The notes under the pieces: generated by a model
Databases searched by the model: none
Told to the model about the DNA's origin: nothing
Seen by the model: the letters and a program-made list of their open reading frames with translations, nothing else
NCBI RefSeq assembly: GCF_001421565.1
Contig: NZ_LMKQ01000001.1
Span: 2,694,322-2,758,321 of the forward strand
Direction of reading: 5' to 3'
Source of the DNA: Agromyces sp. Leaf222
Lineage (GTDB): Bacteria > Actinomycetota > Actinomycetes > Actinomycetales > Microbacteriaceae
Length of the DNA stretch: 64,000 bases
Part shown: positions 1 through 64,000 of the stretch, one piece after another
How positions within the stretch are numbered: position 1 is the stretch's first letter
How the letters are laid out: each line of letters starts with the position of its first letter
Translations under genes and position numbers: made by a program

Positions 1-274
1 TTTCGAGAGCGAAGATCCACGCACGCCGAACGGAATCACACCATTCAGCACTGCGGCCCCCTGACTACCCCATGTCTCGCGATCGTTGCCGATCTGGAGC
101 CATGCGGCGGAGGGCATTCAACCCGGTAACCTTGATGAAGCGGTAAGCGCGGGTGGGAGAATCTCCACTTTCGTACTGGGACAAGCCCAGCCGTACTGGG
201 ACAAGCCCAGCCGTGCCGGGGACATGCCCCGGCGTGCCGGGTGCGAGACCCGGACCGAACGAGTCTAGCAGAGG
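1..274. other. noncoding region left of the DUF1844 gene
   Basis: I see no convincing gene here. The ORFs on either strand are short, arginine-rich and without an SD or codon support. The right part holds four tandem hairpins (listed separately). In many actinobacteria the DUF1844 gene sits near infC-rpmI-rplT, so the region may also hold the promoter of a divergent gene beyond the left edge; that is inference only. Confidence 0.5.
176..253. repeat. four tandem hairpins, 20-21 bp period
   Basis: Four short inverted repeats follow one another. Units 1 and 2 (176-190, 196-210) are identical, with stem CTGGG/CCCAG and loop ACAAG. Unit 3 (215-233) has stem GCCGGGG/CCCCGGC and loop ACATG. Unit 4 (237-253) has stem CCGGGT/ACCCGG and loop GCGAG. 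The stems change between units but pairing is kept, and every loop is 5 bases long. The last hairpin ends about 20 bases before the DUF1844 start, so in RNA they would lie in its leader. Function unknown. Confidence 0.8.
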
Positions 275-703
275 ATGTCTGTGATCGAGAATTCAGACGA
301 GCCCACTTTCGCCGGCGGATCCCACGAGGATCACGCCGACGGCCACACCGAACACCACGAGGGCGACCTCGAGGAGGCGCTCGACGGCGCCACACGCGAC
401 ATCGCCGAGGTACCGGCGGTCGAGATCATCACGACCGCCGCCGTGCACCTCATGAGCGCCGCCGCGGTCAAGGTCGGCCTCGCCGACGACCCCGAGTCGC
501 AGATCGACCTCGACGAGGCCCGCAAGCTCATCAACGCGCTCGCCGGGCTCATCACCGCGGGCGCTCCCGAGATCAGCGACATGCACGCCCGCTCGCTGCG
601 CGACGGACTCCGTTCGCTGCAGCTCGCGTTCCGCGAGGCATCCGTCATCCCCGACGCCATCGGCCAGGGGCCAGGCGAGAAGTGGACCGGCCCGGTCAAC
701 TGA
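275..703 (+). CDS. DUF1844 domain-containing protein
   Basis: A 142-residue protein of unknown function. The first 50 residues are acidic and rich in His, Asp and Glu (an EDHADGHTEHHEGD-like stretch) and probably disordered. The rest is helical and matches my memory of the actinobacterial DUF1844 family, with a VEIITTAAVHLMSAAAVKVGL segment followed by DLDEARKLINALAGLI. In actinobacteria the family commonly neighbours the histidine/SseB region and infC, which fits the nearby sseB and his genes. The start is the ATG at 275, just after AGCAGAGG, a weak SD. It converges on the nei gene, with a strong hairpin between them. Confidence 0.85.
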   Translation: MSVIENSDEPTFAGGSHEDHADGHTEHHEGDLEEALDGATRDIAEVPAVEIITTAAVHLMSAAAVKVGLADDPESQIDLDEARKLINALAGLITAGAPEISDMHARSLRDGLRSLQLAFREASVIPDAIGQGPGEKWTGPVN

Positions 704-720
704 CTCAGCCCGCCCACCGC

Positions 721-757
721 ACGATGGGGTCGCCGCAGCTCGCGGCGACCCCATCGT
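721..757. terminator. bidirectional terminator hairpin
   Basis: A perfect 16-bp stem (ACGATGGGGTCGCCGC at 721-736 pairs with 742-757) closes on the loop AGCTC. It lies between the convergent DUF1844 and nei genes, so it can serve both. There is no T-run, as is usual in high-GC actinobacteria. Confidence 0.85.
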
Positions 758-790
758 CGTTCACGGGGCTCTCGTGCTCACGTCGCCGGC

Positions 791-1570
791 TCACCGCTGG
801 CAGTTCGGGCACCAGAACGTCACGCGCTCCTCGAGGTCGGTGCGGCCGAGCTCGCCGCGCTCGATGCGCGTGCCGCAGCGCCGGCACGGTTCGCCGGCGC
901 GTCCGTAGACCCAGAGCCGCTGTCCGCGACGGTCGACTCCGGTGGTCACCCGCGCGGAGCGGTCGCGGTTGGCGAAGATGAGTCGCCGCCCGAGCGACAC
1001 GACCGCCGGCAGGTCGGGCACGCTCGACACGGGTCGATGCGGTCGGATGCCGCGGAGGAAGCACAGCTCGTTGGCGTAGACGTTGCCGAGGCCCGCGAGG
1101 TTGCGCTGGTCGAGCAGGGCGACGGCGACGGGCGTCTCCGGACTCGCCTGCAGCCGGCGGACGGCCTCGTCGGCGTTCCAGTCGGGGCCGAGCAGGTCTG
1201 GGCCGAGGTATTCGAGGGCCGCCGCCTCATCGTCGCGTCGGAGCACCTCGAGGAGCCCGAGCTCGAAGCCGATCGCCGTCGCGTCGGCGGTCTCGAGCAC
1301 GACGCGCGCGAGGTGCGCCGGTTTCGGCCAACGCTCCCCCGGCGCCACGATGCGCCACTCGCCCTCCATCTTCAGGTGCGAATGGATGCTCCAGGCGGGC
1401 GTGCGGATGAGCAGGTGCTTGCCCCGGGCGACGACCTCGTCGACGCGCTCCCCCGCGAGATCGGCCGTCGCGTACCTCGGCACCCGGAAGTCGGTGCGCA
1501 CGAGCTCCGCCCCGGCGAGTGCCGCGTGCAGGCGAGCGGCCGCCCGGAAGACGGTGTCACCCTCTGGCAT
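791..1570 (-). CDS. nei: Fpg/Nei-family DNA glycosylase/AP lyase
   Basis: Base-excision repair enzyme that removes oxidised bases and cuts the abasic site. The protein (259 residues) begins MPEGD, giving the catalytic N-terminal proline and adjacent glutamate once Met is removed, followed by the conserved Lys in RGKHLLI near residue 52. The last 30 residues hold the zinc finger, with CRRC and CPNC pairs about 20 residues apart. This form resembles actinobacterial Nei1/Nei2 rather than MutM. The ATG overlaps the last 14 bases of lhr, so the two are translationally coupled and pair a repair helicase with a repair glycosylase. The exact substrate (Nei1 or Nei2 type) is not resolved. Confidence 0.93.
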   Translation of the reverse strand: MPEGDTVFRAAARLHAALAGAELVRTDFRVPRYATADLAGERVDEVVARGKHLLIRTPAWSIHSHLKMEGEWRIVAPGERWPKPAHLARVVLETADATAIGFELGLLEVLRRDDEAAALEYLGPDLLGPDWNADEAVRRLQASPETPVAVALLDQRNLAGLGNVYANELCFLRGIRPHRPVSSVPDLPAVVSLGRRLIFANRDRSARVTTGVDRRGQRLWVYGRAGEPCRRCGTRIERGELGRTDLEERVTFWCPNCQR

Positions 1571-4500
1571 CGAGTCGCAGCCCCTTCGGCGTCTCGCCGA
1601 ATCCCGCGGCCCTCAGGGCATCGCCGAACGGCGTACCGAGCACGAACGCGCCGTTGACGCTCTCGACGGCGAGGCGTCGCACCCGCCCGGTGCGCACGAG
1701 CGCGGCGACGGCATCGGCGGCCTGCCGCAGCACGGCAGGGTCGTCGACGTACGCGAGCATCGTCTTGCCGCCGCGTTCGACGTACGCCACGAGCTCGCCG
1801 TCGGCCACGACGACGAGCGCGCCCGCCTTGCGTGCCGCACGATGGGAGCTCTCGCCCGGTGGGTCGGGCCAGGGCAGCGCAGCGCCGTAGGCGTTCGCCG
1901 GGTCGGTCGCCGCGAGCACGAACACCTTGCGCGCGTCGTCCGGCCGGTCGTCTCGATCGGCGAAGCCGCGCAACCGGTCGACCGCACCGGGCCCGGCGAA
2001 CTGCGCGGCGCCGAGCGCCTCGACGAAGTATCCGCGGCGGGCCCGGCCAGACTCCTCGAACCCGCTGAGCGTGCGGTACACGAGGGCGAACCCGCCGAGC
2101 ACGCCCTCGGCGACCGCCGTGCCGCGAGTGACGACGCCGTGGCGGTCGAGCATGGTCTCGGCGAGCGCATGGGCGCGTCGGGTGGCATCGGAATCGGGCA
2201 CGGGCAGGATCGACCAGCGACCCGCGACCGACGGCGGCCCCGAGCGCAGCACCGCCGACGACGCGCGCGGAAGCGAGCGGCCACGCATCATGCGGGAACG
2301 TGGAGTCGGGCGGGTCGTGCGGTGGGCGCTGCGGCCGCCGGAGATGAGCGAGCGCACCGGCGCGAAGGTGTCGTTCGTGACGAGGCCGGCCCACACGAGT
2401 CCCCACAGCGCCTCGACGAGTTCGTCGTCGACGACCGGGGCATCGAGTCCGCCGAACCGGCCGACGGCGTCGGAGAGCTGGCGGAAGAAGTACGCACCGC
2501 CCGATGCGAGTGCGACGAGCACCTCGCGCTGCAGCGCGGTCGTCTCGACGCCGATCGGCGGGTCGAGCGTCAGCGGCGCCGATTCGGCGAGGTGCAGCGT
2601 GATCCAGCCGTCGTCGCCCGCGAGCGAACCGGACCCCGCCCAGACGACCTCGCCCGTGGTCATCAGCTCGTCGAGCATCGTCGGGCTGTAGTCGGAGACG
2701 CGCGCGGGCAGCACGAGCGTCTCCCAGGCGGATGCCGGGAGGCGGACGCCCTCGAGCTGTTCGACCACCGAGAGCACGCCGTCGATGCCGTGCAGCCGGC
2801 CGCCGACGTTCTGCCACTCGGGCAGGAACCGCGCGAGCACGGCCTGCGGCACGGGTTCGACCTCGTGTCGGAGCGCGGCGAGCGATCGCCGCCGGATCTT
2901 GCGGAGCACCTCGGCGTCGCACCACTCGGTCGCGGTGCCGTTCGGGCGGAACTCGCCCTCGACGACGCGGCGCTCGTCGGCGAGCCTGCGCAGGGCGCCT
3001 TTCGCGACCGCGACGCCGATGCCGAACCGGTCGGCGACCTCGTCGGCCGCGAACGGCCCGTGGGTGCGCGCGTAGCGACTCACGAGATCGCCGAGCGGGT
3101 CGCCGACGTGCTCGGCGAAGGCGACCGCGACGCCCGGTGGAACCGGCACGCCGAGCGCGTCGCGCAGGCGACCGACGTCTTCGATCGCCGCGACGTGCTC
3201 TCGCCCGGCGAACGTCAGCCGCACCGCGCGGCGCGCGGCCACGAGCTCGTCGACGGCGGCGACCGGATCGGTCTCGTCGTTCACGCGCTCGGCGAGCTCC
3301 TCGACGGTGAGGGGCCCGAGCCAGCGCAACGCGTCGGCGACGCCCTCGGCGCCGCGCACGCGGCGGTCGTCGGCGAGCCGCTGCAGCTCGCGCTCGGTCG
3401 TCGTGATGACCCCCGGATCGAGCAGCTCGCGCAGTTCGACCCGGCCGAGCAGCTCGCCGAGCAGCGCGGTGTCGATCGCGAGGGCCGCGGCCCTGCGCTC
3501 GGCGAGCGGCGAATCGCCCTCGTACATGAACGCGCCGACGTAGCCGAACAGCAGCGAGCTCGCGAACGGGCTCGGCGACTCGGTCGTGGTCTCGACGAGG
3601 CGCACACGGCGCGCACCGACATCCCGAGCCAGTTCGACGAGGGCGGGCACGTCGTAGACGTCTTGGAGCACCTCGCGCACGGTCTCGAGGATGATCGGGA
3701 ACGTCGGGAACGCACTCGCGACCTCGAGCAGCTGGGCCGAGCGCTGGCGCTGCTGCCACAGCGGCGAGCGCCGCCCCGGCTGGTAGTTCGGCAGCAGCAG
3801 CGCTCGCGCCGCGCATTCGCGGAAGCGGCTCGCGAACAGCGCCGACCCGCCGACCTCCTCGGTCACGAGCTGCTCGAGCTCGTCGGCCTCGAACACGAAC
3901 AGGTCGGAGCCCGGCGGGTCGACGCCCGTGTCGGGGATGCGCACGATGATGCCGTCGTCGGCCGCGATGGCGGCACCGTCGACGCCGTGCCGCTCGCGGA
4001 CCCGTGCGGCGATGGCGAGCGCCCACGGCGCGTGCACCGGCATGCCGAACGGCGAGTGCAGGATGACGCGCCAGTCGCCGAGCTCGTCGCGCGTGCGCTC
4101 GACGACGAGCGTGCGATCTGACGGCACGTGTCCGGTGGCCTTCGCCTGGTCGGCGAGGAAGGTGACGAGGTTGCGCGCCGCGAAGGCATCGAGCCCGGCC
4201 GCCGTGACGCGTTCGAGCGCGGCGGGCTCGTCGGCCGAGGCGATCTCGCGCATGAACGCGCCGAGCGCGCGCCCGAGCTCCGCGGGTCGGCCGAGCCCAT
4301 CGCCCTTCCAGAACGGCACCCGGCCCGGTTGCCCGAAGGCCGGCACGACGTTGACCCGGTCGAAGGTGATCTCTTGGATGCGCCAGCTCGTGGCCCCGAG
4401 GGCGAAGACGTCGCCGACGCGGGACTCGTAGACCATCTCCTCGTCGAGCTCGCCGACGCGCCGCCCACCCGACTCGTCGCCGACGAGGAAGACGCCGAAC

Positions 4501-6107
4501 ATGCCCCGGTCGGGGATGGTGCCGCCGCTCGTGACGGCGAGGCGCTGCGCGCCGGGGCGGCCGACGAGCGTACCGGCCTCGCGGTCCCACACGAGACGCG
4601 GACGGAGCTCGCCGAAGCGGTCGGACGGATAGCGTCCGGCGAGCAGGTCGAGCGTGGCCTCGTAGGCCGAGCGCGGCAATGCGCCGAACGGGGCGGCCCG
4701 GCGCACTGCGTCGAACCACTCGTCGACGTCGAGGGCGTCGAGCGCCGAGGCGGCGATCGTCTGCTGGGCGAGGATGTCGAGCGGGTTCGCGGGCACCCGC
4801 ATGGTCTCGATCGCGCCGGCCAGCATGCGCTCGCTCGTGACGGCCGCGTGCACGAGGTCGGCGCGCTGCTTCGGGAAGATCACCCCGCGCGAGACCTCCC
4901 CCACCTGGTGGCCGGCGCGCCCGAGCCGCTGGAGCCCGCTCGAGACCGACGGCGGCGACTCGACCTGCACGACGAGGTCGACCGCGCCCATGTCGATGCC
5001 GAGTTCGAGGCTCGATGTGGCCACCACGCAGCGGAGCCGGCCGCTCTTGAGGTCGTCTTCGATCTCGGCGCGCTGCTCCTTGCTCACCGACCCGTGGTGC
5101 GCTCGCGCGAGCAGCGGTGGCGCCCCAGCGGTCTGGCCCGACTGCGCCATGACCGCGGCGGGGGGCCCGCTGCCGGCGGCCCCGACGAGCAGCGCCTCGC
5201 GCTCGGACGCCTCGAGCGCGAGCTCGTTGAGTCGTGCCGTGAGCCGCTCGGCCAGGCGCCGGGAGTTCGCGAACACGATCGACGAGCGGTGCGCGAGCAC
5301 CTTCTCGAGGATCGCCTCTTCGACGTGCGGCCAGATGGAGCCGGTGGCATCATCGCTCGCGGGCAGTTGGGCCATGTCCTCGACGGGCACCACCACGCGC
5401 AGGTCGAACCTCTTCTCGCTCGGCGGCGCGACGATCTCGACCGGGGCGCTCGCGCAGAGGAACCGCGCGACCTCCTCGACGGGGCGCACCGTGGCCGAGA
5501 GGCCAATGCGCTGCGCCGGCTTCGGCAGCAGCGCGTCGAGGCGTTCGAGCGAGAGCGCGAGGTGGGCACCCCGCTTGGTGGCGGCCACCGCGTGGATCTC
5601 GTCGACGATGATCGTCTCGACGGTGCGGAGCGTCTCGCGCGCCTGCGACGTGAGCATCAGGAACAGCGACTCGGGCGTCGTGATCAGGATGTCGGGGGGC
5701 GTGCGCAGCATCGCCCGCCGCTCGTTGGCCGGGGTGTCGCCCGACCTGACGCCGACGCTGACGTGCGGCGGCTCGACGCCGAGCCGCTCGGACACGCGGG
5801 CGATGCCCGTGAGGGGCGCACGGAGGTTGCGCTCGACGTCGACGCCGAGCGCCTTCAGGGGCGAGAGGTAGAGCACCCGGGTTCCGGGCGGAGCGCCGTC
5901 GGCGCGAGACGGCGGCTCGGTGTGCAACCGGTCGATCGCGGAGAGGAACGCCGAGAGCGTCTTGCCCGACCCGGTGGGGGCGACGACGAGCGCGTGCGCG
6001 CCACGCCCGATCGCCTGCCACGCGGCGGACTGCACCGCCGTCGGCGCGCGGAACGACTCCGCGAACCAGGTTCGCGTCGCTTCGGAGAAGGCCTCGAGCG
6101 CGTGCAC
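1557..6107 (-). CDS. lhr: ATP-dependent helicase Lhr (large helicase-related)
   Basis: A full-length 1516-residue superfamily 2 helicase of the long actinobacterial Lhr type, thought to act in DNA repair. Visible motifs: Walker A APTGSGKT at residues 43-50, DEIH box (motif II), LSATVRP (motif III), SSLELGIDMG (motif V) and QRLGRAGH (motif VI), then the winged-helix/Lhr-specific domains filling the C-terminal two thirds. The start is GTG at 6107, with AGGA/GGAGG just upstream. It is followed by nei with a 14-base overlap. The Lhr-C extension is intact, with no frameshift visible. Confidence 0.96.
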   Translation of the reverse strand: MHALEAFSEATRTWFAESFRAPTAVQSAAWQAIGRGAHALVVAPTGSGKTLSAFLSAIDRLHTEPPSRADGAPPGTRVLYLSPLKALGVDVERNLRAPLTGIARVSERLGVEPPHVSVGVRSGDTPANERRAMLRTPPDILITTPESLFLMLTSQARETLRTVETIIVDEIHAVAATKRGAHLALSLERLDALLPKPAQRIGLSATVRPVEEVARFLCASAPVEIVAPPSEKRFDLRVVVPVEDMAQLPASDDATGSIWPHVEEAILEKVLAHRSSIVFANSRRLAERLTARLNELALEASEREALLVGAAGSGPPAAVMAQSGQTAGAPPLLARAHHGSVSKEQRAEIEDDLKSGRLRCVVATSSLELGIDMGAVDLVVQVESPPSVSSGLQRLGRAGHQVGEVSRGVIFPKQRADLVHAAVTSERMLAGAIETMRVPANPLDILAQQTIAASALDALDVDEWFDAVRRAAPFGALPRSAYEATLDLLAGRYPSDRFGELRPRLVWDREAGTLVGRPGAQRLAVTSGGTIPDRGMFGVFLVGDESGGRRVGELDEEMVYESRVGDVFALGATSWRIQEITFDRVNVVPAFGQPGRVPFWKGDGLGRPAELGRALGAFMREIASADEPAALERVTAAGLDAFAARNLVTFLADQAKATGHVPSDRTLVVERTRDELGDWRVILHSPFGMPVHAPWALAIAARVRERHGVDGAAIAADDGIIVRIPDTGVDPPGSDLFVFEADELEQLVTEEVGGSALFASRFRECAARALLLPNYQPGRRSPLWQQRQRSAQLLEVASAFPTFPIILETVREVLQDVYDVPALVELARDVGARRVRLVETTTESPSPFASSLLFGYVGAFMYEGDSPLAERRAAALAIDTALLGELLGRVELRELLDPGVITTTERELQRLADDRRVRGAEGVADALRWLGPLTVEELAERVNDETDPVAAVDELVAARRAVRLTFAGREHVAAIEDVGRLRDALGVPVPPGVAVAFAEHVGDPLGDLVSRYARTHGPFAADEVADRFGIGVAVAKGALRRLADERRVVEGEFRPNGTATEWCDAEVLRKIRRRSLAALRHEVEPVPQAVLARFLPEWQNVGGRLHGIDGVLSVVEQLEGVRLPASAWETLVLPARVSDYSPTMLDELMTTGEVVWAGSGSLAGDDGWITLHLAESAPLTLDPPIGVETTALQREVLVALASGGAYFFRQLSDAVGRFGGLDAPVVDDELVEALWGLVWAGLVTNDTFAPVRSLISGGRSAHRTTRPTPRSRMMRGRSLPRASSAVLRSGPPSVAGRWSILPVPDSDATRRAHALAETMLDRHGVVTRGTAVAEGVLGGFALVYRTLSGFEESGRARRGYFVEALGAAQFAGPGAVDRLRGFADRDDRPDDARKVFVLAATDPANAYGAALPWPDPPGESSHRAARKAGALVVVADGELVAYVERGGKTMLAYVDDPAVLRQAADAVAALVRTGRVRRLAVESVNGAFVLGTPFGDALRAAGFGETPKGLRLDARG

Positions 6108-6167
6108 CCCTCCATCCTGCCGCCCACGGCCGACACCGGGACCTCCGGCGGCCGGATCCGCGTCGGG

Positions 6168-7544
6168 TCAGCGCGCCAGCACGCGACGGACGGCGTCGAG
6201 CGTCGCCTCGGTCGCCGCGGCATCCGTGCCCCGGTTGCTGACCGAGAACCGCAGCACCTCGCCCCCGCGCCAGCGCGACGGGTGCGCGAGCGCGACGCCG
6301 TCGTCGTCGAGGGCGCGCGCGATCCCCGCCACGTCGCGGCCCTCGAACCCGGCGCAGACCTGCGTGAACACGACGTCGTTCAGCACCTCGACGCCGTCCA
6401 TGCGGCGCAGGCCGTCGGCGAGCGCGAGCGCCGAGTCGACGAGCCCGTCGACGAGGTCGGCGACGCCCGAGCGGCCGAGCGTGCGCAGTGCCGCGTACGT
6501 CGGCACGCCTCGCGCCCGGCGCGAGAGCTCGAGCACTCGGTCGGCCGCGTCGATGCCGGTCGCGGCCGCCGGCAGGTAGGCCGCGTGCATGGTCATCGCG
6601 GCCACGAGCGGTGCCGGGTCGGCGACGGCGACGATGCCGGCGTCATAGGGCACGTTGAGCGTCTTGTGCGCGTCGGTCGCCCACGAGTCGGCCAGCTCGA
6701 CGCCCGCCACGAGGTGCCGCAGGCGCTCGCTCGCCGCGGCCCAGAGCCCGAACGCGCCGTCGACGTGCACCCACGCGCCCGCCGCGTGCGCGAGGCCGAT
6801 GCACGCCTCGAACGGGTCGGACGCCCCGGAGTGGATGTTGCCCGCCTGCAGGCACACGATCGCGGGGCCCGTGCCCTCGGCGAGCGCGGCCTCGAGCGCG
6901 GCCGGCAGGATGGCGCCCTCGTCGTCGGTGGCCACGTCGATCGGCCTGCCGAGGCCGAGCCAGCGGAGCGCGACATCCACCGACGGGTGATGCTCGTCGC
7001 CCGCGAGCACCCGGATGCGCGGCGCCCCTTGGATGCCGTCGACCGTGTCGTCCCACCCGACCCGTTCGAGCACGGCGTGCCGCGCCGCGGCGAGCGCCAC
7101 GAGGTTCGCGACGGTCGCCCCGGTCGTGAACCCCGCGACCGAGCCCTCGGGCAGGCCGAGCAGGTCGCAGACCCACTCGCCTGCGAGCTCCTCGGCGGCG
7201 TTCACCCCCGGCGTCACCTCGCGGAGCGCGGCATTCTGGTCCCATGCGGTCACCAGCCAGTCGGCGGCGAGCGGCGCCGGCGCGGTTCCGCCGATCACCC
7301 ATCCGAAGAATCGCGGCGACTGCATGACGATCAGGCCCGGCTCAACGGCCGCGCTCAGCGCCTCGACGACCGCCGCGGCATCCATGCCCTCGTCGGCGAG
7401 GTCTCGCCCGAGGGCGTCCTTCACCTCGTCGATGCCGGCGGTCGGCGCGATCGGTCGATCTCGAACGCCGTCGAGCCATCGGCCGGCCAGCCGCGCGGCG
7501 GCCTCGAGCGGTTCGTGGAACTCGTCTGCGGCTGCGGGCATCAT
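6168..7544 (-). CDS. PLP-dependent decarboxylase/aminotransferase-fold enzyme
   Basis: Group II pyridoxal-phosphate decarboxylase family (glutamate/aromatic-L-amino-acid decarboxylase fold), about 458 residues. The PLP-binding Asp is in HVDGAFG near residue 262, and the Schiff-base Lys is in TDAHKTLNVPYD near residue 294. The N-terminal substrate-side motif SPRFFGWVIGG resembles the PHF/Y motif region of these decarboxylases. The start is chosen at an ATGATG (7544/7541) because GAAGGAG lies directly before it; an upstream in-frame start at 7607 lacks an SD. The substrate cannot be told from sequence. Aromatic amino acids, glutamate and 2,4-diaminobutyrate are all possible. It sits between lhr and sseB, perhaps in its own transcription unit. 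Confidence 0.87.
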   Translation of the reverse strand: MMPAAADEFHEPLEAAARLAGRWLDGVRDRPIAPTAGIDEVKDALGRDLADEGMDAAAVVEALSAAVEPGLIVMQSPRFFGWVIGGTAPAPLAADWLVTAWDQNAALREVTPGVNAAEELAGEWVCDLLGLPEGSVAGFTTGATVANLVALAAARHAVLERVGWDDTVDGIQGAPRIRVLAGDEHHPSVDVALRWLGLGRPIDVATDDEGAILPAALEAALAEGTGPAIVCLQAGNIHSGASDPFEACIGLAHAAGAWVHVDGAFGLWAAASERLRHLVAGVELADSWATDAHKTLNVPYDAGIVAVADPAPLVAAMTMHAAYLPAAATGIDAADRVLELSRRARGVPTYAALRTLGRSGVADLVDGLVDSALALADGLRRMDGVEVLNDVVFTQVCAGFEGRDVAGIARALDDDGVALAHPSRWRGGEVLRFSVSNRGTDAAATEATLDAVRRVLAR

Positions 7545-7640
7545 CGCTCCTTCTCGGCGCGATTCTCCACCCGCGCGATCCGTGCGGCAACCATCAGGCG
7601 CCGTCACGGCTGCGCCGCGCTCGGAGATCCGGATGCCGGT

Positions 7641-8483
7641 TCAGGATGCCGCGCGCAACCGCACCTTCAGCGAGTCCACGCCCGTCGCGATGACGTCGTC
7701 GGCCGCCCATCGTTGCGCGAGGCGGGCGAGCACCGCATCGAGTTCGACGCGCTCCAACCCGGAGACGAGCTCCAACTCGACCACGAGCTCGGGGCCGAGC
7801 AGGCGCGCGTCGGGGTCGCCGTCGACGAGGCGCACGTCGATCACCGCCAGCTCGGACGCCACCGAGCGGGCGAACGCCTCGCCGATCGGCTCGGACTCCG
7901 CCGCCGGGCGCCAGGCGTGCCCCTGGGCGACCGCCCACACCGCGCCGCGCCGCAGGCCGAACTCGGTCTCGGAGCCGGGGTCGAGCACCACGTGATCGGT
8001 GCCGTCATCGGCCGCGGCGAGCGCCACGCGCACGCCGTCGGCGGGCACCGGGCGGGCGATCGGGTTCCAGCGCCGCATCGCGTCGACCGAGCTGAACACG
8101 GGCAGCACGGGCCGGCCGTCGGGGCCCTGCACGGTCACGATCGAGAGCTCCTGGCTCTTCTCGACCGCGAGCCCGTGCTCGCCGAGCTCCGTGCCTCCGT
8201 CGCCGAGCTCGGCGAGCAGCGGGATCAGCAGGCGCGAGGTCGCGAAGGCCTGCACGACGTCGACCGGGCCGCCGTCACCCGAACGGAACCGCGCGAGGGC
8301 GGCCACGAGGTGCGCGGGCGCACTGCCGTCGTCCTGCGCATGCGCGTTCTGCTCGAACGAGCGGCCCGCCCACGGCGTGCCGGCCGAATCCGCGCTGCCG
8401 CCCGGCATCCGATGGTCTGGAACCGCCTGGGCGGCGTCACTCGGATCGTGGCCGAGCGCCTCGGGATCAGTGGGACGCGACAT
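7641..8483 (-). CDS. SseB-family protein
   Basis: A 280-residue protein resembling the SseB N-terminal domain proteins that follow priA in many actinobacterial his clusters. The first 60 residues are low complexity. The core contains [34 protein letters not shown] and a final VDSLKVRL. It overlaps the 3' end of priA by 17 bases, so it is probably co-transcribed with the histidine genes, but it has no known role in that pathway. Molecular function unknown (the enterobacterial namesake is an enhanced-serine-sensitivity protein). Confidence 0.85.
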
Positions 8484-9216
8484 CCAGCGCCTCGGGCAGC
8501 GTGAACGCGCCCGCGTACAGCGCCTTGCCGACGATCGCGCCTTCGAGGCCGAGCGGCACGAGCTCGCGGAGCGCGACGATGTCGTCGAGGCTCGAGATGC
8601 CGCCCGATGCCACGACCGGGCGGTGGGTGCGATCCATCACCTGGCGCAGCAGGTCGAGGTTCGGGCCCTGCAGCGTGCCGTCCTTCGTGACGTCGGTGAC
8701 GACGTAGCGTGCGGCGCCGGCCTCTTCGAGGCGGTCCATGACCTGCCACAGGTCGCCGCCGTCCTTCGTCCAGCCGCGAGCGGCGAGCGTCGTGCCGCGC
8801 ACGTCGAGCCCGACGGCGATCGCCTCGCCGTACTGGGCGATGACGGAGGCGGCCCACTCGGGGTTCTCGAGCGCTGCGGTGCCGAGGTTGATGCGCTTGG
8901 CGCCGATCTCGAGGGCGTGCTCGAGCGACTCGTCGTCGCGGATGCCGCCCGACAGCTCGACGTTCACCCGGCCGCGCACCTGACGGATCGCCTTCTTCAG
9001 GATGCCGCCGTTCGAGCCGCGCCCGAACGCCGCATCGAGGTCGACGAGGTGGATCCACTCCGCACCCTGATCGGCCCAGTCGACGGCCGCGTCGATCGGG
9101 TCGCCGTAGTTCGTCTCGGTGCCGGCCTCGCCCTTCGTCAGACGAACAGCCTTGCCGCCCGCGACGTCGACCGCCGGCAGCAGCACCAGGCGGGGGGTCT
9201 TGTTGAACTCACTCAT
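8467..9216 (-). CDS. priA: phosphoribosyl isomerase A (HisA/TrpF bifunctional)
   Basis: A 249-residue TIM-barrel isomerase. In actinobacteria PriA performs both the HisA step (ProFAR to PRFAR) of histidine synthesis and the TrpF step (PRA to CdRP) of tryptophan synthesis. Visible: the catalytic Asp in [15 protein letters not shown] near the N-terminus, the VELSGGIRD phosphate-binding loop, and the second acidic catalytic segment [14 protein letters not shown]. The start is ATG at 9216, with GAGGA five bases upstream; a GTG one codon earlier is less well spaced. It lies downstream of hisH and overlaps sseB. The dual function is inferred from lineage. Confidence 0.95.
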
Positions 9217-9320
9217 CACTGTCCTCGAAATCGGATGCCTCAGAATGCGGCATCGGCACAGTCACAGAATCCTAGTCCGCACCGCTGGGTGCGGTCGGAT
9301 CGTGTGACGCGGCAGGGCGT

Positions 9321-9959
9321 TCAGCCGAGCGAGCGGAGCCAGTTCGACAGCAGCCGGATGCCGGCATCAGCCGACTTCTCGGGGTGGAACTGCGTCGCCG
9401 ACAACGGGCCGTTCTCGACGGCGGCGAGGAAGGGGCCGCCGTGCTCGGCCCACGTGAGCCGCGGCTTCGGGAACGGCGGCATGACGTCGAGGCTCCACTG
9501 CTGCGCGGCGTACGAGTGCACGAAGTAGAAGCGCTCGTCGGCGATGCCGTCGAAGAGCACGGATCCCTCGTCGGGGGTGACGGTGTTCCAGCCCATGTGC
9601 GGCAGCACGGGAGCCGGCAGTTCGGTGACGTCGCCCGGCCACTCGCCGAGGCCCTCGGTGTCGGTTCCGCGTTCGACGCCGCGTTCGAAGAGCACCTGCA
9701 TGCCGACGCAGATGCCGAGCACGTGCCGCCCACCGGCGAGCCGACGGTCGATGATCTCGTCGCCGCGCACGGCGCGCAGCTGGTCCATGACGGCCTTGAA
9801 GGCGCCGACACCGGGAACGAGCAACCCGTCGGCCTCGAGCGCGGCCGTTCGATCCGAGGTGACCTCGACGTCTGCTCCCGCCCGCTCGACGGCCTTCGCC
9901 GCCGAGTGCACGTTGCCCGAGCCGTAGTCGAGCACGACCACGCGAGGCGGACGGGTCAC
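9321..9959 (-). CDS. hisH: imidazole glycerol phosphate synthase, glutamine amidotransferase subunit
   Basis: A 212-residue class I amidotransferase that supplies ammonia to HisF for making IGP and AICAR. The nucleophile Cys is in GICVGMQ, and the His/Glu pair is in QFHPEKS near the C-terminus. The N-terminal [12 protein letters not shown] is typical. The GTG start overlaps the hisB stop (GTGA, 4 bases). hisF is not in this window, so the synthase partner must be encoded elsewhere. Confidence 0.97.
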
Positions 9960-10570
9960 AGGGCGCCCTTCGTCGACGGGATGCCGCTGACGAGCGGGTC
10001 GAACGCCTTCGCCTGCCGGAACGCTCGCGCGAACGCCTTGAACTCGGCCTCGGCGATGTGGTGTGCGTCGCGGCCGCCGAGCACGTTGACGTGCACCGTG
10101 AGCCCCGCGTTGAACGTGATGGCCTCGAAGACGTGGCGCACCATCGACCCCGTGAAGTGACCGCCGATGAGGTGGTACTCGAAGCCGGCGGGCTCACCGG
10201 TGTGCACGAGGTACGGACGACCCGAGATGTCGACGACGGCCTGCACGAGCGCCTCGTCGAGCGGCACGAGCGCGTCGCCGTAACGCGAGATGCCGCGCTT
10301 GTCGCCGAGCGCCTGACGGATCGCCTGGCCGAGCACGATGCCGACGTCTTCGACCGTGTGGTGCACGTCGATCTCGATGTCGCCCTTGGCGCGCACCGTG
10401 AGGTCGGTGAGCGAGTGCTTCGCGAACGCGGTGAGCAGGTGGTCGTAGAACGGCACCGAGGTCTCGATGTCGCTCGTGCCCGTGCCGTCGAGGTCGATCG
10501 AGAGGTCGATGCTCGACTCGCTCGTCTCGCGCTGCACCCGCGCCGTGCGCGATGCGTTCGAAGTCGTCAT
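9956..10570 (-). CDS. hisB: imidazoleglycerol-phosphate dehydratase
   Basis: A 204-residue monofunctional IGP dehydratase, the sixth step of histidine synthesis. The two duplicated metal-binding motifs are plain: [10 protein letters not shown] in the first half and [12 protein letters not shown] in the second, along with [13 protein letters not shown]. It lies 9 bases downstream of hisC and is coupled by a 4-base overlap to hisH. The length is normal for actinobacteria. Confidence 0.97.
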
Positions 10571-10579
10571 GATGCCATC

Positions 10580-11683
10580 CTATGCAGCGGGCGTCGGGGC
10601 GGCCGGTGCCGGGGCGAACGCCGCGATCGCCTCGAGGAACGCGGTCGTCTCGGTCTCGGTGCCCGCGGTGACCCTGAGGCATCCGGGCAGTCCGATGTCG
10701 CGGATCAGGATGCCGCGCTCGAGCAGGCCCTCGAAGACCGCGTGCGGGTCGTCGACGCCGCCGAAGAGCACGAAGTTCGCGCCGCTGCGGTACGGGCGGA
10801 ACCCGAGCCGGGCGAGCTCGGTCACGATGCGCTCGCGCTGGCCGCGGATCTCGTCGACCATCGCGAGCATCTCGCCGGAGTGGGCCAGCGCGCCGAGTGC
10901 GGCGGCCTGCGTGAGCGCGGAGAGGTGGTAGGGCAGCCGCACGAGCCGCAGGGCGTCGACAACGGCCGGATCTGCGGCCAGGTAGCCGACACGTGCGCCG
11001 GCGAACGCGAACGCCTTGCTCATCGTGCGGGAGACCACGAGCCGAGGGCGACCCTCGAGCAGGGTGAGCGCGCTCGGCGTGCCCGGATCGGCGAACTCGT
11101 GGTAGGCCTCGTCGACCACGACGATGCCGCGCGCCGCATCGGCGACGGCCGAGATCGTCTCGATCGAGAGCGGCGTGCCCGTCGGGTTGTTCGGCGCGCA
11201 GAGGATCACGAGGTCGGGGTCGTGCTCGAGCACCGCGGCAACCGCGGTCTCGGGCGAGAGCTCGAAGTCGGCGTCGCGGGGAGCGCCGATCCACTCGGTG
11301 CCCGTGCCCGACGAGAGCAGGCCGTACATCGAGTAGGTCGGCGCGAAGCCGAGCGCCCTGCGGCCTGGACCGCCGAACGCCTGCAGCACGTGCTGGAGCA
11401 CCTCGTTGGAGCCGTTCGCGGCCCAGATGTTCGACTCGTCGAGCCCGTGGCCGAGGTAGCCGGCGAACGCTCGTCGGAGCTCGGTGAACTCGCGATCGGG
11501 ATAGCGGTTCAACTGCAGGATCGCGGCGGCGACACGGGCGACGATGTCGTGCGCGACCGCCTCTGGGATCGGATGCGTGTTCTCGTTGACGTTGAGCGCG
11601 ACCGGCACTGCCTTCTGCGGGGCGCCGTATGGAGCGCGCCCCCGGAGGTCGTCGCGGATGGGCAGGTCTTCGAGGTCGGTCAC
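10580..11683 (-). CDS. hisC: histidinol-phosphate aminotransferase
   Basis: A class I/II PLP aminotransferase (367 residues from the chosen start) converting imidazole acetol phosphate to histidinol phosphate. Visible: LNVNENTHP at the N-terminus, NPTG(T) in LCAPNNPTGTPLS, VVDEAYHEF, the Schiff-base Lys region SRTMSKAFAFAGARVGY, and RPYRSGANFVLF. I place the start at the GTG at 11683 (VTDLEDLPIRDD). TAGCAT lies exactly 7 bases before it, suggesting a leaderless message; the 20 extra codons upstream have no SD. It heads the hisC-hisB-hisH-priA-sseB operon. hisD, often first in this cluster, is absent here. Confidence 0.94.
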   Translation of the reverse strand: MTDLEDLPIRDDLRGRAPYGAPQKAVPVALNVNENTHPIPEAVAHDIVARVAAAILQLNRYPDREFTELRRAFAGYLGHGLDESNIWAANGSNEVLQHVLQAFGGPGRRALGFAPTYSMYGLLSSGTGTEWIGAPRDADFELSPETAVAAVLEHDPDLVILCAPNNPTGTPLSIETISAVADAARGIVVVDEAYHEFADPGTPSALTLLEGRPRLVVSRTMSKAFAFAGARVGYLAADPAVVDALRLVRLPYHLSALTQAAALGALAHSGEMLAMVDEIRGQRERIVTELARLGFRPYRSGANFVLFGGVDDPHAVFEGLLERGILIRDIGLPGCLRVTAGTETETTAFLEAIAAFAPAPAAPTPAA

Positions 11684-11690
11684 CTGATCA

Positions 11691-11696
11691 ATGCTA
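11691..11696 (-). promoter_or_regulatory. -10 box of hisC, leaderless start
   Basis: TAGCAT on the minus strand ends 7 bases before the hisC GTG, so transcription would begin at the start codon. There is no SD, and I found no clear -35 element. Confidence 0.5.
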
Positions 11697-11849
11697 CCGA
11701 GCACGAACTGGCTCCCGCGGTCGCGGTGACGCCCCGCGACCAATGCACCGGTGACCGCCGCGCCGGTGACCGCCGCGCCCGCCCGCCGACCGTCGGCGAG
11801 GCGCCTGTGACGTCGAAGGTAGGCGGCGGCGCGGCCCCGGCGAGGGAAA

Positions 11850-12260
11850 CTACGGCTGCGAGGGAAGCGCGAGCCGCTGCCCGGGCTGCACGACCGAGTC
11901 GTCGAGCCCGTTGATGCGCATGATCTCGGCGATGAGGTCGCGAGGGTCGCCCTGCGGAGCGAGGGACTCGGCGATGCTCCAGAGCGATTCTCCGTCGGAG
12001 ACCGTCAGGTACGCGAGGCTCACGCCGTTCGAACCCTCTGCATCGGCTGCAGCGCCGCCGGAACCCAGCACCAAGGACGCCACGAGGAACACGATCGGGA
12101 TCGCGGCGAGCACCGTGAACACGGCACGCCCACGACGCGTGAGTCGCAGTCTGCTGCGCACGACGAGGGCGCCGTCGCCGACGTCGAACGACCTGGGGCG
12201 GTCGGCATACGAACCGTACGAGCCGCCGACTGCTCCGGCACTGACCGATACTGCACTCAT
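11850..12260 (-). CDS. LysM-domain membrane protein, divergent from lexA (DivS/ChiZ-like)
   Basis: A 136-residue bitopic protein. About 50 N-terminal cytoplasmic residues precede one membrane helix (TVLAAIPIVFLVASLVLG), then an extracytoplasmic LysM domain with the signature DGESLWSIAESLAP and VQPGQRLALP. LysM binds peptidoglycan. In Mycobacterium (Rv2719c/ChiZ) and Corynebacterium (DivS) a small membrane protein in this position is SOS-induced and delays division. The same role is inferred here from position, topology and the LexA-like box over its promoter. The start is ATG at 12260, with a strong AGGAGG six bases upstream. Confidence 0.88.
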   Translation of the reverse strand: MSAVSVSAGAVGGSYGSYADRPRSFDVGDGALVVRSRLRLTRRGRAVFTVLAAIPIVFLVASLVLGSGGAAADAEGSNGVSLAYLTVSDGESLWSIAESLAPQGDPRDLIAEIMRINGLDDSVVQPGQRLALPSQP

Positions 12261-12326
12261 CTCGCACCTCCTGGGATGATTCGCACCCGACCCTCGGCCG
12301 GGAGGGCCGGATGCGAAACTCTGTTC

Positions 12327-12340
12327 CGAATATATATTCG
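12327..12340. promoter_or_regulatory. candidate LexA (SOS) box over the LysM gene promoter
   Basis: CGAATATATATTCG is a perfect palindrome fitting the CGAAC-N4-GTTCG actinobacterial LexA box, with C/T and G/A at the fifth positions. It overlaps the -10 of the LysM gene. Confidence 0.65.
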
Positions 12341-12357
12341 AATTTCGAACCTCGCAA
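12329..12357 (-). promoter_or_regulatory. promoter of the LysM gene
   Basis: On the minus strand, TTGCGA (12352-12357) and TATATT (12329-12334) are separated by exactly 17 bases. The palindrome at 12327-12340 covers the -10, so LexA binding there would block the promoter. Confidence 0.65.
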
Positions 12358-12401
12358 GCATCCCGGCTCCGAAAACTTCGGCCCCGGATCTCGCGACACA
12401 C

Positions 12402-12417
12402 TCGAACAGATGTTTGC
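12402..12417. promoter_or_regulatory. LexA (SOS) box of lexA
   Basis: TCGAACAGATGTTTGC matches the TCGAAC-N4-GTTCGA box except for its last right-hand positions. It overlaps the lexA -35, implying autoregulation. Confidence 0.75.
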
Positions 12418-12442
12418 CGCGCCCATGCGAGGCGGATACAGT
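12414..12442 (+). promoter_or_regulatory. lexA promoter
   Basis: TTGCCG (12414-12419) and TACAGT (12437-12442) lie 17 bases apart. Transcription would begin about 12449, close to a first in-frame ATG (12448) and 70 bases before the likely start at 12520. Confidence 0.7.
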
Positions 12443-12519
12443 TTCGAATGTCCGATGACAGTCCAACAGACACCACCGACATCCGTTCGCGAGACGGAGA
12501 CCCAGAGGGAGCTACGACG

Positions 12520-13212
12520 ATGAGCACCGAACTCGACGACCTGCGCGAGTCCGGCCGCAGCCGCCGCCGCAAGAGCCTCAGCGCCAAGCAGATCTCGATC
12601 CTCGAGGTCATCCAGCGGTCGGTCGCCGGTCGCGGATACCCGCCGAGCATGCGCGAGATCGGCGACGCGGTCGGACTCTCCTCGCTCTCGAGCGTGACGC
12701 ACCAACTCAACCAGCTCGAGCTCGCCGGCTATCTGCGACGCGACCCGAACCGGCCCCGCGCCCTCGAGGTGCTCATCGAGCTGCCCGGCGTCGAGTCCCG
12801 CAGCTCGTCGAACGGCGAGTCGTCTCCCGTCGTCGGCGACGCGGCGATGGTGCCCCTCGTCGGCCGCATCGCCGCGGGCGTGCCCATCACGGCCGAGCAG
12901 CAGATCGACGAGGTGTTCCCGCTCCCCCGGCAGCTCGTGGGCAAGGGCGACCTCTTCATGCTCAAGGTCGTCGGCGACTCCATGATCGACGCCGCCATCT
13001 GCGACGGCGACTGGGTGGTCGTGCGCTCGCAGCGCACCGCCGAGAACGGCGAGATCGTCGCGGCCATGCTCGACGGCGAGGCGACCGTCAAGGTCTTCCG
13101 CCAGCGCGACGGACACACCTGGCTGCTGCCCCGCAACAGCGCGTTCGAACCGATCCTCGGCGATGCCGCAGAGGTGCTCGGCAAGATCGTCGCGGTGCTC
13201 CGCGCGGTCTGA
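12520..13212 (+). CDS. lexA: LexA repressor of the SOS regulon
   Basis: The SOS repressor, about 230 residues. The N-terminal winged helix-turn-helix includes [19 protein letters not shown]. The self-cleavage site Ala-Gly (RIAAGVP) is near residue 119, the catalytic Ser in GDSM near 154 and the catalytic Lys in ATVKVF near 191. RecA filaments stimulate self-cleavage, releasing LexA from SOS boxes. I chose ATG 12520 because it resembles family N-termini and has AGAGGGAG upstream. An in-frame ATG at 12448 would add 24 residues and could be used as a near-leaderless start, since the promoter -10 ends at 12442. It is divergent from the LysM gene and convergent with metE. Confidence 0.97.
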
Positions 13213-13364
13213 CCGCGACCCGTGGCGCGCGGCGCCGGGTTGCAGGACAGACGCGCGACCGAGCACCCCTGCGACCTCGCGCGACCATGCACACGTGCCA
13301 CCTCGGGCGACCCGCGAACCCCGACCTTGCCCGACAACGGCCGGGCAATGCCTGGCACACGCGA

Positions 13365-13390
13365 GCGGGCGACGCCGAAGCGCCGCCCGC
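13365..13390. terminator. hairpin between lexA and metE
   Basis: GCGGGCG (13365-13371) pairs with CGCCCGC (13384-13390), with further partial pairing inside. It sits in the 194-base gap between the convergent lexA and metE genes. The rest of that gap shows nothing definite. Confidence 0.55.
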
Positions 13391-13406
13391 CCGTGACATC
13401 CGACCC

Positions 13407-15755
13407 CTACGAGGCGGCGCCGACGTGCTCGAGACGCGAAGCGCGAACTGAGCGCGTCGCCTCGATGATGTGCTCGAGCGAGGCGACCGTCTCGTCGTAC
13501 CCGCGGGTCTTCAGGCCGCAGTCGGGGTTGACCCAGAGCCGGTTCGCCGGGATCTCGGCGACGGCGCGCTCGAGGAGCGTCGTGACCTCGTCGACGCTCG
13601 GCACGCGCGGCGAATGGATGTCGTAGACGCCCGGTCCGATGCCGTGGTCGAAGCCGCTCGTCGCGAGGTCGTCGACGACCTCCATGCGGCTGCGCGCGGC
13701 CTCGATCGACGTGACGTCGGCGTCGAGGTTCTTGATCGCGTCGATGATCACGCCGAACTCCGAGTAGCAGAGGTGCGTGTGCACCTGGGTCGCGGATGCC
13801 GCGCCGGCCGTCGCGAGCCGGAACGACCCCACCGACCAGTCGAGGTAGGCCGGCTGGTCGGCCAGCTTCAGCGGCAGCAGCTCGCGCAGGGCGGGCTCGT
13901 CGACCTGGATGATGCGGATGCCCGCGGCCTCGAGGTCGCCGATCTCGTCGCGGAGGGCGAGCGCGACCTGTCGCGCCGTGTCGCCGAGCGGCAGGTCGTC
14001 GCGCACGAATGACCACGCGAGGATCGTGACGGGCCCGGTCAGCATGCCCTTCACCTGCCGGCGGGTGAGCGACTGCGCGTACTCGGCCCAGGCGACGGTC
14101 ATGGGCTCGGGCCGCGAAACGTCACCCCAGAGGATCGACGGGCGCGTGCACCGCGATCCGTAGGACTGCACCCAACCGTGCTCGGTGACCGCGAAACCGT
14201 CGAGCAGCTCTGCGAAGTACTGCACCATGTCGTTGCGCTCGGGTTCGCCGTGCACGAGCACGTCGAGGCCGAGCTCCTCCTGCAGGCGGATGACGCGCGC
14301 GATCTCCTCGCGCATGAGCCCGGTGTACTCGGCGGCCGAGATCGCACCGCTCGCGAGGCTCGCTCGGGCGCGGCGGATCTCGCCGGTCTGCGGGAAGGAG
14401 CCGATCGTCGTGGTCGGCAGCTCGGGCAGGTCGAGCGACTCCTGCGCGATGAGGCGCTCGTCGTAGTCGGCGCGGCTGAAGTCGCCGCGCTGCAGGCCTG
14501 CGAGGCGCTCGCGCACCGCGGGCACGCGCACGCCGGGGGCTGCGGCGCGATCCGCGAGGGCGACGGATGCCGCATCGAGCTCGCCTGCGATGGCGTCGCG
14601 CCCCTCGACGAGGCCGCGCGCGAGGGTGGCGACCTGGGCGACCTTCTGGTCGGCGAAGGCGAGCCAGCCGACGAGGCGCGCGTCGAGCCTGGACTCGTCG
14701 TCGACGTCGTGCGGCACGTGCAGCAGCGAGGTCGACGTGGCGACGGCGACCGATGCGGAGCGCGACTGCAGCGCCTCGACGTGCGCGAACGCCGCGGCGA
14801 GGTCGCCGCGCCAGATGTTGTGGCCGTCGACGACGCCGGCGACGAGCGTCTTGGCCGCGAGGGACTCCTCGGTCGCGGGGTCGAGCGCGTCGGGCAGGGA
14901 GCCGCGCACCAGGTCGAGGCCGATCGCCTCGACGGGCGCCGCTGCGAGGGCCGGGAGGGCGTCGTCGAGGGCGCCGTACGGCGCCGCGACGAAGATCGAC
15001 GGGCGGGCCTCGGCCGCTCCGAGCACGTCGTAGGCTGCGCCGATCGACGCGATGACGCGATCGCGCGACTCGTCGATGCTCTCGCTCACGAGGGCGGGCT
15101 CGTCGAGCTGCACCCATTCGGCGCCGGCCGCGGCGAGCTCCGCGAGGAGCGCGGCGTAGACGGGCACGAGGTCGTCGAGGCGGTCGATCGGGCGGAACCC
15201 GTCGGGCGCGTCATCCGCCGCCTTCGCGAGCAGCAGGAACGTGACCGGGCCGACGACGACGGGACGCGTGAGGTACCCGGCCTCGCGCGCCTCGACGAAC
15301 TCGGCGACGATCCGCTCGGCGTGCAGCGAGAACGAGGTCTCTGGCGAGATCTCGGGCACGAGGTAGTGGTAGTTCGAGTCGAACCACTTCGTCATCTCGA
15401 GCGGCGCGTCGTCTCCCTCGCCGCGCGCGATGGTGAAGTAGCCCGCGAGGTCGAGACCGCCGTCGGCACCGCGGAGCCGCTCGAAACGTGCGGGGATCGC
15501 GCCGACCGCGACCGCGGCGTCGAGCACCTGGTCGTAGAACGAGAACGACTCCGGGATCGCGGAATCGGTTCGTGCGAGCCCGAGGTCGGCGAGACGTGCC
15601 CGCGTCGCGGCGCGCAGTTCGGCGGCGGTCGCCTCGAGTTCGGCGGCGTCGATGCGGCCCGCCCAGAAGGATTCCACCGCGCGCTTGAGTTCGCGGCGGC
15701 GTCCGATCCTCGGGTAGCCGATGATCGTCCCGGTGGGGAAGGTGGTTTCGGTCAT
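13407..15755 (-). CDS. metE: cobalamin-independent methionine synthase
   Basis: 5-methyltetrahydropteroyltriglutamate-homocysteine methyltransferase, 782 residues, the last step of methionine synthesis without B12. The N-terminal half begins TGTIIGYPRIGRRRELKRAVESFW. The C-terminal catalytic half starts near LPTTTIGSFPQTGEIRRAR, and its zinc ligands lie in THLCYSEF (His, Cys) and NPDCGLKTRG (Cys), all present. ATG 15755 overlaps the metF stop by 4 bases (ATGA), so metF and metE form one operon and the methyl donor is made and used in sequence. Confidence 0.97.
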   Translation of the reverse strand: MTETTFPTGTIIGYPRIGRRRELKRAVESFWAGRIDAAELEATAAELRAATRARLADLGLARTDSAIPESFSFYDQVLDAAVAVGAIPARFERLRGADGGLDLAGYFTIARGEGDDAPLEMTKWFDSNYHYLVPEISPETSFSLHAERIVAEFVEAREAGYLTRPVVVGPVTFLLLAKAADDAPDGFRPIDRLDDLVPVYAALLAELAAAGAEWVQLDEPALVSESIDESRDRVIASIGAAYDVLGAAEARPSIFVAAPYGALDDALPALAAAPVEAIGLDLVRGSLPDALDPATEESLAAKTLVAGVVDGHNIWRGDLAAAFAHVEALQSRSASVAVATSTSLLHVPHDVDDESRLDARLVGWLAFADQKVAQVATLARGLVEGRDAIAGELDAASVALADRAAAPGVRVPAVRERLAGLQRGDFSRADYDERLIAQESLDLPELPTTTIGSFPQTGEIRRARASLASGAISAAEYTGLMREEIARVIRLQEELGLDVLVHGEPERNDMVQYFAELLDGFAVTEHGWVQSYGSRCTRPSILWGDVSRPEPMTVAWAEYAQSLTRRQVKGMLTGPVTILAWSFVRDDLPLGDTARQVALALRDEIGDLEAAGIRIIQVDEPALRELLPLKLADQPAYLDWSVGSFRLATAGAASATQVHTHLCYSEFGVIIDAIKNLDADVTSIEAARSRMEVVDDLATSGFDHGIGPGVYDIHSPRVPSVDEVTTLLERAVAEIPANRLWVNPDCGLKTRGYDETVASLEHIIEATRSVRASRLEHVGAAS

Positions 15756-16735
15756 CGCTCGGTGTTCCTCTCGTTGGCGAGCTGGTGTGGTGATGCGATC
15801 CCGAGGCGACCGACGACGTCGAGCACGGCCTCGTGGCGGTTGTAGGTGTACAGGTGCAGGCCGGGGGCGCCGCCCTCGAGCACCTCGGCGGCGAGCCGGG
15901 TCGCGTAGGCGATGCCGAGTTCGGCCTGCCCCGCGGCATCCGGTTCGATCTCGAGCGCGATGGCGAACTCGGCGGGCGGCTCGACCTCGGTGAGCTCGGT
16001 CAGCCGGGCGAGGCGCGCAGGGGTCGTGGTCGGCATGATGCCGGGCAGGATCGGCATCGTGACGCCCGCTGCGCGTGCACGGTCGGCGAAGGCGAGGTAG
16101 TCGTCGGCCCGCCAGAAGAGCTGCGTGATCGCGAGGTTCGCGCCCGCGGCCTGCTTCGCGAGCAGGATGTCGACGTCCTGCGAGAGGTCCTTGGACCGCG
16201 GATGCCCCGTCGGGAACGTGGCGACCGCCACGCGCGTGGGGCGCTCGCGCTCGCGGATGCGTCGGGCCTCGGGATGACCGGCCACCGCGACCTGCCGGAA
16301 CGGCTCGCGCTCCTGCTGCACCCGGTGGATGAGCTGCACGAGCTCTGCAGCGGTGGCGAGGTCGCCGAGGGCTGCGTCGGGGTCGGAGCCTGCCGGCGGG
16401 TCGCCGCGCAGCGCGAGGAAGCTGCGGATGCCCGCGTCGAGGAACCGCCGCACGAGCTCGTTCGCCTCGGCGTGCGACGACCCGACGCACGTGAGGTGGG
16501 CCATCGGCTCGATCTCGGTGTTCTCGAGGATGTATCGCAGCACCGTGAGCGAGCGGTCTCGCGAGGTGCCGCCGGCGCCGAACGTCACCGAGATGAATGC
16601 CGGGTCGACGTCGGCGAGCCGGTCGATCGTGCGGCCGAGGGCGATCGCCGCGGCATCCGTTCGAGGCGGGAAGAGCTCGAACGACAGCGGGGTGCGTTCG
16701 GGCGTCGCCGCCGGCTCGGGTGCGATCGGTGCCAT
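15752..16735 (-). CDS. metF: methylenetetrahydrofolate reductase
   Basis: Reduces 5,10-methylene-THF to 5-methyl-THF for methionine synthase, FAD-dependent. About 327 residues from the chosen start. The family signatures are FELFPPRTDAAA, the catalytic Glu region at the N-terminus, SVTFGAGGTSRD, HLTCVGSS, FLALRGDPP and the C-terminal NRHEAVLDVVGRLG. ATG 16735 has GGAG 7 bases upstream; a longer reading from 16870 adds 45 low-quality residues. First gene of metF-metE. I could not recognise a cobalamin or SAM riboswitch in the 268 bases before it. Confidence 0.95.
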   Translation of the reverse strand: MAPIAPEPAATPERTPLSFELFPPRTDAAAIALGRTIDRLADVDPAFISVTFGAGGTSRDRSLTVLRYILENTEIEPMAHLTCVGSSHAEANELVRRFLDAGIRSFLALRGDPPAGSDPDAALGDLATAAELVQLIHRVQQEREPFRQVAVAGHPEARRIRERERPTRVAVATFPTGHPRSKDLSQDVDILLAKQAAGANLAITQLFWRADDYLAFADRARAAGVTMPILPGIMPTTTPARLARLTELTEVEPPAEFAIALEIEPDAAGQAELGIAYATRLAAEVLEGGAPGLHLYTYNRHEAVLDVVGRLGIASPHQLANERNTER

Positions 16736-17003
16736 GCTGCGCTCCAGGGTCCGTGAACCGTGGGCGGGACGGGCACACGTGCCGCGTACCCCGGCCGTCA
16801 CGGCTGGTGGTCTCGCGGGCGGGTGCCGGGCTCGGCTGTCGCTCCAGGTGACCGGCATCGGGCCGATCACGTTCGATCAGGGCCGACGATACGCGGAAAA
16901 GGCGGCGGCCGGTGCGAACTGTGACATTCGGTGACGTGTCGTGACCCGGTGCGTCCCGGCGGGGTCGCCGATCACCGTCGGCCGCGAGCGGGCGCCCGCG
17001 AAC
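16736..17003 (-). other. 268-base intergenic region before metF
   Basis: Contains no credible gene. On the minus strand TATCGT (16886-16891) could be a -10. The sequence holds several GC-rich partial inverted repeats but none of the conserved boxes of a cobalamin, SAM or T-box leader that I can recognise. Confidence 0.4.
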
Positions 17004-18527
17004 TCAGACGGCAGCGGATGCCGCGGCGAACCCGGCGAGCTGCGCGGCCTGCTCGGGCGAGGCGAACGCCCGCACCCGGGTGCCCTCGTCGACGTAGTCG
17101 ACCGAGATCACGCGGCCCGTCTCGTGCAGCAGGGAGACCACGTCGCCGCGGTCGTAGGGCACGAGCAGGTCGATCTCGACCGCCGGGTCGGGCAGCATGC
17201 GCGTGATCGCCGCGAGCACCTCGTCGATGCCCTCGCCGGTGCGCGCCGAGGCGAAGACCGCGTCGGGCGCGAGTCCGCGCAGCACGAGCCGCTCCTCTGG
17301 GCCGACCAGGTCGGCCTTGTTGAAGACGATCAGCTCGGGGATGTCGCGGGCGCCCACGTCGCCGATCACGTCGCGAACCGTCGCGATCTGCCCGGCGGGG
17401 TCGGGGTGCGCGGCGTCGACCACGTGCACGATGAGGTCGGAGTCGCCGACCTCCTCGAGCGTGGAGCGGAACGCCTCGACGAGCTGGTGCGGGAGGTTGC
17501 GCACGAACCCGACGGTGTCGGCGATCGTGTAGATGCGGCCGTCGGCGGTCGTGTTGCGACGCACGGTCGCGTCGAGCGTCGCGAACAGCGCGTTCTCGAC
17601 GAGCAGGCCCGCCCCCGTGATGCGGTTCAGGAGGCTCGACTTGCCGGCGTTCGTGTAGCCGGCGATCGCCACCGACGGGATGGCGTTGCGCCGACGGTTC
17701 GCGCGCTTCGCGTCTCGCGCCGGCTTCATGCCGACGATCTGCTTGCGCAGCTTCGCCATGCGCGTGTGGATGCGTCGACGGTCGAGCTCGATCTTCGTCT
17801 CACCCGGACCACGCGAACCCATGCCCGCGCCGGCGCCGCCGACCTGGCCACCGGCCTGACGGGACATCGACTCGCCCCAGCCGCGCAGTCGCGGCAGGAG
17901 GTACTCGAGCTGGGCGAGCTCGACCTGCGCCTTGCCCTCGCGGCTCTTCGCGTGCTGGCTGAAGATGTCGAGGATCACCGCGGTGCGGTCGATCACCTTG
18001 ACCTTCACCACGTCTTCGAGCGCGCGCCGCTGGCTGGGTGCGAGCTCGGTGTCGGCGATCACGGTGTCGGCGCCGACGGCCGCGACGACGTGCCGCAGGT
18101 CTTCGGCCTTGCCCTTGCCGAGGTACGTGCTGGGGTCGGGGTGCGGTCGACGCTGCAGCAGTCCGTCGAGCACGCGGGCGCCCGCCGTCTCGGCGAGAGC
18201 CGCGAGCTCGCGCATGGAGTTGTCGGCGTCGGCCTGCGAACCCTGCGAGTACACGCCGATGAGCACGACGTTCTCGAGGCGCAGCTGCCGGTACTCGACC
18301 TCGGTGACGTCTTCGAGTTCGGTCGACAGACCTGCAACGCGTCGCAGCGCCGCACGGTCTTCACGCTCGAACTGGTCGCCGTCGGTCGAGGAGCCGCCCG
18401 CGGCATCCGTTCGCATGATCGACGTGGCCTCGCCCGCGCCGAACCGGGCCACGCTCGCGGCGGAATCCGCGGTGCGCAGCACCCGCTCGACGGCGTCGTC
18501 GGTGGGGTGGTCTTCGGCTTCGTTCAT
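17004..18527 (-). CDS. hflX: ribosome-associated GTPase HflX
   Basis: A 507-residue GTPase that binds and splits stalled ribosomes. The N-terminal HflX domain includes DPSTYLGKGKAEDL; a Gly-rich linker ends in GSRGPGETKIELDRRRI. The G domain has G1 GYTNAGKSS near residue 290, G3 DTVGF and G4 NKAD. Expected length and complete. TAAGGT lies 7 bases before ATG 18527, so the message may be leaderless. It diverges from the methyltransferase at 18608. Confidence 0.96.
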   Translation of the reverse strand: MNEAEDHPTDDAVERVLRTADSAASVARFGAGEATSIMRTDAAGGSSTDGDQFEREDRAALRRVAGLSTELEDVTEVEYRQLRLENVVLIGVYSQGSQADADNSMRELAALAETAGARVLDGLLQRRPHPDPSTYLGKGKAEDLRHVVAAVGADTVIADTELAPSQRRALEDVVKVKVIDRTAVILDIFSQHAKSREGKAQVELAQLEYLLPRLRGWGESMSRQAGGQVGGAGAGMGSRGPGETKIELDRRRIHTRMAKLRKQIVGMKPARDAKRANRRRNAIPSVAIAGYTNAGKSSLLNRITGAGLLVENALFATLDATVRRNTTADGRIYTIADTVGFVRNLPHQLVEAFRSTLEEVGDSDLIVHVVDAAHPDPAGQIATVRDVIGDVGARDIPELIVFNKADLVGPEERLVLRGLAPDAVFASARTGEGIDEVLAAITRMLPDPAVEIDLLVPYDRGDVVSLLHETGRVISVDYVDEGTRVRAFASPEQAAQLAGFAAASAAV

Positions 18528-18534
18528 TCTCTCA

Positions 18535-18540
18535 ACCTTA
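18535..18540 (-). promoter_or_regulatory. -10 box of hflX
   Basis: TAAGGT on the minus strand, 7 bases before the hflX ATG. The spacer TGAGAGA is also a weak SD, so either a leaderless or a short-leader start is possible. Confidence 0.45.
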
Positions 18541-18595
18541 CTTCGCTTGCGTGTGGTTCTGCTTCGTCGTGCGGTGCCCGCCCATTCCGGTGCGC

Positions 18596-18601
18596 TACCG
18601 T
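18596..18601 (+). promoter_or_regulatory. -10 box of the RsmC-like gene
   Basis: TACCGT, 6 bases before ATG 18608, with no SD in between: leaderless architecture. Confidence 0.45.
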
Positions 18602-18607
18602 GCTGCC

Positions 18608-19216
18608 ATGGGCTCCGACCACTACTTCTCCGCGTCTCCTCGGAGCAATGCCAGCACCCGCACCATCAGCGTCCGCCTCGCGGGCCGCGACCTCGAACTC
18701 TCGACCGCGGCCGGGGTGTTCAGCCCCGAGCACCTCGACCAGGGCACCTCGCTGCTGCTCGACACGGTTCCGGCACCGCCGGCGACCGGCGACCTGCTCG
18801 ATCTCGGCACCGGGTGGGGGCCGATCGCCCTGTCGCTCGCGCTGCAGGCTCCCGAGGCAACGGTGTGGGCCGTCGACGTCAACGAACGGGCACTCGACCT
18901 CGTGCGCCGCAACGCCGCCCGCCTCGGCCTCACGAACATCAACGCCGTGCTGCCCTCGGATGTTCCCGACGGTGTCGCGTTCGGCACGATCTGGTCGAAC
19001 CCGCCCATCCGGGTCGGCAAGCAGGAGCTGCACGCGATGCTCGAGCTCTGGCTCCCCCGGCTCGCCGACGACGCGACCGCCTGGCTCGTCGTCGCGAAGC
19101 ACCTCGGCGCCGAATCGCTGCAGCGATGGCTCGGCGACGGCCTCGGACTCGACGTCGAGCGCGCGGCGAACTCCAAGGGGTTCCGCGTGCTCACGGCCGG
19201 GCGTCGGGCGGCCTGA
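18608..19216 (+). CDS. class I SAM-dependent methyltransferase, RsmC/RlmG type
   Basis: A 202-residue small-domain methyltransferase of the MTS family, which methylates guanine N2 in rRNA (RsmC for G1207, RlmG). Motif I is LDLGTGWGPIALSLA near residue 65, the acidic motif II is WAVDVNERAL, and the catalytic NPP motif is in WSNPPIRVGK. It lacks the N-terminal non-catalytic domain of E. coli RsmC, as usual in actinobacteria. ATG 18608 follows TACCGT by 6 bases, suggesting a leaderless start. Converges on dapF. The exact rRNA target is unknown. Confidence 0.85.
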   Translation: MGSDHYFSASPRSNASTRTISVRLAGRDLELSTAAGVFSPEHLDQGTSLLLDTVPAPPATGDLLDLGTGWGPIALSLALQAPEATVWAVDVNERALDLVRRNAARLGLTNINAVLPSDVPDGVAFGTIWSNPPIRVGKQELHAMLELWLPRLADDATAWLVVAKHLGAESLQRWLGDGLGLDVERAANSKGFRVLTAGRRAA

Positions 19217-19298
19217 CCGCACGACCCGCACACCGCTCGAGGCGGGCAGCACGCGGCATCCGCTCGCTCCGAGGAGGGCGGTGACGGATGTCGCGGGC

Positions 19299-20180
19299 TC
19301 AGGCGAGCGCGAGCACGCCGTCGAAGACGAGCTCGGCCGGCCCCGAGAGCGCCACGTGCTCACCATCGGATGCCGCGAACATGCGCACCCCCACGACCCC
19401 GCCCGGCACCTGCACGCGCCAGTCGTCGGGCGCACCGCTGCCGGCCCAGAACCGCACGGCCAGCGCGGACGCGACCGCACCCGTGCCGCACGAGAGCGTC
19501 TCGCCGGAGCCGCGCTCGTGCACGCGCATGCGGATGCGCCCCACGCCGGCCTCGACGAGCGGCTCCGACGGCACGACGAACTCGACGTTCGCCCCCGCCG
19601 CCGGCTCGGGATCGAGGATGGGCAGGTACGCGAGGTCGAGGCCTGCGAGCTCGTCGTCGTCGGCGAGGGCCACGACCACGTGCGGATTGCCGACGTCGAT
19701 GCCGAGCCCCGGACGCGCGACCGAGAGGCCCTTCGCCCGCACGAGCGGCTCGCCGCCCTCGCGTCGCCAGAGGCCCATGTCGACCTCGAAGCCGTTCTCG
19801 GCGAGGCTCACCCGGCGCACGCCCGCGCGAGTGCCGATCGCGATCGATGCGCCCGGCGCGAGCTGAACGAGCCCCTGATCGATGAGGAAGCGGGTGAAGA
19901 CGCGCACGCCGTTGCCGCACATCTCGGAGACCGAGCCGTCGGCGTTCCAGTAGTCCATGAACCAGACGGCCTCGGGGTCTTCATCGAGGGCGGATGCCCC
20001 GTCGCCGAGATTCTCCGAGCGCACCGCACGGATCAGGCCGTCGCCGCCGACGCCGAAGTGGCGGTCGCAGACGGCCGCGATCTGCGTGGGCGAGAGCACC
20101 GTGTCGCCGTCGGGATCGGCGAACAGCACGAAGTCGTTGCCGGTGCCGTGGCCCTTGGTGAAGCGCAGGTCGAAGGACAT
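19299..20180 (-). CDS. dapF: diaminopimelate epimerase
   Basis: Converts LL- to meso-diaminopimelate for peptidoglycan and lysine (293 residues). Both catalytic cysteines are present: SEMCGNGVR (Cys near 88) and [11 protein letters not shown] near residue 230. The N-terminal [12 protein letters not shown] is typical. It lies 4 bases downstream of miaA; TAGACT overlapping the miaA stop sits 6 bases before the ATG, so dapF may also have its own leaderless promoter inside the operon. Confidence 0.96.
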
Positions 20181-20184
20181 CTGT

Positions 20185-21105
20185 TCAGTCTATGGCCGCC
20201 TGGCGGGCCAGCTCGCCGGCCCTGGCGTGCGGGTCGCCGGCGTCCAGTTCGACCGCCTCACGGTACCGCCGGAACCAGCCAACCTGTCGCCTGGCGTAGG
20301 TTCGCGTGAGCTGCTGCGTCTCGGAGATCGCGTCGGACTGGGCCATGCGCCCCTGGAGTTCGGCGAGGGCCTGCGCGTAGCCGATCGCGCGCCGCGCGGT
20401 GATGCCCTGCTCGAGCCCGAGCGGCACGAGGTCGCGCACCTCGTCGACCAGCCCGTCGTGCCACATGCGCGCGGCACGGGCGTCGAGACGCTCGACGAGC
20501 TGCGCGCGCTCGGTGCGCAGGTGCACGATGCGGTGGTCGCGCCACGGCACCGGCTCGTCGGGCAGACGTGCCGCCTTCGGCTCCCCGGTCACCTCGATGA
20601 CCTCGAGCGCCCGCACGATGCGTCGGCCGTTGGCGGCGTCGACCCCCGCTGCGGTCTCGGCGTCGATCTCGCGAAGACGCGCGTGCAGCAGCCCGGGTCC
20701 GAGCTCGAGGAGCTCGGCCTCGAGCCGGGCGCGGACCGCCGCGTCGGTTCCCGGGAAGCGGAAGTCGTGGATCACCGACGAGATGTAGAGCCCCGAACCG
20801 CCGACGAGCAGGGCGACCCGCCCCCGGGCGATGATCTCGTCGATGCACGCGCGCGCCTCGCGCTGGTACGCGGCGACGGATGCCTCGTCGATGACGTCGA
20901 GCACGTCGAGCAGGTGGTGCGGCACGCCGCGGCGCTCGTCGAGCGAGAGCTTCGCGGTGCCGATGTCCATGCCGCGGTACAGCTGCATGGCGTCGGCGTT
21001 GACGACCTCGGACTCGCGCCCGCCGCGCGCGAACGACTCGGCCAGGTCGAGCGCGAAGTCGGACTTGCCGGTGCCGGTCGCGCCGACCACCGCGATCAGC
21101 GTCAT
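20185..21105 (-). CDS. miaA: tRNA dimethylallyltransferase
   Basis: Adds a dimethylallyl group to A37 of tRNAs reading UNN codons (306 residues). The P-loop is [14 protein letters not shown] at residues 5-18. [15 protein letters not shown] and [15 protein letters not shown] are family signatures. ATG 21105 follows GAGGGG at about 6 bases; the upstream extension of the frame is an artefact inside the gap to miaB. It lies immediately after miaB, so both enzymes of ms2i6A37 synthesis are made together. Confidence 0.96.
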
Positions 21106-21121
21106 GCGTCGCCCCTCGCGC

Positions 21122-22750
21122 TCAGCGGAGGTCGTCGTCGACGTCGTAGATGGGGAACGTGCCGAAGCCCGGCTTGATGAGCGGCTCGTTCGTCGCCGGC
21201 AGCACGCGCACCGAGGGAAGCCCGAGGGAGACGCGCGCCGCGCCGCCGCTGGCGGTTGCGGCGCCCGGAGCGACCGGCACGCCGCAGCTCTCGGCCTGCG
21301 AGCGATCCCAGGCGTCGCCGGAACGGGTGCGCCGGATCGCGAGCGGTGCTCCACCGGCCGAATCGGCGATGAGGTGGAACGGCGCAGCCTGCGTGATCGT
21401 GACGCTCACGACGTCGCCCGGCCGCGGCTGCTCGCTGCCCGCCGGAACCTCGAAGTGTACGAGCCTGCTGTCTTCGGCCCGACCGCTCAGGCGGTGCGTC
21501 TCGGCGTCCTTCTTGCCCTCGCCGGTGGAGACGAGCACCTCGACCTCATGGCCGACGAGCTTCTGGTTCTCCTCCCAGGAGATGCGGTCCTGGAGGGCGG
21601 CGAGTCGCTCGTAGCGCTCCTGCACGACCTCCTTGGGCACCTGGTCTTCCATGGTCGCGGCCGGAGTGCCAGGCCGGATCGAGTACTGGAACGTGAACGC
21701 CGAGGCGAAGCGGGCCGCCTCGACGACGCGCATGGTCGCGAGGAAGTCCTCTTCGGTCTCGCCGGGGAACCCGACGATGATGTCGGTCGAGATCGCCGCG
21801 TTCGGGATCTTCGCCCGCACCCGGTCGAGGATGCCGAGGAACTTCTCGGAGCGGTACGACCGTCGCATGGCCTTCAGGATGCGGTCGGAGCCGGACTGCA
21901 GCGGCATGTGCAGCTGCGGCATCACCGCGGGCGTCTCGGCCATCGCGTCGATCACGTCGTCGGTGAACGCGGCCGGATGCGGGCTCGTGAAGCGGATGCG
22001 CTCGAGGCCCTCGATGTGCCCCGCAGCCCGCAGCAGCTTGCCGAACGCCTGCCGGTCGCCGAACTCGACGCCGTAGGAGTTGACGTTCTGGCCGAGCAGG
22101 GTGACCTCCATGGCGCCGTCGTCGACGAGCGCCTGCACCTCGGCGAGGATCTCTCCGGGACGGCGATCCTTCTCCTTGCCGCGGAGCGAGGGCACGATGC
22201 AGAAGGTGCACGTGTTGTTGCAGCCGACCGAGATCGAGACCCAGCCGCTGTACGTGGAGTCGCGCTTGGTGGGCAGCGTCGAGGGGAACACCTCGAGCGA
22301 GTCGAGGATCTCGAGCTGCGCCTCGTCGTTGTGCCTGGCCCGTTCGAGCAGGCTCGGCAGCGAGCCCATGTTGTGCGTGCCGAACACCACGTCGACCCAG
22401 GGCGCCTTCTCGAGGATGACGTTCTTGTCCTTCTGGGCGAGGCATCCGCCGACGGCGATCTGCATTCCAGCGTGACGGCGCTTCACGCCCGCGAGGTGGC
22501 CGAGGTTGCCGTACAGCTTGTTGTCGGCGTTCTCGCGCACGGCGCAGGTGTTGATGACCACGATGTCGGGCTCCGCCCCATCGGCGGGCACGTATCCGGC
22601 GGCCTCGAGCGAACCGGAGAGCCGCTCGGAGTCGTGCACGTTCATCTGGCAACCGAACGTTCGAACCTCGTAGGTGCGCGGACGGACGGCATCGTCGTTC
22701 GACTCGGCGGCGACGGCATCTGCGACCGCGGTCTCGTGAATGGTGCTCAT
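21122..22750 (-). CDS. miaB: tRNA-2-methylthio-N6-dimethylallyladenosine synthase
   Basis: Radical-SAM methylthiotransferase that thiomethylates i6A37 (542 residues). The UPF0004 domain has Cys in [16 protein letters not shown] and VGGCLAQ for the auxiliary cluster. The radical-SAM CxxxCxxC is [14 protein letters not shown] domain follows. After the TRAM domain comes a tail of about 80 residues rich in Ala, Gly and Pro and ending [11 protein letters not shown], longer than in E. coli MiaB. Transcribed with miaA and dapF, downstream of recX. Confidence 0.96.
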
Positions 22751-22762
22751 GATCGCATCAGT

Positions 22763-23635
22763 TTACGAGCCATCGGCTGCGAGTACCTCTGTCACCACCT
22801 GCCGAACCACGTCTCCGGCGTAGCCGCGCCGCTGCAGGAACGCCGAGAGGCGCCGCTCGGCCGTCTGACGGTCGAGGCCGCGCAGCTGCCTGGCCCGCCG
22901 TTCCGCGGTCGCGCGCGCATTGTCGAACTCGGTCTCGGGGTCGAGGTCGGCGATGGCCGTGCGGGCCTCGTCGCCGACGATGCCGCGCCGCGTGAGCTCC
23001 TGCAGGATTGCCCCGCTGCCGCGACCGCGACGCTCGGAGCCCACGTGCACGAGTTGTTCGGCGAGCCGCGCATCGTCGAGGTAGCCGAGTCGCTCGTAGC
23101 GCTCGATCCACTCCTCGATCTCGATCTCGTGGAGGCCGTGCTCGGCGAGGACCTTGCGCACCTCGGCGACCGAGAGCGCCGAGCGCCGCAGTCGGGACAC
23201 GACGAGCCGGTCGATGCGTTCGTCTCGCTGCGGACCCGTCTCGGCATCGCGCTCGTCGACGGCGTCACCCTCGTCGCGGCCATCGCGCCCAGCCGCGCCG
23301 AACCGACGGCGGGAGTCCGAAGACGATCGGCGAGCCCGGCCGAAGTCGCTGACCTTCGCGGAGCGCTCGGCTCGGCCGTCACCGCCGGAACGCCCACCGC
23401 GGGCGAGTCCCGAACGCGCTCGGCGATCGTTCACCTCTGCGTCAACGCCCGCGCCATCGTCGCCCACGCCGTCGTCGCCCGAGATGGTCTCGGCGTTCGA
23501 GGCGTCGGCGTCATCAGCCCCGCTCTCCTCATCGGCGAACGGTTCGGTTGCGTCGGAACCCACCGCCGACGTCACACCGGGCGTCGCCCAGGGAAGGTAC
23601 GAGACCGGGGCGAGGTGCTCTGACGCGTCATTCAT
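22763..23635 (-). CDS. recX: RecX regulatory protein with a long acidic N-terminal extension
   Basis: Modulates RecA filaments and activity; it lies 37 bases after recA. The conserved RecX helices occupy roughly residues 140-290 (RLVVSRLRRSALSVAEVRKVL, GYLDDARLAEQLVHVGSERRGRGSGAILQELTRRGI, LQRRGYAGDVVRQVV). The first 130 or so residues are acidic and low in complexity (many Asp, Glu, Ser, Gly, Arg) and have no place in a standard RecX of 150-190 residues. ATG 23635 follows GAGAGGAG by 5 bases, so the extension appears to be translated. Confidence 0.93.
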   Translation of the reverse strand: MNDASEHLAPVSYLPWATPGVTSAVGSDATEPFADEESGADDADASNAETISGDDGVGDDGAGVDAEVNDRRARSGLARGGRSGGDGRAERSAKVSDFGRARRSSSDSRRRFGAAGRDGRDEGDAVDERDAETGPQRDERIDRLVVSRLRRSALSVAEVRKVLAEHGLHEIEIEEWIERYERLGYLDDARLAEQLVHVGSERRGRGSGAILQELTRRGIVGDEARTAIADLDPETEFDNARATAERRARQLRGLDRQTAERRLSAFLQRRGYAGDVVRQVVTEVLAADGS

Positions 23636-23672
23636 GTCGGCTCCTCTCCCCGGTCTCATGCATCACGATGAC

Positions 23673-24755
23673 TCAGGCACCCTTGCGAACTTGCTTCGGT
23701 GCGATCGGTTCGACGTTCGTCGGTGCCGCTGCAGCTGCCGCAGCACCCGCGGCGCCCGCGGGACCGATGCCGAGCTTGACGAGGATCTTCTTCTCGATGT
23801 CGGCGGCGATGTCGGGGTTGGACAGCAGGAAGTTGCGGGCGTTCTCTTTGCCCTGCCCGAGCTGGTCGCCGTCGTAGGTGTACCAGGCACCGGACTTCTT
23901 GACGATGGCCTGGTCGACGCCGTAGTCGATGAGGCTGCCCTCGCGCGAGATGCCGACGCCGTAGAGGATGTCGAACTCGGCCTGCTTGAAGGGCGGCGCC
24001 ATCTTGTTCTTGACGACCTTGACGCGGGTGCGGTTGCCGACCGCCTCGGTGCCGTCTTTCAGGGTCTCGATGCGGCGGATGTCGAGGCGCACCGAAGCGT
24101 AGAACTTCAGCGCCTTGCCGCCGGCGGTGGTCTCGGGGCTGCCGAAGAAGACACCGATCTTCTCGCGCAGCTGGTTGATGAAGATCATCGTGGTGTTCGT
24201 CTGGTTGAGACCACCCGTGAGCTTGCGGAGCGCCTGCGACATGAGGCGGGCCTGCAGACCGACGTGGGAATCGCCCATCTCGCCCTCGATCTCGGCACGC
24301 GGCACGAGCGCGGCGACGGAGTCGATGACGATGAGGTCGATGGAGCCGGACCGCACGAGCATGTCCGCGATCTCGAGGGCCTGCTCGCCCGTGTCGGGCT
24401 GCGAGACGAGGAGCGCATCGATGTCGACGCCGAGCTTCTTGGCGTACTCGGGGTCGAGCGCGTGCTCGGCGTCGACGAATGCCGCGATGCCGCCGGCGCG
24501 CTGTGCATTCGCGATCGCGTGCAGCGTGAGCGTGGTCTTGCCCGAGGACTCGGGGCCGTAGATCTCGATGATGCGGCCGCGGGGCAGGCCGCCGACGCCG
24601 AGTGCGACGTCGAGCGCGATGGAACCGGTGGGGATGACCTCGACCGGAGCGCGGTCTTCGCTGCCGAGCCGCATCACCGAGCCCTTGCCGAATTGGCGGT
24701 CGATCTGGGCGAGGGCGGTTTCGAGGGCTTTCTCGCGGTCTACTGCGGATGGCAT
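23673..24755 (-). CDS. recA: RecA recombinase
   Basis: Homologous-recombination ATPase and SOS co-protease (360 residues). Walker A GPESSGKT at 67-74, Walker B region [10 protein letters not shown], loop L2 region [31 protein letters not shown]. The C-terminus is an Ala-rich tail. GAAGGAG precedes ATG 24755. Two SOS boxes lie 210-255 bases upstream, next to a candidate -10, and a 12-bp hairpin sits in the leader, so damage-inducible and possibly post-initiation control are likely. Followed by recX. Confidence 0.99.
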
Positions 24756-24885
24756 GTGGGGCTCCTTCGGTGAATGATGCGGCTGCCTCTAGGCTGTCGT
24801 TGCTCGTGCGGGCCGTGACCTGCGACGTCTGGCGACAAGGCGGTTGCGGTGTGTTCCGACGCTTCGACCGTATGGTCGGCCACCG

Positions 24886-24914
24886 ACATCCGTCACGTGG
24901 ACCGTGACGGATGT
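24886..24914 (-). promoter_or_regulatory. hairpin in the recA 5' leader
   Basis: ACATCCGTCACG (24886-24897) pairs perfectly with 24903-24914 around a 5-base loop. It lies between the candidate SOS-controlled -10 and the recA start, about 130 bases before the ATG. It might be an attenuator, an mRNA-stabilising stem, or the terminator of the DUF3046 gene. No T-run follows. Confidence 0.6.
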
Positions 24915-24947
24915 GGAAAGCAGCGTCGTGCCTCCTGCTTGTTGAGG

Positions 24948-24953
24948 AGCCTA
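24948..24953 (-). promoter_or_regulatory. candidate SOS-controlled -10 of recA
   Basis: TAGGCT on the minus strand, 10 bases downstream of the SOS box at 24964-24977, which would cover the -35 region. This gives a leader of roughly 185 bases. Confidence 0.5.
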
Positions 24954-24963
24954 TCCTCGAATC

Positions 24964-24977
24964 CGAACGGATGTTCG
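24964..24977. promoter_or_regulatory. LexA (SOS) box upstream of recA, perfect
   Basis: CGAACGGATGTTCG is a perfect CGAAC-N4-GTTCG box, placed over the -35 region of the candidate recA promoter. Confidence 0.85.
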
Positions 24978-24993
24978 AACGACGCGCCGCGTG

Positions 24994-25009
24994 TCGAACA
25001 CGTGTTCAC
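24994..25009. promoter_or_regulatory. second LexA (SOS) box upstream of recA
   Basis: TCGAACACGTGTTCAC matches TCGAAC-N4-GTTCGA except near the right end. Its centre is about 31 bases from that of the first box, so two LexA dimers could bind side by side. Confidence 0.75.
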
Positions 25010-25027
25010 CCGCCCTCGGGCGTGTGG

Positions 25028-25267
25028 TCAGAGCGACGCGCCACTGCCCTCGGGCGTCGGGCGACCGACGCCGTGCCGGCGCTGCTCGGGCACGTCGGCC
25101 GCATCGCAGAGCGCGATCCAGACCTCGCGCGCACCGACGCCGTCTGCCAGGGCCTCGCGGGCGGTGCGGCCGCCGACGCCCATGAGCGCGAGGTCGTTCA
25201 CCACGACGGCGCCGTACCCCGCGCCGAACTCGTGCTCGACGGCGATCTGGAACTCGCTCAGCTTCAT
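25028..25267 (-). CDS. DUF3046 domain-containing small protein
   Basis: A 79-residue protein of the DUF3046 family that sits directly upstream of recA in many actinobacteria. MKLSEFQIAVEHEFG and TAREALADGVGAREVWIALCDAADVPEQRRHG are the recognisable parts. GCAGGAGG precedes the ATG. Its function is unknown. It is separated from clgR by a strong hairpin, and its 3' end is next to the SOS boxes of recA. Confidence 0.9.
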   Translation of the reverse strand: MKLSEFQIAVEHEFGAGYGAVVVNDLALMGVGGRTAREALADGVGAREVWIALCDAADVPEQRRHGVGRPTPEGSGASL

Positions 25268-25300
25268 CTGGCCTCCTGCAGCACTCGAAGGGGGAACGCA

Positions 25301-25330
25301 CGAACGGCCGGTCTCAAGACCGGCCGTTCG
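25301..25330. terminator. terminator after clgR
   Basis: CGAACGGCCGGTC (25301-25313) pairs perfectly with 25318-25330 around loop TCAA, a 13-bp stem 20 bases downstream of the clgR stop. The DUF3046 gene must then have read-through or its own promoter in the 82-base gap. Confidence 0.85.
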
Positions 25331-25349
25331 GCATCGTGAATGTCGGGGA

Positions 25350-25658
25350 TCAGCGCACCATCAGGCCCGCGTCGAACTCTGCGACGAGCTCGTCGGGAAG
25401 GCTGTCGGGCACGACCGAGAGGCTCTCGAGCACCGCGAGGCGGTCTCCGACCTCGTGCATGATCACCGAGATGGGCGTGTCGAGTGCGTCGGCGACCGAC
25501 GCGAGAATCTCGGAGGACGCCTCCTTCTGACCGCGCTCGACCTCGCTGAGGTATCCGAGCGCGACGCTGGCCTTGGACGCCACCTGACGGAGCGTGCGGC
25601 CTTTCTGCAGTCGGAAGTCCCTCAATACATCGCCGATCTCCTGTCGAACCAGAACCAT
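25350..25658 (-). CDS. clgR: ClgR-like XRE-family regulator
   Basis: A 102-residue Cro/C1-type helix-turn-helix protein that matches ClgR, the activator of clp protease and stress genes in actinobacteria: MVLVRQEIGDVLRDFRLQKGRTLRQVASKASVALGYLSEVERGQKEASSE. Position after cinA is also the usual one. ClgR is normally removed by ClpP through a C-terminal LAA-like tail; here the protein ends FDAGLMVR, so the degron is not obvious. GAAGGAGG precedes the ATG. The regulatory targets are inferred from the family. Confidence 0.88.
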   Translation of the reverse strand: MVLVRQEIGDVLRDFRLQKGRTLRQVASKASVALGYLSEVERGQKEASSEILASVADALDTPISVIMHEVGDRLAVLESLSVVPDSLPDELVAEFDAGLMVR

Positions 25659-25851
25659 CGGGAACCTCCTTCAATCTGCCTGCGACTCCGCCGGAGCCGG
25701 AAACGGGAGCGTCAGTCTACCTGAAACTCGGTGCTTCCAACCTAGCGTCGCACACTGGGCCTTTCGTGTGAACCTGCAGGATGTAACAGGGTCTTCATGT
25801 GGAGTATTCCGGCGGGAACGGACGCGATTCGATCGGTCGGGTCCGTCGCCG
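25659..25851 (-). other. 193-base gap upstream of clgR
   Basis: No gene. TAGACT on the minus strand about 60 bases before the clgR ATG could be a -10, with TTGGAA at a short 15-base spacing. I do not see a clear ClgR box. Confidence 0.35.
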
Positions 25852-26400
25852 TCAGCGCGTCGCGCCTTCGTCGCCACTCTCGTCGTCGTCGTCGTCACGG
25901 AGCGCATCGAGCACGGCCGCGATCGCCGCGTCGACCGTCGCACGACGGATCTCGGAGCGGTCACCCTGCAGCGCGAGCTCGCGCACCTCGGTGCGATCGG
26001 CGATCGAGACACCCACGAAGACCACGCCGGGTGGCCTCCCGCCCTGCGGATCGGGGCCGGCCACGCCGGTCGTCGAGACGCCGATCGACGCCGATGCGCC
26101 CTGGACGGCGAGCACACGCCGCACACCCTCGGCCATGCCCGCCGCGACCTCGGGATGCACCGCACCCTCGCGCGCCAGCAGCTCAGCTGAGACGCCGAGC
26201 ACCGAATGCTTCAGGGCGGTCGCATAGGCGACCACTCCCCCGCGCACGACGGCCGAGGCTCCGGGTACCCGCACCAGTTCGGCGACGACCAGGCCGCCCG
26301 TGAGGGACTCCGCGACGGCGATCGTGAGGCCTCGTCGCGCGAGGAGTGAGACGAGCTCGGCCGATGGATCGAGGTCGGCCCGCGGCATCCGCTCGCCCAT
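25852..26400 (-). CDS. cinA: CinA C-terminal domain protein (nicotinamide-nucleotide amidase, PncC-like)
   Basis: A 182-residue single-domain CinA family protein. Family members of this length hydrolyse NMN to NaMN and ammonia. Signatures: TIAVAESLTGGLVVAELVRVPGAS, VVAYATALKHSVLGV, GVSTTGVAGPDPQGGRPPGVVFVGV. It lacks the N-terminal MoCF/COG1058 domain of full-length CinA. The start is ATG 26400, 5 bases after the pgsA stop; ATG 26388 is an alternative. It forms a pgsA-cinA pair, as in many actinobacteria. Confidence 0.93.
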   Translation of the reverse strand: MGERMPRADLDPSAELVSLLARRGLTIAVAESLTGGLVVAELVRVPGASAVVRGGVVAYATALKHSVLGVSAELLAREGAVHPEVAAGMAEGVRRVLAVQGASASIGVSTTGVAGPDPQGGRPPGVVFVGVSIADRTEVRELALQGDRSEIRRATVDAAIAAVLDALRDDDDDESGDEGATR

Positions 26401-26405
26401 CGTCG

Positions 26406-27017
26406 TCAGTTGCCGCTGCCGTCGGTGCGCTCGCTGCGCGCCAGGCGGATCGCGTCGCGCACGTAGAGGAGGCCGGACCAGAGGGTGAGCACGACGGCCG
26501 CCGTCATCAGCACGCCGTTGACCCAGTGGATCCACTCGCCAAACACCGTCCAGAGCGGTACGAGCGCGAACGAGATCGCGACGGCCTGCACGACGGTCTT
26601 CAGCTTGCCACCGGATGACGCGGGCACGACATTGCCCCGACGCAGCTCGACGAGCCGCCAGACCGTGATGCCGACCTCGCGTACGACGATGATCGCCGTG
26701 ACCCACCAGGGCAGCTCTCCGAGGATCGACAGGCAGACGAGCGCACCGCTCGTGAGGAGCTTGTCGGCGATCGGGTCGAGGATCTTGCCGAGATCGGTGA
26801 CGAGTCCTCGCGAACGCGCGATGTGCCCGTCGATGCCGTCGGTCGCGATCGCGATGATGAACAGTGCGGCGGCCGCCCACCGCAGCCATCCGTCGGCCCC
26901 GTCGTCGACGAGGAGCATCCAGAAGAAGATGGGCGCGAGCAGGATGCGCACGATCGTGATCGCGTTCGGCAGATTCCAGTTCGCCGATCGTCCGGAGCTA
27001 CCGGCGGAGGAGGTCAT
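26406..27017 (-). CDS. pgsA: CDP-diacylglycerol--glycerol-3-phosphate 3-phosphatidyltransferase
   Basis: Membrane enzyme making phosphatidylglycerol phosphate (203 residues from ATG 27017). The CDP-alcohol phosphotransferase motif is perfect, D-x2-DG-x2-AR-x8-G-x3-D-x3-D at residues 60-85 (from DGIDGHIAR to DPIAD). Several membrane helices follow. TATCCT lies 6 bases before the ATG, indicating a leaderless start and excluding the 22 extra codons upstream. Followed by cinA. A related actinobacterial enzyme (PgsA-like, phosphatidylinositol phosphate) is a possible alternative. Confidence 0.92.
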   Translation of the reverse strand: MTSSAGSSGRSANWNLPNAITIVRILLAPIFFWMLLVDDGADGWLRWAAAALFIIAIATDGIDGHIARSRGLVTDLGKILDPIADKLLTSGALVCLSILGELPWWVTAIIVVREVGITVWRLVELRRGNVVPASSGGKLKTVVQAVAISFALVPLWTVFGEWIHWVNGVLMTAAVVLTLWSGLLYVRDAIRLARSERTDGSGN

Positions 27018-27023
27018 GGGGCA

Positions 27024-27029
27024 AGGATA
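27024..27029 (-). promoter_or_regulatory. -10 box of pgsA, leaderless
   Basis: TATCCT on the minus strand, 6 bases before the pgsA ATG. Confidence 0.5.
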
Positions 27030-27097
27030 GCGGGATGCCGCCGGCGGCCGAGGTCGCGCCATGCTCGCGTGCACGGCTCGCACCCCGGCAGAGTCGT

Positions 27098-30022
27098 TCA
27101 GTCGCGACCCGTGAGGCCCCAGGCGTCTTCGTCGTCGCCCTCGACCTCGGCGAGCCCCTGCGTGGCCCTGGCGACCGGGTCGTCGTCGTAGCGGGCGTCG
27201 GGCTCGAACCCGTCGGTCTGGGACGCCGCAGCGGCGGCAGGGGCTCCCTGGTTGTCGGAGGGCCGGGCGGCGGGCTCCTCACCACGCAGGCGCGCGAGCA
27301 CGCCGGGCAGCTGGTCGGCCGAGACGAGCAGGTCGCGCGCCTTCGAGCCCTCGGAGGGCCCGACGATCTCGCGCGACTCGAGCAGGTCCATGAGCCGGCC
27401 CGCCTTGGCGAAGCCGACCCGGAGCTTGCGCTGCAGCATCGACGTCGACCCGAACTGCGTCGAGACGACGAGCTCGGCGGCGGCGAGCAGCAGCTCGAGG
27501 TCGTCGCCGATGTCGGCGTCGATCTCTTTGCGCTCGACGGATGCCGCGACATCCTGCCGGTAGTCGGGTCGCGCCTGGCGGGTGACGTGCGTGACGACCT
27601 TCTCGATCTCGGCCTCGCTGACCCACGCGCCCTGCACGCGGATCGGCTTCGAAGCGCCCATCGGCAGGAAGAGGCCGTCGCCCTGGCCGATGAGCTTGTC
27701 GGCGCCGGGCTGGTCGAGGATGACCCGCGAGTCGGTGACGCTCGTCACCGCGAACGCGAGCCGCGACGGCACGTTCGCCTTAATGAGTCCGGTGACCACG
27801 TCGACCGAGGGGCGCTGCGTGGCGAGCACGAGGTGGATGCCGGAGGCGCGCGCGAGCTGCGTGATGCGCACGATCGAGTCCTCGACGTCGCGGGGCGCGA
27901 CCATCATGAGGTCGGCGAGCTCGTCGACCACGACGAGCAGGTACGGGTAGGACTTGAGCTTGCGCTCGCTGCCGGGCGGCAGCACGATCTCGTTGTTCAC
28001 GACGGCCTTGTTGAAGTCGTCGATGTGGCGGAAGCCGAACGACGCGAGGTCGTCGTAGCGCATGTCCATCTCTTTCACGACCCACTGCAGCGCCTCGGCG
28101 GCCTTCTTGGGGTTCGTGATGATGGGCGTGATCAGGTGCGGCACGCCGGCGTACGGCGCGAGCTCGACGCGCTTCGGGTCGATCAGCACCATGCGCACGT
28201 CGGAGGGCTTGGCCCGCATGAGCAGCGACGTGATCATCGAGTTCACGAAGCTCGACTTGCCGGAGCCGGTGGAACCCGCGACGAGCAGGTGGGGCATCTT
28301 CGCGAGGTTCGCGACGACGTGTCCGCCGCCGACGTCCTTGCCGACGCCGATGGTCATCGGGTGGGTGGCATGGGAGGCCGCACCCGAGCGCAGCACGTCG
28401 CCGAGCGTGACGATCTCACGGTCGGCGTTGGGGATCTCGACGCCGATCGCGCTCTTGCCGGGGATCGGCGAGAGGATGCGCACCTCGTTGGAGGCCACGG
28501 CGTAGGCCAGGTTCTTCGAGAGCGCGATGACCCGCTCGACCTTCACGCCCGGGCCGAGCTCGATCTCGTACTGCGTCACGGTCGGCCCGCGGCTGAAGCC
28601 GGTGACCTTGGCGTCGACGCCGAACTGGTCGAGCACGCCGGTGATCTGGCGCACCACCTCGTCGTTGGCGGCTGAGCGCGCCTTCGCCGGTGCGCCCGCG
28701 GCGAGCGTCGAGGCCGCCGGGAGGTTGTAGGGGCGGTCGGGCTCGGCGGCCTCGGGCACTCCGATCGGCGCGGGAGCGGATGCCGCGGCACCGCCGGCCG
28801 TCGACGCGCCGGCGAGTTCGCCGGCCGCCGCCTCGTCGAACACCGAGAGCACGCCGGTCGCCCCGGCGTCGTCGTCCTTCAGCGCGGTTCCGCCGCGCGG
28901 CACGTCGCCCGTGTACCGCTGCAGCGCCGTCTCAGCCCGCTGCAGGTCGTCAAGCACTTCGGCACCGTAGGCCGTACCCCCGCCCGCACCGTCGATGGGC
29001 GAGTCGAAGGCACCGGCTCCAGGAGCCTCGCCGAACACCGCGGTGAGCCCGTCTGCCCCGGGCTCATCGAACTCCGGGTCGACCTCGCGATTGGACTCGT
29101 TGCGGCGCCACCACGGGAGCAGGCCCGACTTGCCGCCGCCGTCGGCGTCGTCGGCGGAGTCGTCGAGCGCATCGAGCCCGTCGAGTTCGACCGGCACCGA
29201 CTTGCGGCCGCGCTTCGGCTTCTCGACGGTCGGGGCGGCGGCCGCCTCGGAACCGTCGACCTCGGGGGCGCCGAACAGCCAGGCGTAGAGCTCGCGGAAC
29301 CGCGCCGGAATGCGGTTCGGCGGGGTCTTCGTGATGATCAGCAGCGAGAGCAGCGCCAGCACGATGACGACGATGGTCGCGCCGACCTGGGTGATCAGCA
29401 GGGCGAGCGGCTCGGCGAGCATCCACCCGAGGATGCCGCCCGCGCGTGCGAGCACCGGCATGCCCTCGCTGGGCGCCGGGCGCCCGCCGAAGAGATGGCA
29501 CAGCGCCGAGACCGAGAGCAGGAGGATGCCGAGTCCGATGCCGATGCGGGTGTTGTCGTGCACGGAGCTCGGATGCCGGAACAACCACACGGCGAAGACG
29601 AGCAGGATCACGGGCAGCGCGAAGGCCACCCGCCCGAAGAGCCCGCCGAAGGTCCAGGTGTCGAGCGACTGCGCGACCGGCTCGTTGATGAAGAACCACT
29701 CGACCACGGCCCCGGCGACGGCCAGCAGCACGAGGAAGAACGGCAGCCCGTCGCGGCGCTCCTCCTTGCTGAGCGTCTCGGGCCCGAGTGCGCGCGCCGC
29801 GCCGCCCGTCACGTGCGCGAGCCCCATCCACATGCGGACGAGGAGATTCGGACGATCGGATGCCGCGGCAGCGGCCTTCGCAGACGTCGCGCGCGTGGTC
29901 GTGGCTGGCAGCTTCTTCGTCGGCGCGGTCTTCGCGCCCGACGTCTTCGCACTCGTCGACCTCGAACCCGCGCGCGCAGGCGTGCCGGAGGCACGCCCGT
30001 TCGACCTGGTGCTCGTAGCCAT
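27098..30022 (-). CDS. ftsK: DNA translocase FtsK
   Basis: A 974-residue septal DNA pump that clears the chromosome from the division plane. The N-terminal Ala/Thr/Lys-rich tail is followed by four membrane helices up to about residue 230, a long acidic, Gly/Ala-rich linker, the alpha/beta RecA-like motor (Walker [11 protein letters not shown] near residue 580, Walker [12 protein letters not shown]) and a C-terminal gamma winged helix ([32 protein letters not shown]) that reads polar DNA motifs. TAACGT 7 bases before the ATG suggests a leaderless message. Confidence 0.97.
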
Positions 30023-30029
30023 GGGCTCT

Positions 30030-30035
30030 ACGTTA
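30030..30035 (-). promoter_or_regulatory. -10 box of ftsK, leaderless
   Basis: TAACGT on the minus strand with a 7-base spacer to the ftsK ATG, and no SD. Confidence 0.45.
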
Positions 30036-30161
30036 GGGCCGACCGCCGACGCCGACTGTCAGGCAGCCGCGAGTGTCCGTGATCCGCAGGGCCACGCCGA
30101 TCACACGCCGCGCCGAACCACCCGTGCCCGCCGCGCCGGCCGGCCCGTTGCCACACCTGAC

Positions 30162-30653
30162 TCAGCCGAGCAGTCGCACCATGGTGTCGCGGTTGCCGCG
30201 GGAGGCGACGACCGCGAACCCCTCGCTGCGATACAGGCCCTCGGCGAAGTTGCCGTGCTCCACGCTCAGCGCGAGCCTGGCGTAGCCCGCCGCGCGCGCG
30301 ACATCCGTCAACGCCTGGATGAGCGCCCGCCCGACGCCCTGTGCGCGCCAGAACGGACGCACGCCGATGATGAGCTCGGGCACGCCCGCCGCGACGAAGC
30401 CGTGCGCCGGCACGTCGGATGCCAGCAGGCGATACCACGCGGCCCCGATCGGCCGTTCCTGCGAGTCGATCGCGACGAACCCGCGATCGGCCGGACGCTG
30501 CCAGCCCGCGATGTAGTTGCGGTACACGGGGTCGCTCAGCACCGAAGGTCGTGGACGCGTCGCGCCCGCCCGCCAGTTCGCCGCCTCGACGACCATGTCC
30601 GCGAGGAAGGATCCGTCGCCCACGACCGCCGGGCGAATCGTGAAGTCCGCCAT
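30162..30653 (-). CDS. GNAT-family N-acetyltransferase
   Basis: A 163-residue acetyltransferase fold protein. The acetyl-CoA pyrophosphate-binding segment is VRPFWRAQGVGRALIQAL (the R/Q-x-x-G-x-G/A pattern), followed by LALSVEHGNFAEGLYRSEGF, typical of motif B. The substrate is unknown. TAACAT 6 bases before ATG 30653 suggests a leaderless start. It stands alone between ftsK and the ABC efflux operon. Confidence 0.9.
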   Translation of the reverse strand: MADFTIRPAVVGDGSFLADMVVEAANWRAGATRPRPSVLSDPVYRNYIAGWQRPADRGFVAIDSQERPIGAAWYRLLASDVPAHGFVAAGVPELIIGVRPFWRAQGVGRALIQALTDVARAAGYARLALSVEHGNFAEGLYRSEGFAVVASRGNRDTMVRLLG

Positions 30654-30694
30654 GACCGGATGTTAGGGCACGCCCGTTTCGACGGTGTTTCGGG

Positions 30695-30718
30695 CGGCCG
30701 GCCGGGCTCGGCCGGCCG
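30695..30718. terminator. GC-rich hairpin after the ABC permease
   Basis: CGGCCGGCC (30695-30703) pairs with 30710-30718 around a 6-base loop, 56 bases beyond the permease stop. The surrounding 30690-30740 is almost pure G and C. Confidence 0.6.
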
Positions 30719-30774
30719 GCCCCGCCGCCCCCCGCCATGACCCGCCCGGCCGCCCGCTGCCCCGGCCCTCGACC

Positions 30775-32013
30775 TCAGAACCGGATCGCGTCGATCACCC
30801 TGACCCGCACCGCGGTGAGCGCCGGCAGCAGTCCTGCGAGCGCACCCACCAGCACCGAGGACCCGATGCCGATCAGCGCGGCCTCGATCGGGAACGGGGG
30901 GAAGTCCTCGACCATGCCCTGCCCGACGAGTTGCTCGAACAGCGGGCTCTTCACGGCGACGATCGCGAGCGCGACGCCGATGCCGCCCGCGACCGCGGTG
31001 CCGACGACGCTCTCCATCATCACCGAGAAGAAGACGCGGCCGCTGGTCGCGCCGAAGCTGCGGCGGATGCCGATCTCGCGGATGCGGTACTTCACGGTGA
31101 CGAGCGAGATCGTGACGAGGCCGAGCGCCCCGAGCAGCAGGATCACCACCGCGACGCCCGAGACCACGAGCTTCAGCACGAGGAGCGGGTCGCCGCCCTC
31201 CCACGCCAGGTAGTCCTGCCGGTACACCTCGGCCTGCAGGCCCGGCGAGGCCGCCTGCAGCTCGGACCTCAGGCGCTCGGCGAGCGGATCGGCGACGTCG
31301 GTGGGCACCCAGGCCTCGTACTGGTACCCGTTCATGTTCTCGCCGACGAGGCCGAGCCGTTCGACGGCGTCCGCCAGCACGAACGAGCGAGGATACGTCT
31401 CGTAGTCGGAGGTGCGGACCACCCCGACGACGACCGCCGTCACCGGTCCGTCGGCGCCGCGCAGCTCGACCGTCGGATGCGACGCGATCGCCGGCGACCC
31501 GAGGCTCTGCCAGAACGGCACGTTGACCACGAGCGCCGGGGCGAGACGGTCGGCGTCGCCCTCGACGAACCACGCGCCCTCCTGCATCGGGGTGCGATGC
31601 ATGATGCCGTAGTCGGCGTCGACGATCGTCGAGTCGACCGGTGTGGCGCCGTCGACGAACTGCGCCGTGAGCGCGCCGTAGCCGACGCGGGTCTCGTACT
31701 CGATCTCGTGGCGCGCCACCACGGCCTGCCACGCCTCGGTCGTGCGATCGGAGTCGGGCACGGCGCCGTCCATCGACGTCGAGTACACGTTCGCGGCGAG
31801 CATCGCCGGCCGGCCCGAGTTGCGTTCGTTGCCCTCGTTCAGCGCCTGCTGGGCCACGGCAGCGGCGCCGAGCACCGTCGTGAGCGCGAACACCGCGATC
31901 GCGACGCCGATGAGCGAGAGCAGCACGCGCGTGCGGTGGATGCGCAGTTCTTCAGCGGACTCCACGAACGTCGAGACCATGCCGGTGAACGTGCGGCCCA
32001 TGAACGACATCAT
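30775..32013 (-). CDS. ABC transporter permease, MacB/FtsX type
   Basis: A 412-residue permease with one N-terminal membrane helix ([20 protein letters not shown]), an extracytoplasmic domain of about 240 residues (MacB periplasmic-core type) and three C-terminal helices; the protein ends in VRVIDAIRF, typical of FtsX-like permeases. Such proteins work as mechanotransmitters that move antibiotics, peptides or lipids rather than nutrients. The ATG overlaps the ATPase stop by 4 bases, giving an adaptor-ATPase-permease operon. The substrate is unknown. Confidence 0.92.
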
Positions 32014-32801
32014 GCGCTCGCCCCCTCTGGCTGGGGCTCGCGTGCCGATGCGGTCGCGGATGCCGCGGGCGCGGCGCCCGAGACATCCGAGATTCCGTCG
32101 TGCGCGACCGGGTCGACGTCGTCGAGCGGCAGCAGCCGGCCCGCGTCGAGTCGCAGGTGGCGCACCGCTCGCCGCGCGATCGCCGGATCGTGCGTGATCG
32201 TCACAAGCGCCGCACCCGTCTCGCGCGCGACCTCCTCCATGAGCTCCATGACGGTCGCGCCGGTCTCGAGGTCGAGTGCGCCCGTCGGCTCATCGGCGAG
32301 GATGAGCCTCGGACGCCGCACGAGCGCCCGCGCGATCGCGACGCGCTGCTGCTCGCCGCCCGACATGCGATCGGGCATCGACGTCAGTCGCGCGCCGAGG
32401 CCGACGCGCTCGAGCATGGCCGTGGCCAGTCGCTCGCGCCGCCAGAACGCCGCACCCCGGTCGTAGAGGAGCGGGGTCATGACGTTCTCGATCGCGGTGC
32501 GGCCCGGCAGCAGGTTGAACTGCTGGAACACGAAGCCGATCGACGCGCCGCGGAGCCGGGCGAGCCGACCGTCGGACAGGCGTCGCGCGTCGGCCCCGTC
32601 GAAGCGGATCTCGCCGTGCGTCGGCCGGTCGAGGAGGCCCAGCAGGTTCAACAGCGTCGACTTGCCCGACCCCGAGCGCCCGACGACCGACACGCGATCG
32701 CCGTCGTCGATGACGAGATCGACCGCCGAGAGGATCTCGAGCGGCGGCGCATCGGGAAGCTCGACCGTGCGACCGACGCCCTCGAGCGTGATCAACGTCA
32801 C
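32010..32801 (-). CDS. ABC transporter ATP-binding protein, MacB/LolD type
   Basis: A 263-residue ATPase. Walker [14 protein letters not shown]-loop [11 protein letters not shown], signature [15 protein letters not shown], Walker [14 protein letters not shown]-loop THD. The LolD/MacB-type Q-loop and EPTGALD pair it with an FtsX-type permease. The GTG start overlaps the adaptor gene stop (GTGA). The C-terminal 35 residues are an Ala/Pro-rich tail. Works with the genes on both sides as one efflux complex. Confidence 0.95.
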
Positions 32802-33832
32802 TTGGCGGCCCCCATGACCATGCCCGCGCACGCCGCCGGGTCCATCTCGCAGTCGGGCTGGGCCGGCGCACCCGGCACGAACTGCAGCACGGCGTCGCCC
32901 TCGGCGAGCCCGTCGACGATCTGCACGTTCACGCCATCGGTCAGCCCCAGCGTCACCGGGTGCTCCGCGCCCTCGCCGTCGTCGCCCACGAGCCACACGA
33001 CGCCGGTCTCCGCACCGCCCTCGACGGCCGTCGTCGGCACCGAGAGCACGTCGTCGGCGCTTCCGGCGGCGATCGTCACCTGCGCCGTGAGCCCGGAGAA
33101 GACCTGCACATCGGCGGGCACCGCGCACCGCACCGTCGCCCCGGCGGCCGTGCCGGCCGAGTCGGCCGCGGTGTCGGCATCGCCCGCGGCCGCGGCATCC
33201 GTCGCCGAGATCGAGAGCCCGGCGCACGTGAACGGCGCCGGGCCGCCAGCGATCACGACCTCGGCCTCGGCCGGCAGCTGCGTGAGCCGGTACTGCTGCT
33301 CGGGGCTCAGCGGCGCCGTGACCTGGAACGACGGCGGAGCGACCTTTCCGGCGGCCTCGCCGACCGCCATCGGCTGCTCCGAGAGCACCTCGAAGCCCGT
33401 CAGCACGCCCGAGATCGGTGCGAACACCTGCTCGAAGTGGTGGCCCGGCTGGCCGAGCGAGACCATCGGCACCCCGTCTGGGCCGACCGTCGTCGTCTCG
33501 ACCGGCTCGTCGACGACCTTGATGTCGAAGAGCAGGTCGCCCTCGCCGATCACCTGGCCGGGCTTGACGAACACCTCGTCGACCGTGCCGTTCGCCGTCG
33601 CCTTGATCGTGACGGCCGGATCGGGCGACACCGTGCCCGCGAGCACCACGTCGTTGCGGATCGATGCGCGGGCCACCTCGACCTGCGGCTCCGAGATCGT
33701 GCCCGTCGGCTGCAGCGCGGCATCGGCCTGCGGGGCGTCGGGGAAGAACGCGAGCTTCACCAGGGCGACGGCGATCGCCGCCACCAGCACCACTCGGACG
33801 ATCGGGAAGATCCACTTGCGCCAGACACCCAC
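32798..33832 (-). CDS. HlyD/RND-type membrane fusion (adaptor) protein
   Basis: A 344-residue protein anchored by an N-terminal helix (WIFPIVRVVLVAAIAVALVKLAF), with a biotinyl-lipoyl-like domain (VAGTVSPDP to KPGQVIGEGDLLFDIKV) and beta-barrel regions. In Gram-positives such adaptors pair with MacB-like ABC exporters. Cysteines lie in FTCAGLS, VRCAVPADV and the C-terminal CEMDPAACAG; being outside the membrane they may form disulfides. GTG 33832 follows GGAGG by 7 bases. First gene of the efflux operon. Confidence 0.88.
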   Translation of the reverse strand: MGVWRKWIFPIVRVVLVAAIAVALVKLAFFPDAPQADAALQPTGTISEPQVEVARASIRNDVVLAGTVSPDPAVTIKATANGTVDEVFVKPGQVIGEGDLLFDIKVVDEPVETTTVGPDGVPMVSLGQPGHHFEQVFAPISGVLTGFEVLSEQPMAVGEAAGKVAPPSFQVTAPLSPEQQYRLTQLPAEAEVVIAGGPAPFTCAGLSISATDAAAAGDADTAADSAGTAAGATVRCAVPADVQVFSGLTAQVTIAAGSADDVLSVPTTAVEGGAETGVVWLVGDDGEGAEHPVTLGLTDGVNVQIVDGLAEGDAVLQFVPGAPAQPDCEMDPAACAGMVMGAAK

Positions 33833-33919
33833 GGCTGCGCCTCCATCGGTAGGGTTCGAACGGGTCGCCCAACGCTACCGGCGTGCATGCCGCAGGCGGA
33901 ATCCGCCTCGGGGATGATT

Positions 33920-33954
33920 CAGGGGCGGGTCGGGGATGTCCCGACCCGCCCCTG
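33920..33954. terminator. terminator after RNase J
   Basis: A 15-bp perfect stem (CAGGGGCGGGTCGGG, 33920-33934, with 33940-33954) and a 5-base loop, 27 bases beyond the RNase J stop. Confidence 0.85.
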
Positions 33955-33980
33955 AGAACCGGCGATGCCGACCTGCTCGA

Positions 33981-35657
33981 CTACGCCTCGATGACGAGCG
34001 GCACGAGCATCGGACGACGACGCAGGCGACGGTTCACCCACGTGCCGACCGTGCGACGCACGATCTGCTGCAGCGCGTGCGAATCCCGCACGCCGCTCTG
34101 CGCGGCCTCGAGGAGCGCCGCCGAGATCCTCGGCTTCACCTCTTCGAACACCGAGTCGTCTTCGGCGAACCCGCGCGCATGGATCTCGGGCCCGACGATG
34201 ATGCGCCCCGTCGAGGCGTCGACCACGATGATGACCGAGATGAAGCCCTCTTCGCCGAGGATGCGACGGTCCTTCAGGTCGGCGTCGGTGATCTCCCCGA
34301 CCGTCGAGCCGTCGACGTAGACGAAGCCGAGGTCGAGCTGGCCCGCCACCTTCATCTCGCCGTCGAGCAGGTCGTAGACCGTGCCGTTCTCGCCGATGAA
34401 CGTGTTGCGCTCGGGGATGCCGGTGTCGCGGGCGAGCTTCGCGTTCGCGAACAGGTGCCGGTACTCGCCGTGGATCGGCAGCACGTTCTTCGGCTTCAGG
34501 ATGTTGTAGCAGTAGAGCAGCTCGCCCGCGGCCGCGTGGCCGGAGACGTGCACCTTCGCGTTGCCCTTGTGCACCACGTTGGCGCCGAGCTTCGTGAGGC
34601 CGTCGATCACGCGGTACACCGCGTTCTCGTTGCCCGGGATCAGGCTCGACGCGAGGATCACGGTGTCGCCCTCGCCGACCTCGATCTGGTGGTCGCGGTT
34701 GGCCATGCGGCTCAGCACCGCCATCGGCTCGCCCTGCGAACCCGTCGACATGTAGACGATCTTGTCGTCGGGGATGTCGCCGGCCTTCTTGTAGTCGACG
34801 AGCACGCCCGCCGGCACGTTGAGGTACCCCAGGTCTGCGGCGATGGTCATGTTGCGCACCATGCTGCGGCCGAGCAGGGCCACGCGACGGCCGTTCTGGT
34901 GCGCCGCATCGAGCACCTGCTGCACGCGGTGCACGTGGCTCGAGAAGCTCGCCACGATGACCCGGCGCGGAGCACGGGCGATGACCTCGTCGAGCACGGG
35001 GCCGATCGTGCGCTCGAGCGGCGTGAAGCCCGGGACATCCGCGTTGGTGGAATCGACCATGAACAGGTCGACGCCCTCCTCGCCGAGGCGGGCGAACTCG
35101 CGCAGGTCGGTGAGGCGTCCGTCGAGCGGCAGCTGGTCCATCTTGAAGTCGCCCGTGGCGAGCACGGTGCCGGCGTCGGTGTGGATCGCGACGGCGAGCG
35201 CGTCGGGGATCGAGTGGTTGACCGCGATGAACTCGAGGTCGAACGGGCCGATCTCCTCGTCTTGACCCTCCTTCACCGTGAGGCTGTACGGCTTGATGCG
35301 GTGCTCCTTGAGCTTCGCCTCGACGAGCGCGAGGGTCAGCTGCGAGCCGATCAGGGGGATGTCGGCGCGCAGGCGCAGCAGGTACGGCACGCCGCCGATG
35401 TGGTCTTCGTGGCCGTGGGTGAGCACCACTCCGACGATGTCGTCGATGCGGTCGCGCAGGAACCCGAAGTCGGGCAGGATCAGGTCGACGCCCGGCTGGT
35501 GCTCTTCAGGGAAGAGCACGCCGCAGTCGACGATGAGGATCTTGCCGTCGATCTCGTAGCTCGTCATGTTGCGGCCGACCTCGCCGAGGCCGCCGATCGG
35601 AATGATGCGAAGCGTTCCGGGGGTCAGCGGGGCAGGTTCGATGATGGAATCGGGCAT
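33981..35657 (-). CDS. rnj: ribonuclease J
   Basis: A 558-residue beta-CASP metallo-beta-lactamase nuclease with 5' exonuclease and endonuclease activity, central to RNA processing and decay in actinobacteria. Metal ligands lie in LTHGHEDHIGG and ATGDFKMD; beta-CASP motifs include YMSTGSQGEPMA and HVSGHAAAGELLY. GAAGGAGG precedes the ATG. The pair dapA-rnj is conserved in many actinobacteria, and that order is seen here too. Confidence 0.97.
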   Translation of the reverse strand: MPDSIIEPAPLTPGTLRIIPIGGLGEVGRNMTSYEIDGKILIVDCGVLFPEEHQPGVDLILPDFGFLRDRIDDIVGVVLTHGHEDHIGGVPYLLRLRADIPLIGSQLTLALVEAKLKEHRIKPYSLTVKEGQDEEIGPFDLEFIAVNHSIPDALAVAIHTDAGTVLATGDFKMDQLPLDGRLTDLREFARLGEEGVDLFMVDSTNADVPGFTPLERTIGPVLDEVIARAPRRVIVASFSSHVHRVQQVLDAAHQNGRRVALLGRSMVRNMTIAADLGYLNVPAGVLVDYKKAGDIPDDKIVYMSTGSQGEPMAVLSRMANRDHQIEVGEGDTVILASSLIPGNENAVYRVIDGLTKLGANVVHKGNAKVHVSGHAAAGELLYCYNILKPKNVLPIHGEYRHLFANAKLARDTGIPERNTFIGENGTVYDLLDGEMKVAGQLDLGFVYVDGSTVGEITDADLKDRRILGEEGFISVIIVVDASTGRIIVGPEIHARGFAEDDSVFEEVKPRISAALLEAAQSGVRDSHALQQIVRRTVGTWVNRRLRRRPMLVPLVIEA

Positions 35658-35720
35658 GGGCCCTCCTTCAGATTTCGGTGTTCAGTTCGGTGCGACCCTC
35701 GGGGCCGCGGATGTCTCGGG

Positions 35721-35757
35721 GCGGATGTCTCGCACGGGCGTGCGTCGCGACATCCGC
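35721..35757. terminator. hairpin after dapA
   Basis: GCGGATGTC (35721-35729) pairs with GACATCCGC (35749-35757) just past the dapA stop. The left arm has a second, direct copy about 14 bases upstream (GCGGATGTCTCG twice). Confidence 0.6.
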
Positions 35758-35761
35758 AGGT

Positions 35762-36736
35762 CTAACGGGTGGTGCCTGCGACCTTCGGCAGCGCTCCGCC
35801 GGCGGCGGCGTTGCGGTCGGGTCGGAAGTTTCGGAAGTCGACGCCGGCGATGCCGCGCACGTGGTCGATCTCGTCTTCGATGAGGGCGGCCTCCCACTCC
35901 TCGGGGCCGACGAGGGGCAGGCGCACGCGCGGGCTGCCGATGCGGCCGAGGCCGTGGAGGATGTACTTCGCCGCGACGGTGCCCGGCACGTGCGTCATGA
36001 CGGCGCGCACGAGCGGCTCGAGCTGCTGGTGCGCGGCGGTCGCAGTCGCCAGGTCGCCGCGGTTCACGGCGTCGACGATGGTGCGGTACGGCGCCGGCGC
36101 GATGTTCGCGGTGACGCCGATGAGCCCGGTCGCACCGATCGAGAGGTGCGGCAGCGCGTTCGCGTCGTCTCCCGAGAAGTACATGAGGTCGGTCTGGTTC
36201 AGCACCCGGCTGACCTCGCTGAAGTCGCCCTTGGCGTCTTTCACGGCGAGGATGTTCGGGTGCTTGGCGAGGCGCAGGATCGTCTCGTACTTGATCGGAA
36301 CGCCCGTTCGGCCCGGGATGTCGTAGAGGATGACCGGCAGGTCGGTCGCGTCGGCGACCATGCGGAAGTGCGTGAGGATGCCCGCCTGCGTCGGCTTGTT
36401 GTAGTACGGCGTGACGATCATGATGCCGTCGGCGCCGGCCTGCTCGGAGTGCTTGTAGAGCTCGATCGCGTGCGCGGTCTCGTTCGAGCCACCGCCCGTG
36501 ATGATCTTCGCGCGACCCGCCGCGACGTCTTTGCCGACCTCGACGAGGCGGATCTTCTCCGGGTCGGTGAGCGTGCTGGTCTCGCCGGTGGTGCCCGTGA
36601 CGACGATGCCGTCGGCGCCGCCTTCGATCAGGTGATCGATGTGCTTCTCGACCCCGGGCCAATCGACCTCGCCGTCAGCCGTGAACGGGGTGACGAGCGC
36701 GACGAGTACCTGTCCGAAGGGGTTTTCCTGAGTCAC
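35762..36736 (-). CDS. dapA: 4-hydroxy-tetrahydrodipicolinate synthase
   Basis: First committed enzyme of the diaminopimelate/lysine pathway, joining pyruvate and aspartate semialdehyde (324 residues). GTTGETSTL, VTPYYNKPTQ, the catalytic-site Tyr/Arg region LYDIPGRTG and the Schiff-base Lys in LAVKDAKGD are all present. The true start is GTG 36736, 7 bases after TAGCCT; the 116 codons upstream in the same frame are not part of the gene. dapB and dapF are also in this window but in separate units. The gene lies just downstream of the DUF559 cassette. Confidence 0.97.
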   Translation of the reverse strand: MTQENPFGQVLVALVTPFTADGEVDWPGVEKHIDHLIEGGADGIVVTGTTGETSTLTDPEKIRLVEVGKDVAAGRAKIITGGGSNETAHAIELYKHSEQAGADGIMIVTPYYNKPTQAGILTHFRMVADATDLPVILYDIPGRTGVPIKYETILRLAKHPNILAVKDAKGDFSEVSRVLNQTDLMYFSGDDANALPHLSIGATGLIGVTANIAPAPYRTIVDAVNRGDLATATAAHQQLEPLVRAVMTHVPGTVAAKYILHGLGRIGSPRVRLPLVGPEEWEAALIEDEIDHVRGIAGVDFRNFRPDRNAAAGGALPKVAGTTR

Positions 36737-36743
36737 GCAGTCA

Positions 36744-36749
36744 AGGCTA
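36744..36749 (-). promoter_or_regulatory. -10 box of dapA, leaderless
   Basis: TAGCCT on the minus strand with a 7-base spacer to GTG 36736. It lies between dapA and the nearest palindrome, so dapA keeps its own promoter despite the inserted gene. Confidence 0.5.
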
Positions 36750-36794
36750 TCGGGTCGAGCGGATGCCGCGGGGCGCCGTCGCCTGCGTTCATCC

Positions 36795-36863
36795 TGGCGG
36801 ATATACGATCCGCCGCGCCGTGCGCCGCCCGATCCACGCGGTGAGCCGGATCGTATATCCGCC
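36795..36863. repeat. palindrome unit 1 (GGATATACGATCC type)
   Basis: GGCGGATATACGATCCG (36795-36811) is the exact inverse of 36847-36863, with a 35-base GC-rich loop. The AT-rich core stands out in this GC-rich genome. It lies 42 bases beyond the stop of the DUF559 gene and about 50 bases before the dapA promoter. Confidence 0.9.
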
Positions 36864-36905
36864 GTTCTGGACATGCGCGGGCGTTGAATACGCCCTGCTG
36901 TCGGC

Positions 36906-37793
36906 TCAGGCCATGCGCACGCGCTCGGCCCACGGATCGAGGTGAGCGCTCCGGCCGACGGCAGCGAGGATCGCCTGTTCGACCAGCGTCCAGTCGTGCA
37001 CGACGAGCGCGTAGTCGAATCGGAGCGTCGTGAAGCCGTGGGCCGTCGCCACGGCATCGCGCAGGCGGTCTCGGTGACGGTCATCGGGAGTGTCGTGCCC
37101 CGCCCGACCGTCGACCTCCAGGATCAGCCGGTCGCCGAGTACGAAGTCGACCCGTCCGACACCGGGAACCTCGACTTGCGTGCGAAGTGCCAAGCCCAAT
37201 CGGTGCAGCCGGATGCGGAGCAATGATTCGAGGCCGCTCTCGGCGTCGGTGCCGGCGAGGTCGACGAGCCAGCGTGCCGATTCGGTGATCCGGGCTCGCA
37301 ACTCGTTCCGTGCTCCGACGTCGAGCGCTCCGACGTGGAGCGCCGACTCGAGCGTTGCGAAGAAGGCGTCGTCCCCGAGGCATCCGCGAATCTGGAGGAG
37401 GGCGTCGACGAGGGACACCTCGGTCGCAGTTGGAGTCGGGAGGGCGTTCCAGTGCTGCACGCACGCGCAGCGAGCGTGCTCGCGCGCGTGGCCGTTCGGC
37501 GGGAGCGAGACGTGCACGGTCGAATCGAGCGGCAGCACCCAGAGGCCGCGGAGTCGTGCCACCGACACGCAGGCCAGGACTCCCCCGTGCCGAAGGGCCG
37601 TCCTCGTCGAGGACGGCAGGTCTGCGCTCGCATAGAGGCCGGACCTGACCCGGATCACCTCGCCGGTCACGACGGCGCGTCGCAGCGCTCGCACATCGAG
37701 ACCGAGCTGCGCGACATCGCCACGGCGGACCACGCCGCCGAGCTCGCGAGCCAGTCGGCCGATCTCGCCGGGGGTCCACCGCGGACTTCTCAC
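36906..37793 (-). CDS. DUF559 (Vsr-like endonuclease fold) protein with AbiEi-like N-terminal winged helix
   Basis: A 295-residue protein. Residues 10-55 (VRRGDVAQLGLDVRALRRAVVTGEVIRVRSGLYA) resemble the winged helix of type IV AbiEi antitoxins. Residues 185-285 match DUF559, a Vsr/very-short-patch endonuclease fold: E in ESGLESLL, then VDFVLGDRLILEVDG (Asp 216, Glu 226, Asp 228), then RDRLRDAVATAHGFTTLRF. The PD-(D/E)xK-like acidic residues are kept. Such genes are abundant and scattered in actinobacteria, with function unproven. The start is GTG 37793 with no evident SD. It uses more A/T-ending codons than its neighbours. Palindromes at 36795-36863 and 37893-37959 flank it. Confidence 0.82.
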   Translation of the reverse strand: MRSPRWTPGEIGRLARELGGVVRRGDVAQLGLDVRALRRAVVTGEVIRVRSGLYASADLPSSTRTALRHGGVLACVSVARLRGLWVLPLDSTVHVSLPPNGHAREHARCACVQHWNALPTPTATEVSLVDALLQIRGCLGDDAFFATLESALHVGALDVGARNELRARITESARWLVDLAGTDAESGLESLLRIRLHRLGLALRTQVEVPGVGRVDFVLGDRLILEVDGRAGHDTPDDRHRDRLRDAVATAHGFTTLRFDYALVVHDWTLVEQAILAAVGRSAHLDPWAERVRMA

Positions 37794-37892
37794 AGCGACA
37801 GGCTGGACTGGGCGATCAGCGCGAGACGGGCATCCGCGTCGGGAGCCGGAATCGCGGAGCTCCGGGCCAGCCGGGGAGGACGGGTTCGATTC

Positions 37893-37959
37893 GGCGGATA
37901 TACGATCGGGCTCGCCCTGCCTGCGGCGCGTTTGGCGGCGTGCCGGATCGTATATCCGC
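37893..37959. repeat. palindrome unit 2 (GGATATACGATC type)
   Basis: GCGGATATACGATC (37894-37907) is inverted exactly at 37946-37959 with a 38-base loop. The core equals that of unit 1, and CCGGATCGTATATCCGC is shared. It lies 63 bases beyond the dfrA stop and 100 bases before the DUF559 gene start. Confidence 0.9.
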
Positions 37960-38021
37960 AGTGTTGGGCAGGATCGGAGTGCGGTGGCGGGCTGGGCCGC
38001 CGGCCTTCGGGCGGGCCCGCG

Positions 38022-38609
38022 TCAGGGGCGGCGGTAGGTGACGAAGCGGTAGCGGATGCCGCTCGCCGAGGTGTGCTCGTCGCCGCGCGTCGGCTCGAAC
38101 TCGGGCCCGACGGGCGGCGCGAGCACGTCGCCGTCAGCAGGGCGGAAGGCGCCGTCGGCGTGCCGCAGCTCGGTGACCTCGAGCCGATCGGCGAGGGCGA
38201 GGGTCGAGCCGAACAGCTCGGATCCGCCGATGACCCAGACCCGGTCGACGTCGCCGACGAGGGCGAGGGCCTCGTCGACGGAAGCTGCGGCATCCGCCCC
38301 TTCGACGGCCCAGCCGGCCTGGCGGGTCACGACGACGTTGCGCCGCCCCGGCAGTGGTCGGAACCGCGGGTTCAGGGAGTCCCAGGTCTTGCGGCCCATG
38401 ACGACCGGGGCACCGAGTGTGACGGCCTTGAAGTGCGCGAGGTCTTCTGGCACGTGCCACGGCATGCCGCCGTCGCGACCGATGACGCCGCCCTCGGCCT
38501 CGGCCCAGACGAGCCCGATCGCGGGGCGCGCATCGACGCGGCGGCGGGCCGGGCGAGCCTCGCGGGCCGCGTCGGCCGGAAGCGGCCGGCCCGCGGCATC
38601 CGCACTCAT
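38022..38609 (-). CDS. dfrA: dihydrofolate reductase
   Basis: Regenerates tetrahydrofolate after thymidylate synthesis (195 residues). After an N-terminal extension of about 30 residues comes [31 protein letters not shown] (substrate Asp/Glu region with MPWHVPED), then [10 protein letters not shown] and WVIGGSELF for NADPH. ATG 38609 overlaps the thyA stop (ATGA), so thyA and dfrA are translationally coupled, as their linked folate chemistry would suggest. Target of trimethoprim-type inhibitors by family. Confidence 0.96.
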
Positions 38610-39415
38610 ACGGCGACGGCGCCGCGGATCGCGGGGTGGTGCTGGTAGCCCTCGACCGCGAAGTCGTCGTACTCGTAGTCGAAGATCGAGTCGGGCCTGC
38701 GGGTGAGCCTGAGCGTGGGGGCCGGGAACGGCTCGCGTTCGAGCTGCGTGCGCACCTGCTCGACGTGGTTGTCGTAGATGTGGCAGTCGCCGCCGGTCCA
38801 GACGAAGTCGCCGACCTCGAGTCCGGTCTGCGCGGCGACCATGTGGGTGAGCAGCGCGTAGGACGCGATGTTGAAGGGCACGCCGAGGAACATGTCGGCG
38901 CTGCGCTGGTAGAGCTGGCAGCTCAGCTTGCCGTCGGCCACGTAGAACTGGAACACCGCGTGGCAGGGTGCGAGGGCCATGTCGGGGATGTCGGCGGGAT
39001 TCCAGGCGGAGACGATGAGGCGCCGCGAGTCGGGGTTGCGGCGGATCTGGTCGACGACCTCGGAGATCTGGTCGATCGTCTCGCCGTTGGCCATGGGCCA
39101 CGAGCGCCACTGCACGCCGTAGACGGGACCGAGCTCGCCGTCGGCGTCGGCCCATTCGTCCCAGATGGTGACGCCGTTCTCGCGCAGCCAGCCGACGTTG
39201 GACTCGCCGCGGAGGAACCAGAGCAGTTCGTAGGCGATCGACTTGAAGTGCACGCGCTTGGTCGTCACGAGTGGGAACCCCTCGGCGAGGTCGAACCGCA
39301 ACTGGCGCCCGAACACGCTCGTGGTGCCCGTGCCGGTGCGGTCGGTCTTGCGCGTGCCGTGCTCGAGCACGTCGCGCAGGAGGTCTTCGTACGGGGTGCT
39401 GATCGTCTCGGACAT
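38606..39415 (-). CDS. thyA: thymidylate synthase
   Basis: Classical ThyA (269 residues), methylating dUMP with methylene-THF. The catalytic Cys is in [13 protein letters not shown] (Cys 151). [33 protein letters not shown] and GDCHIYDNH are the standard motifs. ATG 39415 follows TAGCAT by 7 bases, indicating a leaderless start; longer readings upstream are not supported. Head of the thyA-dfrA operon. Confidence 0.98.
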
Positions 39416-39422
39416 CGCATCG

Positions 39423-39428
39423 ATGCTA
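39423..39428 (-). promoter_or_regulatory. -10 box of thyA, leaderless
   Basis: TAGCAT on the minus strand with a 7-base spacer to the thyA ATG. Confidence 0.5.
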
Positions 39429-39559
39429 TCCCGCCCGGCCGACATCGAGTCCGATTTCGCGCACGGCGTGGGTGCGGATGCCGCGCGGCGGCGCCCGTGC
39501 GCACGGCGGGTCGACGCGTCATCCGTCGTCACACTCGACCCGCCGTTCCGGGGCGCTCG

Positions 39560-39565
39560 TACCCT
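39560..39565 (+). promoter_or_regulatory. -10 box of the thioredoxin-like gene
   Basis: TACCCT with a 6-base spacer to ATG 39572 and no SD. Confidence 0.45.
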
Positions 39566-39571
39566 TGGCGC

Positions 39572-40030
39572 ATGGACTGGCAGGCAGCGCTCATCGTGGG
39601 CCTCGGGCTGCCGGCGATCGCGACCGTCGTCGGCCTCGTCTGGCGGGCCCGCACCGGTCGGGTCAGGGCGACGAAGACGGATGCCGCGGCCACGCGCAGC
39701 TCGTCGGCCGCCGCCCTCGGGCTCGACGACGCCGACCTCGGCGCCGCCGCCACGCTCGTGCAGTTCTCGACGGAGTTCTGCAGCCGCTGCCCGTCGACGG
39801 CGCGTCAGCTCACCGCGGTCGCCGACGGGTACGAGGGAGTGCGGCACATCGAGATCGACCTCACGCACCGCGCCGACCTCGCCGACCGGTTCCACGTCCG
39901 GCAGACGCCGACGACGCTGATCCTCCGCGCCGACGGCACCACGACCGCGCGCATCGGCGGAGTCCCCCGCCTGGCGGCCGTCCGCACCCACCTCGAGACC
40001 ATCACCCGGAGTCCCCATGTCGCATCCTGA
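39572..40030 (+). CDS. membrane-anchored thioredoxin-like protein
   Basis: A 152-residue protein. An N-terminal helix ([20 protein letters not shown]) is followed by a thioredoxin fold with the dithiol FCSRCP (Cys 70 and 73) and the cis-Pro region [12 protein letters not shown]. The CSRC motif differs from the usual WCGPC, so its redox potential may differ. TACCCT lies 6 bases before the ATG, a leaderless start. It overlaps the following DUF4395 gene by 14 bases, so the two are likely partners. Orientation (fold inside or outside) is not certain. Confidence 0.85.
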
Positions 40031-40529
40031 ATCCGTCGAATCCGCCACCGGCACCGGCACCGGCACCCGCACCACCACCGGGGCGCCCGCCGGCATCGAT
40101 CCCCGCGCACCGCGGTTCTCGGCGGCGATCACGGCCGTGCTCCTGCTGGCGGTCGTCGTGCTCTCGGTCGCCGGCGCGACCGTCGCCGCATGGGCGCTGC
40201 TCACCGTACTCTCCGCGATCTTCCTCTGGGGCGCGGTCGCCGGCGTGAAGCGGCATCCGTTCGGCGCGATCTACCGCACATTCGTGCGGCCCCGCCTCGC
40301 CCCGCCGAGCGAGCTCGAGGACCCGCGTCCGCCGACGTTCGCCCAGCTCGTGGGCTTCATCGTGACGATCGTCGGCGTCGTGCTGGGGCTCCTCGGCGTC
40401 GAGTACGCCGTGGCGATCGCGGCCGGCTTCGCCTTCATCGCGGCGTTCCTGAACGCGGTCTTCGACTACTGCCTCGGCTGCCAGATCTACCTGCTGCTCG
40501 TGCGCGCACGGATCGTGCAGCGCGCCTGA
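40017..40529 (+). CDS. DUF4395 membrane protein
   Basis: A 170-residue membrane protein with about four helices and a Thr/Gly-rich N-terminal tail. The conserved [12 protein letters not shown] near the C-terminus has a CxxC (Cys 152 and 155) beside a membrane helix. DUF4395 proteins are regularly found beside thioredoxin-like or sulfurtransferase genes, and here the gene overlaps one by 14 bases. A dithiol relay between the two CxxC motifs is a reasonable inference; the family function is unproven. Confidence 0.87.
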
Positions 40530-40571
40530 CATCCGCGCGGCGGAGGCCTGCCGCTCGACACCCCTGCGGGT

Positions 40572-40577
40572 TAGGCT
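40572..40577 (+). promoter_or_regulatory. candidate -10 of the OsmC gene
   Basis: TAGGCT gives a leader of about 22 bases that includes the strong SD GAGGAGGA before ATG 40606. Confidence 0.4.
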
Positions 40578-40605
40578 GAGGGTTCCGGCTCGACGAGGAG
40601 GACCC

Positions 40606-41031
40606 ATGGCCGTCACGAGTGAATCGACCACCGTCTGGACCGGCACCCTCACCGAAGGCTCGGGCACGACGAAGCTCGATTCCTCCGGGGTTGCCGAGTT
40701 CCCCGTGAACTGGCGGGCACGCTCCGCGGGCGAGGCCGGCACCACGAATCCCGAGGAGCTGCTCGGTGCGGCGCATTCGGCCTGCTACTCGATGGCGCTC
40801 GCGCACGCGCTGACCGGCGCCGGGCACGCACCCGAGTCGATCCAGACGACCGCGGCGGTCACGTTCGAGGCCGGTCGCGGCGTGCTCGGCAGCCACCTGC
40901 TCGTGAGCGCACGGGTTCCCGGCCTCACCGAATCGGAGTTCGAGACCTTCGCCGAGGACGCGAAGGCGAACTGCCCGATCTCCCAGGCCCTCGCGGGCAT
41001 CCCGATCACGATCGAAGCCGAACTCGCCTGA
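40606..41031 (+). CDS. OsmC-family peroxidase
   Basis: A 141-residue thiol peroxidase of the OsmC/Ohr superfamily, reducing organic peroxides. The two catalytic cysteines are in AHSACYSMALA (Cys 60) and ANCPISQAL (Cys 123), and the conserved N-terminal GTLTEGSGTTKLDS is present. It closely resembles the actinobacterial OsmC rather than Ohr. Strong SD GAGGAGGA. It lies between the thioredoxin/DUF4395 pair and the epimerase-like gene, in the same direction. Confidence 0.93.
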   Translation: MAVTSESTTVWTGTLTEGSGTTKLDSSGVAEFPVNWRARSAGEAGTTNPEELLGAAHSACYSMALAHALTGAGHAPESIQTTAAVTFEAGRGVLGSHLLVSARVPGLTESEFETFAEDAKANCPISQALAGIPITIEAELA

Positions 41032-41032
41032 C

Positions 41033-41935
41033 GTGCGCGTGCTCATCGCCGGCGCGTCCGGCTTCATCGGCACGACACTCGTCGAACGCCTCGCCGCGGC
41101 GGGGCACGAGGTCATGCGCCTCGTGCGCCGGCGAACGGAGTCGCCCGAGGAGGTGACCTGGTCGCCCGCGGCGGGCATCATCGACTTCACGATCATGGAT
41201 CGCGTCGACGCCGTGATCAACCTGTCCGGCGCCTCGCTCTCGCACCTGCCATGGACGAAGTCATACCGCGGCGAGATCCTCGAGTCGCGCGTGAGCGCCA
41301 CGCGCACCCTCGCCGATGCGATGCGAAAGGCGCGCACTCCCCCCGCGGTGTTCCTCAGCGGATCGGCCGTCGGCTACTACGGCAACCGGCCGGGCGAACT
41401 GCTCACCGAGGCGGCTCCCGCCGGCAACGGGTTCCTCGCCGACATCGTGGCGCGCTGGGAGAAGGCGGCCGCACTCGCCCCGCACGAGACGCGCACCGTG
41501 AACCTGCGCACCGGTCTCGTGATCGGGCGCGGCGGCGCGATGAAGCCGGTCGGCCTGCTCACGAAGCTCGGCGTCTCGGCGCGGCTCGGCACCGGTGGCC
41601 AGCACTGGCCGTGGATCGCGCTCGACGACGAGGTGGCGGCGATCATGCACCTGCTCGACTCGCCGCTCGTCGGGCCCGTCAACATCGTCGGACCGACCCC
41701 GGCGACGGCCGATCGCGTGATGAGCGCGATGGCGCAGCAGATGCATCGGCCGTATTCGCTCGCGGTGCCCGAGCGCGTGCTCGAGGCGGCGTTGGGTCAG
41801 GCCGCCGACGACCTGCTGCTCGCGAGCGCGAAGGTCGTTCCGCACCGACTCGTCGACGACGGGTTCGCGTTCGCCCACGAGACCGTGGAGTCCGCGATCG
41901 AGGCGATGCTCAGCTCGCCCGCTCGAGCTCGATAG
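41033..41935 (+). CDS. TIGR01777-family epimerase-like protein
   Basis: A 300-residue extended SDR (YfcH/SDR39U1 type). The nucleotide-binding GASGFIGTTLVERLAAAGHEV is at the N-terminus, VINLSGASLS follows, and SGSAVGYYGNRPGELLTEAAPAGNGFL holds the Tyr-containing active site in modified form. The C-terminal domain (DUF1731-like) includes VPERVLEAALGQAADDLLLASAKVVPHRL. The GTG start lies one base after the osmC stop. Family function is unknown. Its 3' end overlaps the convergent TPR gene by 26 bases. Confidence 0.92.
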   Translation: MRVLIAGASGFIGTTLVERLAAAGHEVMRLVRRRTESPEEVTWSPAAGIIDFTIMDRVDAVINLSGASLSHLPWTKSYRGEILESRVSATRTLADAMRKARTPPAVFLSGSAVGYYGNRPGELLTEAAPAGNGFLADIVARWEKAAALAPHETRTVNLRTGLVIGRGGAMKPVGLLTKLGVSARLGTGGQHWPWIALDDEVAAIMHLLDSPLVGPVNIVGPTPATADRVMSAMAQQMHRPYSLAVPERVLEAALGQAADDLLLASAKVVPHRLVDDGFAFAHETVESAIEAMLSSPARAR

Positions 41936-42359
41936 CCCGCCGCACGGCCTGACGCGCACGCCGGCGGTCGCCTGCCGCGTCGTACGCCATGCCGAGGCGC
42001 ATCCACGCCCGCCAGGAGTCGGGCTCGGCCTCCGCCTCGGCGCGGAACCGGTCGAACTCGGCGTCGGCCGATGCGCGCACGGCCCGGCCGCTCGCCGTGG
42101 TGTCGATGCCGAGATCGGTCGCGCCCTCGGCCTCGAGGCGCTTCACGAGCCGCTGCGAGCGGATGCCGAACGAGAGTTCGCGCCAGATCGCCCACGCGGC
42201 GATGATCGGGAGCACGATCAGGGCGATACCGATGCCGATCGCGACGGGTTCGCCGGTCGCGGCGAACTGCACGGCCCGCCATCCGACGAGGGCGACGTAC
42301 ACGGCGAGCAGTACGGCCATCGAGATGGCGCCGACCTTCGCGCTCATGCGACGCGCCAC
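41910..42359 (-). CDS. membrane protein with a TPR-like C-terminus
   Basis: A 149-residue protein with two N-terminal membrane helices (VGAISMAVLLAVYVALVGW and VAIGIGIALIVLPIIAAW), then a soluble tail ending in DSWRAWMRLGMAYDAAGDRRRARQAVRRAIEL, one TPR repeat. Function unknown; it resembles the small tetratricopeptide membrane proteins found beside dapB in actinobacteria. GTG 42359 is taken as start; ATG 42347 is equally possible. Its 3' end overlaps the convergent epimerase-like gene. Confidence 0.82.
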   Translation of the reverse strand: MARRMSAKVGAISMAVLLAVYVALVGWRAVQFAATGEPVAIGIGIALIVLPIIAAWAIWRELSFGIRSQRLVKRLEAEGATDLGIDTTASGRAVRASADAEFDRFRAEAEAEPDSWRAWMRLGMAYDAAGDRRRARQAVRRAIELERAS

Positions 42360-42372
42360 GCCGCGGAGGCGG

Positions 42373-43152
42373 TCACTCTGCGACCGCGGCGGCAGCGGCC
42401 GGAACCGTCGCGCCGGGCAGGTCGAGCCCGAGCAGCACGCCGAGGCCGACGGTCACGCCGGTCGACTCTGGCGCCCGGCGGAGTGCCAGCAGGATGCCGG
42501 CCTCGTAGGAGCTCGGCGAGAGCGTCGAGTGCGCGATCGTGAGCGTCTCGCCGTCGCCGCCGAGCACGACGCGCTGCTCGGCGAGCAGGCCCGACATGCG
42601 CAGGCTGTGCACCGGAACGCCGGAGACGAGCTGGCCGCGAGCACGCTGGTCGGCGTGGGGGGCACCGACGGGCCCCGCAGCGGCGCGCGCCTCGCCGATG
42701 AGCTCGGCCGTGCGCACCGCCGTGCCGGAGGGCGAGTCGACCTTGCCGGCGTGGTGCGCCTCGACGATCTCGATGGAGTCGAACCAGGGCGCCGCGAGCG
42801 CCGCGAACGCGGTGCCGAGCGTGCTGCCGATGGAGAAGTTCGGGATGAACAGCACCGCGCCGGCCTCGTCGTGGCCGCGCACGAAGCGCTCGATGTCGGC
42901 GATGCGGTCGGACGACCAGCCAGAGGTGCCGACGACGATCGGGATGCCGGCGCCCGCGGCGAATTCGACGATGCCCGCGCTCGCGGCGGGGTGCGTGACG
43001 TCGAGCACGACGTCGGCTCCGAGCATCTCGTCGAGCTCGGACGTCGACGACAGCGCCGCATGCAGTTCGAGGTCTTCTGCGGCCTCGACGAGTGCGAGTG
43101 CCAGCTTGCCCATTTTGCCCGTGGCCCCGGCCACGGCGACCCGTATCGTCAC
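42373..43152 (-). CDS. dapB: 4-hydroxy-tetrahydrodipicolinate reductase
   Basis: Second dap-branch step of lysine/DAP synthesis (259 residues). VAVAGATGKMGKLAL binds NAD(P)H; VVLDVTHPAAS and VVGTSGW follow; the substrate motif is EAHHAGKVDSPSGTA with the catalytic His and Lys. The GTG start follows TAGGCT by 7 bases, so it is probably leaderless. It shares a 38-base divergent promoter region with the acetyltransferase at 43191. Confidence 0.97.
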   Translation of the reverse strand: MTIRVAVAGATGKMGKLALALVEAAEDLELHAALSSTSELDEMLGADVVLDVTHPAASAGIVEFAAGAGIPIVVGTSGWSSDRIADIERFVRGHDEAGAVLFIPNFSIGSTLGTAFAALAAPWFDSIEIVEAHHAGKVDSPSGTAVRTAELIGEARAAAGPVGAPHADQRARGQLVSGVPVHSLRMSGLLAEQRVVLGGDGETLTIAHSTLSPSSYEAGILLALRRAPESTGVTVGLGVLLGLDLPGATVPAAAAAVAE

Positions 43153-43159
43153 GTGCTTC

Positions 43160-43165
43160 AGCCTA
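43160..43165 (-). promoter_or_regulatory. -10 box of dapB, leaderless
   Basis: TAGGCT on the minus strand with a 7-base spacer to GTG 43152. It is mirrored by an identical -10 for the divergent gene at 43178-43183. Confidence 0.5.
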
Positions 43166-43177
43166 CCAAGCGCCGAT

Positions 43178-43183
43178 TAGGCT
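43178..43183 (+). promoter_or_regulatory. -10 box of the divergent acetyltransferase
   Basis: TAGGCT with a 7-base spacer to ATG 43191. Two back-to-back leaderless promoters share 38 bases with dapB, so their -35 regions must overlap the other gene. Confidence 0.5.
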
Positions 43184-43190
43184 GGGCCGC

Positions 43191-43730
43191 ATGCAGTTCC
43201 GAGCGGTGCCGGTCAGCGGCCCAGAGGCCAACGGCATGCTCACCGCGTATTTCGCCGAGCGTGCAGCCGGGTTCCCCGCCGAGCAGGGCGAGTACCGTCC
43301 GACCTTTCCCGTCGATGCTGCGTTCACGCCGCCCGACGGCGTGTTCCTCATCGTCGACGCCGAGCACGCCGAGCACGCCGATCCCGCCGAGCACGACCAC
43401 GGCAGCGGGTCGGATGCCGCGGGCACGACGGGCATCGGCTGCGGCGGCATCCGGCGCATCGATGCCGACCCCGCGACGGGGCTCGTGCGCTACGAGGTCA
43501 AGCACCTCTGGTTGACGGATGCCGCGCGCGGCCGCGGCGCCGGCCGCGCGCTGCTCGTCGAGCTCGAGCGCCGTGCCCGAGAGTTCGGCGCCGAGGAGCT
43601 CGTGCTCGACACGAACGCGAGCCTCGCCGCCGCCGGCGGGCTCTACCGCTCGAGCGGATTCGTCGAGGTCGCGCCCTACAACGACAACCCGAACGCGACG
43701 ACCTGGTTCGCCAAGCGGCTGCTCGGCTGA
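43191..43730 (+). CDS. GNAT-family N-acetyltransferase
   Basis: A 179-residue acetyltransferase. VKHLWLTDAARGRGAGRALLVELERRA is the acetyl-CoA-binding motif A, and LVLDTNASLAAAGGLYRSSGFVEV is motif B. A His/Ala/Glu-rich loop (AEHAEHADPAEHDHGSGS) interrupts the core and looks recently expanded. ATG 43191 follows TAGGCT by 7 bases. Substrate unknown. Confidence 0.9.
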   Translation: MQFRAVPVSGPEANGMLTAYFAERAAGFPAEQGEYRPTFPVDAAFTPPDGVFLIVDAEHAEHADPAEHDHGSGSDAAGTTGIGCGGIRRIDADPATGLVRYEVKHLWLTDAARGRGAGRALLVELERRAREFGAEELVLDTNASLAAAGGLYRSSGFVEVAPYNDNPNATTWFAKRLLG

Positions 43731-43750
43731 GACGGGGCGTCGCCGCCGCG

Positions 43751-44353
43751 TCAGACGGCGAAGGGCTCCGGAAGGCCGGTGCGCAGCTCGAACGGCAGGT
43801 GCGAGAGGTCGTTGTGCACGACGAGGTTCCAGGGGCGGCCGGACTTCTGGGTGAGCACGGTGAGGCCGCAGTTCGCCTGGTTGATCGAGAGCCAGCGCCA
43901 GTCGGGGGCGCTCAGCGCCTCGCGCACGAACCAGCCGATGACGAAATTATGGGTGATGAGCAGGTCGTGGCGGTCGTCGCGGTGCGAGCGGAGGAACTCG
44001 GCCGCCGCGTCTTCCATCTGGGCGGTGCCGGCCTCGATCTCGGCCTCGGTCACGGACCCGAAGAACGCGTCGTAGGCCTTGGGGGTCGCCGGCGCGGGGC
44101 CGGACGGGATGCAGTCGAAGAGCAGGGCCGACGGCTCGGGCGAGAGCGACGGCATCTTGGCGGCGATGATCTCGGCGGTCTCGGTCGCGCGCTGCAGCGG
44201 CGAATGCCAGGCGTTGTCGAACGGGATGCCGCCGAGTCGCTCGCCGAGCAGCTCGGCCTGCCGTCGCCCGCGCGGCGACAGAGGCCCGTCCTGCATGCCG
44301 TGTTCGGCGTCGAGCTGTTCGCCGTGGCGGACGAGGTAGAGGTGGTGGGGCAC
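43751..44353 (-). CDS. histidine phosphatase (phosphoglycerate mutase-like)
   Basis: A 200-residue branch-1 histidine phosphatase. LYLVRHGEQ carries the phospho-accepting His; SPLQRATETAEII and LLITHNFVIGWF carry the second active-site residues. Likely a broad phosphatase or mutase. The GTG at 44353 follows AGGAA by 8 bases. It lies 29 bases after the M16 protease gene in the same direction. Confidence 0.9.
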   Translation of the reverse strand: MPHHLYLVRHGEQLDAEHGMQDGPLSPRGRRQAELLGERLGGIPFDNAWHSPLQRATETAEIIAAKMPSLSPEPSALLFDCIPSGPAPATPKAYDAFFGSVTEAEIEAGTAQMEDAAAEFLRSHRDDRHDLLITHNFVIGWFVREALSAPDWRWLSINQANCGLTVLTQKSGRPWNLVVHNDLSHLPFELRTGLPEPFAV

Positions 44354-44382
44354 GATGGGCTTCCTGTGCTGTTTCGGCCGGC

Positions 44383-45765
44383 CTAGGCGGCGTCGGATGT
44401 CGGTGGCAGGTCGATCGCGTCGGCGTAGTCGGCCTCCTCGCCGGCGCCGACGGCGACGAGCGAGAACGGCTGTGCTGCGAGATCGGCCGCGAGGGCGCGC
44501 ACGTCTTCGGCGGTGACCCCGGCGATGCGGCGGAGCGCTTCGTCGAGGTCGACGAACTCGCCGAGGGTGAGCTCGGCACGGCCGAGGCGCGACATGCGCG
44601 TGTCGGAGTCCTCGAGGGCGAGCGCGGATGCCCCGGCCAGCTGCCCGGTCGCCCGGCGCAGCTCTTCGGCCGTGATGCCGTCGCGCGCGAGCCGGTCGAG
44701 TTCGACGCGCATGAGCTCGGCGACGGTGGGCGCCTTGGACGGCGCGCACCCGGCGTACATGCCGAACAGGCCGGCGTCGGAGTACGACGGGGCGAAGGAG
44801 TACACGGCGTAGGCGAGGCCGCGGCGCTCGCGCACCTCTTGGAAGAGGCGCGACGACATGCCGGAGCCGAACACGGTGTTGAGCACGCTCATCGTGGAGC
44901 GGCGTTCGTCGGTCGCTACGAGGCCGCGCGCCCCGAGCATGAGGTTGACCTGCTCGAGGGGCCGCTGCACGACCGTGAGCTCGCGCGGCGGCGCGAGCTC
45001 GGCCACGGCGCGCGCGCGCCGCTCGACGGGCGCCGCCTCGATCGTCAGGTTCCACCCGCCGGCGGTCAGGGCGCGCTGCAGCGCGGCGACGAGCTCGTCG
45101 TGGTCGACGGCGCCGGCGGCGGTGACGACGAGGTCGTTCGGCCGGTAGTTCGCCGCGTAGTGCTCGAACACGGCCTCGCGCGTGGCCTGATTGATGGTGT
45201 CGGGGCTGCCGCCGATGGGCCGGCCGAGCGGGTGGTCGCCGAGCACGGCCTCGAAGAAGCGCTCGTTCGCCACGTCGCCTGGATCGTCTCCGGCCATCGA
45301 CAGCTCTTCGAGGATCACGCCGCGCTCGTTGTCGAACTCGCCCGGATCGAGCAGCGACGACGTGAACATGTCGGAGAGCACCTCGACCGCCATCGGCAGG
45401 TCGCGGTCCTGCACCTTGGCGTAGTAGCAGGTGTACTCCTTGGCCGTCATGGCGTTGTGCTCGCCGCCGACCGCGTCGAAGGAGATCGCGATGTCGAGCG
45501 CCGTGCGTGACGGCGTGCCCTTGAACAGCAGATGCTCGAGGAAGTGCGTCGACCCGAACGTCGCCGGATGCGCCTCGTCGGCCGGCGTCTCGTCGCGCGA
45601 ACCCACGGCGACCCAGAAGCCGATGGTGGCGCTGCGGCTGCCTGGCACCTGCTCGGTGAGCACGCGAACGCCCGACGGCAGGATCGTTCGCCTGACGAGG
45701 GCATCACCGGCAGCGGTGAAGGACAGTTCGGCTGTGCCGAGAGGAAGGTCGACGGCGCCGTTCAT
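44383..45765 (-). CDS. M16-family zinc peptidase
   Basis: A 460-residue pitrilysin/PepR-type processing peptidase. The inverted zinc motif HFLEH is at 74-78, and the distal Glu is in NERGVILEEL near 153. The two homologous halves of M16B enzymes are both present. In actinobacteria this gene often follows pnp and precedes dapB. dapB is nearby here, but pnp is not in the window. ATG 45765 follows TAGGCT by exactly 7 bases. Confidence 0.94.
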   Translation of the reverse strand: MNGAVDLPLGTAELSFTAAGDALVRRTILPSGVRVLTEQVPGSRSATIGFWVAVGSRDETPADEAHPATFGSTHFLEHLLFKGTPSRTALDIAISFDAVGGEHNAMTAKEYTCYYAKVQDRDLPMAVEVLSDMFTSSLLDPGEFDNERGVILEELSMAGDDPGDVANERFFEAVLGDHPLGRPIGGSPDTINQATREAVFEHYAANYRPNDLVVTAAGAVDHDELVAALQRALTAGGWNLTIEAAPVERRARAVAELAPPRELTVVQRPLEQVNLMLGARGLVATDERRSTMSVLNTVFGSGMSSRLFQEVRERRGLAYAVYSFAPSYSDAGLFGMYAGCAPSKAPTVAELMRVELDRLARDGITAEELRRATGQLAGASALALEDSDTRMSRLGRAELTLGEFVDLDEALRRIAGVTAEDVRALAADLAAQPFSLVAVGAGEEADYADAIDLPPTSDAA

Positions 45766-45772
45766 CCCCCCA

Positions 45773-45778
45773 AGCCTA
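45773..45778 (-). promoter_or_regulatory. -10 box of the M16 peptidase gene, leaderless
   Basis: TAGGCT on the minus strand, 7 bases before ATG 45765; the spacer is G-rich but too close to act as SD. Confidence 0.5.
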
Positions 45779-45814
45779 GGCCACGCGCCCGCGCCGTGGG
45801 TGGTGGCGCGCGCC

Positions 45815-46912
45815 TCAGTGCGAGGCTCGGTCCAGTTCGACGAGCTCCGAGCGGTGCAGTTCGACGGATGCCGCGGCGATGAGCGCGTCGACCTGATCGG
45901 CGTTCGTGGCGCTCACGACGGGAGCCACCACGGTGGGCCGTGCCAGCAGCCAGGCCAGCGCGATCGTCGCGGGTGCGACGCCGTGCGTTGCGGAGATCTC
46001 GTCGAGCGCGGCGAGCACACGCAGTCCCCGTCGTCCGAGGTGCACGCCGGCGCGGGCGCCGCGGGCGTCGTGCCGCACGTCGCTGCGGCGTCGAACGCCG
46101 CCGGCGAGGAATCCGTTCGCGAGGGCGAAGTACGGCATGACCGCGAGGCCCTGCGCATGCGCGACCAGCTCGGTCGCGCCCTCGAACGAGCTCCGCTCCA
46201 TGAGGCTGTAGCGCGTGGTGAGCGTCTGGAACCTGGGCAGGCCGTTGGCGGCGAGCACCCTGGCCTCGATGAGGCGCTCCGGGCCGAAGTCGCTCGCGCC
46301 GACCGCGCGCACCTTGCCGGCCGCGACGAGTGCGCCCACGGCGCCGAGCGACTCCTCGAGGGGGACGTCGGGGTCTTCGCCGTGCAGGTAGAGCACGTCG
46401 ATGCGGTCGGTGCCGAGGCGCTGCAGGCTCGCGTCGACGGCGGCGCGGATCGTCTGCGGCGCGAGGCCGGGAAGATCTTGATTGCGGCCGACCTTGGTCA
46501 TGACGTGCATCCGGTCGCGGCAGCCGCGCGAGGTCATCCACGCGCCGATGATCGACTCGCTGCGCCCGGCGGCGTAGCTGTCGGCCGTGTCGATGAGGTC
46601 GCCGCCGGTTCCGGCGAAGCGGTCGAGGATCGCGTACGCGTCTTCGGATCCGAGGGTCCAGCCGAACGTGCTGCCGCCGATCGCGAGGCGGTGCACGCTC
46701 ATGTCGGTGTCGCCGAGGCGTGCGCGGAGCGGCACGAGGATCGGGCCCGAGAAGGTGTTGCTGGAGACGACCTCGGCGCGATGCGCCGCCGTGCGCGGCT
46801 CGTCGAGGATCGTCGACCCCGATGCATCCGTGCCCTGGAATGCGTCTCGTTCTGCGAGTGCGACCGCCGCATGATGCGGATCGCGCCCCCCTGCCAAGTG
46901 CCTTCTCGCCAC
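45815..46912 (-). CDS. aldo/keto reductase
   Basis: NADPH-dependent oxidoreductase of the AKR superfamily (about 365 residues). Catalytic tetrad: Asp and Tyr in LIDTADSYAAGRSE, Lys in MTKVGRN, His in LYLHGED; the NADPH region is near IALAWLLARPTVVAPVVSATN. The usual AKR N-terminus aligns near residue 61 (PLRARLGDTDMSVHRLAIGGSTFGW), so the first 60 residues are an extension. GTG 46912 does have GGAGG 5 bases upstream and TAGGGT (46940-46945) upstream of that. The substrate is unknown. Confidence 0.88.
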   Translation of the reverse strand: MARRHLAGGRDPHHAAVALAERDAFQGTDASGSTILDEPRTAAHRAEVVSSNTFSGPILVPLRARLGDTDMSVHRLAIGGSTFGWTLGSEDAYAILDRFAGTGGDLIDTADSYAAGRSESIIGAWMTSRGCRDRMHVMTKVGRNQDLPGLAPQTIRAAVDASLQRLGTDRIDVLYLHGEDPDVPLEESLGAVGALVAAGKVRAVGASDFGPERLIEARVLAANGLPRFQTLTTRYSLMERSSFEGATELVAHAQGLAVMPYFALANGFLAGGVRRRSDVRHDARGARAGVHLGRRGLRVLAALDEISATHGVAPATIALAWLLARPTVVAPVVSATNADQVDALIAAASVELHRSELVELDRASH

Positions 46913-46939
46913 CTTCTCCTCCTCCCCAGGATTGAGACG

Positions 46940-46945
46940 ACCCTA
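46940..46945 (-). promoter_or_regulatory. candidate -10 of the aldo/keto reductase gene
   Basis: TAGGGT on the minus strand, giving a leader of about 20 bases with a GGAGG SD before GTG 46912. The remaining gap 46946-47119 shows nothing definite. Confidence 0.4.
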
Positions 46946-47119
46946 TGATGCCCCCGACGGCTTGTGGATGCCGCCGCGGGAATTTCCGATGAACTGTTAC
47001 CCAATCGTTTCGAGTTGGCCCCCGAACGGAGGCCGAATCGTGCTGATCACGGGTGATTCTCGGAAGTGGTTCGGAGCCGACCGCGCATCGGATCGGATCC
47101 GGACGAAACGGACCGAACG

Positions 47120-47932
47120 CTAGCCCGCGCGTCGCAGCACGGCCTCCGCCTGGCGCAGCACCGGCCCATCGACCATGCGACCGCGGAACGCGAAGACGCC
47201 GGGCTCGCCGGTCGCCGCCGCGAGCACCTCCCGCGCCCATTCGAGCTGCTCCGCGCTCGGCCGGTACGCCGCTCGCACCGTGTCGACCTGCGACGGGTGG
47301 ATGCAGGCGGTGGCCGCGAACCCGAGCGCCGCAGCGTCGCGGGCCTCGTCGGCGAGCCCCTCGAGGTCCGCGATGTCCAGGTGCACGGTGTCGATCGCGG
47401 CGACCCCGTGCGCGGCCGCCGCGAGCTGCACGTGCGCGCGGGCGTGCACGGCGACGCCCCGGTACCGGGCGTCGTCGTGCCGGCTCGAGAATCCCCCGAG
47501 CGAGGCGACGAGGTCCTCGGCGCCCCACATGAGCGCCGCCACGTTCGGCAGCGCCGCGACGGACTCCGCCGCGAGCACGCCGCGCGCCGTCTCGCAGAGC
47601 GCGATGACCTCGAAGGGCTCGAGCGAGACGAGGTCGGCCGTTCCCTCGCACTTGGCGAGCATGACCGTGCGATACGCCGTCTCGGCGAGCATGGCGACGT
47701 CATGCGCGAAGTCATCGACCGAAGCCGGGTTGACGCGCACGATCACGCGTTCCGGGTCGAGGTCGGATGCCGCGACCGCCCGCCGCGCGTCGGCCTTCGC
47801 GTCGGCGGCGACCGCGTCCTCGAGATCCAGGATCACCGCGTCGGCCCGTTCGAGCGCCTTCGCGAAGCGGTCTGGTCGATCGGCCGGGCAGAACAACAGC
47901 GCCGGGCCGAAGCGGAACGACGGCCGCGTCAT
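47120..47932 (-). CDS. HpcH/HpaI aldolase / CitE-like CoA-ester lyase
   Basis: A 270-residue TIM-barrel lyase. [30 protein letters not shown] is the CitE/malyl-CoA-lyase N-terminus. [14 protein letters not shown] and [14 protein letters not shown] are family signatures. Members act on malyl-, citramalyl- or related CoA esters. In this operon, behind acyl-CoA dehydrogenase and MaoC genes, a branched-chain hydroxyacyl-CoA is the likely substrate (for example 3-hydroxy-3-methylglutaryl-CoA or a related thioester). ATGA overlap with the MaoC gene. Confidence 0.9.
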
Positions 47933-48486
47933 CCGCTCGCCCGATCGTCGGACCGCCGTTCGCCGTCCCCATGCGCCGACCGCCGCTCGCCGGCCTCGCG
48001 GGTGTGGACCAGCATCGTGCGCGACGCGGTCGCGACCACGACGCCGTGCTGGTTGCGCGCGGTGTGCGCGAGCACGACGACCCCCTCGCCCGGGCGCGAG
48101 GACGACAGCCGCTTCGACTCGACGACCGACTCGCCGTACAGCGTGTCGCCGACGAACACCGGGTTCGGGAACGCGACCTCGCCGAAGCCGAGGTTCGCGA
48201 CGAGCGTGCCGAGCGTCAGCTGCCCGACCGACTGGCCGACCAGGGTCGAGAGCGTGAACAGCGAGTTCACGAGGATGCGCCCGAACGGCTGCGCGGCGGC
48301 GAACTCCGCGTCGAGATGCAGCGGTTGCGGGTTCATCGTCAGCGTCGTGAAGAGGACGTTGTCGGCCTCGGTCACGGTGCGTCCGGGTCGGTGCAGGTAG
48401 CGCACGTCCGCCTCGAACTCCTCGAACCAGAGGCCGCGCTGCACGACCTCGCGCACCGGCACTGCGTCGCTCGCGGCATCCGTCAT
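47929..48486 (-). CDS. MaoC-family dehydratase
   Basis: A 185-residue hotdog-fold hydratase. [28 protein letters not shown] contains the Asp and His used in R-specific enoyl-CoA hydration. Its position in the acyl-CoA cluster suggests hydration of a branched enoyl-CoA. The C-terminal 25 residues are Arg/Asp/Gly-rich. AGGAGC precedes the ATG. It lies 9 bases after the acyl-CoA dehydrogenase and overlaps the lyase gene. Confidence 0.93.
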
Positions 48487-48495
48487 CGTCTGCTC

Positions 48496-49683
48496 CTAGG
48501 CGGTCGGCACGAGCTGCTCGGCGCCGATGCCGAGCTCGCGGGTGATGATCATGAGCTGCACCTCGGTGGTGCCCTCGCCGATCTCGAGGATCTTCGAGTC
48601 ACGGTAGTGGCGGGCCACGGCGTTCTCGTTCATGAAGCCGTAGCCGCCGAAGATCTGCGTGGCGTCGCGCGCGTTGTCCATGGCCGCCTCCCCGCACACC
48701 ATCTTGGCGATGGATGCCTCGAGCGTGAAGGGCTTGCCCGCATCGAGCTTGCGCGCGGCGTCGTGCCAGGCGAGCCTGGCCTGGTGCACGCGGGCCTGCA
48801 TGCGCGCGATCTTGAACGCGATGTGCTGGTTCGAGCCGATGCTCGTGCCGAACACGCGGCGCTCGTTCGCGTAGCGCAGTGCCTCTTCGAGGCAGCCCTG
48901 CGCGGCGCCCGTGGCGAGCGCGGCGAACGCGACCCGGCCCTCGTTGAGCGTGCGCAGGAAGTTCGCGTAGCCGCGTCCGCGCTCGCCGAGCAGGTTCGAC
49001 GCGGGCACGCGCACGTCGCGGAGCGTCAGCGGGTGCGTGTCGGAGGTGTGCCAGCCGACCTTGTCGTAGCTCGCCTCGACGGTGAAGCCCGGGGTGTCGT
49101 TCGGCACGATGATCGTCGAGAGCTCGGGCTTGATCTCGCCGCGGGCCCCGATACGTTGCCCGGTCACGGCCGTGATCGTCACGAATCGCGTGATCGGCGT
49201 GCCCGAGTTGGTGATGAACTGCTTCGAGCCGTTGATGACCCACTGGTCGCCGACGAGGTCGGCCGTGGTCGCCGTGGCGCCCGCGTCGCTGCCCGCGCCG
49301 GCCTCGGTGAGCCCGAATCCGGCGAGCGCCCGCCCCGAGACGAGGTCGGGCAGGTACTCCGCCTGCTGCGCCGGCGTGCCGTGCCGGTAGATCGGCATCA
49401 CGCCGAGTCCGACGCCGGCCTCGAGGGTCACGCCGATCGACTGGTCGACGCGGCCGAGCGCCTCGACGGCGAGGCAGAGCTGGAAGTAGGTCTTTCCCTG
49501 GCCGCCGACCTCCTTCGGGAAGGGCAGGCCGAACAGGCCCATGTCGCCCATCTGCGCGATGATCTCCATCGGCAGGCGGCGCTTCGTGTCGTACTCGTAG
49601 GCGGCGGGCGCGACGACTCGGTCGGCGAAGTCGGCGACGTCGTCGGAGAGGCGCTGCTCCTCGTCGGTGAGGTCATACTGCAT
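48496..49683 (-). CDS. acyl-CoA dehydrogenase, isovaleryl/short branched-chain type
   Basis: A 395-residue flavoprotein. FGLTEAGAGSDAGAT and QWVINGSKQFITNSG are the standard FAD/substrate segments. The C-terminal catalytic base lies in the usual place (GEAAMDNARDATQIFGGYGFMNENAVARHYRD and GEGTTEVQ). Beside methylcrotonyl-CoA-type carboxylase subunits, isovaleryl-CoA (leucine) is the most likely substrate, though medium-branched acyl-CoAs are not excluded. AGGAG SD. It overlaps the carboxylase alpha gene by 11 bases. Confidence 0.94.
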   Translation of the reverse strand: MQYDLTDEEQRLSDDVADFADRVVAPAAYEYDTKRRLPMEIIAQMGDMGLFGLPFPKEVGGQGKTYFQLCLAVEALGRVDQSIGVTLEAGVGLGVMPIYRHGTPAQQAEYLPDLVSGRALAGFGLTEAGAGSDAGATATTADLVGDQWVINGSKQFITNSGTPITRFVTITAVTGQRIGARGEIKPELSTIIVPNDTPGFTVEASYDKVGWHTSDTHPLTLRDVRVPASNLLGERGRGYANFLRTLNEGRVAFAALATGAAQGCLEEALRYANERRVFGTSIGSNQHIAFKIARMQARVHQARLAWHDAARKLDAGKPFTLEASIAKMVCGEAAMDNARDATQIFGGYGFMNENAVARHYRDSKILEIGEGTTEVQLMIITRELGIGAEQLVPTA

Positions 49684-51727
49684 GCGTTGGCTCCTGTTCG
49701 TGTTCTCCCCGGGTCGCGGGCAGGTCGGATTCGGGTGCGGATGCTGCGTCGCGGATGTCGCTCGCAGGCTCGATGCGCGCGACGGGTTGGTCGCGCGAAA
49801 CCAGGTCGCCGACGGATGCCGCGAGACGCACGGTTCCGGCGGTCGTGGCGGTGACGCGGTGCTCCATCTTCATGGCCTCGATCGCGATGATCGGGGCGCC
49901 CGCCTCGACGGCGTCGCCGTCGGCGACGAACACCGCGGTGACCGTGCCGGGCATGGGGGCGCGGAGCTCCGGGTTCGCGACGACGCCGCCGCGCTCGGCG
50001 AGCGCTCGACGGGCTTCCGCCGCGGCACGGCGGTCGACGTGCACGAAGGCGGTCGTGCCGTGGCGGTCGTGCACCCAGATCTCGCCATCGTCGGCGATGC
50101 GCACGGTCGTGGTGTCGGTCGTGGGGGCGGCGGCCGATCGCGCTGCGGTCGCCGTCACCACGGCGGACGGCTCGTCGCGCGGGGCGAGCAGCACGCTCGG
50201 CCGGCGGTGGACGCCGAGGCGCCAGCCCGCGGTGTCCGCGTGCGTCCACGCCTGCGGGCCGCCCCAGACACGGGCGCGGCCTTCGCCTGCGGTGCGCGCG
50301 AGCAGGGCGGATGCCGCGGCGGCGAGCTGGTCGGGTCGCGGCGCCTCGGTGGTGGCGGGCGGCATCCGGTCGATGAGGTTCGTGTCGAGGGCGCCGGCGC
50401 GCACGTCGGGCTCCGCGAGCAGGCGCCGGACGAACGCGATGTTCGTGTCGACGCCGAGCACGACGGTGTCGGCGAGCGCCCCGTCGAGCCGATCGAGCGC
50501 CTCGGCGCGGTCGCCGCCGTACGCGATGACCTTCGCGAGCATCGGGTCGTAGTCGGCCGTGACGTGCTGGCCGGTGCGGATGCCCGCGTCGACGCGCACC
50601 CCTTCGCCCGTCGCCGGCCGCCACTGGAGCACCTCGCCCGTCGAGGGCAGGAATCCGCGGTCGGGCGATTCTGCATAGACCCGGGCCTCGATGGCGTGGC
50701 CGGTGAGCTGCACGTCGTGCTGTGCGATGCCCAGCGGCTGTCCGGCGGCGATGCGCAACTGCTGTTCGACGAGGTCGACGCCGGTGACGAGTTCGGTGAC
50801 GGGGTGCTCGACCTGCAGCCGGGTGTTCATCTCGATGAAGAAGAACTCGTCGGGCGCGACATCCGACACGAGGAACTCGACGGTGCCAGCACCGAGGTAC
50901 GCGACGCTGCGGGCGGCGTCGCAGGCGGCCAGGCCGATGCGCTCACGCGTCGCGGAATCGAGGAGCGGCGACGGCGCCTCCTCGACGACCTTCTGGTGGC
51001 GGCGCTGCAGCGAGCACTCGCGTTCGCCCAGGTGGATGACGGTGCCCGCCCCGTCGGCGAGCACCTGCACCTCGATGTGCCGCGGCCGCTCGATGAGGCG
51101 CTCGAGCAGCAGCGTGTCGTCGCCGAACGAGGTGCGGGCCACGCGACGGGCGGCCGGGATCGCCTCGGCGAGCTCGCCCGCGTCGCGCGCGATCTGCATG
51201 CCCTTGCCGCCACCGCCGGCCGAGGGCTTCACGAGGAGCGGGAACCCGACCCGCTCCCCCGCAGCAAGCAGCGCAGCGTCGTCGAGCTCCGGGTCCGAGA
51301 CGCCGGGAACCACGGGCACTCCGGATGCCGCGACGTGCCGCTTCGCGCGGATCTTGTCGCCCATGACAGCGAGCGCCTCGTCGCCAGGGCCGATGAAGAC
51401 GATGCCGGCGTCGCGGCAGGCGGCGGCGAACCCCGCGTGCTCGGAGAGGAACCCGTAGCCGGGGTGCACGGCCTGCGCACCGGTCTCGAGCGCCGCGGCG
51501 ACGAGTCTGGCGGGGTCGAGGTAGCTCTGCGCGGCCGGCGCCGGGCCGATGCGCACGGCCTCGTCGGCGAGGCGCACGTGCGGCGCGTCGGCATCGGCAT
51601 CCGAGAAGACGGCGATCGAGCGGATGCCGAGGCGGCGGAGCGTGCGCATGACGCGCACCGCGATCTCGCCGCGGTTCGCGACGAGCACGCGCTCGAACGG
51701 ACGGCTGCCGGCGTCGATCGTGCCCAT
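49673..51727 (-). CDS. biotin carboxylase/BCCP alpha subunit (methylcrotonyl- or acyl-CoA carboxylase)
   Basis: A 684-residue alpha subunit. The N-terminal ATP-grasp biotin carboxylase has the glycine-rich loop KPSAGGGGKGM and the EMNTRLQVEHPVTE Glu. A BT-like middle domain follows, and a C-terminal biotinyl domain carries IEAMKMEHRV (biotin Lys near residue 620). With the beta subunit at 55772-57379 it would make a methylcrotonyl-CoA carboxylase (leucine branch), or a geranyl/acyl-CoA carboxylase; the acyl-CoA dehydrogenase next to it favours leucine. Two palindromic operators lie in its promoter. First gene of the four-gene operon. Confidence 0.94.
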   Translation of the reverse strand: MGTIDAGSRPFERVLVANRGEIAVRVMRTLRRLGIRSIAVFSDADADAPHVRLADEAVRIGPAPAAQSYLDPARLVAAALETGAQAVHPGYGFLSEHAGFAAACRDAGIVFIGPGDEALAVMGDKIRAKRHVAASGVPVVPGVSDPELDDAALLAAGERVGFPLLVKPSAGGGGKGMQIARDAGELAEAIPAARRVARTSFGDDTLLLERLIERPRHIEVQVLADGAGTVIHLGERECSLQRRHQKVVEEAPSPLLDSATRERIGLAACDAARSVAYLGAGTVEFLVSDVAPDEFFFIEMNTRLQVEHPVTELVTGVDLVEQQLRIAAGQPLGIAQHDVQLTGHAIEARVYAESPDRGFLPSTGEVLQWRPATGEGVRVDAGIRTGQHVTADYDPMLAKVIAYGGDRAEALDRLDGALADTVVLGVDTNIAFVRRLLAEPDVRAGALDTNLIDRMPPATTEAPRPDQLAAAASALLARTAGEGRARVWGGPQAWTHADTAGWRLGVHRRPSVLLAPRDEPSAVVTATAARSAAAPTTDTTTVRIADDGEIWVHDRHGTTAFVHVDRRAAAEARRALAERGGVVANPELRAPMPGTVTAVFVADGDAVEAGAPIIAIEAMKMEHRVTATTAGTVRLAASVGDLVSRDQPVARIEPASDIRDAASAPESDLPATRGEHEQEPTHAV

Positions 51728-51773
51728 GTGCGTGTCTTCTGCCTCTCTGCAGGGCGCACGCCGCTCGAATCCG

Positions 51774-51814
51774 GTTAGCGTGCACTAACTGGAATCATGT
51801 TAGTGACCACTAAC
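51774..51814. promoter_or_regulatory. paired TetR operators before the carboxylase alpha operon
   Basis: Two 16-base palindromes: GTTAGCGTGCACTAAC (51774-51789, one mismatch) and GTTAGTGACCACTAAC (51799-51814, perfect). Their centres are 25 bases apart. The same motif, GTTAGTG-N2-CACTAAC, occurs before the carboxyltransferase gene at 57430-57445. Confidence 0.85.
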
Positions 51815-51842
51815 TGAAATCGCAAGGACGCCATGCCGACGC

Positions 51843-52424
51843 TCAGATGCGCGGCGCCGGAGCCACCCCCGCCACCGCCGCGACGAGGGCCTCGACGCCG
51901 AAGTCGAACGCGCGGTCGACGTCGCCGCCGAGGCGGAACGCGCCGGAGAGCTCCATGCTCACGAACCCGTTGGCCCAGGCGGTGAAGGTTCGCGCGGCAT
52001 CGAGGCCGTGCTCCTCGCCTGCGAGATCGGTCGCGGCGCTCACGACGGCGACGCTCGACGCGCGCAACGCGTCGGGGTCGAGGTGGAGGTCGGACGTCGG
52101 CGCGAAGACGAGGCGGAACGCGACGGGACGACGGTGCGCGAAGGCCCGCAGCGCATGGGCGAGCGCCCGCAGCCGGTCTCGAGGGTCGCCGCCCGCGTCG
52201 GCGACGGCGCCGTCGGCGGCACCCCCGAGGTCGCGCAACGTCGCGTCGACCACGAGGGCGATGAGCGCATCGCGATTGCTCACGCGCTTGTAGAGCGACG
52301 GCGCGCGCACGCCGACCCTCGTGGCCACGGCCTGCATGGTCAGGCCGTCGAGTCCCGCGAGTTCGAGCAGGTCGCGGCCGGCGTCGACGATCGCGGCGAG
52401 CGACGTACGGTCTGGGGTGGGCAT
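51843..52424 (-). CDS. TetR-family transcriptional regulator
   Basis: A 193-residue repressor with an N-terminal HTH (LTMQAVATRVGVRAPSLYKRVSNRDALIALV) and a C-terminal WHG/TetR_C_33-like ligand domain. ATG 52424 follows GGAGGAG by about 6 bases. It diverges from the metallo-hydrolase at 52548. Two ATGGCTA-N7-TAGCCAT-type operators between them, placed over the promoter, suggest it represses itself and its neighbour. The inducer is unknown. It does not look like the regulator of the GTTAGTG operators, which is more likely the TetR at 57478. Confidence 0.93.
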   Translation of the reverse strand: MPTPDRTSLAAIVDAGRDLLELAGLDGLTMQAVATRVGVRAPSLYKRVSNRDALIALVVDATLRDLGGAADGAVADAGGDPRDRLRALAHALRAFAHRRPVAFRLVFAPTSDLHLDPDALRASSVAVVSAATDLAGEEHGLDAARTFTAWANGFVSMELSGAFRLGGDVDRAFDFGVEALVAAVAGVAPAPRI

Positions 52425-52465
52425 CGTGGCTCCTCCGGGTGCGACGCGACCGGTATCCGATCGCA

Positions 52466-52486
52466 ATGGCTATTGACGTTAGCCAT
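52466..52486. promoter_or_regulatory. TetR operator 1, ATGGCTA-N7-TAGCCAT
   Basis: A perfect palindrome of two 7-base arms. The 7-base spacer contains the -35 TTGACG (52473-52478) of the hydrolase gene. Confidence 0.8.
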
Positions 52487-52502
52487 CATAGCTATGTATC
52501 GT
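52473..52502 (+). promoter_or_regulatory. promoter of the metallo-hydrolase gene
   Basis: TTGACG (52473-52478) and TATCGT (52497-52502) are 18 bases apart. Each lies in the spacer of one operator. Confidence 0.7.
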
Positions 52503-52508
52503 AGCCAT
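52488..52508. promoter_or_regulatory. TetR operator 2, ATAGCTA-N7-TAGCCAT
   Basis: Same arm length and spacing as operator 1 with one mismatch, centred 22 bases (about two helical turns) away. Its spacer contains most of the -10. Confidence 0.75.
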
Positions 52509-52547
52509 CGCCAGCCCGAACCACGAACACGAACATCGGAGCATCCC

Positions 52548-53273
52548 ATGCGACTCGCACCCTCGCTGCACCGCATCGGCAACGACATCGTCGCCGTCTA
52601 CCTGGTCGACGCACCTGATGGCGTCACGATCATCGACGCCGGGCTCGCCGGGCAGTACACCGAACTGCTCGCCGAGCTCGACGCCATGGGTCGAACGATC
52701 GACGACGTGCGCGGCGTCGTGCTCACCCACGGCGACAGCGACCACATCGGGTTCGCCGAACGCCTGCGCCGCGACCACGGCGTCCCCGTCTTCGTGCACG
52801 AGGCGGATGCCGCGCGGGCCCGTGGCGAGGTATCCACCAAGCCCGAGTGGGGCCACATGAAGCTCGGCGCGACGGCGAAGTTCCTCTGGTACGCGCTGCG
52901 CAAGAACGGGCTGCGCACCACCCCGCTCACCGAGGTCGTCGCCGTGCACGACGGCGACGTGCTCGACCTGCCGGGCGCACCGGTGATCATCGGCCTGCCG
53001 GGTCACTCCCCCGGCAGCGTCGCGATCCACGTGCCGTCGGTCGACGCGGTGTTCGTCGGCGACGGGCTCACCACCCGCCACGTGCTGACCGGCACGACGG
53101 GTCCGCAGCCCGCACCGTTCACCGACGACCCGGCCGAGGCGCTCGCGTCACTGCACCGCATCGCCGGTCTCGGCGCGACCTGGGTGCTGCCCGGGCACGG
53201 TTCGCCCTGGCGGGGCGGCGTGGAGCAGGCGGTCGGCGAGGTCGAGCGCGCGGCCGCGGCATCCGGAGCCTGA
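52548..53273 (+). CDS. metallo-beta-lactamase-fold hydrolase
   Basis: A 241-residue hydrolase. The metal motif is VVLTHGDSDHIGFAE, followed by IGLPGHSPGSVAIH (His), FVGDGLTTRH (Asp) and VLPGHGSPW (His). Similar to glyoxalase II-like and quorum-lactonase-like proteins. The THGDSDH form replaces the usual HxHxDH His with Gly-Asp-Ser-Asp-His, so one ligand may differ. Under the operator pair of the divergent TetR gene, so it may degrade that regulator's ligand. Confidence 0.87.
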   Translation: MRLAPSLHRIGNDIVAVYLVDAPDGVTIIDAGLAGQYTELLAELDAMGRTIDDVRGVVLTHGDSDHIGFAERLRRDHGVPVFVHEADAARARGEVSTKPEWGHMKLGATAKFLWYALRKNGLRTTPLTEVVAVHDGDVLDLPGAPVIIGLPGHSPGSVAIHVPSVDAVFVGDGLTTRHVLTGTTGPQPAPFTDDPAEALASLHRIAGLGATWVLPGHGSPWRGGVEQAVGEVERAAAASGA

Positions 53274-53297
53274 GGCGGCATCAGGTGACAGCCCGAA

Positions 53298-53315
53298 CAC
53301 GGCCCGCAGGCCGTG
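53298..53315. terminator. hairpin between convergent genes
   Basis: CACGGCC (53298-53304) pairs with GGCCGTG (53309-53315), in the 46-base gap between the hydrolase and the SfLAP-type gene. Confidence 0.6.
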
Positions 53316-53319
53316 CGCC

Positions 53320-53991
53320 TCAGAAGCTGGCGATGCCCTTTCCGAGCATCGAGATGCCGATCACGAGCAGCAGGACGGCCATGATCACCGCGTTCTCGTG
53401 CGCGAGCCAGCCGCGCAGCGCGTCGAGCGGGCCGCGCAGCTTCGCCGACGCGATGAGGTAGGCGATCACCGGGATCGCCACGGTCGACGCGGCGATCAGC
53501 ACGTAGATCGCGATGACGAGCACGATCTCGTCGGTCGCGAGCCCGGCGGAGCCGATCTCGGTGCCGGCGCCCGCCGCCATGATGAGGTTCTTCGGGTTCA
53601 GCGCCGAGAGCAGGAACCCCAGTCCGAGGGCGCCGAAGAACGTGATCTTGTCGATCGCCTGCATCCACTTGGGCAGCACCGGCTCCTCGCCCGCCTTCGG
53701 GCGCTTGCGCCACTGCCCGAGCGCGAGCAGGAGCAGGCCCGCGCCGAGCAACAGCTGGATCACGCCCTGGATCGGCTTCGACGCGTCGGGATCGTTCTCG
53801 GGCAGGACCGACGCGAGCAGCGTGAACACGGTGATCGCCACGATGATGCCGATCAGCCAGCCCAGCAGGAACCCGACGCTCGTGACGCGTGCCTTCGGCG
53901 AGAGCAGCATGAGGATCGCCGCGATGATGGGGATCGGGCTGATGGCCACGCCGAGTGCGAGTGGGAGGATGCCGCCGATGGCGCCGTTCAT
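53320..53991 (-). CDS. GAP/SfLAP-family membrane protein
   Basis: A 223-residue protein with six predicted membrane helices, of the SfLAP (GAP/Sap) family in the LysE superfamily: LPLALGVAISPIPIIAAILMLLSPKARVTSVGFLLGW and LGFLLSALNPKNLIMAAGAG. Mycobacterial Sap helps move sulfolipid across the membrane. ATG 53991 overlaps the SulP stop (ATGA), so the two are one unit. Substrate unknown. Confidence 0.87.
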   Translation of the reverse strand: MNGAIGGILPLALGVAISPIPIIAAILMLLSPKARVTSVGFLLGWLIGIIVAITVFTLLASVLPENDPDASKPIQGVIQLLLGAGLLLLALGQWRKRPKAGEEPVLPKWMQAIDKITFFGALGLGFLLSALNPKNLIMAAGAGTEIGSAGLATDEIVLVIAIYVLIAASTVAIPVIAYLIASAKLRGPLDALRGWLAHENAVIMAVLLLVIGISMLGKGIASF

Positions 53992-55685
53992 GAGCTGCTC
54001 TTCTCTGTCGTGGTGCCCGGGTCCATGGTGCTCGCGGCGACGGGCCCGGCGGAGAGCGCCGTGATCGCGGCCCGGTTGGTGTCGAAGATGCGCTCGTCGC
54101 CGAGCAGTCCGAGCTGCACGAGTCGCAGGCGTGCGGGATTCCGCATGCGGCTGAACGACAGCGTCACGTGGTTGTCGGCGAGCCAGACCTTGAGCGCCTC
54201 GAATTCCTCGCCGCCGGTGACGTCGATGTCGGTCACGGCCTCCATGTCGATGACGACGTCGTGCACCGGCTCGCCCTCGACGGAGGTCACCGCCCGCTTG
54301 ACCGCGGCGGTGAAGACGCTGCCGTTCGCGAAGAACAACGGGGCTGCGAGCCGGATGACGACGACGCCAGGCACCGTGGTCGTGCCGACGGGGGTGTCCT
54401 CGAGCAGCGACTCGCTCGGATCGCCCGACGTGCCGAGCACGTCGATCGCCGGGTTCGAGGCCCGCCTGGCGAGGTTGATGAGGGCGAGCGTGAACGCGAC
54501 GACGATGCCCGCGATCGCGCCGACGAACAGCGTCACCACGAAGCAGACCGCGCCGATGACGAACTCGAAGCGGTCCTTGCGCCAGAGGTCGGCGAACTCG
54601 CGGATGCCGAGAAGCGGGATGATCGCGACGCCGACGACCGCACCGATCGCCGGCGAGGGGATGTCGGCGAGCAGCCTCGTGCCGAAGAGGAGCAGCAGCA
54701 GCGTGCCGACGGCGAGCACGAGCGACGGCAGCTGCGTGCGCGAACGGGCCTGGTCCATCGCCGCGGTGCGCGAGGTCGAGGACCCGACCGAGAAGCTGCC
54801 CTGTGCACCCGCCGCGATGTTCGACAGTCCGAACGCCAGGAGGTCGCGGTTGGCGCGGAACGGGTAGCGGTGCTTCTCGGCGTACGAGCGGGAGACGAGC
54901 AGGCCCTCGGCGGTGGTCACGAGGGTGAGGGCGATGGCCGATGGGATGAGCGCGAGCCAGGTCGTCCACTCGAGCACGGGCCACGTGAGCGTGGGCGGGC
55001 CGGCTGGCACGGCGCCGAGCACGTCGACGCCCGCGTCGTCGAGGTTCGCGAGCACCACGAGCACCGTCGAGAGCACGAGCACCACGAGCGCCCACGGCAC
55101 GGCACCCAGGAACCGCTTGCCGAGCAGGAGCACGGCGACCGAGACGACCGAGATGGCCAGCGACCAGAGGTTCGTCGTGGAGAGTCCGCCGAGCAGCCCG
55201 GAGACCTTGTCGACGAACTCGCCGCCCGAGTCGATCTCGACCCCGAGCATCTTCGCGATCTGGCTGACCATGATGTCGAGGGCCAGGCCGCCGACGAAGC
55301 CGATGAGGATCGGCTTCGAGAGGAAGTTCGCGAGGAATCCGAGCTTGAACACCGACAGCAGCACGAACATGACGCCGCAGATGATCGCCTGCGCGAGCGC
55401 CATGGTGGCGTAGTCGGCGCTGCCGGCGGCCGCGAGGCCGCCGATGGACGAGGCCACGAGCGCCGCGGCCGCGGCATCCGGCGACGCGACCAGCTGGCGC
55501 GACGAGACGACGAGCGCATAGACGATGGTCGGCACGATCAGGGCGTAGAGGCCGGCGGTGGCCGGCAGGCCTGCGATCTGCGCGTAGCCGATGTTCAGCG
55601 GGATCGCGATCGCGATCAGGGTCACCCCGGCCGTCAACTCGGTCGCGAGGTTCTTCCCCGTCAGCCCGGCCAATGGTCGCTGCAT
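53988..55685 (-). CDS. SulP-family anion transporter with STAS domain
   Basis: A 565-residue transporter with 10-14 membrane helices (IAIPLNIGYAQIAGLPATAGLYALIVP, QGSFSVGSSTSRTAAMDQARSRTQ) and a C-terminal STAS domain (DVVIDMEAVTDIDVTGGEEFEALKVWLADNHVTLSFSRM). Substrates of the family include sulfate, bicarbonate and dicarboxylates; the sequence does not say which. Translationally coupled to the SfLAP-type gene. Confidence 0.93.
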   Translation of the reverse strand: MQRPLAGLTGKNLATELTAGVTLIAIAIPLNIGYAQIAGLPATAGLYALIVPTIVYALVVSSRQLVASPDAAAAALVASSIGGLAAAGSADYATMALAQAIICGVMFVLLSVFKLGFLANFLSKPILIGFVGGLALDIMVSQIAKMLGVEIDSGGEFVDKVSGLLGGLSTTNLWSLAISVVSVAVLLLGKRFLGAVPWALVVLVLSTVLVVLANLDDAGVDVLGAVPAGPPTLTWPVLEWTTWLALIPSAIALTLVTTAEGLLVSRSYAEKHRYPFRANRDLLAFGLSNIAAGAQGSFSVGSSTSRTAAMDQARSRTQLPSLVLAVGTLLLLLFGTRLLADIPSPAIGAVVGVAIIPLLGIREFADLWRKDRFEFVIGAVCFVVTLFVGAIAGIVVAFTLALINLARRASNPAIDVLGTSGDPSESLLEDTPVGTTTVPGVVVIRLAAPLFFANGSVFTAAVKRAVTSVEGEPVHDVVIDMEAVTDIDVTGGEEFEALKVWLADNHVTLSFSRMRNPARLRLVQLGLLGDERIFDTNRAAITALSAGPVAASTMDPGTTTEKSSS

Positions 55686-55771
55686 ACCGCCCCCGATTCC
55701 CCGTTCGCGCGTTCACGCACGTACGGGAACACTCTGGCATGGGGGCGGCGCCGAGTGGCGGTTCCGCACCG

Positions 55772-57379
55772 TCACATGCGGAAGAGTCCGAACGCCGGGT
55801 CGGGCAGCGGCGTGCGGCTCGCGAGTTCGAGCGCCATGGCGAGCACCGTTCGCGTGTCGGCCGGGTCGATGATGCCGTCGTCCCAGAGCCGCGCGGTCGA
55901 GTGGTACGGGCTGCCCTGCTGCTCGTACTGCTCGCGGATCGGGGCCTTGAACGCCTCGGCCGCGGCATCCGACCACTCTTCGCCCCGCACCGCGAGCTGA
56001 TCGCCCTTGACCGTCGAGAGCACGGATGCCGCCTGCTCGCCGCCCATGACCGAGATGCGGGCGTTCGGCCACATCCACAGGAAACGCGGCGAGTAGGCGC
56101 GCCCGCACATGGAGTAGTTGCCGGCGCCGAACGAGCCGCCGATCACGACCGTGAGCTTCGGCACCCGCGTGGTGGCGACCGCGGTGACCATCTTCGCGCC
56201 GTGCTTGGCGATGCCGCCCGCCTCGGCGTCGCGGCCCACCATGAAGCCCGAGATGTTCTGCAGGAACAGCAGCGGGATGCCGCGCTGGTCGCAGAGCTCG
56301 ATGAAGTGCGCGCCCTTCATCGCCGACTCGCTGAAAAGCACGCCGTTGTTCGCGACGATGCCGACGGGATGCCCGTCGAGGTGCGCGAACCCGGTGACGA
56401 GCGTGTCGCCGTAGTCGGGCTTGAACTCGCTGAACTCGCTCGCGTCGACGAGTCTCGCGATGACCTCGCGCACGTCGTAGGGCTGCTGCACGTCGACGGG
56501 GACCGCGGCGGTCAGGTCGGCAGGGTCGACGGCCGGTGGCCGCGGCTCGCGCACGGCCCAGGCGCGATCGCCCTGCGCCGGCAGTGTCGCGACCATGTCG
56601 CGCACGAGCTCGAGCGCGTGCTCGTCGTCGTCGGCCAGGTGGTCGGTCACGCCCGAGACGCGCGAGTGCAGGTCGCCGCCGCCGAGCTCTTCAGGCGTCA
56701 CGACCTCGCCGATCGCGGCCTTCACGAGGGGCGGCCCGCCGAGGAAGATCGTGCCCTGGTCGCGGACGATGACCGACTCGTCGCTCATCGCGGGCACGTA
56801 GGCGCCGCCGGCCGTGCACGAGCCGAGCACGGCCGCCAGCTGCGGGATGCGCATCGACGAGAGCTGCGCCTGGTTGAAGAAGATGCGGCCGAAGTGCTCG
56901 CGGTCGGGGAAGACGTCCTCCTGCATCGGCAGGAACGCGCCGCCCGAGTCGACGAGGTAGACGCACGGCAGGCGGTGCTCGCGCGCGACCTCCTGCGCCC
57001 TGAGGTGCTTCTTGACGGTCATCGGGTAGTAGGTGCCGCCCTTGACGGTCGCGTCGTTGCAGACGACCACGACGGGGCGGCCGTGCACGAGCCCGACGCC
57101 CGTGATGATGCCGGCGCCGGGCGAATCGCCGCCGTAGAGTCCGTCGGCCGCGAGCGGCGAGAGCTCGAGGAACGGGCTGCCCTCGTCGAGCAGCCGGTCG
57201 ACGCGATCGCGCGGCAGCAGCTTGCCTCGCGCGACATGGCGGTCGCGGGATGCCTCGGGGCCGCCGAGCGCGGCGACCGCGAGCCGTTCGCGCAGCTCTC
57301 CGACGAGCTCGGCGTGCGCGTCGGCGTTGCGTCGCGCGCCCTCGCCGGATCGATCGATCGCCGTCGTGAGTGTCGTCAT
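55772..57379 (-). CDS. acyl-CoA carboxyltransferase beta subunit (methylcrotonyl-CoA type)
   Basis: A 535-residue carboxyltransferase. The biotin-side region is in [41 protein letters not shown], and the acyl-CoA side includes [19 protein letters not shown] and [37 protein letters not shown] resembles methylcrotonyl-CoA carboxylase beta (LiuB/MccB) rather than AccD. The partner alpha subunit is 4 kb away (49673-51727). The operator at 57430-57445 and the divergent TetR gene control it. GGAGGGG SD. Confidence 0.93.
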
Positions 57380-57429
57380 CGGCCCCTCCGCGTCGTCGCG
57401 GCGCCACTTGTGCGACCTCGCGATTTTCG

Positions 57430-57464
57430 GTTAGTGTTCACTAACTCGATTCCCGAGGTTAGCG
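57430..57464. promoter_or_regulatory. TetR operators between the carboxyltransferase and TetR genes
   Basis: GTTAGTGTTCACTAAC (57430-57445) is a perfect GTTAGTG-N2-CACTAAC palindrome. A second, degenerate site starts with GTTAGCG at 57458, its centre 28 bases away. The same motif lies before the carboxylase alpha operon. Confidence 0.85.
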
Positions 57465-57477
57465 AGCACCCATCCAA

Positions 57478-58107
57478 ATGGCAAGCACACCCGCACAGGC
57501 CCCGACGGCACCGCAGCCGCCGCTCACCGAGCGCGGCCGGCAGAAGGCCGACCGACGCGAGGCGATCCTCACCGCCGCCGCGCGGCTCTTCGCCGAACGC
57601 GGGTACGCCGGGGTGACCATCGAGGACCTCGGCACCGCCGTCGGCGTCAGCGGACCCGCCGTCTACCGGCACTTCACCGGCAAGTCCGCCGTGCTCGCCG
57701 CGATCCTCGAAGACGCCAGCCGCTCGCTCCTCGACGGCGCCGAGCGGGTGCTCGCCGAAGCGCCCGACGCGACCTCGGCCCTGCGCTCGCTCATCCGGTT
57801 CCACGTGGCCTTCGCGCTCGGCGAGGCCGACGTCATCGCCGTGCAGGACCGCGAACTCGAACAACTCGACCCCGGCGTGCGCCACGAGGTGCGCTCGCTG
57901 CAACGCCGGTACGTCGAACGCTGGGTCGACACCCTCGCAGAGCTCAGGCCCGACCGGGCCGAGGTGGAGCTGCGGTTCCGGGCACACGCCGCCTTCGGAC
58001 TGCTCAACTCCACACCGCACAGCGCCCGCACCCCTGGGCGCAGACCCGCCGACGGCACCATCCGCGGCATCCTCGAGGAGATGGCATGGGCGAGCCTCAT
58101 GTCGTGA
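57478..58107 (+). CDS. TetR/AcrR-family regulator of the acyl-CoA carboxylase genes
   Basis: A 209-residue repressor with HTH ILTAAARLFAERGYAGVTIEDLGTAVGVSGPAVYRHFTGKSAVL and a TetR C-terminal domain typical of actinobacterial regulators of acyl-CoA and branched-chain metabolism. It diverges from the carboxyltransferase gene with a perfect operator in the gap. Because the same operator lies before the carboxylase alpha operon at 51774-51814, it probably controls both, with an acyl-CoA as inducer. Regulation is inferred. Confidence 0.9.
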   Translation: MASTPAQAPTAPQPPLTERGRQKADRREAILTAAARLFAERGYAGVTIEDLGTAVGVSGPAVYRHFTGKSAVLAAILEDASRSLLDGAERVLAEAPDATSALRSLIRFHVAFALGEADVIAVQDRELEQLDPGVRHEVRSLQRRYVERWVDTLAELRPDRAEVELRFRAHAAFGLLNSTPHSARTPGRRPADGTIRGILEEMAWASLMS

Positions 58108-58520
58108 GCCTGCGCGCGACCCGCGACACGGATCTCGACACCCTGAACCGGATCACCCCGGGCGACGACGCCCTGATCGGCACCGACGCCCCGTCGGGCA
58201 CCGACGCCGACGCCGACCGCCGCACCATCCGCGCCGACGGCGAGATCGTCGGCCAGGTCGCGCGCTGGCTCGACCGCGGCGACGCGTTCGTCGCCTGCCG
58301 CGTCGACGGCACCCGACGCGACGACGGCATCGCCGGCCGGGCCCTGCGCCTCTACCTCGAGGTGCTCGACGAACGGCCCGTGCGCACCCGCGTCGCGCCC
58401 GACGACGACGCCTGCATCCGCGTGCTCGAGCGACTCGGCTTCGAGCCCGACTCCGGCCGGCCCGGGGGCACGACGGCAACCGGCGCCCCGGTCGACGAGC
58501 TGGTCTTCCTGCTCGCCTGA
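58086..58520 (+). CDS. GNAT-like protein of unknown function
   Basis: A 144-residue protein overlapping the TetR gene by 22 bases in another frame. The N-terminal VSLRATRDTDLDTLNRI and the C-terminal AIRVLERLGFEPD-like segment (CIRVLERLGFEPDSGRPGG) resemble GNAT folds, but the classic acetyl-CoA motif is weak. High GC at third positions supports it as a real gene. It could be a degenerate acetyltransferase. Confidence 0.65.
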   Translation: MGEPHVVSLRATRDTDLDTLNRITPGDDALIGTDAPSGTDADADRRTIRADGEIVGQVARWLDRGDAFVACRVDGTRRDDGIAGRALRLYLEVLDERPVRTRVAPDDDACIRVLERLGFEPDSGRPGGTTATGAPVDELVFLLA

Positions 58521-58535
58521 GGCGGCCACGCGCCT

Positions 58536-58847
58536 TCAGTCGTGCGGTCGCGCCCCCTGTGCCTCGGCGAGCGCCTGGATGCGTCGGGCGAGCTCGAGAT
58601 CGCGTGAGGTCACGCCGCCCGCGTCGTGCGAGCTCAGCTCGAACGCGATGGCGCCCCAGGCGACGCGCACGTCGGGATGGTGGTCGACCTCGTCGGCCAC
58701 GACGGCGACGGCGTCGAGCAGGCGAACGGCGCTCGCGAAGTCCGCCGTGCGATAGGCGCCCTCGAGCCGGGCGCCGACGTGGGTGAACGCGGTGCCGACG
58801 AGCGCGTCGGCGGCCTCGTCCGGGGTGAGGATGCGTTGCGGGTCCAT
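58536..58847 (-). CDS. pterin-4a-carbinolamine dehydratase
   Basis: A 103-residue PCD/DCoH-fold protein (4a-hydroxytetrahydrobiopterin dehydratase). The DEVDHHPDVRVAWGAIAFELSSHD segment carries the conserved EVDHHP motif. Bacterial members recycle pterin cofactors, though many orphan forms exist. GATGAT 6 bases before the ATG could be a weak -10. It stands alone next to the bkd operon. Confidence 0.92.
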   Translation of the reverse strand: MDPQRILTPDEAADALVGTAFTHVGARLEGAYRTADFASAVRLLDAVAVVADEVDHHPDVRVAWGAIAFELSSHDAGGVTSRDLELARRIQALAEAQGARPHD

Positions 58848-58901
58848 GTCGCCATCATCCTCCCCGGCCGAGACCGCCGACAGGGGCCTACCGACGAACG
58901 G

Positions 58902-60362
58902 TCACACCATCGTCAACGCACGGGCCGGATCGCGCAGCAGCGCGCCGACATCCGTGAGGAAGGACGCCGCCTGCTGCCCGTCGACCAGGCGGTGGTCGAA
59001 CGAGAGGCTCAGCGTCATGACCTCGCGGAGGGCGATCTCGCCGCGGTGCTCCCACGGCTGACGACGCACGGCGCCCATCGCGAGGATGACCGCTTCGCCC
59101 GGGTTCAGGATCGGCGTGCCGGCGTCGACGCCGAACACGCCGACGTTCGTGATCGACAGGGTGCCGCCCGTGAGGTCCGCGGGCCGCGTGCGCCCTTCGC
59201 GCGCGGTGGTCGCGAGCTCGCCGATCGCATCGGCCAACTCGATGAGCGTCAGCCGCTCGGCCGCCTTCACGTTCGGCACGACCAGCCCGCGCTCGGTCGC
59301 CGCCGCGATGCCGAGGTTCACCGAGGCGAACTGGACGATCTCCTGCGACGCCTCCTCCCAACGCGCGTTCACGTCGGGGGTCCGCCGGGCGGCGAGGCAC
59401 ACGGCCTTCGCAACGACCGCGAGGGGGGTGACGCGGTGCCCGGCGAACGCGGGGTCCTCCCGAAGGCTGCGCACGAGGTCCATCGCGGCCGTGACGTCGA
59501 CCGTGAGGAACTCCGTCACGTGCGGCGCGGTGAACGCGCTCTGCACCATCGCGGCCGCCGTGTGCTTGCGCACGCCGCGGATCGGGATGCGCACGTCGGC
59601 ACGCTCCGGCCCGCCGACGCCGCCGCCGAGACGCCCGTTCGGCGTCGACTGCGCGGGTTCATCGGATGCGGAGGCCTGCGACGGCGCGTCGACGGCGTTG
59701 CCGTCACCCGATGCGGATGCCGCGGCCTCGACATCGGCGCGCGTGATGAGTCCGCGGTCCCCCGAGCCGTGCAGTGCCGCGAGGTCGACGCCGAGGTCGT
59801 GCGCGAGCTTGCGCACGGGCGGCGTGGAACGCGGTCGTTCCGAAGGCGGACCCTGCTCAGCGGGCGCGGCGACGGCAGGCAGCGCCTCGGCAGGCAGCGC
59901 CTCGGCGGGCGCCCCCTCCGCGGGAGCGTCCTCGGCCGGCGGGGCGGGCACCAGGTCTGCCGCGAGCGCAGCACGCCGGGCACGACGCTTCGGACCCGAC
60001 TCGGCACCGGCGCCGTAGCCGACGAGGTTCGGGCCGGGCGCGTCATCCGCCGCCTGCTCGTCGACGTCGGCCGTCGCGACGGGCTCCGCGGGCGAGGCAG
60101 ACCCTGCCGGCGAGCCCTCGCCCGTGTCGCACGAGAACAGCGGCGCACCGACGTTGACGGTCTCGCCCTCGCCCGCGTGCAGCGCCGTGACGACGCCCGC
60201 GAACGGCGACGGGAGCTCCACGACCGCCTTGGCCGTCTCGACGTCGGCGATGATCTGGTTGAGCTCGACGCGGTCGCCGACCGCGACGCGCCAGGCGACG
60301 ATCTCGGACTCGGTGAGGCCCTCGCCGAGGTCGGGCAACGGGAAGTCGCGGATCATGCTCAT
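58902..60362 (-). CDS. bkdC: branched-chain 2-oxo acid dehydrogenase, E2 acyltransferase
   Basis: A 486-residue dihydrolipoamide acyltransferase. The N-terminal lipoyl domain has the lipoylated Lys in DVETAKAVVE (Lys 45). A Pro/Ala-rich linker (60-90 residues with tandem AEGAPAEALPAEALP-like repeats) leads to the E1/E3-binding domain (RKLAHDLGVDLAALHGSGDRGLITRADVEAA) and the catalytic domain with SFDHRLVDGQQ. The E1 type next door and the Lrp neighbour favour a branched-chain complex over pyruvate. ATG overlaps the E1 beta stop. Confidence 0.93.
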   Translation of the reverse strand: MSMIRDFPLPDLGEGLTESEIVAWRVAVGDRVELNQIIADVETAKAVVELPSPFAGVVTALHAGEGETVNVGAPLFSCDTGEGSPAGSASPAEPVATADVDEQAADDAPGPNLVGYGAGAESGPKRRARRAALAADLVPAPPAEDAPAEGAPAEALPAEALPAVAAPAEQGPPSERPRSTPPVRKLAHDLGVDLAALHGSGDRGLITRADVEAAASASGDGNAVDAPSQASASDEPAQSTPNGRLGGGVGGPERADVRIPIRGVRKHTAAAMVQSAFTAPHVTEFLTVDVTAAMDLVRSLREDPAFAGHRVTPLAVVAKAVCLAARRTPDVNARWEEASQEIVQFASVNLGIAAATERGLVVPNVKAAERLTLIELADAIGELATTAREGRTRPADLTGGTLSITNVGVFGVDAGTPILNPGEAVILAMGAVRRQPWEHRGEIALREVMTLSLSFDHRLVDGQQAASFLTDVGALLRDPARALTMV

Positions 60363-61369
60363 GCCTCCACCCCGCTCAGCGAGTTGGGCCGGCCGAGGGC
60401 CCGGTCGACGCCGTCGAGCATGCGGTCGAGGTCGGGCAGGTGGTACCGCTCGAGCTTCGCGGGCGGGTACGGGATGTCGTGCCCCGTCACGCGCACGGGC
60501 GCCGCCTCGAGGAACTCGAAGCACCGCTCGGTGATGCTCGCCGCGATCTCCGCGCCGAGGCCCAGCTGCTGTCCGGCCTCGTGCGCGATGACGAGTCGAC
60601 CGGTGCGGCGCACCGAGCCGGCGACGGTGCTCAGGTCGAGCGGCGAGAGCGAACGCAGGTCGATGACCTCGATCGACACGCCCTCCTCGGCGGCGGCGAT
60701 GGCCGCGTCGCGCGCGACCTGCACGAGCGCGCCGTACGTCACGAGCGTCACGTCGGTTCCGGATGTCACGACCGACGCGATGCCCATCGGCTTGGCGTCG
60801 GCGAGGCTCGCCCGATCGTCGACCTCGCCCTTGACGTGGTAGCGGCGCTTGGGCTCGAAGAAGAGCACGGGGTCGTCGCTCGCGATGGCCTGCTGGATCA
60901 TGACGTAGGCGTCGGCGGCATCCGAGCACGAGACGACTCGCAGCCCTGCCGTGTGCGCGAAGTACGCCTCGGGCGACTCGGAGTGGTGCTCGGCCGCGCC
61001 GATGCCGCCGCCGAACGGCACCCGGATCGTGATCGGCATCTTCACGGTGCCCCGCGAGCGCCGGTGCAGCTTCGCGACCTGCGCGACGATCTGGTCGAAC
61101 CCGGGATAGATGAACCCGTCGAACTGGATCTCGACGACGGGCCGGTAGCCGCGGTACGCGAGGCCGACCGCGGTGCCGATGATCCCGGCCTCCGAGAGCG
61201 GGGTGTCGACGACGCGGTGCGCGCCGAACTCGGCCTTCAGGCCGTCGGTGACGCGGAACACGCCGCCGAGCGTGCCGATGTCCTCGCCCATGAGCACGAC
61301 GCGGTCGTCGCCGGCGAGCGAACGGCGGAGGCCGGCGTTGATGGCGCCGCCGAGGGTGAGCGTGGTCAT
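60359..61369 (-). CDS. bkdB: branched-chain 2-oxo acid dehydrogenase, E1 beta
   Basis: A 336-residue E1 beta. MGEDIGTLGGVFRVTDGL, DTPLSEAGIIGTAVGLAYRGYRPVVEIQFDGFIYPGFDQIV and RVPFGGGIGAAEHHSESPEAYFAHTAGLRVV are classic E1 beta motifs. It decarboxylates the branched-chain oxo acids with the alpha subunit. Both ends overlap their neighbours by 4 bases (ATGA), giving tight stoichiometric coupling. Confidence 0.95.
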   Translation of the reverse strand: MTTLTLGGAINAGLRRSLAGDDRVVLMGEDIGTLGGVFRVTDGLKAEFGAHRVVDTPLSEAGIIGTAVGLAYRGYRPVVEIQFDGFIYPGFDQIVAQVAKLHRRSRGTVKMPITIRVPFGGGIGAAEHHSESPEAYFAHTAGLRVVSCSDAADAYVMIQQAIASDDPVLFFEPKRRYHVKGEVDDRASLADAKPMGIASVVTSGTDVTLVTYGALVQVARDAAIAAAEEGVSIEVIDLRSLSPLDLSTVAGSVRRTGRLVIAHEAGQQLGLGAEIAASITERCFEFLEAAPVRVTGHDIPYPPAKLERYHLPDLDRMLDGVDRALGRPNSLSGVEA

Positions 61370-62508
61370 CGGGCGCCTCCCTCGGACGCAGCGGTGTCGC
61401 CGTCGTCGAACTGCGCGAGGTACCTCGCGTAGTGGTCGCGCTGGCGGTCGAGATGCGAATGCGGTTCGGCGTACACGTGGTCGAACACGGTCATCGGCTC
61501 GGGATCGGTCATGGTCGCGATCGAGGCGCGCAGCGCCGCGGCGGCGCGCGACGACTCGCCCTCGACCTCGCGGTCGAGCTCCTCGAGGTCGGTTCCGGAT
61601 GCCGCGAGCAGCGCCCCTACGCGGGAGATGGGGTCGCGTGCGCGCCAGTCGGCGAGCTCGTCGTCGGTGCGGTAGCGCTTCGGGTCGTCGGCCGTCGTGT
61701 GCGGGCCCATGCGGTAGGTCACGGCCTCGATGAACGTCGGGCCACCGCCGCGCCGGGCGCGGTCGAGGGCGATCCGCGTCGCCGCGAGCACGGCGAGCAC
61801 GTCGTTGCCGTCGACGCGGATGCCGGGCACGCCGAACCCGTCGGCGCGCTGCGCGAGGGGCTGCTTGGACTGCAGGCCGACCGGCTCGGAGATCGCCCAG
61901 CCGTTGTTCTGGCAGAAGAACACGACGGGCGCCTCGAAGCTCGCCGCGAAGACGAGGGCCTCGTTGACGTCGCCCTCGCTCGTGGCACCGTCGCCGAAGT
62001 ACGCGACGGCCGCGGCATCCGAGCCGTCCCAGGCCGCGCCCATCGCCCAGCCGGTCGCGTGCAGCGACTGCGCGCCGATGATGATCTGCGGAACGGCCAT
62101 GCCGTAGTCGTAGGGATTCCAGCCGGATGACGCGGCCCCGCGCCAGACGCGCAGCACGTCGGCCGGATCGATGCCGCGCACCCAGGCGACGCCGTGCTCG
62201 CGGTAGCTGCCGAACACGAAGTCGTCGGAACGCAGGGCCCGTGCCGAGCCCACCTGTGCGGCCTCCTGGCCGAGCAGCGGCGGCCAGAGGCCGACCTCGC
62301 CCTGTCGCTGCAGGGCGATGCCCTCGGAGTCGATGCGGCGCAGCACGGACATGTCCCGGTAGAGGCCGCGCAGCGCCTCGGTGTCGATGTCGACGACCCA
62401 ACGATCGAGGGCCGGGTCGGCGCGACGTTCGCCCTCGGGCGTGATGAGCTGGGCGAAGCCGTCGGCCCGGGTCAGGAGCCCGGTGGCGATTCGGTCGGAT
62501 GGGGTCAT
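61366..62508 (-). CDS. bkdA: branched-chain 2-oxo acid dehydrogenase, E1 alpha
   Basis: A 380-residue thiamine-diphosphate E1 alpha. The ThDP motif is GDGATSEGDVNEALVFAASFEAPVVFFCQNN (GDG to NN). FVFGSYREHGVAW and the phosphorylation-loop-like TYRMGPHTTADDPKRYR are typical of branched-chain rather than pyruvate enzymes. ATG 62508 follows AGGA by 7 bases; an upstream GTG/ATG at 62562 is less likely. First gene of the bkd operon. Confidence 0.94.
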   Translation of the reverse strand: MTPSDRIATGLLTRADGFAQLITPEGERRADPALDRWVVDIDTEALRGLYRDMSVLRRIDSEGIALQRQGEVGLWPPLLGQEAAQVGSARALRSDDFVFGSYREHGVAWVRGIDPADVLRVWRGAASSGWNPYDYGMAVPQIIIGAQSLHATGWAMGAAWDGSDAAAVAYFGDGATSEGDVNEALVFAASFEAPVVFFCQNNGWAISEPVGLQSKQPLAQRADGFGVPGIRVDGNDVLAVLAATRIALDRARRGGGPTFIEAVTYRMGPHTTADDPKRYRTDDELADWRARDPISRVGALLAASGTDLEELDREVEGESSRAAAALRASIATMTDPEPMTVFDHVYAEPHSHLDRQRDHYARYLAQFDDGDTAASEGGAR

Positions 62509-62527
62509 GGGTGGATCCTCGCTCTCG

Positions 62528-62550
62528 ACGACCGCCTCGTGAGCGGTCGT
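62528..62550 (-). promoter_or_regulatory. hairpin in the bkd leader
   Basis: ACGACCGC (62528-62535) pairs with GCGGTCGT (62543-62550) around a 7-base loop, about 20 bases before the bkdA start. Confidence 0.5.
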
Positions 62551-62576
62551 ACCCGGCGACACTGCCGGATACCGTG

Positions 62577-62605
62577 AGCGTACGTCGAGATGGCACAGCG
62601 CTCAA
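62577..62605 (-). promoter_or_regulatory. bkd operon promoter
   Basis: TTGAGC (62600-62605) and TACGCT (62577-62582) on the minus strand, exactly 17 bases apart. The -35 forms the left half-site of an inverted repeat. Confidence 0.65.
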
Positions 62606-62619
62606 GCATTCGATAATCG

Positions 62620-62638
62620 GTTGAGCATGTTGCTCAAC
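62620..62638. promoter_or_regulatory. Lrp-type operator
   Basis: GTTGAGCATGTTGCTCAAC is a 19-base palindrome between the divergent bkd and lrp promoters. A second, weaker pair of half-sites, GCTCAA (62600-62605) and TTGAGC (62621-62626), flanks it on the bkd side. Confidence 0.7.
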
Positions 62639-62658
62639 GAGGGGCACCAGAGGGGTGC

Positions 62659-62664
62659 TATCGT
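62659..62664 (+). promoter_or_regulatory. -10 box of the Lrp-type gene
   Basis: TATCGT, 8 bases before ATG 62673, so translation may start almost at the transcript end. Confidence 0.4.
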
Positions 62665-62672
62665 TTCGCAGT

Positions 62673-63137
62673 ATGACCGGTTACGACGATGTCGACCGCG
62701 CCCTGCTCGGCGCACTCGGCGCCGACCCGAGAGCGACGGTGGTGGCCCTCGCCGACCGGCTCGGCCTCTCGCGCAACACGGTGCAGGCGCGCATGGCCCG
62801 GCTCGAGACATCCGGCGCCTTCCTGTCGTTCGAGCGCAGCATCGACCCCGTGCCGATCGGCTACCCGCTCGAGGCCTTCGTGTCGGTGCACCTGCTGCAG
62901 AAGCGGCTCGACGAGGTGGTCGCCGCCGTCTCGGAGATCCCCGAGGTGATCCAGGCGCACGGGCTCTCGGGCTCGGTCGACCTGCTCGTGCGCGTGGTGT
63001 GCCGCGACGCGCACGACCTGTTCCGCATCGACGGCGAGATCCTCGCGATCGACGGCGTCGTGCGAACCGAGACCTCCCTCGCCATGGGCGAGCTCATCCC
63101 CTACCGACTGGCGCCGCTGCTGGCGAGATCGAATTGA
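62673..63137 (+). CDS. Lrp/AsnC-family regulator of the bkd operon (BkdR-like)
   Basis: A 154-residue regulator. The N-terminal HTH (ATVVALADRLGLSRNTVQARMARLETSGAF) is followed by an RAM ligand-binding domain. It diverges from the bkd operon, and a 19-base palindrome lies between. In Pseudomonas and Streptomyces, Lrp-type BkdR proteins control branched-chain oxo acid dehydrogenase, activated by branched-chain amino acids; the same role is inferred here. Followed after 8 bases by the ATP-grasp gene. Confidence 0.92.
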   Translation: MTGYDDVDRALLGALGADPRATVVALADRLGLSRNTVQARMARLETSGAFLSFERSIDPVPIGYPLEAFVSVHLLQKRLDEVVAAVSEIPEVIQAHGLSGSVDLLVRVVCRDAHDLFRIDGEILAIDGVVRTETSLAMGELIPYRLAPLLARSN

Positions 63138-63145
63138 GGCCCCGA

Positions 63146-64000
63146 ATGCGTGTTGCGATCCTGCGTTGCGAACGACTCCCGAGCTTCGTGACCTGGGAGA
63201 TCGGCGACGTCGAGGCGCTGTTCGACGACGACCGACTGCTCATCGAGGCGCTCCGCGAACGCGGCATCGAGGCCGAGCCGGTGGTCTGGTCTCAGGACGG
63301 CGTCGACTGGGGAGCCTACGACGCCGCCGTGGTGCGCAGCACCTGGGACTACGTCGACCGGCCGACCCGGTTCGTCGACGTGCTGACCGACATCGACCGG
63401 TCGGCGTGCACGCTGCTCAACCCGCTCGACGCCGTGCGGTGGAACCTCGACAAGCGCTACCTCGAGGACCTCGAGCGGCTCGGGGTGGCGATCGTGCCGG
63501 TCCTGCGAGGGCTCCCCTCCGACGCCGATCGCCTCGTCGCGTCGGTCGCGGCCGCCGGCTGGCCGGAACTCGTGCTGAAGCCGGCCGTGGGCGTCGGCGG
63601 CTCTGGCGTGATCCGAACGGCCGCCGCAGGGCTCGCGGACGTGCTGCATGCGCTGCCGCCCGACACCGAGGTCATGGTGCAGCCCTTCGCCGACGCGATC
63701 ATCGACGAGGGCGAACTCTCGTTCGTGTTCATCGGCGGCGAGCCGAGCCACGTGCTGCGCAAGCGTCCGGCGTCGGGCGACTTCCGCGCCCACGGCATCT
63801 ACGGCGGCACCGTCGAGCGCATCGACGCGTCGGGCGACGACCTCGCGCAGGTCGCGGCGATGCTCGCCGGGCTGCCCTTCGACCCGCTCTTCGCCCGGAT
63901 CGACGTCGTTCGCCTCGACGGGCGCCTCGCCATTCTCGAGCTCGAACTCGTCGAGCCGTTGCTCTACCTCGACCGCACCCCCGGCAGCGCCGATCGGCTC
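63146..64000 (+). CDS. ATP-grasp protein (DcsG-like), partial at the window edge
   Basis: An ATP-grasp ligase whose 3' end lies beyond the window (285 codons seen). LVLKPAVGVGGSG is the ATP-binding glycine-rich loop; MVQPFADAIIDEGELSFVFIGGEPSHVLRKR is the ATP/Mg region; the N-terminal WEIGDVEALFDDDRLLIEALRERGIEAEPVVW and VVRSTWDYVDRP match the DcsG-type family named for D-cycloserine synthesis. The GAGG SD overlaps the lrp stop, so it is likely co-transcribed. Substrate unknown. Confidence 0.88.
   Translation, partial: MRVAILRCERLPSFVTWEIGDVEALFDDDRLLIEALRERGIEAEPVVWSQDGVDWGAYDAAVVRSTWDYVDRPTRFVDVLTDIDRSACTLLNPLDAVRWNLDKRYLEDLERLGVAIVPVLRGLPSDADRLVASVAAAGWPELVLKPAVGVGGSGVIRTAAAGLADVLHALPPDTEVMVQPFADAIIDEGELSFVFIGGEPSHVLRKRPASGDFRAHGIYGGTVERIDASGDDLAQVAAMLAGLPFDPLFARIDVVRLDGRLAILELELVEPLLYLDRTPGSADRL

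Follow-up and report, generated by a model that had tools for sequence, protein, structure and literature searches.

The window analysed here, a stretch of 64,000 nucleotides from Agromyces sp. Leaf222, carries the gene order thyA–dfrA–gene–dapA–rnj on one strand throughout. The gene between dfrA and dapA is the single open reading frame between two palindromes that lie 42 and 100 bp from its ends, and the components of this unit are the following:

36796..37959, no strand assigned: whole unit of palindrome, AbiEi/DUF559 gene and palindrome in the dfrA–dapA intergenic region
36906..37793, minus strand: gene for a 295-residue AbiEi_4–DUF559 protein (Vsr/EDxHD-like nuclease), with GTG start and TGA stop
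37254..37784, minus strand: AbiEi-like part, residues 4–180, winged helix and next domain; the more variable part
36939..37253, minus strand: Vsr/EDxHD-like nuclease domain, residues 181–285
36796..36863, no strand assigned: dapA-side palindrome, 68 bp, 17-bp outer arms, 50.0 bits with model R1
37894..37959, no strand assigned: dfrA-side palindrome, 66 bp, 14-bp outer arms, 38.0 bits with model R1
36797..36810, plus strand: arm GCGGATATACGATC
36849..36862, minus strand: arm GCGGATATACGATC
37894..37907, plus strand: arm GCGGATATACGATC
37946..37959, minus strand: arm GCGGATATACGATC

The arrangement described in an earlier note on this DNA, namely four identical core arms in two inverted pairs with one gene between them, was recovered as four exact copies of GCGGATATACGATC within the hairpins 36796–36863 and 37894–37959, both of which contain further internal pairing inside the outer arms. 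The dapA-side hairpin is one of the 29 gene-flank hairpins used to build the covariance model R1, and the dfrA-side hairpin was left out of that building set. The 4.43-Mb genome contains no exact copy of GCGGATATACGATC beyond the four around the gene. A pattern search tolerating up to three mismatches was discarded as uninformative, since its count (6 in the window against 4.8 expected) is close to expectation and, therefore, the evidence for this arm resides in its exactness and arrangement. The genome has a third, solo hairpin with the GCGGATATACGATC core, carrying 1 and 2 mismatches, at a distance of 1.65 Mb (C1:1081357/1081409; L009), which shows the same spacing of the core pair as the gene-flank pairs. 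It is missing in G008 and G059, where the intergenic region aligns poorly. The arms of this solo hairpin (L009, 5345–5440) are longer and join two arm types, TGTCCGAAATGTCGGA and then GGATATACGATCC, the former being also found around other genes.

The protein combines an AbiEi-like fold with a nuclease domain of Vsr/EDxHD-like type, as the earlier note had proposed from the sequence. Pfam matches were obtained for AbiEi_4 (E 4e-9) and DUF559 (E 5e-7); up to E 1, only AbiEi_4, DUF559 and MTES_1575 were found, and HUH/Y1 gave no match. Fold comparison points to AbiEi, with its N-terminal winged helix, and to I-Bth0305I/Vsr, with residues 182–287 forming the catalytic part that matches Vsr/EDxHD nucleases. 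Invariant residues of the nuclease domain are E189, Q206, D216, H233, D242 and W268. Among them, E189, D216, H233 and D242 are invariant in 50 sequences and are candidate EDxHD motif residues. The nuclease part is also the best conserved one, with a mean pairwise identity of 0.69 compared with 0.45–0.49 in the rest of the protein (26 sequences). The weaker codon adaptation noted earlier holds insofar as the third-position GC of the nuclease gene (0.824) is lower than that of dapA, dfrA, thyA and rnj (0.893–0.959), but the difference is modest.

The dfrA–dapA locus across Agromyces

A gene of this kind occupies the dfrA–dapA locus in 31 of 60 Agromyces genomes, and a homolog search gave a match in 56 of the 60. 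All of the 30 best homologs adjoin dapA, with dfrA on the other side in 29 and a contig end on the dfrA side in the 30th; one of them, in G009, has an internal stop. R1 hairpins (E<=0.01) flank 27 of these 30 genes on both sides and three on one side (L059, L072, L073). Hairpins were counted by R1 and not by the best inverted repeat per flank, since some rows of the latter correspond to dapA coding sequence (left of L058, L059, L067, L068, L072 and L073).

In the other 30 genomes, the stretch upstream of dapA was inspected, with G057 and G005 left outside the classes. G049 contains a full-length gene at the dapA locus, and G059 a gene split between two frames. In 17 of the 60 genomes, the dfrA–dapA interval measures 37–174 bp and contains neither a gene remnant (tblastn E<=1e-4) nor a model hairpin (E<=0.05), although G040 and G055 among them have other kinds of sequence resembling palindromes or arms. 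G006 has no gene at this locus and has kept one hairpin. Thus, the empty sites in relatives that the earlier note proposed to look for exist, and presence/absence variation (31 occupied and 17 empty sites among 60 genomes) is found in gene and palindromes alike. Eight further genomes (G008, G037, G012, G029, G044, G031, G018 and G002; L202, L207, L212, L214, L216, L217, L218 and L226) show only an AbiEi-like N-terminal piece in this interval, the nuclease match being absent, and six of these eight intervals have a dfrA-side palindrome of the type CTCCTGAA...AAGGACG.

Since all 30 best homologs lie beside dapA, hopping of the gene is not seen here and the palindromes are the dispersed part, which rules out a recently hopping gene in the Agromyces lineage. 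The mobile cassette proposed in the earlier note is therefore retained in part: presence and absence are shared by gene and palindromes and the unit is swapped between relatives, but the gene itself is fixed beside dapA. The empty sites also bear on a homing-endonuclease-like drive, according to which the palindrome would be a long recognition site, the gene would enter it through repair of a break, with a copy remaining at either end, and the dispersed palindromes would be targets or scars. The protein shares with EDxHD homing endonucleases (I-Bth0305I) and the Vsr endonuclease the Vsr-like catalytic domain; here, however, the DNA-binding part is AbiEi-like, the gene is intergenic and target-like sequence is intact on both sides. 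Moreover, classical homing destroys the site of its carrier, whereas intact palindromes flank this gene and persist elsewhere, and the 17 gene-less sites contain no model hairpin to home into, so that such a drive appears improbable.

The hairpins at the gene flanks are imperfect and mostly 58–100 bp long. Their outer arms vary by lineage (e.g., GCGGATATACGATC, GCGTAGGAGAT, GAGTCAGCGGATG, GAGTCGTCGGGA, CCGAAATGTCGGA) and are alike on the two sides of one gene, and the inner stem GACACGCCG/CGGCGTGTC is largely common across lineages. Different protein versions are paired with different palindromes, such as those of the GGATATACGATC type and the GAGTCNGCGGATGA type. The replacement of the whole unit is visible between close relatives: G014 and G035 share 91.9% identity where they align, while the dapA–dfrA interval falls to 0–75% per 60 bases with differing arms, and identity recovers in dapA and dfrA after the collapse across the unit. 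The same replacement is found in G045/G035, G021/G052, G009/G019, G000/G054 and G047/G010 (88.0–90.9% over the aligned part), and the same gene version has been retained in G028/G023, G030/G056 and G011/G025.

Across 20 genomes, arm similarity is correlated with the similarity of protein residues 61–125 (rho 0.39, p 0.0005, partial 0.39), more weakly with that of residues 126–180 (rho 0.26, p 0.002), the nuclease part (rho 0.23, p 0.01, partial 0.22) and residues 10–60 (rho 0.19, p 0.02, partial 0.16), and shows no relation to dapA relatedness (rho -0.11, p 0.84). Because the nuclease part correlates too, the link between arms and protein extends beyond the part that binds DNA.

Strong predicted folds (z -3.3 to -4.7) and neighbouring genes that all point one way would suit hairpins that act in transcription termination or RNA processing within the thyA–dfrA–X–dapA–rnj series. 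When 147 hairpin reads were aligned, including both strands of many of them and fitted to the model, which itself favours pairing, 88.5% of paired cells held standard pairs compared with 29–43% when the alignment was slid. On the gene-sense strand of 40 flank reads, departures from pairing are G-U in 34 cases and A-C in 32; since both are equally frequent, pairing is kept at the DNA rather than the RNA level. This agrees with the objection to simple terminators raised in the earlier note, RNA pairing not being the selected property. In addition, the arm sequence is common to all four arms and changes with the gene, and the 17 gene-less intervals lack model hairpins, so that the terminator reading was set aside as extremely improbable. 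An Rfam search returned only miRNA and sRNA matches far below the gathering scores.

Dispersed hairpins and homologs beyond the locus

The exact 13-base core occurs in 13 of the 60 genomes, mostly as pairs 51–52 bases apart, and the reversed pattern in none of the 60. Core arms beyond the gene flanks are present in all seven genomes containing the seven best-scoring homologs, which all carry the arm type of the window, compared with 6 of the 53 others (Fisher 4e-6, species kinship not being factored in). Their numbers are 1 in G000, 16 in G007, 8 in G009, 7 in G014, 13 in G021, 18 in G045 and 53 in G047; homologs of equal identity in G036 and G001 have other arms, and these genomes contain zero core copies. 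Thus, genome-wide arm counts tie the recurrence of the palindrome to such genes and do not show it scattered independently of them, which the earlier note had named as an outcome that would count against its proposal.

With R1, hairpins at E<=1e-3 were found in 54 of the 60 genomes. In a scan in which 74 candidates were scored per genome and one hairpin may count on both strands, the median number of matches was 22 in the 31 genomes with the gene and 7 in the 29 without it (Mann–Whitney 2e-6, and 1e-4 once four flank matches are subtracted), counts that may be low for other arm types because R1 was built from gene-flank hairpins. Hairpin-rich genomes without an intact gene at the dapA locus also exist, namely G006 (32 matches), G031 (28), G040 (27) and, within the same range of 26–32, G059. 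Of 34 dispersed hairpins picked, four without flank rows were left out; among the remaining 30, 12 match the flank arm of their own genome best or equal best, compared with 2.5 expected (0 of 2000 permutations), and 18 are closer to the arm of another genome than to their own. The gene of G035 now belongs to another type, but this genome still has five GGATATACGATC-type hairpins at sites common to G014 or G045, which fits relics of a former specificity. At single intergenic sites of related genomes, different arm types or a degenerate hairpin were observed (L147/L159 and L166; L279 and L288; L154 and L291), which may reflect conversion of the arms, or re-insertion or independent insertion.

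Hairpins come and go, slowly. Of the pairs examined, G023 and G028 are the closest, and for 12 of the 15 hairpin loci of G023 an aligned hairpin locus exists in G028; movement is, therefore, slow. Nine singleton hairpin sites from two species groups were checked by flank search, and three proved to be simple present/absent sites: L150 (absent in G014 and G035), L157 (absent in G045) and L257 (absent in G028). The present/absent segments are about 100–170 bp long, contain the hairpin and are longer than the hairpin itself; neither a target-site duplication nor a transposition intermediate was seen, and the boundaries at these three sites are ambiguous. The L282 hairpin turned out to be present in G028 after all, the L154 hairpin is degenerate in G014, and for L148, L151, L259 and L283 the flanks were farther apart or a single flank was found.

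Several individual positions deserve mention. In G023, a GATCAGGAA-type hairpin (L282 near 1200–1300, L300 near 531–622) lies inside a 610-residue open frame that by eye looks like an acyl-CoA dehydrogenase, and G028 has a hairpin of this type at the matching position. Two nearly identical hairpins about 150 bp apart are found in G042 (L237, around 1030–1290). Four genomes have a hairpin immediately upstream of a gene for tRNA-Leu (CAG) (L156, L160, L164 and L234), possibly a preferred or an old shared hairpin site.

The pairing of these genes with palindromes of their own extends beyond the dapA locus. It was followed in 40 further genus homologs, 29–46% identical and drawn from a longer match list (one of them, L126, is the dapA-locus gene of G049), and in the 27 best-scoring loci of other genera from a family search that matched 102 of 150 genomes. 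Exact 8-base inverted-pair words occur in both flanks of 18 of the 40 genus homologs, compared with 6.4% of mismatched flanks, and of 13 of the 27 loci from other genera, compared with 2.1%. For loci with hairpins on both sides, left–right palindrome similarity exceeds the 95% null in 19 of the 37 Agromyces homologs and in 18 of the 23 loci outside the genus. In the dapA-locus set, the exact four-arm test gave 11 of 30 against 17% of mismatched flanks, and none of 28 loci exceeded the 95% null for similarity; paired flank tests are weak for these orthologs because relatives share arms.

Amplification was followed for two genes picked among those with the longest shared flank arms. The arm of a G005 homolog has 92 copies in G005, one each in 10 of the 59 other genomes and none in 49; the reversed control gave 11 single hits in other genomes and 0 in G005, so that matches in other genomes are at about control level. 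The arm of a gene from another genus has 53 copies in its own genome (G190) and one each in 2 of 8 congeners, with 0 for the control; both the 92 and the 53 copies include four flank arms. In 20 stretches with such copies, they form mostly inverted pairs 62–66 bp apart, single or in tandem arrays. The G005 frames between paired hairpins (L323–L325), considered as further DUF559 genes, were rejected by eye as having no DUF559 appearance. Outside these groups, a phylum-wide protein search at E<=1e-12 with a strict first-pass filter matched 3 of 246 genomes, two of them Agromyces, and one further family (G214) shows matching hairpins at one of two loci.

The tandem arrays of G005 and G190 are what might be expected of passive repeats, i.e., palindromes spread by replication or recombination, with the nuclease gene as a hitch-hiker or settled beside them. 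Tandem repetition explains some copies and needs no nuclease, and the lack of an observed transposition intermediate agrees with this reading, which is nevertheless very improbable in view of the match between private arm type and gene version in separate lineages and genera.

Known systems and a possible mechanism

AbiEi-Vsr nuclease genes are paired with private flanking palindromes across lineages and genera. These palindromes vary in step with the protein and are lost or exchanged along with it, and in the cases tested they are amplified in the genome of their gene. Among known systems, this resembles REPIN-RAYT. According to PMC3733652, PMC3116915 and PMC8049555, a lone gene is flanked there by its associated repeat, repeats are dispersed singly or in arrays, and different species contain different gene–repeat pairs; more repeats in genomes holding the transposase are described in PMC8049555. 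PMC3733652 associates those REP repeats whose partner gene is known with HUH tyrosine transposases and describes CGTC REPs as having no dedicated partner gene. The likeness to the REPIN-RAYT/REPtron system (GTAG REPs with REP-associated tyrosine transposases) thus lies in a lone gene with the same palindrome on its flanks and dispersed in the genome, and in more repeats where the gene is present. However, AbiEi-like and Vsr/EDxHD-like domains take here the place of HUH/Y1, the palindromes measure 66–100 bp, some with half-sites 19 bp apart, and gene and flanking palindromes are replaced as one unit. Because the HUH enzyme is absent, the AbiEi-Vsr unit is not a REPIN-RAYT member.

The second comparison concerns the type IV toxin–antitoxin system AbiE and its antitoxin-repressor AbiEi, as well as Rv2827c, which share the AbiEi fold and N-terminal winged helix. 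In contrast to them, the protein described here has a fused nuclease, and its palindromes lie on both sides and dispersed; among the immediate neighbours inspected, no AbiEii (DUF1814) gene was found, these being dfrA and dapA in the window and at 29 of 30 loci. According to PMC7319586, the promoter of an AbiEi gene contains 23-bp inverted repeats to which its own product binds, with two monomers on each pair, and in the case of Rv2827c four of these repeats are bound. This known behaviour fits a regulatory reading, raised in the earlier note as a gene carrying its own operators, in which the AbiEi-like part would repress its own gene with the flanking palindromes as operators, and the dispersed palindromes would form a regulon or chromosome-organising sites, with another role or none for the nuclease. 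Consistent with it, a half-site (6-base word) is repeated exactly 19 bp apart in 20 of 110 arms and 14 of 59 loci, a few arms being counted twice; no other spacing was found in more than 4 arms, and shuffled arms gave about 3.5. Nevertheless, each pair includes a palindrome downstream of the gene, copy numbers rise to about 90 arms in a genome and include tandem arrays, and one hairpin is inside an open reading frame. The invariant catalytic residues, the conservation peak in the nuclease domain and the smaller number of hairpins in genomes without the gene also argue against regulation, which makes this reading unlikely, if less so than homing.

The reading of the unit as a REP/RAYT-like system built on an unrelated nuclease is considered somewhat probable. 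In this system, the AbiEi-like part would recognise one private palindrome sequence, and the Vsr/EDxHD-like domain, judging from its fold and invariant acidic residues, would nick or cut DNA at the palindrome. Over time, palindromes of that sequence would multiply and be renewed at other sites, with the nuclease as their putative maker. The gene would keep one palindrome copy per side and stay at its fixed place in the Agromyces lineage until it is lost or gives way to a version of different specificity, its flanking palindromes going with it in either case, and both outcomes are seen among the genomes compared; palindromes of the former specificity may then stay behind, as proposed for G035. 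A broader proposal, advanced tentatively and a little short of probable, is that the AbiEi-Vsr (EDxHD-like) nucleases of Microbacteriaceae make up a class of elements, selfish or domesticated, whose sequence-specific nuclease of non-HUH type spreads the long palindromes that it binds through the genome, and in which specificity would switch with cassette replacement, the new palindrome population growing as the old one decays.

If this were true, a DNA-binding fold of toxin–antitoxin systems would have been recruited to read a mobile repeat. In the open-access literature, among the matches listed, an association of such nucleases with private palindromes is not described. An unrelated nuclease class that has palindromes of its own in several genera of a single family, and whose specificity has changed naturally between close relatives, would offer a direct route to how palindromic repeats arise, persist and get rewritten, as well as a natural set of DNA-recognition domains, each matched to a long target site. 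Proteins whose annotation now reads just 'AbiEi antitoxin domain' or 'DUF559' would also acquire a role open to testing.

Finally, a short motif recurs upstream of these genes. In the 260 bp upstream, 56 of 97 loci (L046–L193) carry TCCACA, often as TCCACAG, on the strand of the gene, mostly at positions -55 to -135 from the match start, compared with 2 of 97 on the opposite strand upstream and 0 of 97 downstream. It resembles the end of a DnaA box, and a link to replication or a promoter element is possible. In the window, a degenerate form can be recognised by eye at 37873–37885.
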